From assembly GCA_024278235.1 (NCBI GenBank), contig JAJRTO010000167.1, forward strand, positions 1-37,546: a stretch of 37,546 bases of DNA, given 5' to 3'. Of the stretch, positions 1-37,546 are shown in pieces; within the stretch, counting starts at the first letter, position 1; every line of letters begins with the position of its first letter. The notes beneath the pieces were generated by a model. The model made no database searches. It had not been told where the DNA came from and was given only the letters and a program-made list of their open reading frames with translations. Both the position numbers and the translations under genes were made by a program. Source of the DNA: Candidatus Poribacteria bacterium. Lineage in GTDB: Bacteria; Poribacteria; WGA-4E; JAJRTO01.

Positions 1-2
1 CG

Positions 3-98
3 CTACAGTGAGGAGCTTCTTATCTCAAGCACGCGACCAGCCACTTCAGAAGCATCAACTTGATAATGGTCAAAAGGGATCACTGAGATTTCATCCAT
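3..98 (-). CDS. Possible 31-aa small ORF (MDEISVIPFDHYQVDASEVAGRVLEIRSSSL) overlapping the nuoF 3' end in another frame
   Basis: ATG at 98-96 overlaps the nuoF stop (82-80); TAG at 5-3. Too short to judge by composition and close to the window edge. Confidence 0.25.
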   Translation of the reverse strand: MDEISVIPFDHYQVDASEVAGRVLEIRSSSL

Positions 99-1459
99 GC
101 GTAATTATCTTCCGGTGAAACACACGCCTCATCCCTATCTAGGACGATGCATTTCCCCTCTCGAATATGAGCTTCAAATTCGGGAAGAAACTTGCGCGAA
201 TAGCTAACAGCAGGCCATGACACTGAGATTCCAAATACACAGATGGTTTCCCAGGTAAACGTGTCGATGTTTGCGATATTATTGGCGACATCCTGCAATT
301 TCTCAATATCACCCGGGCGTCCTTCGCCATGCTCGATACGATCCACGATGTCGCGTGCCCAGGGAGTCCCCCAACGGCAGGGGGTACATTGACCGCACGA
401 TTCATGAGCATAAAACTTGAGGAGGTTCAGGAGCGCATCCACCATGCACACGGTCTCGTCCATCACGATGATCCCACCCGAGCCTAGCATCGTCTTGGCA
501 CTCTGCAACGACGTAAAGTCCATGGGGACATCGATCTCATAGTGTGTCAGAACAGGAGCAGAACTTCCTCCGGGGATCACGGCTTTGAGCCGGTTTCCCC
601 CACGCACGCCACCGGCAACTTCAATCAATTCTCGGCACGTCAAGCCCAATTCCAGTTCGTAGACCCCCGGTTTCTCGACATGTCCGCTCACTCCGTACAG
701 CTTTGTTCCCGTGTTCACCAACATCGGGTTCGGTTTTTCGGCATCCGGTGGATTGTAGTCCACGCCCATCGAAGTGAACCATTCCGCACCATTGAGCACG
801 ATGAACGGCAGATTTGCCAACGTCTCAACGTTCTGCACGACGGTCGGTTTACCGAACAAACCCTCCACAGCGGGGAATGGCGGTTTATTACGTGGTTGGC
901 CACGCCTCCCTTCCAGGGATTCGATCAGACCCGTTTCTTCACCACAAATATAGGCTCCTGCCCCGGGATGGGTATAAACATCCAGATCGAAACCTGTTCC
1001 CAGGATATCTTTGCCAAGATAACCGGCCTCGTAAGCCTCTTCAATAGCCGCATCCAGGATCTTCTTGCCAGCGGTGAACTCGCCTCGAATATAGACATAG
1101 GCCGTGTTGATGCCGATTGCATAACAAGCGATGATGATGCCTTCAAGCAGCATGTGTGGTTTGCGTTCGATGACGTAGCGGTCTTTGCATGTGCCCGGCT
1201 CGCTCTCGTCAGCATTGCAGCACAGATACTTCGGTGTGATGTCTCTGGGCACAAACCTCCACTTCATCCCTGTCGAGAATCCGGCGCCGCCACGCCCCCG
1301 CAGACCAGAATCGCTCACTGTTTGGGTGATGGTCTCTGGATCGAGTTCTTTGAGTGCTTTCTCCACCCCCCGGTAACCATTGTATTGCAGGTACACTTCG
1401 AGCGTGTTGATATCAGGGACATCAAGATGCTCATATAGAATTCTACGTTCCTGAACCAT
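80..1459 (-). CDS. nuoF: NADH-quinone oxidoreductase subunit F
   Basis: GLRGRGGAGFSTGMKW, CNADESEPGTCKDR and CGEETGLIESLEGRRGQPRNKPPFPA motifs; ESCGQCTPCRWG cluster ligand motif; adjacent to nuoE. Confidence 0.96.
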   Translation of the reverse strand: MVQERRILYEHLDVPDINTLEVYLQYNGYRGVEKALKELDPETITQTVSDSGLRGRGGAGFSTGMKWRFVPRDITPKYLCCNADESEPGTCKDRYVIERKPHMLLEGIIIACYAIGINTAYVYIRGEFTAGKKILDAAIEEAYEAGYLGKDILGTGFDLDVYTHPGAGAYICGEETGLIESLEGRRGQPRNKPPFPAVEGLFGKPTVVQNVETLANLPFIVLNGAEWFTSMGVDYNPPDAEKPNPMLVNTGTKLYGVSGHVEKPGVYELELGLTCRELIEVAGGVRGGNRLKAVIPGGSSAPVLTHYEIDVPMDFTSLQSAKTMLGSGGIIVMDETVCMVDALLNLLKFYAHESCGQCTPCRWGTPWARDIVDRIEHGEGRPGDIEKLQDVANNIANIDTFTWETICVFGISVSWPAVSYSRKFLPEFEAHIREGKCIVLDRDEACVSPEDNYAWMKSQ

Positions 1460-1465
1460 TATCAG

Positions 1466-1954
1466 CTATTCCAGTCCATCCAGAATTTCATCCACTTTCT
1501 CAGGGGTGAGTTCTGTATGAAGCGTCTCATTGACCATCATCACCGGTGCGACATTACACGCAGCCAGACATTCGACCTTCATCAGCGTAAACTTGCCGTC
1601 GGGCGTCGTTCCTCTGGTAATGTCATGCTCATCCGCGACATCCACACCGAGGCGTTGTCTAAGGTGCTCTACGATCTTCCTGGATTCCTGCAATGCACAT
1701 GGGAGGGTACTGCACACGCGAATCAGATACTTGCCGGGCGGTTGCTCGAGGAACATCGGATAGAACGTAACCACATCACGAACCTTCATCGGCGACACAT
1801 CGAGCAACTTGGCCACATAGAGCATGATCTCGGGGGTAATATGCCCCCATTCGCGCTGTGCCAGGTGCAAAACAGGTAACATCGCCGCTTCTTTGATGGG
1901 GTAACGCCGAATGAGTGTGTTGAACGCCTCTTGAGCGGATTCAGAAAATCCCAT
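1466..1954 (-). CDS. nuoE: NADH-quinone oxidoreductase subunit E (thioredoxin-like 2Fe-2S)
   Basis: VRVCSTLPCAL and VECLAACNVAPVMMVN 2Fe-2S motifs; position between nuoF and nuoD. Confidence 0.94.
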   Translation of the reverse strand: MGFSESAQEAFNTLIRRYPIKEAAMLPVLHLAQREWGHITPEIMLYVAKLLDVSPMKVRDVVTFYPMFLEQPPGKYLIRVCSTLPCALQESRKIVEHLRQRLGVDVADEHDITRGTTPDGKFTLMKVECLAACNVAPVMMVNETLHTELTPEKVDEILDGLE

Positions 1955-1965
1955 GCAATCGTCCC

Positions 1966-3192
1966 TTATCGATCCAATTCTCCGGCGATCACATTCAGAC
2001 TTCCGAGCACGGCCGGGATATCGGAAACCATAGAGCCATCTATCAGCAGGGGGAGCACCTGATAATGCAGAAAACTCGGTGGGCGGATCCGGATGCGATA
2101 GGCTTCACCGCTGCCGTCGCTCACAATATAGAACCCGAGTTCGCCATTCGGCGATTCCGTGCTGCAATAGACTTCACCCACTGGTGCAGGCAGACCATGC
2201 TCGTCCATGATGATCTTGAAATGATGAATCAGTCCTTCGATATTGCCATACGTGTCCGCCTTACTGGGCAAGATGACCTTGTAATCGTCAACGTTGACAT
2301 CTCCTTCAGGGAGATTGTCGAGGGCCTGGCGAATGATTCGTGTGCTCTGGGCCAATTCCGCCATACGGACTAGATAGCGGTCGTAGCAATCACCATTCTC
2401 CCCTGTTGGGATCTCAAAATCAAAGTCTTCATATGAGGAATAAGGTTCTGCCTTTCGGATATCCCACCCCACCCCGCATGCTCGTAGGCAGGGCCCTGTC
2501 AGAGCATAGTTGATGGCATCTTCGGCTGAAATGGCACCGACCCCTTGAGTCCGATCGATCCAGATGCGGTTCCGTGTCAGCATGTCTTCGACTTCGTCCA
2601 TAGCCCCGGGAAATTGCTTGAGAAAGGTATTTACAGCCTCAATAAACCCATCGGGGATGTCCGCTGCAAGCCCCCCGACCCGGGCATAACTGACGGTTAA
2701 TCGTGCACCGGTCGTCAATTCAAAGATGCTATAGAGGAGTTCGCGCTGCTTAAAGGCATAAAGGAAGACCGTAAACGCGCCAAGATCCATCGCGGCAGTG
2801 CCCAGCCAAATCATATGATCCGCAATCCGCGAGAGTTCTGCCAGGATCACCCGGATGTATTCGCAACGCTTCGGCACACGGATCTCGAATAGCTTCTCAA
2901 CGGCCAACACATAGCCGAAATTATTGGAGAGGGGCGAAAGATAGTTCATGCGGTCGGTCACAGTGACAAACTGGTTATAGTGCATGTGCTCGCCCAGCTT
3001 CTCGAACCCGGTGTGAAGATAGCCGAGATGAGGCAGAGTATGAACGATGGTCTCCCCATCTAACTCGACTTCGACGTGAAGCGTGCCATGTGTTGCTGGA
3101 TGTTGAGGGCCAAAATTGAGATTCAGCGTCTCTAGTTCAACATCTGTTCTTTGTCTGGGAGGTGTCAATGAACCATTCATCGTTGAACCCAT
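1966..3192 (-). CDS. nuoD: NADH-quinone oxidoreductase subunit D
   Basis: LNFGPQHPATHGTLHVEVELDGE and HLGYLHTGFEKLGE motifs; C-terminal SGSEAYR-like DGSGEAYRIRIRPPSF; ends GELDR. Confidence 0.96.
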   Translation of the reverse strand: MGSTMNGSLTPPRQRTDVELETLNLNFGPQHPATHGTLHVEVELDGETIVHTLPHLGYLHTGFEKLGEHMHYNQFVTVTDRMNYLSPLSNNFGYVLAVEKLFEIRVPKRCEYIRVILAELSRIADHMIWLGTAAMDLGAFTVFLYAFKQRELLYSIFELTTGARLTVSYARVGGLAADIPDGFIEAVNTFLKQFPGAMDEVEDMLTRNRIWIDRTQGVGAISAEDAINYALTGPCLRACGVGWDIRKAEPYSSYEDFDFEIPTGENGDCYDRYLVRMAELAQSTRIIRQALDNLPEGDVNVDDYKVILPSKADTYGNIEGLIHHFKIIMDEHGLPAPVGEVYCSTESPNGELGFYIVSDGSGEAYRIRIRPPSFLHYQVLPLLIDGSMVSDIPAVLGSLNVIAGELDR

Positions 3193-3216
3193 GAGGTGAA
3201 CTTTGGTGAGGGCCTT

Positions 3217-3738
3217 TCATCCTTCCTGATTGCCGGTGTCAAAGAGGAAGCGGGCACGTTCACCTCGCCCCCTCAGAGGATAATCTTTACGCAATGGGTG
3301 GCCTTCGTAATCATCGGGCATCAGGATACGGCAGAGATCAGGATGCCCCTCAAATACAATGCCAAACATATCATAGACCTCCCGTTCGAGCCAGTTTGCA
3401 GCTTTCCAGAGAGTTGCCACAGAGGGAACGGCTTCGTCTTCCTCAAGCGGAGTCTTAATGCGCACACGGACATTGTTCTGATGTGAGTAGAGGTGATACA
3501 CCACCATGAAACGGGCTTGAAATTTCTCTGAGATCTCCGGTAGGTTCTGGTAATCAACCGCCGTTACATCGACCAGATAATTGAACGCAAGCTCGGTGTC
3601 TTGAAAGAGGAAGTGCATGAACGCTTCCAGGGCCGACTTGCGTACAACAAGCGTTAATTCATCATGGGCTCGCTGGACTTCGATAATGGCCTCTGGAAAC
3701 AGCTCGCGTACCCGGTCAATCAGATGGGTCTCGGACAC
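3217..3738 (-). CDS. nuoC: NADH-quinone oxidoreductase subunit C
   Basis: [45 protein letters not shown] signature. Confidence 0.95.
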
Positions 3739-4228
3739 TTTTCTCCTCTACAATCTTCTGGATCTGTATGAGCGCGTCGATCATATCCTCCGGGCGTGGT
3801 GGACATCCAGGCACATAGATATCGACGGGGATGAACTGATCCACACCCTGGATGAGAGTATAGGTATCGAAGACCCCTCCGCAGGAAGCACAAGCTCCCA
3901 TTGAGATGACCCATTTAGGTTCCGGCATCTGATCATAGATTTTCTTCAGCACAGGCATCTCTTTGAGGGAAACACGGCCAGCAACGATGAGAAGATCCGC
4001 CTGCCGGGGGGAGAAACGAATGGCTTCAGCCCCAAAACGAGCCAGGTCATACTTGGCGGCTAACGTCGCCATCAGCTCGATGCCACAGCAAGCCGTCCCA
4101 AATGGCATCGGCCAGAGCGAGTTTTTCTGTGCCCAATTGATCAATCTATCTAACCGGGTCGTTAGCGCATTCGGCATCACAGAACCGATGGCTTTCTCTA
4201 ATCCCATGTGAGGCCACCTTTTTTCCAA
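3716..4228 (-). CDS. nuoB: NADH-quinone oxidoreductase subunit B
   Basis: [32 protein letters not shown] and [15 protein letters not shown] 4Fe-4S (N2) motifs. Confidence 0.96.
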
Positions 4229-4623
4229 ACGTAGATATACCCGAGCACGAGAATCCCGATGAAGACAAGCATCTCGATCAGGATGAAGGGACCCGCTGCC
4301 ACATATTGGCGAAAGATAAGGGCCCAGGGATAGAGAAAGACGACCTCAATATCGAAAATAATGAAAACCATTGCGATCAGATAGAACTTGATGGAAAACC
4401 GATGCCTGGCATCTCCCCGCGGTTTCATCCCCGATTCATAGACGGAGAGCTTGGAGCGTGAAGATTTACGGGGGCCAAGAAGATGGGAGAGAACGAGATT
4501 GATCGCAGCAAACAATGCTGCGGTTATGGTCAAGATCAGGATGGGAATATACTCATTCAGCATATCTTCAGTCTTTGACCTGGCGGATGTTTTCACCATA
4601 TCCTCGGTGGTCATCCATGCCAC
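4198..4623 (-). CDS. nuoA: NADH-quinone oxidoreductase subunit A (true start possibly 4563)
   Basis: [40 protein letters not shown] signature; the hydrophobic N-terminus fits a start at [12 protein letters not shown] (4563). Confidence 0.94.
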
Positions 4624-4670
4624 AGAATCTCAAGAAACTTCAGCATGAATCCTGAGGACACGTGGCCTAT

Positions 4671-4700
4671 ATTGTGGCATAACCCAGATGTTGATGTCAA
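4671..4700 (-). promoter_or_regulatory. Candidate sigma70-type promoter for nuoABCDEF (TTGACA-N18-CACAAT, TGn extended -10)
   Basis: Minus-strand TTGACA (4700-4695), 18-nt spacer, CACAAT (4676-4671) preceded by TGC. Confidence 0.45.
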
Positions 4701-4742
4701 GCATTTTTTCTGGGACGTTAGTGGGACGAATGCTTGATTTAC

Positions 4743-4772
4743 TTGGATTGTGGAACCGAGACGATGTATAAT
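4743..4772 (+). promoter_or_regulatory. Candidate promoter for lipA (TATAAT at 4767-4772; weak TTGGAT -35)
   Basis: Perfect TATAAT about 50 nt upstream of the lipA start; weak -35 at 18-nt spacing. Confidence 0.35.
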
Positions 4773-4820
4773 TGATTCACCCGATGATGATCCATAAACT
4801 CACGGAACAGGAAATACGCA

Positions 4821-5693
4821 TTGCCACTTCAGCCAAAGCATCCCCTGTGGATTCGCGCACGGATTCCAAGTGGGCCGGATTATGCGGACGTCAAACGGCT
4901 CGTACGCAGGAAGCAGTTGCATACTGTGTGTGAAGAAGCACGATGCCCCAATATCGGAGAATGCTGGGAAAGCCGAACAGCGACCTTCATGATCCTGGGC
5001 GATGTATGTACCCGAAGATGCATGTTTTGTGCGGTTGCCAAAGGAAATCCAATCGCAGTGGATGAAGAGGAACCTCGACGAATTGGTGAAGCAATCGATT
5101 ACCTGCAGCTCAAGCACGTCGTGATCACTTCTGTCAACCGCGATGATCTGCCCGATGGTGGAGCACAGATCTTCGCTGCCTGCATTCGGGAGTGTCGAAA
5201 ACGTGTCCCTCGATGCTCCGTCGAAGTACTCATCCCTGACTTGCTGGGCAATATGGACGCGCTCGCTGTGATCGTCAATGCCACCCCGGATGTGCTCAAC
5301 CACAACACAGAGACGGTCCCGCGCCTGTATCGCCGGGTTCGTCCGCAGGCCGACTACCAACGAACACTCAGCATCATCGCCGAAGCCAAAGCAATGGCTC
5401 CGGACATGTTCACAAAATCGGGGTTGATGGTGGGTCTGGGAGAAAAGTTCGATGAAATCATTCAGACCATGCAAGATTTGCGAGAACACGATTGTGACCT
5501 GTTGACCATTGGACAATATCTACCGCCATCACGGCGTCATCTGAGAATGCGACGTTACTATACACCTGGAGAGTTCGATGACCTGAAAACGGCGGGTGAA
5601 GAAATGGGATTTATTCATGTGGAATCGGGTCCCCTGGTACGAAGTTCCTATCATGCGCAGCGACAGATTGAAATCGATCCCGGTAGGATCTAA
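4821..5693 (+). CDS. lipA: Lipoyl synthase (radical SAM), apparent TTG start
   Basis: CEEARCPNIGEC auxiliary-cluster motif, GDVCTRRCMFCAVAKG radical-SAM CxxxCxxC, C-terminal GPLVRSSYHA. Confidence 0.96.
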   Translation: MPLQPKHPLWIRARIPSGPDYADVKRLVRRKQLHTVCEEARCPNIGECWESRTATFMILGDVCTRRCMFCAVAKGNPIAVDEEEPRRIGEAIDYLQLKHVVITSVNRDDLPDGGAQIFAACIRECRKRVPRCSVEVLIPDLLGNMDALAVIVNATPDVLNHNTETVPRLYRRVRPQADYQRTLSIIAEAKAMAPDMFTKSGLMVGLGEKFDEIIQTMQDLREHDCDLLTIGQYLPPSRRHLRMRRYYTPGEFDDLKTAGEEMGFIHVESGPLVRSSYHAQRQIEIDPGRI

Positions 5694-5708
5694 TCACAGG
5701 ATGGAAGT

Positions 5709-7124
5709 ATGAGTTCAACACAACTAGCAGTCATTGGCGGTGGCCCTGGTGGTTATACGGCTGCATTCATGGCGGCCGATCTCGGCATGCAGGTAACGTT
5801 GATTGACCCGCAGTCGGACCCTGGAGGTGTCTGTCTGCACTGTGGATGCATTCCCTCTAAAGTCTTACTCCATGTGGCCAGGGTTCTCACAGAAGCACAG
5901 GAGGCGACGCTCTTTGGTGTCGAATTCTCCCAACCCAGGATCGACCTGGACAAAGTACGCTCCTGGAAAGAAGAGGTCATCCAGAAGATGACGGGAGGAT
6001 TGAAACGGCTCTGCAAAAGCAGAAACGTCGAGTTTGTCCAGGGGCGGGCATCTCTGCTCAACTCACGTCGTCTAAGGGTCCAGGAAATCGATGGGAAAGA
6101 GAGAGAAATTTCGTTCGAGAATGCGATCCTGGCAACTGGCTCTCGTCCCGCAAAGCTACCCGGTTTACTCCCCAGGACACCGCGTGTCATGAATTCTACC
6201 GATGCTCTTGCACTACAGGATATTCCGGAAAGTCTTCTGATCATCGGTGGTGGCTATATCGGCCTCGAACTAGGAACCATCTATTCAGCCCTGGGGAGCC
6301 GTGTTATCATAGCCGAGATGATGTCAGGCTTGCTCCCCGGAGTAGATCGAGATCTCGTGACCGTCCTGTCGAGACGCCTTAAACAGCGATTTCATGACAT
6401 CATGCTGGGGACGAAGATCATCTCCATGGAGGAAACACGGGATGGAATCCGTGTTCAGTTCGAGGGAGAAAACATCCAGCAGACGGAACTCCTGGTCGGG
6501 AAGGTGTTGGTTGCTGTTGGACGCGCTCCTAACAGCGGTCATCTTGGTCTGGAAAACACCAGAGTGGAATTGGATGAGCATGGGTTCGTCAAAATCGATG
6601 AACGATGCCAGACCACAGAGCCGGGGATCTATGCGATCGGTGATGTCGCCGGCCAACCTATGCTTGCCCATAAGGCATCCCACGAAGGCCGAGTTGCAGC
6701 CGAAGCGATTGCAGGTCACGAGGTTGCTTTTGAACCCCAGGCGATCCCCGCAGTGGTCTTCACGGATCCGGAACTCGCCTGGTGTGGTCTGACCGAAATG
6801 AAGGCAAAGGAGGAAAATCGCACCGTAAAGGTCGTGCGTTTCCCGTGGGGGGCATCCGGCAGGGCTACGACGCTCGCTCGCGGTGACGGTATCACCAAAC
6901 TGATCCTGGATCCTGAAACAGAGCGGGTGTTGGGAGCCGGCATCGTCGGGGTGGGAGCAGGAGAACTGATCGCTGAATGTGTTCTGGCGATTGAGATGGC
7001 TGCAGCCGCATCAGATATCGAACGAAGTATCCATCCCCATCCGACTTTATCAGAAACTATCATGGAATCGGCCGCAGTGTTCTTTGATCGCAGCACACAC
7101 CTCTATCGGAGGAGGAGACGGTAG
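5709..7124 (+). CDS. lpdA: Dihydrolipoyl dehydrogenase
   Basis: GGVCLHCGCIPSKVLLH redox-active disulfide, GGGYIGLELG, AIGDVAGQPMLAHKASHEG, HPHPTLSE. Confidence 0.94.
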   Translation: MSSTQLAVIGGGPGGYTAAFMAADLGMQVTLIDPQSDPGGVCLHCGCIPSKVLLHVARVLTEAQEATLFGVEFSQPRIDLDKVRSWKEEVIQKMTGGLKRLCKSRNVEFVQGRASLLNSRRLRVQEIDGKEREISFENAILATGSRPAKLPGLLPRTPRVMNSTDALALQDIPESLLIIGGGYIGLELGTIYSALGSRVIIAEMMSGLLPGVDRDLVTVLSRRLKQRFHDIMLGTKIISMEETRDGIRVQFEGENIQQTELLVGKVLVAVGRAPNSGHLGLENTRVELDEHGFVKIDERCQTTEPGIYAIGDVAGQPMLAHKASHEGRVAAEAIAGHEVAFEPQAIPAVVFTDPELAWCGLTEMKAKEENRTVKVVRFPWGASGRATTLARGDGITKLILDPETERVLGAGIVGVGAGELIAECVLAIEMAAAASDIERSIHPHPTLSETIMESAAVFFDRSTHLYRRRRR

Positions 7125-7339
7125 AGCGTCGGGATGGAGGGACAGAATCAAGGTGCGCCAGTGTTCGTTTAAGGGTTCACCAGTCTTCAAGCGTCAGCAA
7201 ATAAACCGACCACTGGTAGCTGGTAGCTATTTTCAGAGAAGTGTTTTGCTTGAAAAAACAGACGGGTTAGTGTTACCATACCCACGCGCTGAAACGTGAA
7301 ATGGGGGATTGACCCAAGAAAAAGGAAGAAGCTGCCGTT

Positions 7340-9169
7340 ATGCGTAAACCTACACAGATCATTGAGAAAGCCACCATCCTGTTTGCAGGAGATTCTGGAG
7401 ATGGTATCCAGTCTGTCGGTGCTCAGATGACTCAGGCTTCCGCTCTTGCCGGAAGTGCTGTCTCGACTTTCCCGGATTTCCCGGCTGAAATACGGGCTCC
7501 TGCGGGTTCCCTTGCAGGGATCTCCGGGTTCCAGTTACAGTTTGCCAGCCATGACATCCACACCCCCGGTGACATCAGCGATGTCCTGGTTGCGATGAAT
7601 CCGGCTGCTCTCAAGGTAAACCTGCCTTCGCTCAGGCCCAATGGGATTCTGATTGTCAATACCGATACGTTTTCATCCCGTAATCTCAAATTGGCAGGAT
7701 ATGAAACCAACCCTGTAGAAGATGGATCACTGGCGAAATTCCAGGTATTTCCTGTCGAGTTGACACGCCTTACAAGACTCGCACTTGAAGAAACAGAACT
7801 CACTCAGAAACAGAAGGACCTGTGTAAGAACTTCTTTGCCCTCGGTATGATCTTCTGGCTATATAATCGACCTGAGGACTACACGTTGGAGTGGATCAAT
7901 CATAAGTTTGCCAAGAAACCCGAATTTATCGAAGCAAACACGCTTGCACTGAAAGCCGGGCAGGCATATTGTGAAGCCACGGAGCAATTTGCATCTTCTT
8001 ATGAAATTAAGCCTGCTCATTTCCCCCCCGGAAAATATCGCAATATCACGGGAAATAGTGCAACAGCTCTTGGATTGGTGGCTGCGTCCCATCAGTCGGG
8101 CATTCCATTGATCTATGGAAGTTATCCTATCACACCTGCGACTGACATCCTGCATGAGCTTGCCAGCTACAAACACTTCGGTGTGACAACGATGCAGGTG
8201 GAAGATGAAATTGCTGCGGTTGGGGTTGCCATCGGTGCATCCTATGCCGGGGCTATGGGCGTCACTGGAAGTAGCGGGCCTGGCTTGTCTCTCAAATCAG
8301 AGGCAATCAATCTGGCGGTCATCGCGGAACTCCCCCTGATTGTCTGTAATGTCCAGCGCGCAGGACCCTCAACGGGGATGCCAACGAAGACGGAACAATC
8401 AGACCTGCTCCAGATGTTGTTTGGACGTAATGGTGAATCTCCGGTTCCTGTTTTGGCGGCCTCACGTCCTTCCGATTGTTTTGAAACGGCCTATGATGCC
8501 TGTCGCATTGCGATGCAATACATGACGCCCGTGATCTTTCTTTCAGATGGATACATCGCAAATAGTGCGGAGCCGTGGTCCATCCCGGACATATCCGAAT
8601 TACCAGAGATCGATGTGCACTTTTATAGAGATACGGAGACCTTTGCACCCTATCAGCGGAACCCGGCGACCCTGGCACGCCCCTGGGTCGTTCCAGGAAC
8701 ACCCGGATTGGAGCACCGGATTGGTGGTCTGGAAAAAGAAGATATCACAGGGTTTGTCAGCTACGATCCAGAAAACCATGAGCGGATGTCGCGCCTGCGA
8801 GCGGAGAAGGTTCACAGGATTGCAAGGGAATTGCCTCCAACAGAGATCTTTGGAGGGACATCGGGCGAACTGCTGGTCATCGGATGGGGTGGAACGCACG
8901 GAGTCCTCAGGGATAGCGTCGAGAACATGCAGAACGAAGGGTTCTCAGTTTCTCATGTTCACCTTCGATATCTGAATCCCTTGCCGAATGATCTGGGAGA
9001 CATCCTCAAACGCTTTGACAAAGTATTGGTTCCTGAACTCAATCTGGGACAATTGCTCATGATCATCCGCGCTCGGTATCTTGTGGATGCGGCCGGGCTG
9101 AACAAGATCCAGGGACAACCTTTCCATGTGTTCGAGGTAGAAGCCAAAATCGAGGAGATGTGTGAATGA
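7340..9169 (+). CDS. korA: 2-oxoacid:acceptor oxidoreductase, fused gamma-alpha subunit (KorA type)
   Basis: N-terminal gamma domain (FAGDSGDGIQSVGAQM) followed by the alpha domain (YPITPATDILHELA, VEDEIAAVGVAIGASYAGA, TSSGPGLSLKSEA-like). Confidence 0.9.
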   Translation: MRKPTQIIEKATILFAGDSGDGIQSVGAQMTQASALAGSAVSTFPDFPAEIRAPAGSLAGISGFQLQFASHDIHTPGDISDVLVAMNPAALKVNLPSLRPNGILIVNTDTFSSRNLKLAGYETNPVEDGSLAKFQVFPVELTRLTRLALEETELTQKQKDLCKNFFALGMIFWLYNRPEDYTLEWINHKFAKKPEFIEANTLALKAGQAYCEATEQFASSYEIKPAHFPPGKYRNITGNSATALGLVAASHQSGIPLIYGSYPITPATDILHELASYKHFGVTTMQVEDEIAAVGVAIGASYAGAMGVTGSSGPGLSLKSEAINLAVIAELPLIVCNVQRAGPSTGMPTKTEQSDLLQMLFGRNGESPVPVLAASRPSDCFETAYDACRIAMQYMTPVIFLSDGYIANSAEPWSIPDISELPEIDVHFYRDTETFAPYQRNPATLARPWVVPGTPGLEHRIGGLEKEDITGFVSYDPENHERMSRLRAEKVHRIARELPPTEIFGGTSGELLVIGWGGTHGVLRDSVENMQNEGFSVSHVHLRYLNPLPNDLGDILKRFDKVLVPELNLGQLLMIIRARYLVDAAGLNKIQGQPFHVFEVEAKIEEMCE

Positions 9170-10239
9170 AAGCAGAACATGCCCGCAGACAAAATTCCAG
9201 GAAAAGTTCTCCAACACTTCCGGGGGCAACACCGACATTGACGAAGAAGGATTATGAATCCGAACAGGATGTGCGCTGGTGTCCGGGTTGTGGTGACTAT
9301 TCGATACTCGCACAGACCCAACGTATGCTGCCGGAGTTCGGGCTTCCTCGCGAAAAGTTTGTGTTCATCTCAGGGATCGGCTGTTCGAGCCGGTTCCCAT
9401 ACTATATGAACACCTATGGTTTTCACACGATTCATGGCCGTGTGCCGACGATAGCCACAGGGATCAAGATCGCTCATCCCGAACTCTCCGTCTGGGTGAT
9501 AACGGGGGATGGCGATGCACTCTCGATTGGTGGAAACCACTTCATCCATCTGATGCGTCGCAATCTCGATATCAACGTGATTCTGTTCAATAACCGTATC
9601 TACGGTCTGACCAAGGGACAATACTCGCCGACCTCGGAGCAAGGAAAGATCACGAAATCATCGCCAATGGGTTCGATTGACCGCCCATTCAATCCCATCA
9701 ATCTGGCTCTGATTGCCGGAGCGACTTTCGTTGCGCGCTCTCTCGACCGGGATACCAAGCACCTGCAACGGATGATCAAAGCAGCCTTCGAGCATAAAGG
9801 GACTTCTCTCATCGAAGTCTATCAGAACTGCCATATCTTCAATAACGGTGCTTTTTTTCAGCAGACAGAGAGAAAGACCAAACCGGAGCACACGGTATTC
9901 CTGGAGGATGGGGAACCCTTGATCTTCGGAGAGAAGCGTGACAAAGGGATTCGACTGCATGGGTTCACGCCCGAGGTTGTTTCCCTTACCGACGGTGAAC
10001 ATAGTCCCGAGGATCTCATCGTCCACGATCCGTCGCGTGAAGATCCGACTCTGGCAACCATCCTCAGCCGTATCTCAGAATTCCCTGGACTGCCGCACCC
10101 AATAGGAATCTTCCGTAACATTGAACGTCCATGCTACGAGGATCTCCTGGAGCAGCAACTTCAGGAAGCCAAAACATGGAAAAATGCCGGAGATCTCGAA
10201 GCCTTGCTCAGTTCCGGCGACACATGGGTTGTTGAGTAA
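9166..10239 (+). CDS. korB: 2-oxoacid:acceptor oxidoreductase, beta subunit (TPP-binding)
   Basis: RWCPGCGDYSIL, SGIGCSSRFPYYMNTYGFHTIHGR, ITGDGDALSIGGNHFIH...NNRIYGLTKGQYSPTS; ATGA overlap with korA. Confidence 0.93.
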   Translation: MKAEHARRQNSRKSSPTLPGATPTLTKKDYESEQDVRWCPGCGDYSILAQTQRMLPEFGLPREKFVFISGIGCSSRFPYYMNTYGFHTIHGRVPTIATGIKIAHPELSVWVITGDGDALSIGGNHFIHLMRRNLDINVILFNNRIYGLTKGQYSPTSEQGKITKSSPMGSIDRPFNPINLALIAGATFVARSLDRDTKHLQRMIKAAFEHKGTSLIEVYQNCHIFNNGAFFQQTERKTKPEHTVFLEDGEPLIFGEKRDKGIRLHGFTPEVVSLTDGEHSPEDLIVHDPSREDPTLATILSRISEFPGLPHPIGIFRNIERPCYEDLLEQQLQEAKTWKNAGDLEALLSSGDTWVVE

Positions 10240-10279
10240 ATGGCCATAGGCAGTATGATGTATTCGTGTGGAGGAAAAT

Positions 10280-11677
10280 ATGGCAGAGAACCGTTACCGA
10301 ATTGAAAAAGACTCGATGGGAGAGATGCGGGTTCCCCAGGATGCCTACTGGGGAGCACAGACACAGCGGGCCATTGAGAATTTTCCCGTGAGCGAGCTTC
10401 GTTTTCCCAGGGCTTTTATCCGCGCTCTGGGGATGATCAAAATGGCTGCCGCTCATGCCAATAGGCAACTGGGTGGTCTGGACGAGAAACGGACGGACGC
10501 CATTGTACAAGCCGCCAGAGAAGTGATGGAAGCGAAGCTGGACGACCAGTTCGTGCTGGATATCTTCCAGACAGGTTCAGGCACTTCCACGAACATGAAC
10601 GCAAATGAAGTGATCGCTAACAGAGCAAATGAGATACTCGGTGGCAGTATTGGCGACAAAAGCCCCGTCCATCCGAACGATCACGTGAACATGGGGCAGT
10701 CGAGCAACGATGTGATTCCCACCTGTATCCATATTGCGGCTCTGGAGGGCGTCGAGAAGAATCTACTGCCTGTGTTATGTGAGTTGGAGAAAGCTCTTCA
10801 GGAAAAGGCGGATCAATTCGATCCGATAGTAAAGATCGGACGTACCCATCTGCAAGATGCGACGCCGATACGACTTGGACAACAGTTCAGCGGCTATGCA
10901 AGTATGATTCGACATGGGGTCGGTCGTGTGGAACAGAGCCGAAAGCACCTGGCGGAGTTGGCGATTGGTGGAACTGCTGTCGGAACAGGTATCAACACAT
11001 CTCCCCAATTTGCAGGGCTGGTGGTAGATCAGCTCAACGAGATAACCGGACTCGGATTTGCAGAAGCGGAGAACCATTTTGAGGCACAGGGAGCCCGAGA
11101 TGCATCTGTCGAAGCGAGTGGGGCCCTGAAAACCGTTGCTGTGAGCTTGATGAAGATCGCCAACGACATCCGTTGGCTGGGCTCCGGCCCCCGCTGTGGT
11201 ATTGGAGAAATCTTATTGCCCGAAGTGCAACCTGGTTCCTCTATCATGCCAGGAAAGGTCAACCCTGTCATCGCTGAATCGGTGTGCCAGGTGGCTGCCC
11301 AGGTGATAGGAAACGATGCAGCGATCACCATCGGCGGCCTCTCCGGAAACTTTGAACTCAACGTCATGATGCCGGTGATCGCCCATAATCTGCTTCAATC
11401 GATGGATCTGCTCGCAAACGTCTCAAAGATCTTCATTGAGAAATGCATCCGTGGCATCCAGGCGGACGAAGAACGCTGCCAGCAGATGGTAGAGCAGAGC
11501 CTTGCGATGTGCACTTCCCTGAGTCCTCATATCGGCTACGATGCCGCAGCAGCAATCGCTAAGGAAGCCTATCAGAGCGGGAGAACCGTGAGGGAAGTTG
11601 CACTTGAGAAGCGGGTACTCCCGGAGGATGCACTCGAAAAGGTGTTGGATCCGTGGAAGATGACAGAGCCGGATTGA
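10280..11677 (+). CDS. fumC: Class II fumarate hydratase (start moved from 10268 to 10280)
   Basis: SGTSTNMNANEVIANRA, GRTHLQDATPIRLGQQFSGYA, GSSIMPGKVNPV; GGAGG-like RBS directly upstream of ATG 10280. Confidence 0.95.
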   Translation: MAENRYRIEKDSMGEMRVPQDAYWGAQTQRAIENFPVSELRFPRAFIRALGMIKMAAAHANRQLGGLDEKRTDAIVQAAREVMEAKLDDQFVLDIFQTGSGTSTNMNANEVIANRANEILGGSIGDKSPVHPNDHVNMGQSSNDVIPTCIHIAALEGVEKNLLPVLCELEKALQEKADQFDPIVKIGRTHLQDATPIRLGQQFSGYASMIRHGVGRVEQSRKHLAELAIGGTAVGTGINTSPQFAGLVVDQLNEITGLGFAEAENHFEAQGARDASVEASGALKTVAVSLMKIANDIRWLGSGPRCGIGEILLPEVQPGSSIMPGKVNPVIAESVCQVAAQVIGNDAAITIGGLSGNFELNVMMPVIAHNLLQSMDLLANVSKIFIEKCIRGIQADEERCQQMVEQSLAMCTSLSPHIGYDAAAAIAKEAYQSGRTVREVALEKRVLPEDALEKVLDPWKMTEPD

Positions 11678-11691
11678 ATGGAATCGATGCC

Positions 11692-12489
11692 CTACCGAGA
11701 ATACAGTTCATATCCCCTCAGCGTGGCCACTTCACGCGGCAGATGACTCTCATAGGGGTCATCCCAGTTGATCCACTCACCGCTGAGATAGCCATCATAC
11801 GAAATAGAGAGTAGCAGTTCAACGGCTCGTCGATGATCAACGAATCCCTCGCCGATGGGGACCAGCTTGCCTGTCTCTTTCGAAGCATCATGGACGTGCA
11901 GATGTCGGATCCACGGTTTGAGTATCTCAAAAGATTCCTCTATCGTCGCAAAACCCATCCGCACCGGATGCATGATGTCCCAATTAACAGCAATTGCAGG
12001 ATGATTGACCTGTTTCATTACTTCGGCGACATGTGCTGGATTACACCAATCGTCATGGGTTTCCATACAAACAGTAACATCCCGGTCCTGCGCATGCGTT
12101 GCGACCGTTTGGAATGACTCTGCAACGAGATCAATTGCCGCTTCACGGCTTAAGCCGTCGCCGAGCTTGCCGCCGAACACACGAATACGCGATGCACCGA
12201 CATCCGCAGCGAGATCCATCGCTTTCAGTGTGTCGTCAATATTCTGCTGGTTGGTGTCCGGATCGGCGTACCGGCAGGAGGTGGCGATACAGGCAAGGGC
12301 AATGCCACTCTCAGCCACTTGTTGTTTGATCGCGCGCCGGGTTACTGTACCAATATTCGTTTCAATGCCATGTCCATGCTTGCTGACAAGGCGTGGTTCA
12401 ATGCCATCGTACCCCGTGTTTTTGGCAAGTTCCAACACTTCGCTCAAACTCAATTGAGGACAAGAGAACGTCATAAACGAGTATTTCAT
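11692..12489 (-). CDS. Sugar phosphate isomerase/epimerase (xylose isomerase-like TIM barrel)
   Basis: AP_endonuc_2-type pattern: YDGIEPR, CMETHDDW, NWDIMHPVRMG, HLHVHDA, GYLSGEWIN. Confidence 0.85.
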   Translation of the reverse strand: MKYSFMTFSCPQLSLSEVLELAKNTGYDGIEPRLVSKHGHGIETNIGTVTRRAIKQQVAESGIALACIATSCRYADPDTNQQNIDDTLKAMDLAADVGASRIRVFGGKLGDGLSREAAIDLVAESFQTVATHAQDRDVTVCMETHDDWCNPAHVAEVMKQVNHPAIAVNWDIMHPVRMGFATIEESFEILKPWIRHLHVHDASKETGKLVPIGEGFVDHRRAVELLLSISYDGYLSGEWINWDDPYESHLPREVATLRGYELYSR

Positions 12490-12555
12490 CTCTGACTCCT
12501 AAAGTGGGATAAATGATCATAACGGACCAGCAAACACCTCAAATGTGATGTCTGC

Positions 12556-13641
12556 TCACTTGATTTCCACCGCAGTTCCCTGCTCCGCTGAGGCATAGAT
12601 GGCATCGGTGATCTGCTGTACGACCAACGCCTGCTCCAGAGTGGTCCTGGGTGGACGGTTTTCTCGGATCGCAGCAGCAAAATCAGTCGTGGGACCTGCA
12701 TGGATGTCTGCCGAACTCTCCTCTCCCTCCCAAAGAGTTTTGGTGATCACACCGTCCTCAGTGGTTGTATCGTCATAGATAACAGCGTTCGATCTCGTAT
12801 CTGTCATCTTGAGTTTCAGAGCACCCTTTGTGCCGAGGATCTGCCAAACGTGATCATCCTTCATGGGCATGTATTCGCCACGTTCGATGCTCAGCATCGT
12901 TCCACCTTCACAGCGGATGAGCGCGGTGTAGTGGGTTTCCGCATCAGAGTCAGGCGCGATATGCGACTCAAACTGTGGTGGTATCGTCCACGTTTGAGCA
13001 AAAACAGTCTGAGGTTTGAGGGTCCATCCTGTGATTCCGAGCAGATAATCGAGATCGTAACACCCCCAGTTCACGAGGATGCCTCCGCCGTTCAAGTGTT
13101 TCTTCAGACGCCACTCAGGCCGAGGTGTATCAGGTTTTTTCCCTGCGGGTCCGATGGCTCGACAACGGACCACACGGAGATCCCCCAATGCCCCGCTTGC
13201 AATGAAATCGGTCACCAGGTCAGCGCCTTCAGGAAAGCGATAGCGTGAAGAACAACAGGCAGCCGTGAGATCCCCGCGAGCCTTGATCATGGTTCGGACT
13301 TCATCCGAGTTCATCGCGACAGGTTTTTCGGTAAGTACGTGTTTCCCTCTGGCAAAGGCTTCGAGTGCCAACTTGGTTCGGCCCACCGTTGGAAATGCCA
13401 GCACGATAGCCTCGATCTCCGGATCGTTGATGAGATCCATACCATCTTCGTAAACTCGCCTGGGCTGAAATGCCTCTGTAGCTCTGTGGCGATTCGCCTC
13501 AATCAGATCCGCAATGGCCACGACATCGATGAGCGGTGAAGCCGTTGCGGATTGCAAGTGCCTTGAACCAATCACCCCACATCCAATAACACCTAATCGA
13601 ACAGGTTCCATGAACAACTCCTCATGTTGATATAGACTCAT
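12556..13641 (-). CDS. Gfo/Idh/MocA family oxidoreductase
   Basis: N-terminal Rossmann motif GVIGCGVIGSRHLQ; AFARGKHVLTEKPVAMN. Confidence 0.92.
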   Translation of the reverse strand: MSLYQHEELFMEPVRLGVIGCGVIGSRHLQSATASPLIDVVAIADLIEANRHRATEAFQPRRVYEDGMDLINDPEIEAIVLAFPTVGRTKLALEAFARGKHVLTEKPVAMNSDEVRTMIKARGDLTAACCSSRYRFPEGADLVTDFIASGALGDLRVVRCRAIGPAGKKPDTPRPEWRLKKHLNGGGILVNWGCYDLDYLLGITGWTLKPQTVFAQTWTIPPQFESHIAPDSDAETHYTALIRCEGGTMLSIERGEYMPMKDDHVWQILGTKGALKLKMTDTRSNAVIYDDTTTEDGVITKTLWEGEESSADIHAGPTTDFAAAIRENRPPRTTLEQALVVQQITDAIYASAEQGTAVEIK

Positions 13642-13775
13642 GCTGCGTCAAGCGTCAGTAATGCCTCCTCGATTGCACGTTTCACTTTGCATTCATTCTA
13701 GCAGTCGGATGAAGGGCCGTCAACACAAAAAGGGCGTCTCGTCATCACGGGGTAGTGCATCCCTTGCGATTCTAC

Positions 13776-14450
13776 TCACGAAGAGGTTCGCTGAAAGTAA
13801 TGAAAAACGAGATTGATCGAGAATGCAATTGCCAGCAATACTATTCCCAACGCGAGTCCAAGAGCAAATTCTCCCTGTCCCGTTTCCAGGGCGATCGCTG
13901 TCGTGATATTCCGGGTATATCCTCTGATATTTCCTCCGAGCATCATTGAAATGCCGACTTCGGCGAAAACGCGACCGAAGCCAGCGATAATCGCCGCCAG
14001 CAACGCATATTTGCCCTGTGAGAAAACCATGAAAGCTGCTTGCCAGCGATTGGCACCCAGAGTCAGAGCAGTTCTTTCCACTCGCCTATCTACCGACTGG
14101 ATGGCCGACAATGAGAGTGCCCCGATGATGGGAATGATCAGGATTGTCTGCCCGATCACCATGGCCCACGGAGTATAAAGCAAACCTAGAGAGCCAAATG
14201 GCCCCTGATGGGAAAGGAGTCCGTACACGAACAATCCGACCACCACTGTGGGTACTGCCATCAGCGTGTTGAGAATCGTGATTGTGACCCGCTTGCCCCA
14301 GAAATCAGTGATGCTAATTCCAAAACCGAGGGGAATGCCAATCAGTGTTGCCAGCACAGTGGAAAGTACCGAAACCTTCACGGACACGAAGATGATCGCC
14401 AAGAGTTCTCGATCAAGCGTAATCAGCATTTCCACAGCTTGGGAAAACAT
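13776..14450 (-). CDS. tupB: Tungstate-type ABC transporter permease (TupB-like)
   Basis: Multi-TM; LNTLMAVPTVVVGLFVYGLLS and EVGISMMLGGNIRGYTRNITTAIALETGQGEFALGLALGIVLL. Confidence 0.83.
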   Translation of the reverse strand: MFSQAVEMLITLDRELLAIIFVSVKVSVLSTVLATLIGIPLGFGISITDFWGKRVTITILNTLMAVPTVVVGLFVYGLLSHQGPFGSLGLLYTPWAMVIGQTILIIPIIGALSLSAIQSVDRRVERTALTLGANRWQAAFMVFSQGKYALLAAIIAGFGRVFAEVGISMMLGGNIRGYTRNITTAIALETGQGEFALGLALGIVLLAIAFSINLVFHYFQRTSS

Positions 14451-14488
14451 CGAGGAGGGCCTCCATTGTTTTTCTGCTCAGCCCTGCC

Positions 14489-15328
14489 TCAATCCTGACC
14501 AGATTTATCTGTCGTATAGGCAGATGGATGGAACAGTGCTTTGCCCGACTTCCGGAAATCGCGGATGATCTGCTGTCCTTCCGGTGATGTAACCCAACCG
14601 ATCAGCGCCATGGCCTCCACATAGCGGACGTGTGGATGCTTTGCAGGATGAACCGCAATGATACCGTAGGGGTTCAGGAGACTCGGATCTCCTTCACAGA
14701 GAATCTCCAAACTGATCTTATCTTCCAGCGCGATATAAGTGCCTCGATCCGCAAGACAGTAGGCCCTCTTCTCATCCGCGATTAGGAGCGTTGCCCCCAT
14801 GCCCTGACCAACTTCAAGGTACCACTCGCCTCGGGGCTCGATAGCCGCAGCTTTCCACAACAACTTCTCCTTTTTATGTGTGCCCGATTCATCCCCTCGA
14901 GAGGCAAAAAGTGAACCTGTTTCCGCGATGCTTCGTAGTGCGACGATTGGACCATTACCCCGGATGCGAGCAGGATCCTCAGGAGGACCCACGATCACAA
15001 AATCGTTGTACATGACATCGCGTCGAGAGACGCCAAATCCTTCACGTACAAATCGATCTTCTGCCTCTCGTGCGTGTACCAAAATCACGTCCACATCCCC
15101 GTTTTCGCCCAGTTTGATAGCTTTCCCTGTACCAACAGCGATCACATCCACCGTAATATGGAAGCGATCCTCGAATGGTGGAAGCAACACATCGAGCAAT
15201 CCGGAATCCTGAGTGGAAGTTGTTGTGGCAAGTTTCAGACGTGTCGGTGATCGCTGCTGATCAGCGGTTCGACACGCCAGGATGGATAAGATAGTCATCA
15301 ACAGAAGCGTGTGAGTTGGTGGTTTCAT
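14489..15328 (-). CDS. tupA: Tungstate-type ABC transporter substrate-binding lipoprotein (TupA-like)
   Basis: Lipobox LSILAC; ATTTSTQDSGLLDVLLPPFE, AVGTGKAIKLGENGDVDVILVHAREAE, YNDFVIVGPPEDPA. Confidence 0.88.
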   Translation of the reverse strand: MKPPTHTLLLMTILSILACRTADQQRSPTRLKLATTTSTQDSGLLDVLLPPFEDRFHITVDVIAVGTGKAIKLGENGDVDVILVHAREAEDRFVREGFGVSRRDVMYNDFVIVGPPEDPARIRGNGPIVALRSIAETGSLFASRGDESGTHKKEKLLWKAAAIEPRGEWYLEVGQGMGATLLIADEKRAYCLADRGTYIALEDKISLEILCEGDPSLLNPYGIIAVHPAKHPHVRYVEAMALIGWVTSPEGQQIIRDFRKSGKALFHPSAYTTDKSGQD

Positions 15329-15513
15329 AGCCTTCCCAAACTGTCATTTATTTCTCCGACCTGCAAGCAACTCTCAAATAGCCAGAAGATAGCATATTCG
15401 TATCAATGTAGCATTATATCTGCGGAAGATCAAGACCAAAACCACGCTTATCGGAAGGCTAAACAGGAAACTGGGCTATGACAACGGCTCAAGATAAGCA
15501 TCGAGTAGAAGCA

Positions 15514-15777
15514 ATGAATCTCAAGTTCATACTGATCATCCGAATAGGGGGAAGAACCATCTGGCTTCCCCTCCCCATCCTACTCCCAATCGTACTCCTC
15601 CTGGAGATTCTCGCTATTTTCCCATTGATTTTCATCGCCATCTGGAGAAAAGAAGCGTTCTTCTGGAGGATAGCCTCCGGATTTTACATCTCCCGATTGT
15701 TGCTCGTCTTCATGCTCTATGGGGGGCAGTTTAAGATAGGCATCCGTGCAGATGACCGCACACTCCAGATATGCTGA
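15514..15777 (+). CDS. Small predicted membrane protein (~87 aa; ORF track start 15478)
   Basis: Hydrophobic segment LPLPILLPIVLLLEILAIFPLIFIAIW and a second amphipathic/hydrophobic stretch; no family recognised. Confidence 0.5.
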   Translation: MNLKFILIIRIGGRTIWLPLPILLPIVLLLEILAIFPLIFIAIWRKEAFFWRIASGFYISRLLLVFMLYGGQFKIGIRADDRTLQIC

Positions 15778-15855
15778 AGTCGGAAGAACCTGAAAGGTTT
15801 GACAATGATGATAGCAGTTCTGAGGTGTTCATCTGCGTGCAAAAGCAGTCGCAGA

Positions 15856-17424
15856 TCACATGTCGATGGCGAGTTCTTTGATCAGGCGTGAGAGATAAGT
15901 GCGCTGGATTTGCAGGATTCTAGCCGCCTGAGATCGGTTGCCATCGGTCGTCTGAAGAATCCTGGTGATATATTTGCGTTTGAATTCGCGCTGTGCCATC
16001 TCTAGCGATTCAGGGTGACCCGGCGCAGTAATATCTTCCTGAACATGGAGGCTGATCGGTAGGTCATCCGGTCGAATCCATTCACTTTTTGCCAGTACAG
16101 CGGCATATTCCACAGCGTTCTCTAGTTCACGCACGTTTCCCGGCCAATTGTGGTTCTCTAACAGATGGATCGCTTCGGGAGTAAACCCCTGGAGTTTGGG
16201 ATTCACTTCAGCACGATACTTCTGAAAGAAGTGATCTGCAAGGACGGGGATGTCGCCCTGACGTTCTCTGAGAGGCGGTAAAAAAATAGAGATGACGTTG
16301 AGGCGGTAATACAGATCCTCTCGGAATTTACCTTCTTTGATGAGTTCTTCGAGATCCTGATGGGTTGCGGTAATCACGCGCACGTCACTCTGGATCGGGG
16401 ATGTTCCGCCAACCCGTTCAAAGCGATGCTCCTGTAGAACCCGCAGTAGTTTCACCTGTAACGAATACGGCATGTCGCCAATCTCATCAAGGAAAATCGT
16501 GCCGCCATTCGCCAGTTCGAAGCGTCCTTCCCTGGCACGCACCGCGCCTGTAAACGCGCCTTTTTCATGCCCGAAAAGCTCACTTTCAAGCAGCGTGTCC
16601 GGCAGTGCAGCACAGTTCACGGGAATAAAAGGACCTTTTGCACGCCTGCTTGAGCGATGAATTGCCTGGGCGACGAGTTCTTTCCCCGTACCACTTTCTC
16701 CGCGAAGTAGGATTGTTGAATTCGTCACTGCAACCCGTAGAGCGATTTCCTTCAACTCCTGCATCTTTGCACTATCACCGATGATGTCGTCAAAATCAAA
16801 AGTACAGTAACCAAGCTCCCGACGGAGGGCATGATTTTCGCTCTGACTGGTTTCATAGAGGCGTGCATTTTCGATGGCAATGCCGGTCATGTTCGCACAT
16901 AACACCAGTTGGAACACATCTTTTTCAGCGAAGGTGGAGCCATCGCGCTTATTGATCACTTGAATTGCACCAATAATACGGTTATGTGAACGCATGGGGA
17001 CACAAAGGATCGAGCGCCCCTCATAATCAACCATTTCAGCAACTTCGCGGGCATGTTGTGGCTCAATCGTTGCGTCGGAGGTAAGGAAAGGGATACCCTC
17101 TTTGACGACCCAACCCACGATGCCCTGGCCAACTCGCATCCGTATTTTCTTTATCTCCTCGCTCTTTGCACCTGTAGCACTCGCAACGTGTAACGTCTGT
17201 TCAGATTCATCGAGCAACCAGATGGAACTGGCATTCGCAAGAACCACTTCAGAAAGGATCTCAAGGGTATGGTCCAATACCTTCGAAAATTCAAGGGTTG
17301 AATTGAGTGTCTGACTGATATCCAGCAGGGTCAGAAGTTCCTCTTGAGTAAAACTGGGAAGTTCCGCTCCAGCGAGCAGATTGGGGAAATCGTGAACAAT
17401 GGAATTAGCACCTGCAACGGTCAT
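15856..17424 (-). CDS. Sigma-54-dependent transcriptional activator: GAF - AAA+ - Fis HTH
   Basis: GESGTGKELVAQAIH Walker A, ELFGHEKGAFTGA, GGTIFLDEIGDMP, NWPGNVRELENAVEYA; N-terminal GAF-like region; no REC domain. Confidence 0.93.
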   Translation of the reverse strand: MTVAGANSIVHDFPNLLAGAELPSFTQEELLTLLDISQTLNSTLEFSKVLDHTLEILSEVVLANASSIWLLDESEQTLHVASATGAKSEEIKKIRMRVGQGIVGWVVKEGIPFLTSDATIEPQHAREVAEMVDYEGRSILCVPMRSHNRIIGAIQVINKRDGSTFAEKDVFQLVLCANMTGIAIENARLYETSQSENHALRRELGYCTFDFDDIIGDSAKMQELKEIALRVAVTNSTILLRGESGTGKELVAQAIHRSSRRAKGPFIPVNCAALPDTLLESELFGHEKGAFTGAVRAREGRFELANGGTIFLDEIGDMPYSLQVKLLRVLQEHRFERVGGTSPIQSDVRVITATHQDLEELIKEGKFREDLYYRLNVISIFLPPLRERQGDIPVLADHFFQKYRAEVNPKLQGFTPEAIHLLENHNWPGNVRELENAVEYAAVLAKSEWIRPDDLPISLHVQEDITAPGHPESLEMAQREFKRKYITRILQTTDGNRSQAARILQIQRTYLSRLIKELAIDM

Positions 17425-17505
17425 TGTTTACAACCTTTGAGGGAGAATCCTGGACTAGGCAATAGATTACCAATGTCATAATGATAACAAAGGTGACCCG
17501 AAAAG

Positions 17506-18675
17506 TCAATTGATACGTCGCCACTGATCGACTTGTAATGTGAGTAATACAGGAGAGGTTGGGTTGCCACCCAGGTTATCGAAATGGATTTCCCCGGTGA
17601 GTCCATCGAATCGCAGGTTGTTCAGCGCATCACGGATCTGCACCCGATTGAGCCCGGCGATTCCGATAGCACCGATCAGCATTCTCATGGCATCGTAACT
17701 GAAAACTGCAATGGGTGACGCAAACTCTGATGTGGCAGCTTCAAATTCTTGCTGAAAAGCACGTAATTTCGGGCTTGGGCGGCTCAGATCATAGGGTGCT
17801 GTAACAACGAGTCCATCGAGGATTTCCCCGAGACGCGCTGCTGGTATGAACGTCGCCTCGGATGAGGACAGGATGGGGATCCCGGGGACAGCCCTACGCA
17901 GATCGGGGAGGAGGATGAGCAATGTATCTGGCGTTCCCCAGACGATCAATGTATCGAACGAGGATTTCCGAAGATGGGGAAGGATATCCAGTGGCGCGTA
18001 GGTAGAATATTCGAGCCATTGAGAGATGGGATACCGCATGTGTTGGGCAGCTTGTCGCAAACGTTCTACCCCCCTACGTGCCTCCCGTTCTCCCTCGGAA
18101 AGCACCATAACCTTCTGGTATCCCTGAGCTTTGGCATAGCGAAGCAGCATCTCCGCCTGTCTCCCATCGTCCGGCATGCAGCGAAACATCCAGGGGACAT
18201 TCGCATAGTCAATCGAACGATCCCGCGCAGTGGGAGTGACGATGGGGATCCAGGCTTTGGCTGCAATCAGTTCTGCCAGATGTGCACGCTTTCCATCAAG
18301 CGAACCAAGAATCGCCCATACATTCTCTTCATAGATGAGTTCCACGATCTTCTTGGATGCAGTTCCCCATGGGCCATCGTCAGCGCGTACCATCAATTCA
18401 TAAGGTTTCCCACGATACCCACCTTGGGCGTTCGCCTCTTCAATAGCGAGCGTAACGGCCGCTAACATCTGTTTGCCGGCGGAGGTCGTTAGGGAGGTCG
18501 TCAACCCAATGCGAACGCTATCGAGGTTTTCCGGAATCTCACCGTTGCCATCCGTCCCATAGAAACCGGCTCCAAGCTTAGAAAAATCGCTGTAGGGGTT
18601 GGCAGCGACTGCCCATCCCTGAAGTAACAACATGGCGACCAAGCTCACCAATAGATATGGGGATTTTGTTTGCAT
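17506..18675 (-). CDS. ABC-type substrate-binding protein (Peripla_BP_6 / branched-chain amino acid type)
   Basis: Signal peptide; IGLTTSLTTSAGKQMLAAVTLAIEEANAQGGYRGKPYELMVRADDGPWGTASKKIVELIYEENVWAILGSLDGKRAH. Confidence 0.82.
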   Translation of the reverse strand: MQTKSPYLLVSLVAMLLLQGWAVAANPYSDFSKLGAGFYGTDGNGEIPENLDSVRIGLTTSLTTSAGKQMLAAVTLAIEEANAQGGYRGKPYELMVRADDGPWGTASKKIVELIYEENVWAILGSLDGKRAHLAELIAAKAWIPIVTPTARDRSIDYANVPWMFRCMPDDGRQAEMLLRYAKAQGYQKVMVLSEGEREARRGVERLRQAAQHMRYPISQWLEYSTYAPLDILPHLRKSSFDTLIVWGTPDTLLILLPDLRRAVPGIPILSSSEATFIPAARLGEILDGLVVTAPYDLSRPSPKLRAFQQEFEAATSEFASPIAVFSYDAMRMLIGAIGIAGLNRVQIRDALNNLRFDGLTGEIHFDNLGGNPTSPVLLTLQVDQWRRIN

Positions 18676-18708
18676 TACCAGTATCCGTCGGATTTCATAT
18701 GCATCCTC

Positions 18709-18742
18709 TAGAACCGCTGCTCTATTTAGAACCGCTGCTCTA
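18709..18742. repeat. 16-bp direct repeat (TAGAACCGCTGCTCTA x2, 2 bp apart) spanning the stop codon of the upstream SBP gene
   Basis: 18709-18724 and 18727-18742 are identical; the second copy includes part of the SBP stop codon. Confidence 0.9.
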
Positions 18743-20012
18743 GTTTCGGTTCCCCAAATCGGAAATCACCATCGCGGACAGTGACTGCCGTCACAAGACT
18801 CCGGTTAGAATAGACATCATCCATCTCGACCTGTCCGGTAACTCCATGATAGGATTTCATCTCCGCGAGCGCGTCTCGAATGCGATAGCGATTCAAACCT
18901 GCCTGCCGGATGGCCTCAATCAGCATGTTGGCGCCATCATAGGCGTATGCGGCAAAACCGTAGGGTTTTTCGCCGTACTGTTCATAGTAACGTTGCTCAA
19001 ACGGTTGATAGGTGGCTGCGATTTCATCGGGATCGAATGGAAAAGCAGCAACGACTCCTTCCGCCGCATCCCCTGCGATTTCCAGAAAACGTGGATTCAC
19101 AACTCGATTGCAGGCGAAGATCGGGAACTGCATACCACGTTGTCGGATCTGTTCGACGATATGCCCTGCAGCATCCGCATCTGCCCAAAGCAGAATGGCA
19201 TCCGGCTGAACATGTTGCAACCGCTTCATCTGGATATCGAAGTTTGGGTTGACACGCTGATAGTTAATTTCATAGTTGATTTCGATAGGAGCCGGTTTGC
19301 CAAGACGTACGGAGCCCTCGCGAAATTCAGCGACCCCAAATCGACCATAACGGTTGTCTGCCCGGAAGATCGCCACCTTCTCAAAACCACGTTGCTTGTA
19401 GATATAATAGGCAAGCGTATAGATCATCTGTCGATCATCGGGAATATTGCGGAATATCCAGGGGATCTTGGTTTCGACCAGCGTCGGATCTGTGTCTCCC
19501 ACATTGATGACAGGGATCTCGGTTTTTAGAGCCACTCGAATCGCAATATGGGTGTTCGCCCCATCGATGGAGCCGATCACTCCCCATACCTTGTCATCGT
19601 AGGAGAACCCCACGATTTCATTCGCCGACGCACCCCAGAGCCCCGTGTCATTACGCACGACGAGTTCAAAAGGTTTTCCGTGATAGCCACCAGCAGCATT
19701 GGCTTCTTCCAGTGCCATCTGTACACCGTAAAGCATAGGCAACCCCAGGTAGGACTCATGAGACCGTTCCAGCGGAGCCAGAAGACCTATCTTCACCGTT
19801 TCGACGTCCGGCTCAGGTTTATCCTTTCCGGGGCCAGTAAATTCAAGAGGCGTTGTAAAGAAGCGTTTGTAGGGTTCTTCGACAAAACGAGCAAAAGGTT
19901 TCAGGTCATCCGGAGTATTGCCATAATTTTCTGCTTCCTCCGCTCCAACGACGCCAAAGCTGATAAGCATGAAAATAGCAACGCCCCAGGTGCACCAGTG
20001 ATAGCGGTTCAT
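18726..20012 (-). CDS. ABC-type substrate-binding protein (Peripla_BP_6), paralog of 17506..18675; start moved from 20195 to 20012
   Basis: Signal peptide MNRYHWCTWGVAIFMLISFGVVGAEE begins at 20012 with GGAAGG-like RBS; VKIGLLAPLERSHESYLGLPMLYGVQMALEEANAAGGYHGKPFELVVRNDTGLWGASANEIVGFSYDDKVWGVIGSIDGANTH. Confidence 0.87.
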   Translation of the reverse strand: MNRYHWCTWGVAIFMLISFGVVGAEEAENYGNTPDDLKPFARFVEEPYKRFFTTPLEFTGPGKDKPEPDVETVKIGLLAPLERSHESYLGLPMLYGVQMALEEANAAGGYHGKPFELVVRNDTGLWGASANEIVGFSYDDKVWGVIGSIDGANTHIAIRVALKTEIPVINVGDTDPTLVETKIPWIFRNIPDDRQMIYTLAYYIYKQRGFEKVAIFRADNRYGRFGVAEFREGSVRLGKPAPIEINYEINYQRVNPNFDIQMKRLQHVQPDAILLWADADAAGHIVEQIRQRGMQFPIFACNRVVNPRFLEIAGDAAEGVVAAFPFDPDEIAATYQPFEQRYYEQYGEKPYGFAAYAYDGANMLIEAIRQAGLNRYRIRDALAEMKSYHGVTGQVEMDDVYSNRSLVTAVTVRDGDFRFGEPKLEQRF

Positions 20013-20096
20013 TGCAGGATTCCCTTCCTCTCTAATGATACAGCCATGTTGGTTCATGTGGTCATCGATATTCATGACTCCGGGTGTGTTGGCACG

Positions 20097-20126
20097 ATTA
20101 TACCACAGCGAGTTCCTTTCTGACAA
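20097..20126 (-). promoter_or_regulatory. Candidate sigma70-type promoter for the SBP gene (TTGTCA-N18-TATAAT with TGG extended -10)
   Basis: Minus strand TTGTCAGAAAGGAACTCGCTGTGGTATAAT; lies downstream of the ORF-track start and upstream of the revised start 20012. Confidence 0.55.
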
Positions 20127-20144
20127 GCGGATTGACTTAATGTC

Positions 20145-20223
20145 CAGGGCAACCTCAGACTCAAAGCGGGATGGGACAATGACGACCTCAGCCAAGTCAG
20201 CAATCCCATATGAGGTTGCCCTG
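20145..20223. repeat. 79-bp element bounded by a perfect 13-bp inverted repeat (CAGGGCAACCTCA / TGAGGTTGCCCTG) with nested shorter pairings
   Basis: 20145-20157 is the exact reverse complement of 20211-20223; nested ATGGGA (20171-20176) / TCCCAT (20204-20209). Confidence 0.8.
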
Positions 20224-20242
20224 CGTAGCGTTGGAGATATGA

Positions 20243-20271
20243 TTGATAAAACATGGTTTCTGTAGTATACT
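20243..20271 (+). promoter_or_regulatory. Candidate sigma70-type promoter for the dehydrogenase gene (TTGATA-N17-TATACT)
   Basis: TTGATA 20243-20248, 17-nt spacer, TATACT 20266-20271. Confidence 0.55.
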
Positions 20272-20339
20272 GGTCTTCGCTACACAAGTGATCAGGCGGC
20301 AAAGGCTCAGCCTCACAGTATAACTGAAAGGACATCTGT

Positions 20340-21392
20340 ATGGACACAATGAGAAAAGTTGCAGCACTCGATGAAGGTGGCTATGTTTCTGTTATAGAGG
20401 ATCGCATCCCGGATCCGGGCCCGGGAGAGATTCTGATCAAGGTGCATGCCTCCCTGGTCAGTCCGGGGACGGAACTCGGCGGAGCACGGAGCAAACGTCT
20501 CACCGGCTCCCAGCCGGGTGGTAGGAAACGAGCGTTTGGATATTCTAACGCGGGGGCTGTGATTGCCACAGGAGACGGTGTCGATAGATTTGAAATCGGT
20601 CAGCGGGTTGCCTGTATGGGAGGGGGATACGCACAGCATGCCACTCATGCACGTGTGCCGATCAACCTCTCGGTGCCCATCCCTGATAAAGTGAGTTATC
20701 AGGAAGCTGCTTTCAACCACCTTGCAGCAACTGCCTTGCATGCAGTACAACGAGGACGAGTTCAAATCTGTGAAAACGTGGTGATCTTTGGGTTGGGATT
20801 GGTTGGCCAGTTGTCGTGTCAAATCGCTAAAATAGCGGGAGCACATGTCATGGCAGTGGATAGACTACCCATGCGACTTGAGAAGGCCAGTGCGAATGGC
20901 GCCGATTGCGTGGTAAACGTGGATGAACAGGACCCTGTCGAGGTGGCAAAGGAGTTCACACGCGGCTACGGTATGGATTGCGGGATCATCTGCTTCGGAG
21001 GTGATGGCTCGGCAGCATTCGAGCAGATCTATCAGATGCTCAAACGTGCCCCCGATACTCATCACATGGGACGCATTACCATTGTCGGCGGAGCCCATAT
21101 CGCTCATGGATTTGCCGCGAGTTTAGGCAACGTGGATGTGCTCAGCGCCGCGCGCACGGGCCCCGGGTATCACGACGAAAGCTATGAACGGGGAGTTGAC
21201 TATCCACCCGTGTTTGTCGAATGGTCCACTCAACGAAATCTGGAAGAAGTGTTGCGATTCATCGAGGAAGGTAAGCTGGATGTCCGATCCCTCATCACAC
21301 ATGAGTACCCACTCGAACAAGCGGGTGAGGGCTGTGATAAGCTGATTCTCACGCCAGAACAGACATTGGGAGTGGTGTTTCGGCCGAATTAA
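20340..21392 (+). CDS. Zinc-binding/medium-chain dehydrogenase
   Basis: PGPGEILIKVHASLVSPGTEL, GQRVACMGGGYAQHA, NVVIFGLGLVGQLSCQIAKIAGAHVMAVD. Confidence 0.87.
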   Translation: MDTMRKVAALDEGGYVSVIEDRIPDPGPGEILIKVHASLVSPGTELGGARSKRLTGSQPGGRKRAFGYSNAGAVIATGDGVDRFEIGQRVACMGGGYAQHATHARVPINLSVPIPDKVSYQEAAFNHLAATALHAVQRGRVQICENVVIFGLGLVGQLSCQIAKIAGAHVMAVDRLPMRLEKASANGADCVVNVDEQDPVEVAKEFTRGYGMDCGIICFGGDGSAAFEQIYQMLKRAPDTHHMGRITIVGGAHIAHGFAASLGNVDVLSAARTGPGYHDESYERGVDYPPVFVEWSTQRNLEEVLRFIEEGKLDVRSLITHEYPLEQAGEGCDKLILTPEQTLGVVFRPN

Positions 21393-21406
21393 GTCTGGAG
21401 AAACGG

Positions 21407-22198
21407 ATGCCAATGCCATCACCTATGCCTACGGAACAAACACGGGCTCTTCCTGTTGAAATTCCGGAGCATCTCAAGCGGGTCCAGGTCATCCTGGTGG
21501 AGCCATCCCATCCGGGGAATATCGGAGCAGCCGCGCGCGCCATGAAAGGAATGGGACTCTCACGACTGGTGTTGGTGAATCCTGTTGAATGGCGGACTCA
21601 GGGCGATGCATGGCGGATGGCAAAAAACTCCCGTGATATCTTGCAGAGCTGTCGCCAGGTTGATTCTCTGACGGCGGCTCTGGATGGAATCCACTTCCTT
21701 ATCGGCACGACTCATCGCCGGCGTTCGGAGAAACTTCCTCCACCGTTGCCCATCCGGGAAGTCGCACTGGAACTCATTGCAGCTTCTAAGAGTATGAACG
21801 TGGGAATTCTATTTGGACCTGAAAACCACGGGCTGTCAACGGAGATCTTGAGTCGATGCCATCGGGTTGCCAGCGTTCCCATGGCGACCAAAAACCCATC
21901 CCTGAATCTTGCCCAGGCGGTCATGATCGTTGCTTATGAGGTGTTCATCGCCAGCCTGGGCGAAATACCACCGATGGAGTGGAAGCCAGTCGAGACGAAT
22001 GAAATGGAGCGGTTCTACGATAGGATCATTCAACTCCTGTCTCGGATTGAATTTGTTCCCCTCAACGAAGATTGGACAACACTACGGCATGCTATCCGGC
22101 GTGCCTTTGGACGGTTGCAGCTCGAAGACCGGGATCTGGCAACACTGTATCAGATCTTTGCGGAAATCGATCGCTATCTGAAACGGAAACTCTCGTAA
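21407..22198 (+). CDS. trmJ: SPOUT RNA methyltransferase, TrmJ-like (tRNA 2'-O-methyltransferase)
   Basis: VILVEPSHPGNIGAAARAMKGMGL, NVGILFGPENHGLSTEIL, NPSLNLAQAVMIVAYEV. Confidence 0.87.
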   Translation: MPMPSPMPTEQTRALPVEIPEHLKRVQVILVEPSHPGNIGAAARAMKGMGLSRLVLVNPVEWRTQGDAWRMAKNSRDILQSCRQVDSLTAALDGIHFLIGTTHRRRSEKLPPPLPIREVALELIAASKSMNVGILFGPENHGLSTEILSRCHRVASVPMATKNPSLNLAQAVMIVAYEVFIASLGEIPPMEWKPVETNEMERFYDRIIQLLSRIEFVPLNEDWTTLRHAIRRAFGRLQLEDRDLATLYQIFAEIDRYLKRKLS

Positions 22199-22213
22199 TC
22201 GCGGAGGTGCAGT

Positions 22214-23032
22214 ATGCAATGGGTTATGTTTTCTAAAATGTTAGGCTCACTGTCGGTGAGTGAAGCCGGAGATCGTATCGCGGAGATAGGATTCGACGGG
22301 GTCGATCTCACGGTTCGACCGGGGGGACATGTGTTACCCGAAAATGTCGCCGTGGATCTCCCGGAAGCCGTGAAAATACTTGAGGGCAAAGGGTTGAGCG
22401 TGCCGATGATTACGACAAACATTGTGGCTGCCGATGAACCATACACAGAACCGATCCTTGCAGCCGCTGCGGAATGTCGTATTCCTCAGTTGAAACTGGG
22501 ATACTGGCAGTACAAGCAATTTGGCGAACTGAGGACGCTCATCAACAGAGTTCGCCGTGAACTCGCAGCACTCGAAAAGCTGTGTGAAAAACATGATGTG
22601 TGTGTGAATATCCACAGCCATTCCGGGAATTATCTGAGCGCATCGGCAGGCGTCGTGTCCATCCTTCTGGAGGAACGTAATCCGCAGTACATCGGTGCTT
22701 ATCTCGATCCGGGACACATGACAGTGGAAGGCGGCCTGGGTGGTTGGCGTATCGGAATAGACCTGCTGAGCCAGCATGTCAATCTTGTCGCTGTAAAGGA
22801 TTTTGCATGGATATCGGAGAGGAAGAAAGAATGGCGTCGGAGTCATGCCCCGCTTGATCAGGGAATTGTCCGATGGGCTGAGGTGTTCACATGCCTGGGA
22901 CAGATCGGATTCGATGGCACAGTTTCATTACACAGCGAATATGGAGGACTGAGCGTTGAGGAGTTACTCTCTCAAACTCAGGAGGATTTTGACTATATCA
23001 GGGGAGTCGTGGCAAGCATGAGCACGCCCTGA
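22214..23032 (+). CDS. Sugar phosphate isomerase/epimerase (TIM barrel)
   Basis: IAEIGFDGVDLTVRPGGHV, CVNIHSHSGNYLS, YIGAYLDPGHMTVEGG, LVAVKDFAW. Confidence 0.85.
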   Translation: MQWVMFSKMLGSLSVSEAGDRIAEIGFDGVDLTVRPGGHVLPENVAVDLPEAVKILEGKGLSVPMITTNIVAADEPYTEPILAAAAECRIPQLKLGYWQYKQFGELRTLINRVRRELAALEKLCEKHDVCVNIHSHSGNYLSASAGVVSILLEERNPQYIGAYLDPGHMTVEGGLGGWRIGIDLLSQHVNLVAVKDFAWISERKKEWRRSHAPLDQGIVRWAEVFTCLGQIGFDGTVSLHSEYGGLSVEELLSQTQEDFDYIRGVVASMSTP

Positions 23033-23052
23033 GCAGTCAGCCCATACCCGAA

Positions 23053-23739
23053 TCAGCCACCATCTGAACTATCCCCGCTCTCAGGTTTCCGGACTCGCTC
23101 TTTTAGTTGTGCCAATTCAGAGTCCAAATCATCGGTTTCCAGATGACGGAATTGGTGATCCAGTGAGAGTTCGTCAACTTCTCTGGCGGCTTCTGCCTCT
23201 GCTTCAGCATCTAATACTCGATTGTCGATGCGCTCAAAAGCCCCCATCGCTGTGGAAGTTGAGATACCTGCCATGGTCTCACGGATGATTTTTTCTGCTT
23301 GAGCGCGCTTTTGGCGAGCAAGCAGGAGTTCCTTCTTGCGCTGTGCTTCTTCGATACGCGATTGAAGGGTCATGAGGCCATCTTTGAGCATCACAACGCT
23401 CTCACGATGGGCATCCAGTTGTTGTTTGAAATTAGTGGCGAGTTCCGCGAAAGAGCGTTTACGCCGGAGTGCCTCTTTGGCGCGGCTATCTTCGCCCGTC
23501 TGAACAAATTGGACGGCACGTTGCTCCCACTTCTCAGCGATTGACAGGTTCTCTTTGTATTGAATTTCCAGTCGATGCTGATCACGAATCGCCGCTGCTA
23601 CATGGATCTTCGTCTCCTTGAGTTCGTGCTGCATATCCTCCAGGATCTGATTCAAGACCTTTTCTGGATCTTCCGTATGGTCCAGGATATCGTTGATATT
23701 CGATTTAATGATGCGTTTGAATTTCTCAAGGATAGGCAT
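23053..23739 (-). CDS. PspA/IM30 family protein (paralog 1)
   Basis: MPILEKFKRIIKSNINDILDHTEDPEKVLNQILEDMQHELKETKIHVAAAI; long coiled coil. Confidence 0.9.
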   Translation of the reverse strand: MPILEKFKRIIKSNINDILDHTEDPEKVLNQILEDMQHELKETKIHVAAAIRDQHRLEIQYKENLSIAEKWEQRAVQFVQTGEDSRAKEALRRKRSFAELATNFKQQLDAHRESVVMLKDGLMTLQSRIEEAQRKKELLLARQKRAQAEKIIRETMAGISTSTAMGAFERIDNRVLDAEAEAEAAREVDELSLDHQFRHLETDDLDSELAQLKERVRKPESGDSSDGG

Positions 23740-23773
23740 GTACTCTCACCTCCTGCTCTAGCAGATGCAGGAT

Positions 23774-24286
23774 TTAGACTTTATACTCGCCGAGTGTTTC
23801 CTCGTCCATACTCTCCAGAAAGCTCTTGCGACTCTGTTTTTCCATCTCCGTGAGCGCTTCTTCTGAAAATCCGGATTCCTGGATGACTTTCTCTGCAACA
23901 AGGATCGGTGCTTCGGCACGTAGGGCAAGAGCGATGGCATCACTTGGGCGTGAGTCAATATCCATGAGCTTTTCGCCCACCTGAAGTGTAATGCGCCCCA
24001 TGAAGGTCAGAGCCGTATCCACTTCAACCAGATCATGGACTGCCACGGACATCACCTCTGCTCCCACCCCGTCAAGTATGTTCTTCATCAGATCATGAGT
24101 CATAGGACGAGGAAACTGTTGATCGTGCAGTTTCAGATAAATCGCGGTTGCTTCAGGACGACTGATCCATATCGGTAGCAGGCGCTTCGGTGTTCCCACC
24201 TTTTCTCGAAGGACAACAATCGGCATGTTGATCTTCACATCATAAGAAATGAAAGCGACTTCGACTTCAACTAACATTTCTGACAT
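23774..24286 (-). CDS. Bifunctional nuclease family protein (DUF151/BFN domain)
   Basis: VVLREKVGTPKRLLPIWISRPEATAIYLKLHDQQFPRPMTHDLMKNILDGVGAEVMSVAVHDLVE...DSRPSDAIALALRAEAPILVAEKV. Confidence 0.92.
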   Translation of the reverse strand: MSEMLVEVEVAFISYDVKINMPIVVLREKVGTPKRLLPIWISRPEATAIYLKLHDQQFPRPMTHDLMKNILDGVGAEVMSVAVHDLVEVDTALTFMGRITLQVGEKLMDIDSRPSDAIALALRAEAPILVAEKVIQESGFSEEALTEMEKQSRKSFLESMDEETLGEYKV

Positions 24287-24434
24287 CTCCTATCTCTGGA
24301 GAAGCAAGCTCAATTGCCTACAAGGTTTTGACCGCTCGATCCCCAACACGAGTCGGAATCCGATAACACAAGTCAATCAGGAGGGACTCCCAATTTTTCA
24401 TCCACCTTGAATCGGGACAAACCATCTCAAGAGT

Positions 24435-25085
24435 TCACATGACATCCAACTTTTCTACATCAAAGGTGCGGGCATCAGGATGGTAGTCCACCAGAACAAC
24501 TTCATCCCCTTGGCGTAGCATCTCTCCCGCTTGAGTACGACAAAAGATCGTGATTGCATTTCCATCGGCATCCTTGGCACGCGCCCTCCCCTGAAGAGCA
24601 TCAACATGTCCGCTCAATACAATGGCTGTACCGCCGACCAACTCATCCAGCGAGGTCGCTGGATGCTCTGCGGTAGGAAAGAGAAGGACCAGTAGTTCCG
24701 TTATCCCCTTGGTGATGACAATGCTCCCGAACAGCGTCACCGCCATCGACAAGGGGAGAAGATACCACACGAAATATCCGGTAGACTGTAGAATTGCATG
24801 ATTGACAGTGTTCCCAAGGATCCCCCATGATATGCATAGGGAACCCACGAGGAACATGAAGGGGAGATCACCAATATGGATGAATCGTTGAAGACTCATC
24901 CACCATCTTGCTCCGGCAGGTTGCAAGTCATCATCGCCAAAAGCGATATCGCCAATGGTCGGCTCAACACCGGCACCGAATTCAGATCCCAGTAGGTGCA
25001 GAACCAGATACAGTGCAACCAGAAGGAGTGGCAGAGTATAGATGAGGTTGTACCATGTGAATAGTGCCTGTGCGATTTCAATCAT
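24435..25085 (-). CDS. YqiJ-like membrane protein (DUF1449/NfeD-type C-terminal OB-fold)
   Basis: Several TM segments, then a beta-rich C-terminus (GTAIVLSGHVDALQGRARAKDADGNAITIFCRTQAGEMLRQGDEVVLVDY); overlaps the preceding ORF by 8 nt. Confidence 0.65.
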   Translation of the reverse strand: MIEIAQALFTWYNLIYTLPLLLVALYLVLHLLGSEFGAGVEPTIGDIAFGDDDLQPAGARWWMSLQRFIHIGDLPFMFLVGSLCISWGILGNTVNHAILQSTGYFVWYLLPLSMAVTLFGSIVITKGITELLVLLFPTAEHPATSLDELVGGTAIVLSGHVDALQGRARAKDADGNAITIFCRTQAGEMLRQGDEVVLVDYHPDARTFDVEKLDVM

Positions 25086-25470
25086 GGTAGACTCTACAGA
25101 GCTTGTTGATCAGATCAACAGCACACTTTCCATCACGATAACCTGCGTTTTTGATCAGATAGATCCTATCGTGCACTTGAATTTTGATGGTCATCTGATG
25201 GAACAACCAATGATGCAGGCATCGCTCGTACTGAACTGAAAGAATAGCGTCGAAAGACAGATCACACTGTACATTGACATAGGAGGCATCAAGGTGGCCG
25301 ATAGTACGTATATCAAGGATCAAAACGCGCGCGTCCGTGATGATCACATAATCACCACTTGAGAAGACAAGCGAGCCCGCGATAAAACAGAACAAAACCT
25401 CTTCTTCGGGAGTCATGTGGGATGTGACAGCGCGCTGAATAACTGTAGGGAGCCGTGCAAATTCGGCCAT
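25078..25470 (-). CDS. Small protein, possible bacterial PH-like domain
   Basis: Pattern TPEEEVLFCFIAGSLVFSSGDYVIITDARVLILDI...LSFDAILSVQYERCLHHWLFHQMTIKIQVHDRIYLIKN resembles bPH folds (weak, by eye). Confidence 0.55.
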   Translation of the reverse strand: MAEFARLPTVIQRAVTSHMTPEEEVLFCFIAGSLVFSSGDYVIITDARVLILDIRTIGHLDASYVNVQCDLSFDAILSVQYERCLHHWLFHQMTIKIQVHDRIYLIKNAGYRDGKCAVDLINKLCRVYHD

Positions 25471-25478
25471 ACCTGAGC

Positions 25479-26171
25479 TTAAATTGAAGTGCTATTGGCC
25501 TTGAGTTTTTCTCTTAGAGCGTTGAGATCCTGCTCGATCTGATCTTGTGTTTCGAGATCCTGAAGTCGTTGCTCCAAATCATCCACTTGATTGATCTCGG
25601 CAATCGCAGCGCTCATTACCTCAATATCCTCAACTTTCTGAACCATACGTTCATAGGCATCCAGTGTCGAGGTATCAATAATGGCGTCTACAAATGGTAC
25701 GACAGCAGGTCTTTCTGGCACGGGACGTTTTGGCTTGTATTCTTTCTCGATCTTCAAACGGGTGTGCTTCTGACGAATGGTCTCTAATTGTCCTTCCAAC
25801 TGCTGCAAATTCCGTTTTAATGACTCAATATTCGCCCGTTGCTCGACGATTTGCAGTCGAAGGTTTTCGGCCGTTTTCTGATATGTTTGCCTGCGAACAA
25901 GTGCGCGTCTGGCCAGTTCTTCTTCCCCTCTGCTCAGCGCGAACCCGGCTCGTTCTTCCCAGCGGTGGGCTTCTTTTTCATCCGTTTCAACACTTTGCTC
26001 CATACGTTTGAGGTCAACAAGTGCTGAGGCGATATATTGTTTGACAGAACGAATACTCCCCCGCATTTCTTCAAGCATCAAGCCAGAAACTTTGACTGGA
26101 TCCTCTGCATTCTTGAGAGCATCATTGATATTAGCGCGAACCAACAATTTAACGCGGTCAATGGTTCCCAT
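25479..26171 (-). CDS. PspA/IM30 family protein (paralog 2); start moved from 26189 to 26171
   Basis: MGTIDRVKLLVRANINDALKNAEDPVKVSGLMLEEMRGSIRSVKQYIASAL; AGGAGG RBS about 7 nt upstream of ATG 26171. Confidence 0.88.
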   Translation of the reverse strand: MGTIDRVKLLVRANINDALKNAEDPVKVSGLMLEEMRGSIRSVKQYIASALVDLKRMEQSVETDEKEAHRWEERAGFALSRGEEELARRALVRRQTYQKTAENLRLQIVEQRANIESLKRNLQQLEGQLETIRQKHTRLKIEKEYKPKRPVPERPAVVPFVDAIIDTSTLDAYERMVQKVEDIEVMSAAIAEINQVDDLEQRLQDLETQDQIEQDLNALREKLKANSTSI

Positions 26172-26197
26172 CGGTTGTTTCCTCCTCAATAACAGTA

Positions 26198-26230
26198 TTC
26201 TTGTAAAGTTGCCGATCCTTGTTACAAGAA
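26198..26230. repeat. 9-bp perfect inverted repeat (TTCTTGTAA-N15-TTACAAGAA) between ssrA and pspA paralog 2
   Basis: 26198-26206 is the reverse complement of 26222-26230; not followed by a U-run in either direction. Confidence 0.6.
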
Positions 26231-26277
26231 ACTTGCCATTTGGAGAAAAAGCACAATAATTGGTGGAGGTGGCGGGA

Positions 26278-26578
26278 CACGTTACCCTCCAGTTTCCTGG
26301 AGGCGTGGACTATATCTTCATCCATCTAAACAGGTGGAGCCTGACGTATTATAGGGGACTCCAATTTGCCACGATTTAAGAGCTGGACGGTTTCAACCAA
26401 CCAACTCTGTCAAGTGGCAATGTCTCCTATCATTGCAGTCTCTACAGGACCATATTCTTCCTGATTCAGGACAATATGTTCCCTCGGTATTGCCATAAGA
26501 TGGTACTACCATCTCCCAGGTTTCACCGATGTAAGCCAGGTTTAATCGAGGAGGTTACCCTCCAAGTCGACCGAACCG
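26278..26578 (-). ncRNA. 301-nt group I-like intron in the ssrA T-loop, no internal homing-endonuclease ORF
   Basis: P1 UCGAU^CG-GUU-CGGUCGA with U.G at the splice site; P2 GGAGG-GUAA-CCUCC; P3 CCUGGC/GUCAGG; P4 UCGGU/ACCGA; P5 AGAUGG/CCAUCU; P7/J8-7 motif GAAGATATAGTCC (26320-26307 region); P9 CCTCCAG-GAAA-CTGGAGG (26303-26286); terminal G. Excision restores a perfect tmRNA T-arm. Confidence 0.92.
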
Positions 26579-26794
26579 ATCGAACCCGCGTCCGAAAGTA
26601 CCGCAACAAAGGCTACTACATGCTTTTCCTATGTTTTGAGTTTCACGATGACGTCTCCCATAGGCAGGATGCTATCATCGTTAGCCCAGAAGTGTCTCGT
26701 GCTTTGGATGTCTGAGCATCATCCGCGCACCAGCTCGCTGAGTCGTCGCCCCTACTGCCTCTGCGAGCACCGAGACAGCGGAACGTGGCCACTC

Positions 26795-26827
26795 TTAGGC
26801 GGCCAGTGCCAATTCGTTATAGTCGGC
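26795..26827 (-). other. tmRNA proteolysis-tag reading frame: predicted tag ADYNELALAA-stop
   Basis: GCC GAC TAT AAC GAA TTG GCA CTG GCC GCC TAA, downstream of PK1; resume codon chosen by alignment with the E. coli AUAGUC-GCA context. Confidence 0.8.
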
Positions 26828-26976
26828 AGTTATTGAGTTTTTCCGCTTTTTAACGAGGCCTGCGGAAACCTCGGCATGCAACCTTTGCCACACCTACTCC
26901 CGTCGAAACCTTGTCACCCCCACATAGAAGAGTAATTGAAGCAAGTTAGAATAACCAGAGCCAATCGTTCCCGTTT

Positions 26977-27003
26977 GTAGGGGCGAAGCCATCTCGCCCC
27001 TAC
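26977..27003. repeat. Perfect 10-bp inverted repeat GTAGGGGCGA-agccatc-TCGCCCCTAC between smpB and ssrA
   Basis: 26977-26986 and 26994-27003 are reverse complements, with a 7-nt loop. Confidence 0.75.
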
Positions 27004-27019
27004 TCTCGTGTTATTCACT

Positions 27020-27484
27020 CTAGAGCCGTGTGGCTTCCCGAATCGCGCGTTGAGCTTCTTGCTCTCTCAGAGCCTCTCGCTTATCGCCGACCTGTTTGCC
27101 ACGTGCAAGTGCAAGTTCCACTTTAGCGATGCCTCGTGAGAAATACATACGTGTCGGAACGAGCGTGAAACCCTTCGCCTGTGTTGCTGACGCAAGTTTG
27201 GAAATCTCATGTTTGTGCATTAGCAACTTGCGTTTACGCTTGGGTTCATGGTTTGCCCGGTTCCCATGATCGTAAGCCGCAATGTGAAGGTCGTATAGAA
27301 ATAGCTCGTTATCCTCGACACGGGCATAGCTTTCGTTAAAGCTCACTTTGCCGAGCCGCAAAGATTTCACCTCGGTCCCTTGAAGGACGATCCCCGCTTC
27401 GTAACGCTGAAGCAAGTGATAATCGTACCGAGATCGTCGATTCACCGCTATGTTGTGGACACCTTTGTCAACAGCTTGCTTCAT
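27020..27484 (-). CDS. smpB: SsrA-binding protein; start moved from 27502 (TTG) to 27484 (ATG)
   Basis: NRRSRYDYHLLQRYEAGIVLQGTEVKSLRLGKVSFNESYARV, YFSRGIAKVELALARGKQVGDKREALRE; the upstream codons overlap a TATAAT box. Confidence 0.96.
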   Translation of the reverse strand: MKQAVDKGVHNIAVNRRSRYDYHLLQRYEAGIVLQGTEVKSLRLGKVSFNESYARVEDNELFLYDLHIAAYDHGNRANHEPKRKRKLLMHKHEISKLASATQAKGFTLVPTRMYFSRGIAKVELALARGKQVGDKREALREQEAQRAIREATRL

Positions 27485-27490
27485 GGGCAA

Positions 27491-27519
27491 ATTATAGCAC
27501 AAAGCAGCCTGGCACGCAA
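27491..27519 (-). promoter_or_regulatory. Candidate promoter for smpB (TTGCGT-N17-TATAAT, TGC extended -10)
   Basis: Minus strand TTGCGTGCCAGGCTGCTTTGTGCTATAAT, then 6 nt (TTGCCC) before ATG. Confidence 0.6.
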
Positions 27520-27552
27520 GTTCTTTACTGAGATTGTGTCAGGACTTTAGGC

Positions 27553-27581
27553 TTGACTGGTATTACACAGGGTGCTATAAT
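27553..27581 (+). promoter_or_regulatory. Candidate promoter for the CBS-domain gene (TTGACT-N17-TATAAT)
   Basis: TTGACT 27553-27558, 17-nt spacer, TATAAT 27576-27581; overlaps the first codons of the ORF-track start. Confidence 0.65.
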
Positions 27582-27657
27582 AACCGCGCTTGAGCCAGCA
27601 GAAATACTCAAGTCCGATGAAACCGATGCAAAATCAAAGATCTATGGTGGAAGCTGT

Positions 27658-28557
27658 ATGATGAGGCGCAAGACTGAAACACTCGCTAAAAGCTCACCAG
27701 GACTTGCCGTTTATTCCAGAACAGAGCTGGTTCGTAAGAATTCACCCCAGAAGCGCAGGAAGCTCTTCACGCGAGAGAAGAAGCAAGGCCCTACCCGCAA
27801 GCAAATCCATGAGTTCCTATCTCAGTGGTTAAATGTGTTGCCCGAACAAGAAGCACGCATGTTACGAGGGGTGTTTGCACTTTCTGAAACCTGCGCCAGG
27901 GAGATTATGACCCCCCTCTCTGAGATGTTTGCAGTACCTATCGGCACATCCCTGGAACAGATCAGATCCATGATCCGTGAACTCGATTACTCCTATATCC
28001 CTGTGTACGAAGAACGCATCGATCGATTGACAGGGATCGTTAGCGTTTTGGACATCCTTTATGCCAACGATGAGACAGAAGATGTTGGTGGTCTGATTCG
28101 CTCTGCCTACTACATCCCGGAAACCAAACTCATCGGACAACTTCTGGAGGAGTTGCGAGTTGGTGAAGAGCCTATAGCGCTCGTCATCGATGAGTATGGA
28201 GGATGTGTTGGGCTTGTCACTCTTGAGGATATCCTGGAACAGATCGTAGGTGATATCGGCCCTCTTGATCACGGTCCGTCATACACGGTAGAAGCGACCA
28301 GTTCGAGCAGTTGGGTCGTGGATGCACGGACCGATATTGACATTGTCAGTCGGGCGGTGGGGATTGAGATCCCCAGAGATCGATGCGATACGATTGGGGG
28401 ATTTGTCCTGAAACTCCTCGGGCGGATCCCTGAACAAGGTGAGAAGGTCGAATACGAAGGCAAGGAATTGATCGTAGCCGAGGTGTTTGACTATGGCATT
28501 TCTGAGATTCACATCAATAATATCCCACAGCAAGACAGCAGGCGGCGCAAACGTTAG
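27658..28557 (+). CDS. CBS-domain pair plus CorC/HlyC-type C-terminal domain; start moved from 27553 to about 27658
   Basis: REIMTPLSEMFAVPIGTSLEQIRSMIRELDYSYIPVYEERIDRLTGIV; PIALVIDEYGGCVGLVTLEDILEQIVGDI; CorC_HlyC pattern. Lacks the N-terminal DUF21/CNNM TM domain. Confidence 0.86.
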   Translation: MMRRKTETLAKSSPGLAVYSRTELVRKNSPQKRRKLFTREKKQGPTRKQIHEFLSQWLNVLPEQEARMLRGVFALSETCAREIMTPLSEMFAVPIGTSLEQIRSMIRELDYSYIPVYEERIDRLTGIVSVLDILYANDETEDVGGLIRSAYYIPETKLIGQLLEELRVGEEPIALVIDEYGGCVGLVTLEDILEQIVGDIGPLDHGPSYTVEATSSSSWVVDARTDIDIVSRAVGIEIPRDRCDTIGGFVLKLLGRIPEQGEKVEYEGKELIVAEVFDYGISEIHINNIPQQDSRRRKR

Positions 28558-28566
28558 GTAGAAGCA

Positions 28567-28704
28567 ATGAAAACGTGCGACAGACCATATCGTAACCTGA
28601 AGCCGGGTAGCTGGGGAAAATTGATATGGTACATCCTACTCCTCGTTTTGGTTCTGCTCCTCATGTGGAAGATAGAACCCATTGTGAAGCGATTGCCGTT
28701 CTGA
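28567..28704 (+). CDS. Predicted 45-aa single-TM small protein MKTCDRPYRNLKPGSWGKLIWYILLLVLVLLLMWKIEPIVKRLPF
   Basis: ATG 28567, TGA 28702-28704, immediately downstream of the CBS gene; typical charged N-terminus, TM helix, basic tail. Below the ORF-track length cutoff. Confidence 0.5.
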   Translation: MKTCDRPYRNLKPGSWGKLIWYILLLVLVLLLMWKIEPIVKRLPF

Positions 28705-28841
28705 GTAAACCAGGTATACTGATGAGAAACAGGTCTCTACGTGATGCGCGTTGCGTGACCCTGACTTTAGCCCATTCTAAGTGTGATTCTCAGACCGACG
28801 GCTAGTCGCGGACAACTGTGACAGATATTCGAGGAGATATT

Positions 28842-30194
28842 ATGTATCGCAAGTTATATGTGGTGATGAGTTTGTTACTATTCGTGATCAGTTGTGGTCA
28901 GCAGCAGGGAAAACAGAAAGACAACAAACTGGTACTGATCTCGCCTCACTGGGAAGGGATCGAGAAGGAATTCACACGTGCCTTTAAGAAGTGGTACCAG
29001 ACAAAGACGGGCAAAACAATCGATCTGGAATGGATCGATCAAGGTGGAACTTCGGATGACCTGAAGTATGTAGAATCCGAGTTTGAACGCACCCCGGACG
29101 GTATTGGTATCGATCTGTTTTTTGGTGGAGGAACGGATACCTGCACTCGGATGGCAGAGAAGGGCTTGCTTCAGCCCTATCGTCTCCCGGAAGCACAATT
29201 GAAGCTACTGCGTGAGGATCTGTTTGGATTGCCTCTCTATGATGCAGAGAATTACACCTGGTATGGAGCCGCAATCTCCGGCTTTGGGATCATATTCAAT
29301 AAAGAGATAATCAAACGCTTCGACCTCCCTATCGTAGAACACTGGACAGAACTTGCACATCCAAAGTTATTTGGACTGGTTGGTGCTGCGGATCCTCGTA
29401 ATAGTGGGAGTGCCCACATGATTTATGAGATCGTCCTGCAATCGTACGGGTGGGAGGATGGCTTCAGTGTGCTCACGCAAATGGCAGGAAACGTCAAGAC
29501 ATTTGCTGCGGGCTCCAATGTTATCACCGCTGATGTGCGGGATGGGAAATCAGCCTATGGCCCTGCCATCGATTTTTATGCGTATCAGCAGATGAGCACT
29601 CTGGGCCCGGAAATCATCGGCTACATCATTCCCGAAGAAGCACGGGTGTTTGGGGCTGATCCGATTTCGATCCTCAAGGGCGCCCCCCATCCGGAGGCCG
29701 CGAAACTATTTGTTGATTTTGTGATGTCGCTGGAGGGGCAGAAGCTGTGGATGCTCAGGAAAGGCACCCCCGGCGGCCCCGAAGAGTTCGAATTGCAGCG
29801 TGCCGCGGTATTGCCGGATGCTTATGATGCCGTAGGCCAGAATACGGTTGTGCCCATCAATCCTTTCAAACTGGATAGCGCCTTCCGCTACAACTCTCCC
29901 AGAGGGGGCCAACGCTGGAATATTGTCAATGAGTTGATCGGCAAATTGATCATCGATCCTCACCCGGAATTGGTTGCGGCTTGGAAGGCTATCATTGCCC
30001 TCCCGGAGGGAAGTTCAAAACGTATTCAAGCTATGGAGGCCTTAACCAGCCTTCCAATCACCGAAAGCAAAGCAGACGAAATCAATAAAGGCAAATTCAA
30101 GGATCCCGGATTCCGAAATACTATCGGATCTGATTGGCTGAAATTCGCTCGCGATAAGTATAAGCGTGCTCGGGATATCGCTTCTAAACCCTAG
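28842..30194 (+). CDS. Extracellular solute-binding lipoprotein (Fe3+/polyamine-type ABC SBP); start moved from 28818 to 28842
   Basis: Lipobox LLLFVISCG; LVLISPHWEGIEKEFTRAFKKWYQTKTGKTIDLEWIDQGG; IDLFFGGGTDTCTRMAEKGLL; HPEAAKLFVDFVMSLEGQKLW. Confidence 0.87.
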   Translation: MYRKLYVVMSLLLFVISCGQQQGKQKDNKLVLISPHWEGIEKEFTRAFKKWYQTKTGKTIDLEWIDQGGTSDDLKYVESEFERTPDGIGIDLFFGGGTDTCTRMAEKGLLQPYRLPEAQLKLLREDLFGLPLYDAENYTWYGAAISGFGIIFNKEIIKRFDLPIVEHWTELAHPKLFGLVGAADPRNSGSAHMIYEIVLQSYGWEDGFSVLTQMAGNVKTFAAGSNVITADVRDGKSAYGPAIDFYAYQQMSTLGPEIIGYIIPEEARVFGADPISILKGAPHPEAAKLFVDFVMSLEGQKLWMLRKGTPGGPEEFELQRAAVLPDAYDAVGQNTVVPINPFKLDSAFRYNSPRGGQRWNIVNELIGKLIIDPHPELVAAWKAIIALPEGSSKRIQAMEALTSLPITESKADEINKGKFKDPGFRNTIGSDWLKFARDKYKRARDIASKP

Positions 30195-30253
30195 AGATGA
30201 CAAGGGAAACCCCTTGCCACTTAAACATCCTACTTGCTTTGGAGGTCACCAAA

Positions 30254-30547
30254 ATGCCTTACATTATTGCCGAACCTTGCATTAACGTCAAGGATCGGGC
30301 CTGTGTGGAAGTCTGCCCGGTAGACTGTATCCATCCCCGTGAAGATGAAGACGATGGACAGGTCATGCTCTACATTGATCCTGAGGAATGTATCGATTGT
30401 GGAGTCTGTGAACCTGAATGCCCCGTTGAAGCGATCTACATGGATGAGGACGTTCCTGAAAATATGGAATCCTTCATCGAAATGAACGCAGACTACTACA
30501 CACTCGACGCCGATGCATTCGAGGCAAAGTGGGGACGCAAACCCTAA
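30254..30547 (+). CDS. Ferredoxin (4Fe-4S/bacterial type); start moved from 30197 to 30254
   Basis: MPYIIAEPCINVKDRACVEVCPVDCIHP ... CIDCGVCEPECPVEAI; GGAGG RBS upstream. Confidence 0.93.
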   Translation: MPYIIAEPCINVKDRACVEVCPVDCIHPREDEDDGQVMLYIDPEECIDCGVCEPECPVEAIYMDEDVPENMESFIEMNADYYTLDADAFEAKWGRKP

Positions 30548-30571
30548 ATATGGCATCTGAGATGCATCTCA

Positions 30572-30604
30572 AGAAACCCGTTTCTTTTTAAGGAACGGGT
30601 TTCT
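30572..30604. terminator. Hairpin after the ferredoxin gene (AGAAACCCGTT-N11-AACGGGTTTCT), possible terminator or processing site
   Basis: Perfect 11-bp stem 30572-30582 / 30594-30604; no strong U-run follows. Confidence 0.5.
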
Positions 30605-30640
30605 ACCTGTATGTAGTACAACCGTCATTCGCCACTATCT

Positions 30641-32368
30641 ATGAAAAAGAAAACGTCCCTATCCTGGCTGCATCAATATGATCTGTCACCGAGCGTGATC
30701 TCATTCCTGCTAATCCTTGGTGTCTTCTTTGTACTGTTCCTCTTTTTCCCGCTGGGATACATGGTCAAATCCTCCTTTTGGATCCGGGGGCGGTTCGACC
30801 TCACCTACTTCAAGCTCATGTTCACGGATGATTTTCAGCGGATATGTATCCTCAACAGCCTGAAGATCGCCGTTGTCACAACTATCATGACCACCCTCAT
30901 CAGCCTCCCACTGGCTTATTTCCTGGTTCGTCACTCCTTCCCCGGGCGGGGGCTGTTGCAGGGCATGATCCTCGTGCCTATGATCATGCCGCCTTTCGTT
31001 GGGGCCATCGGTATGAAGAAGTTCTTCGATGGGTTTGGATCCAGTGCCAACGTTCTCCTACGGTCGCTCGGTGTCCTGGGGCCACAGGATGCGGTCGACT
31101 GGTTCGGCGGTGGTTTCTGGGGGGTTGTCATCCTTGAAATGCTCCACCTGTATCCTATCATGTATCTCAACGTGGCAGCGGCCCTGGCAAATGTGGATCC
31201 CAATCTGGAGGAAGCGGCGGAGAATCTCGGGGCGACGAAGTTCCGTCTGTTCCGTACAGTGACGTTTCCGCTGATGGTTCCCGGTTACTTTGCAGGTGCG
31301 ATCATCGTGTTCATTTGGGCATTTACAGACCTCGGCACCCCGCTCATCTTCAATTATGATCGGGTGGTCGCCGTTCAGATATTCCGACGTGTGAAAGACA
31401 TCAACGTCAACCCGATGGGATATGCACTCGTCGTATTGATCATCGTGCTGACCCTGTTCTTCTTCTATCTCTCCAAGAAGGTCATCGGAACCCGTCGTTA
31501 CGAAATGATGGCGCGCGGTCACACAGGATCCCGAGAGGCCAAAGCTTCCCCCCTGTTGACCACCATCATCTATATCTTCTGTGTCAGTGTTATCATCATT
31601 GCACTATTGCCCCATATCAGTGTCGTCCTGACTTCGCTCACGACGGATTCTGGCACATGGTACATGAGTGTCCTGCCTTCCGACTATACGTTGGCACACT
31701 ATCGTGGCGTCGTGACTCATGACGATACCATTTCGAGCATCCGCAACAGCTTTCTCTATAGTGTGGGGAGTACGATCATCACCGTGATCCTGGGGATCAT
31801 GATCGCTTATGTGCTGACGCGAAAGCGTATTCCTGGCAAGAATCTGCTGGATACGATCTCAATGCTCCCGCTGGCTCTGCCGGGAATCGTATTGGCCTTT
31901 GGGTACGTTGGGAGCTATGCCGGAACGATACTTGACCCGCGACGGAATCCGACCGCACTTCTGATCCTGAGCTATGCGGTTCGACGGCTGCCTTATATGG
32001 TACGGGCTGCTGTCGCTGGTTTCCAACAGACAAGTGTGACTCTCGAAGAAGCCTCCCAGAATCTCGGTGCAAGTCCACAACGCACACTGCGCAAGATCAC
32101 CCTCCCTCTCGTGATCGCTAATCTTGTTGCCGGAGGGATTCTGGTCTTTTCCTTTTCTATGTTGGAAGTCAGCAGTAGCCTGATTCTTGCAATGAAAGGC
32201 CAATACAACCCCATCACCAAGACAATCTACGATCTGCTGCAACGGCTTCAGGATGGGCCCTTCATCGCAAGTGCCATGGGTGTCCTTGGGATGGTACTGC
32301 TTTCGGTGAGCCTGGTTGTGTCGGGCCGATTTCTTGGCAAACGTATGGGGGAACTATTTCGAGCTTGA
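30641..32368 (+). CDS. ABC transporter permease, fused double BPD_transp_1 (iron/FbpB-ThiP type)
   Basis: Two EAA-loop regions: LEEAAENLGATKFRLFRTVTFPLMVPG and LEEASQNLGASPQRTLRKITLPLVIANL; about 12 TM segments. Confidence 0.92.
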   Translation: MKKKTSLSWLHQYDLSPSVISFLLILGVFFVLFLFFPLGYMVKSSFWIRGRFDLTYFKLMFTDDFQRICILNSLKIAVVTTIMTTLISLPLAYFLVRHSFPGRGLLQGMILVPMIMPPFVGAIGMKKFFDGFGSSANVLLRSLGVLGPQDAVDWFGGGFWGVVILEMLHLYPIMYLNVAAALANVDPNLEEAAENLGATKFRLFRTVTFPLMVPGYFAGAIIVFIWAFTDLGTPLIFNYDRVVAVQIFRRVKDINVNPMGYALVVLIIVLTLFFFYLSKKVIGTRRYEMMARGHTGSREAKASPLLTTIIYIFCVSVIIIALLPHISVVLTSLTTDSGTWYMSVLPSDYTLAHYRGVVTHDDTISSIRNSFLYSVGSTIITVILGIMIAYVLTRKRIPGKNLLDTISMLPLALPGIVLAFGYVGSYAGTILDPRRNPTALLILSYAVRRLPYMVRAAVAGFQQTSVTLEEASQNLGASPQRTLRKITLPLVIANLVAGGILVFSFSMLEVSSSLILAMKGQYNPITKTIYDLLQRLQDGPFIASAMGVLGMVLLSVSLVVSGRFLGKRMGELFRA

Positions 32369-32373
32369 TTCTC

Positions 32374-33195
32374 ATGGATATTTCTGGTAGACATTCTGTG
32401 ATGCACTGCCTGGTGTGGTTGAGCGTTATCCTGAGTGTGCTTTTCCTGCATCGTCGTGCAGGGGAGGCCGTACAAGCATCAGGGACGGCGTTACATGACG
32501 GTTCTCCACAAAAGCCAGTGGCTGTTGTTGCGATCATCATCGATGATTTTGGTGATCATCGCTCGACAGCCGAAGCATTTCTGGAGATCGATTCCCCCCT
32601 GACTTATTCCATTCTACCAGGGAGACCTATGAGCCAGTGGACTGCAAAAAGGGCATCGGCTAAGGGACGTGAAATCATGCTTCATCTGCCAATGGAACCT
32701 CATCGATATCCTGAGCATAATCCGGGGCCGATGGCCGTACTATCGCATATGTCTGAGAGGGACATCCGACAAACCGTAAAAGACGCGCTCATGAGCGTGC
32801 CCGGGGTCATTGGGGTCGATAATCACATGGGATCTCTGATAACAGAAGATCCCCGTGTGATGCGCATTGTACTGGAGGAACTGATGGCACGCAGACTTTT
32901 CTACATTGATTCGCTGACGACTGCGAAATCTGTCGCTTACGATGTGGGGTTATCACTCGGTATGCATGTGGCCAAAAACCGTGTGTTTCTGGACAATGAG
33001 CGCCGTGTGGCCTATACGGAGCAGCGGTTGAAACGGCTCGGAGATATTGCCTTGCGGCATGGTCGTGCCATTGCTATTGGACATGTGGCCCGCACGACCG
33101 CTGAGGCACTTCAACAAGGGATTCCAGAACTCGAAGCTCGCGGTGTGTGTGTGGTTCCTGTCTCCAGGCTCGTTACTCAGGAAAAATCACCATGA
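32374..33195 (+). CDS. Divergent polysaccharide deacetylase family protein (YibQ-like)
   Basis: VAIIIDDFGDHRSTAEAFLEIDSPLTYSILPGRPMS, REIMLHLPMEPHRYPEHNPGPMAVLS, IGVDNHMGSLITEDP, AIAIGHVARTTAEAL. Confidence 0.9.
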   Translation: MDISGRHSVMHCLVWLSVILSVLFLHRRAGEAVQASGTALHDGSPQKPVAVVAIIIDDFGDHRSTAEAFLEIDSPLTYSILPGRPMSQWTAKRASAKGREIMLHLPMEPHRYPEHNPGPMAVLSHMSERDIRQTVKDALMSVPGVIGVDNHMGSLITEDPRVMRIVLEELMARRLFYIDSLTTAKSVAYDVGLSLGMHVAKNRVFLDNERRVAYTEQRLKRLGDIALRHGRAIAIGHVARTTAEALQQGIPELEARGVCVVPVSRLVTQEKSP

Positions 33196-33845
33196 TTCAG
33201 GTGTATCATGTGAACATGAGCTATAAGAAGGATGCCACTGTACTGCACGACATCAGCTTCTCGGTGCAGAAGGGCGAGTTCGCCTTTCTCGTTGGCCCTA
33301 GCGGCTCTGGCAAGACAACGATTCTCCGTCTGCTGTATCGGGATCTGTTGCCGGACTCAGGACAGATCATTGTGGCAGGCAAAAACCTGAGCAAGCTCAC
33401 CCGTTCGCAGATCCCATTTCTCCGTAGACGGATGGGGATCGTGTTTCAGGATTTCAAACTTCTACCGCACAAAACGGTGTATGAGAACGTCGCGCTTGCC
33501 CTGAAAGTCACCGGCACGAGCCGCGTCAATGTGCGCAAGAATGTCATGCAGTTGCTTCACCGAACAGGGCTTTCGTATCGCCAAGATGCCTATCCGGAGG
33601 ATATATCCGGCGGAGAACAACAGCGCACAGCCATTGCACGTGCCATGGCGAACGATCCGATGATCCTCTTTGCAGATGAACCGACGGGAAACCTTGATCC
33701 GAAACTATCGCTTGACATTATGCACCTCTTTGAGAGTTTCAACTACCGTGGAACCACTGTACTCGTTGCAACCCATGATATTGCTCTTGTGCAGCAACTC
33801 AACAAACGTGTGATTCGCCTGGAGGAAGGGCGTATCGTTACATGA
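33192..33845 (+). CDS. ftsE: Cell division ATP-binding protein FtsE; start moved from 33147 to 33192
   Basis: [78 protein letters not shown] overlaps on both sides, ftsX follows. Confidence 0.94.
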
Positions 33846-34690
33846 AGTTTAGCTACAGTATTGAGGAAGCCTTCGCCAATCTTCGATATGGTGGATTGAT
33901 CAATCTTCTCAGCCTGGCGATCATTGCTCTGACTGTGATGATCCTGAGCGCTCTGATACTGGTGGTGATTCATATCCACGGAGAACTGAAACGGCTTGAG
34001 GACGAACCTTCCATTGTCGCCTTCCTGGAGGATAGTGTCGATAAATCCTCCGCCGACCAGTTGCGAAGCCAATTAGAAAAGATAAAAGATATTGAGAGTG
34101 TCACCTATATCTCCAAACAAGATGCGCTGAACCGTGCCAGGGAGATCTTTGGCGAAGAAGGCAACGCTATTACTGAAGGCCTCCGGGACATCAATCCTCT
34201 CCCCGCTTCCCTGGAGATCCGCACACGCACGACGGATCCCAAGTTTATCGAGAAGATCGCAGAGGAAATTCGAACTTATCAGGATATCGAGGATGTAAAC
34301 TATGAACGGGGCAGTGCTGCCTTCATATGGAAAGCGGAACTTGTGGTGATCGGACTGAGTGTTTTCCTGGGGAGCGCGTCGATAGCCATTGTCTGCTTTT
34401 CAATCATGCTCACCGTCTACTTCCGACGAGAGGAGTTGAGGGTGATGCGTATGGTGGGAGCAACCTATTGGTTTATTCGAGTGCCGCTCTTGCTGACAGG
34501 AGGAATTCTCGGGCTTGTCGGCAGTGCACTGGGCCTGCTCGCCCTCTATGGCTTATTCCGCATATTTGCTGCACCGTTGGGCCCCATCCATTTCCTGCCG
34601 CTCATCTGGGTCGTTCGGATACTCGGAATCGGTTGTTTACTTGGCCTGATCGGTGGTGCTATCCCCGTGAGCAAGTATCTCAATGCCTAG
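33842..34690 (+). CDS. ftsX: Cell division protein FtsX
   Basis: Four-TM topology, periplasmic domain with IVAFLEDSVDKSSADQLRSQLEKIKDIESVTYISKQDAL; REELRVMRMVGATYWFIRVPLLLTG. Confidence 0.93.
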   Translation: MKFSYSIEEAFANLRYGGLINLLSLAIIALTVMILSALILVVIHIHGELKRLEDEPSIVAFLEDSVDKSSADQLRSQLEKIKDIESVTYISKQDALNRAREIFGEEGNAITEGLRDINPLPASLEIRTRTTDPKFIEKIAEEIRTYQDIEDVNYERGSAAFIWKAELVVIGLSVFLGSASIAIVCFSIMLTVYFRREELRVMRMVGATYWFIRVPLLLTGGILGLVGSALGLLALYGLFRIFAAPLGPIHFLPLIWVVRILGIGCLLGLIGGAIPVSKYLNA

Positions 34691-34706
34691 TGCAAAACCA
34701 AGACAG

Positions 34707-34832
34707 ATAGTTGGACACGTGCGTGTGGCTTCGTGAGTCTGGAAAAACATTGACCGTTGGAACGTTAAACGGTCAACGGAGCGAGGCTCTAGCACAGCGA
34801 TGCTCGTTTCCTGAACAAGGTTGTCCAACTAT
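34707..34832. repeat. 126-bp intergenic element closed by a perfect 11-bp inverted repeat (ATAGTTGGACA / TGTCCAACTAT) with an internal 9-bp hairpin
   Basis: 34707-34717 vs 34822-34832; internal TTGACCGTT (34750-34758) / AACGGTCAA (34768-34776). Confidence 0.75.
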
Positions 34833-34864
34833 CAGGATAAGAGACCAAGTTGACCGGACAATGC

Positions 34865-37546
34865 ATGCATCACGCATCACGTATCACACTCTATGGATTG
34901 CTCTTGGGCATCGGTCTCTGTATCGTACAGGCACAATCACCTTCTGAGTTTGCCGTCACTCCCGGTGAACTCATCGTCAAACTCAAGCCTGGCGTCTCAG
35001 CGGATTCCCGGGAATGGATGGATTTCAACCGCCAGCAGAATATGCTTGCAGCGCAACCGATATCCCCCTCGTTGCGTGGGACCTATCTACTACGTTTCCG
35101 GCCGGAATCCGATCCGTTTGTTCTCGCAGGGCAATATCGGAAGAGTGGTCTCGTGATGGAAGCGGAACCCAATTATCTCCGCCGCACATGCAGTGTCACT
35201 CCGGATGACCCTCGATATGCTGATCAGTGGAACCTCCCCATGATCCATATGCCGGAGGCATGGGATATCGAGCAGGGAGATCCTTCCATCATCATCGCCA
35301 TTGTCGATACGGGCGCTGATCTGGAGCATATCGATCTGAAGCCGAATATCTGGATAAATCCTGGTGAAATTGCGGGCAATGGAGTCGACGATGACCGTAA
35401 TGGATATGTGGATGACGTGAATGGATGGGATTTCGCGGATGCACCGAACTTACCGGGCCGTGGCGACTTCGAGAAGCGGGACAATGAACCGATCGACGAA
35501 ACGGGGCATGGTACTCATGTCATGGGAATTGCAGGTGCGCGCGGCAACAACGGCGAGGGTATCGCTGGCGTGGCGTGGAACTGTACGCTCATGCCGGTCC
35601 GTTCCGGATTCGCGGTGATCGGTGGAGGAACCTACCTGCAAGACGATGATTCCGCCGCCGGCATCGTGTACGCCGCAGATAACGGGGCACACGTGATCAG
35701 TATGAGTTGGGGGGACCGCGTCAACTCATTTATCATACGTGACGCCATCGAATACGCTTATCAGAAAGGCTGTGTTCTCATTGCCGCAGCAGGAAACGAG
35801 CGGAAACCGGATGTCCTCTACCCTGCAGCTCTCCGCCACGTGATGGCGGTTACCGCTACGGATGAGAACGACCAGCACTCCTATTTCGCCAATTCAGGCG
35901 CCGAAGTGGATATCGGTGCACCGGGATTGGTGATATGGAGTACCAAGATCAACGACGGATATCGACGAGAATCCGGTACGTCGATGGCGGCACCTCACGT
36001 TGCAGGGGCAGCCGCACTCCTCCTTTCAAAACGTCCTGCGCTCGCTTTCGAGGACATCCGCCAAATCCTGATCGCTACTGCGGATCCGATGGAGGACAGT
36101 CCAAAAATGGTGGAGGCAGGGCGATTGAATGTTGCTCGAGCACTTATGTTGGCCTCCAGTCCCGTTGTGCGAATCATGTCCCCGGAGACGCACTCAGGAA
36201 CGGATCAGCAGATCTCCATCCTGGGCTCCGCTGCAGGAATCGGATTTCAGGAATATCGCTTGCTCTACGGCCCATCCACCGTCCCGGAAAACTGGTTTCC
36301 TATTGGGAATCCCGTGCGTGACCCGCAATGGAATGGGACGCTGGGTGTCTGGGATACATCCTCGCTCCCGGAAGGGAAGTACTCGATCCGCCTGGAGATC
36401 GCGCTGGACGACCGTTCTGTCTTGCGCGATGAGGTCGTCGTCGAGGTCGATCACACGCCGCCTCAGATTCAAGATGTCCGGGTCGATACATGGTTGCAGG
36501 GAGATCACTACAATACGATCTTGTCCTGGCTCACGGATGATGTCACGCGAGACGAGGTATGGATACGTTCCAGGAGGGGAATTGATCCGTTCATTCCCTT
36601 GCGTACGGAATCCGAAACAACGGAGCACCTCTTCTCCATCTCAAACTACGTAGATTCGGGTGAGTATGAGATCCTGCTCGTCTCAAGAAACTCGGCGGGG
36701 CTGGAAACCAGAGATGATAATCGAGGGGCCTATTACACCGCAGTCGTGCGGACAGATCATTTCTCACCGTATGGCGTTATCGCGCAGGATTCCAGTTTCC
36801 CTGCATTGCATATTGCTCAAGGACTCGCCGATTTCAATCGTAATGGCTACCCCGAAATCGTCACCATGGAGACGGGCGGCTCTGGCTACACCGACGTCAA
36901 GATCTATGAGTATCGGGATGGCTGGCGTGAATCTTTCGCGTCCGGCGATGCGTTTTTCCCCTGGGGCGTCGGGGATATTGACAGCGATGGGCAACAAGAG
37001 ATCCTCGGAAACATAGAGGACACCACTTTCTTGCTGGAAAGTGCTCGACCGGGGGAATTCCCAACACGAAAGATCTGGGAGGAAGAAGGTATCTGGGGAG
37101 GCCAATACACATCGATCAGTGGCCGCCCGTATCTCCTTTCCCGCGACTCATCCAACGAGAGTGTTGCTCTCTACATAGCAGTCGACAACGACCGAATCGA
37201 GCGGGTCACAGAACTTGTCAACCCGACCGAGGGACGAAATGCCCTGATCACAACGTTTGCCGTCGCGGATTTCGATGGAGATGGTGCTGATGAAATCGTT
37301 GCGGGGGATGGGGACGGCGATCTGTTCATCTATGAGCATAGAGGTGATGGGCAGTTTGCCCTGACCTGGCAGAGACGTCTGGAAGGACAATCGGTCCAGC
37401 ATCTTGCAGCAGGGGATACGGATGCCGACGGGTACACCGAATTCGTCGTCGGGGCGCAGTCCAAGAACGACAAGTTCAGTTTAACCCGGGAACACTGGAT
37501 ATACAGTGTGTTTCATCGATCCGGGAATGACCGATACCGGTCCGTC
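34865..37546 (+). CDS. Secreted subtilisin-like S8 serine peptidase with FG-GAP/VCBS-like repeats; runs off the window end
   Basis: ATG 34865, signal peptide MHHASRITLYGLLLGIGLCIVQAQ; catalytic motifs IIAIVDTGAD, DETGHGTHVMGIAG, SGTSMAAPHVAG; repeats GLADFNRNGYPEIV, GVGDIDSDGQQEIL, AVADFDGDGADEIVAGDGDG. No stop in 894 codons, which explains its absence from the ORF track. Confidence 0.92.
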   Translation, partial: MHHASRITLYGLLLGIGLCIVQAQSPSEFAVTPGELIVKLKPGVSADSREWMDFNRQQNMLAAQPISPSLRGTYLLRFRPESDPFVLAGQYRKSGLVMEAEPNYLRRTCSVTPDDPRYADQWNLPMIHMPEAWDIEQGDPSIIIAIVDTGADLEHIDLKPNIWINPGEIAGNGVDDDRNGYVDDVNGWDFADAPNLPGRGDFEKRDNEPIDETGHGTHVMGIAGARGNNGEGIAGVAWNCTLMPVRSGFAVIGGGTYLQDDDSAAGIVYAADNGAHVISMSWGDRVNSFIIRDAIEYAYQKGCVLIAAAGNERKPDVLYPAALRHVMAVTATDENDQHSYFANSGAEVDIGAPGLVIWSTKINDGYRRESGTSMAAPHVAGAAALLLSKRPALAFEDIRQILIATADPMEDSPKMVEAGRLNVARALMLASSPVVRIMSPETHSGTDQQISILGSAAGIGFQEYRLLYGPSTVPENWFPIGNPVRDPQWNGTLGVWDTSSLPEGKYSIRLEIALDDRSVLRDEVVVEVDHTPPQIQDVRVDTWLQGDHYNTILSWLTDDVTRDEVWIRSRRGIDPFIPLRTESETTEHLFSISNYVDSGEYEILLVSRNSAGLETRDDNRGAYYTAVVRTDHFSPYGVIAQDSSFPALHIAQGLADFNRNGYPEIVTMETGGSGYTDVKIYEYRDGWRESFASGDAFFPWGVGDIDSDGQQEILGNIEDTTFLLESARPGEFPTRKIWEEEGIWGGQYTSISGRPYLLSRDSSNESVALYIAVDNDRIERVTELVNPTEGRNALITTFAVADFDGDGADEIVAGDGDGDLFIYEHRGDGQFALTWQRRLEGQSVQHLAAGDTDADGYTEFVVGAQSKNDKFSLTREHWIYSVFHRSGNDRYRSV

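Follow-up and report, generated by a model that had tools for sequence, protein, structure and literature searches.

The window, that is, the whole stretch of 37,546 nucleotides that was analysed, comes from a MAG of 536 contigs with a completeness of approximately 91% and a contamination of 3.9%. On its minus strand lies a tmRNA gene (ssrA) in two pieces, which adjoins an intact smpB gene on the same strand. The layout of the locus is as follows.

27020..27502, minus strand: smpB, encoding the tmRNA partner protein, upstream of ssrA (PF01668, E 2.1e-56)
26921-26261, minus strand: ssrA gene (tmRNA), split; the total consists of two exons and the intron
26579..26921, minus strand: ssrA 5' exon, 343 nt, with the tRNA-like 5' part, the tag frame, the pseudoknot region and the 5' half of the T-arm up to TTCGAT (RF00023; ARAGORN on the joined exons)
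26795..26827, minus strand: tag reading frame, with the resume codon GCC, ADYNELALAA and then TAA (ARAGORN on the joined exons)
26278..26578, minus strand: group I intron, 301 nt, starting past the T-loop U, with a terminal G (RF00028; homologues with the same boundaries)
26261..26277, minus strand: ssrA 3' exon, 17 nt, TCCCGCCACCTCCACCA, with CCA encoded (sequence; exon joining)

The coordinates of the gene, the exons and the intron had already been given by a first-pass annotation, and re-reading of the minus strand returned all of them unchanged. The Rfam scan suggested there for this strand was performed using cmscan with Rfam 15. The tmRNA model RF00023 matched at 26577-26913(-) over model positions 1-374 with 143.5 bits (gathering score 47, E 1.4e-57), and the Intron_gpI model RF00028 matched in full length (1-253) at 26286-26591(-) with 48.4 bits (E 1.4e-10), which is 1.6 bits short of its gathering score of 50. 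The two matches abut at the predicted exon-intron junction. The permuted tmRNA model RF04321 also gave a match (26.7 bits), which was discarded because it is weak and overlaps the standard form.

When the exons are joined, a 360-nt tmRNA is obtained, which is accepted by ARAGORN with the complete tag ADYNELALAA. The joining restores, as had been proposed, the T-arm GCGGG-TTCGATT-CCCGC and an acceptor stem of 7 bp including a G.U pair, the latter read from the sequence, and the tag frame and the stop are also intact in this form. ARAGORN finds no tmRNA in the unspliced window, so that by this tool the genome would seem to be without trans-translation; the gene is missed by standard tools because of its split form. 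A second ssrA had been named as a sign that the split gene is a pseudogene. The MAG-wide covariance search returned one ssrA and no second one above the RF00023 cut-off; the other RF00023 matches in the MAG are 70-90 nt long, lie below the cut-off and are probably tRNAs. No group I match besides the ssrA intron was found in the MAG. Downstream of ssrA, two PspA/IM30 paralogues are encoded on the minus strand (23053-23739 and 25479-26189), with a YqiJ-like membrane protein in their neighbourhood.

Under the rules of PMC11915505, the U at -1 and the terminal G assign the insertion to position 7 of the T-loop, where the intron separates loop nucleotides 6 and 7. The 5' exon terminates in GGGTTCGAT, and the terminal G of the intron is followed by TCCCGCC. 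The main elements of the intron are given below, where changes in pairs refer to 23 aligned introns including flanking sequence.

26567..26583, minus strand: P1, exon TCGAT with intron GTCGA, U.G at the 5' splice site (pairing)
26550..26563, minus strand: P2 hairpin GGAGG-GTAA-CCTCC (5/5 pairs changed on both sides, 23 sequences)
26535..26540, minus strand: P3 5' strand CCTGGC (3/6 pairs changed on both sides, 100% paired)
26431..26440, minus strand: P7 5' strand (GACT) and the next bases (pairs invariant in 23/23)
26340..26345, minus strand: P3 3' strand GTCAGG (alignment)
26307..26322, minus strand: GATGAAGATATAGTCC, the end of P8, J8/7 and the P7 3' strand (cmscan, structure, alignment)
26286..26303, minus strand: P9 hairpin CCTCCAG-GAAA-CTGGAGG (6/7 pairs changed on both sides, 92% paired)

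P2 to P9 (P2, P3, P4, P5, P6, P7, P8 and P9) can all be written in the window intron, and P2 and P9 are perfect. The group I hallmarks listed in the first-pass annotation, namely the U.G pair of P1, the GNRA-capped P2 (GTAA) and P9 (GAAA), P7 with J8/7 and the terminal G, are all present. In the alignment, 88% of the cells are paired, and the double-sided changes amount to 121. Shuffled controls gave 36 such changes, and displacing the partner strands gave 20-31. The covariation is located mostly in P2, P3 and P9; P1, P4, P5 and P7 are nearly invariant, P4, P5 and P7 being paired in all 23 introns, and P8 is partly misaligned. The U.G pair and three neighbouring P1 pairs are kept in 23/23 sequences, and the terminal G is found in the window intron and in every complete homologue. 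A P7.1 pairing, ATAGG/CCTAT, is seen in the window, but only 25% of the cells are paired over the whole alignment, in which this region aligns poorly. The presence of a P7.1 region fits the earlier, tentative hint at an IA-like subgroup, for which P7.1/P7.2 helices between P7 and P3' would be expected.

Group I introns in the T-loop of tmRNA genes are already known as a category, as the first-pass annotation had guessed, and the window provides a further instance. They were first reported by Williams 2002, as cited in PMC11915505; this 2025 study catalogued 883 unique intron-form tmRNA genes from 21 phyla. The same study describes four T-loop subsites, of which position 7 is the commonest, a mean length of 293 nt for the founding set, and LAGLIDADG genes in approximately 4% of the intron-form genes, mostly in P7.1. 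The window intron interrupts the same gene at the same site (past loop nucleotide 6, with U at -1 and G as the last intron nucleotide), is similar in length (301 nt) and has the P7.1 region, which bears LAGLIDADG in some members of the group. It differs in that the copy in the window is without an endonuclease gene while keeping a readable C-terminal remnant, and in its host, a Poribacteria-class MAG. The tmRNA of Clostridium botulinum also contains a group I intron, of 287 nt, which was stated as previously shown to be self-splicing (PMC2729099); this host belongs to another phylum, and the likeness is taken from the published description. No publication linking tmRNA introns with Poribacteria was found in the literature searched. 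The present analysis places intron-form tmRNA in Poribacteria, and what it adds is the distribution of the intron in the phylum, a frameshifted LAGLIDADG gene in P7.1 of one relative and the coding remnant in the window intron.

To find homologous introns, a 20-base pattern of the intron core with 19 fixed bases was run against one genome per GTDB r220 species. The pattern returned 29 stretches, and 28 of them are tmRNA T-loop introns at the identical nucleotide; L078, a chance match inside a protein gene, was dropped. Outside Poribacteria, 26 complete introns and one truncated by Ns (L071) were obtained, from Pseudomonadota, Actinomycetota, Bacillota, Nitrospirota and one unassigned bacterium. 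Since the 26 complete homologues outside the phylum occupy the identical nucleotide, the window intron is not a chance match. The Poribacteria match of the pattern is OY282444.1 (G042), a single-contig chromosome with the same insertion site. G042 belongs to the class of the window, which on this ground is placed in Poribacteria. A scan of viral contigs did not retrieve the pattern, and a phage carrier is accordingly not shown. The closest introns outside Poribacteria, those of Ca. Formimonas warabiya and a Desulfitobacteriaceae member (L060, L070; 63-65% identity), share the site and the core with the window intron; however, they are shorter, 233-234 nt compared with 301 nt, and no P7.1 endonuclease remnant was seen in them. 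In the tree, the Poribacteria clade joins the Bacillota introns through a long branch with a support of 89/91, lower than what the tree program counts as firm.

In a Steroidobacteraceae MAG (L066, JAHCAM010000006.1), a LAGLIDADG ORF lies approximately 62 nt downstream of an intron-bearing ssrA and outside the intron. It has 47% identity over 47 aa to the endonuclease in the intron of the Poribacteria genome G062 (E 2.7e-13), as though the endonuclease gene here stood beside ssrA, not within the intron.

A BLAST search of the phylum detected the intron sequence in 3/86 genomes, namely that of the window, G042 and G062. The latter two belong to the same genus (g14) as four genomes with an uninterrupted ssrA, and the intron is thus absent in 4/6 g14 genomes. 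The comparison with intron-less relatives, suggested at the outset, showed the empty site in all 30 of the 30 intron-less Poribacteria loci that were read, many of which have exactly the spliced sequence GGACGCGGGTTCGATTCCCGCCACCTCCA. The window and G042 are 85% identical in the intron and 72% in the 5' exon, and this higher identity of the intron suggests, without proving it, that the intron was transferred. With a cruder exon segment that includes upstream sequence, the excess of intron over exon identity for this pair is 20.9 points, compared with a mean of 6.6 (s.d. 5.2) in 300 pairs of intron-bearing genes; it is the largest of the 300, within a broad spread.

Low-scoring ssrA loci in other Poribacteria were rejected as intron forms in G066 (contig end), G046 (a run of Ns), G049 (a second, intron-less gene) and G006 (a standard gene). 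The contig of the G066 locus (L044, contig C225) breaks off directly behind GGGTTCGAT, precisely where the intron would be inserted, and strains with and without the intron could therefore have been mixed; the rest of the G066 genome gave no intron match. G049 has a divergent intron-less ssrA of 142.9 bits (L047) on contig C1 of 143,886 bases, possibly a plasmid or phage copy, and a standard ssrA on a 5-Mb contig. Two group I matches in G004 (L010 and L012, 70.7 and 31.6 bits) were rejected as ssrA introns, as they adjoin genes for tRNA-Met and tRNA-Glu, not ssrA.

The ssrA intron of G062 (L046) has the same site and core as the window intron, the cores being approximately 80-95% identical to those of the window and G042. 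It is 638 nt long, and an open frame in its P7.1 region encodes a LAGLIDADG_3 domain (PF14528, 33.4 bits compared with a cut-off of 22.5, E 5.6e-8), whereas the window intron has no ORF body. The reading frame changes before the C-terminal part of the G062 gene, which points either to a broken gene or to an assembly error. At the 5' end of the G062 ssrA, the conserved GGTTTCGACGGGAG segment is missing; in G042, this stretch is flanked by two AAAGGTT repeats, and the gap looks like a deletion between the repeats or a misassembly.

Two segments of the window intron can be compared with the endonuclease gene of G062.

26405..26413, minus strand: TTGACAGAG, a possible remnant of the start of the endonuclease gene (TTGACTGAC in G062); short and suggestive only (pairwise alignment)
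26345..26403, minus strand: remnant of the LAGLIDADG C-terminus, reading WLVETVQLLNRGKLESPIIR, between the P7.1 region and P3' (alignment to the G062 endonuclease gene)

The last 20 codons of the G062 gene, WLVETVQNLNRGKSTSPIIR, align with WLVETVQLLNRGKLESPIIR over about 60 nt. No match to the LAGLIDADG domain was found anywhere in the MAG of the window, where these last 20 codons only remain, and the compact window intron is probably a derivative produced by loss of the endonuclease. In the aligned stretch, 15 bases differ and 11 codons are changed, 8 of them synonymously and 3 nonsynonymously. Random changes would give approximately 9.5 nonsynonymous codons, and 3 or fewer occurred in 0/20000 trials. 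From this excess of synonymous changes, the endonuclease most likely stayed functional in the lineage of the window over a large part of the period after its split from that of G062. Constraint on the RNA between P7 and P3' could add to the codon pattern; a bias to third codon positions would not be expected from such constraint.

Three stages of a homing cycle can be seen at one site, namely the empty site, an intron with a frameshifted endonuclease gene and compact introns with a coding fossil, and the fossil offers a way to date the loss of the endonuclease. A more general proposal is that the compact introns of Poribacteria arose by repeated, recent loss of LAGLIDADG genes, that the C-terminal codons overlap the stretch from P7.1 to P3' and so leave coding fossils in the RNA core, from which the loss may be read in introns without an endonuclease gene, and that the introns moved between Poribacteria families. 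We lean slightly towards this proposal.

The covariance models, the same-site homologues, the covariation and the empty sites of relatives bear out the first-pass reading of an intact ssrA split in the T-loop by a group I intron. It is highly probable that a compact group I intron divides the only detected tmRNA gene of the organism at the principal T-loop site known for such introns, that splicing rebuilds the tmRNA and that the endonuclease gene has been lost. A degenerate intron in an ssrA pseudogene, with ribosome rescue by other factors, would agree with the RF00028 score slightly under gathering, with the RqcH/NFACT_N protein encoded in the MAG (E 1.1e-112) and with the damaged ssrA of the relative G062 (D-arm deletion, frameshifted endonuclease gene). 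However, all core helices of the window intron are intact, with P9 and P2 perfect, the acceptor stem, T-arm, tag frame, stop and smpB are intact, and there is no second ssrA, all of which makes decay of the gene very improbable. Even less credible is an artefact of assembly or binning, in which the intron would come from another organism or would have been misjoined. Although the MAG consists of 536 contigs and has 3.9% contamination, the intron is located exactly at a known site with smpB flanking, the introns closest to it come from two further Poribacteria genomes of its class, including the single-contig chromosome G042, and the three group together as a single clade (support 100/99).

The same clade of three introns is what would be expected if the patchy distribution in Poribacteria were due to vertical inheritance with many losses, not to horizontal spread. 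Such a history is unlikely, considering that only 3/86 genomes have the intron and that 4/6 g14 genomes are without it, that the introns of the window and G042 are more similar than the host exons, and that a remnant of the endonuclease is present.

For the preferred reading of a split but functional gene, the following course can be proposed. In the past, the intron would have spread into intron-less ssrA alleles by endonuclease-driven homing; the endonuclease gene would later have been lost by internal deletion, and the intron would have persisted as a splicing-only element. Judged from its sequence, the window intron is probably self-splicing. The transcribed intron would fold, guanosine would attack directly 3' of the U in the U.G pair of P1, and the freed 5' exon would then attack after the terminal G of the intron. 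Ligation of the exons would rebuild the T-loop and yield the 360-nt tmRNA working with SmpB.

The first-pass annotation had further concluded that ribosome rescue in this organism depends on self-splicing. Two RF-1-domain proteins, probably RF1 and RF2, are the only ones in the MAG, and an ArfB-like third one was not found in this approximately 91% complete genome. The MAG does encode the RqcH/NFACT_N homologue (E 1.1e-112), and a total dependence of rescue on splicing is therefore too strong a claim. If the intron splices as proposed, mature tmRNA requires splicing in this organism, which does not hold for all rescue.
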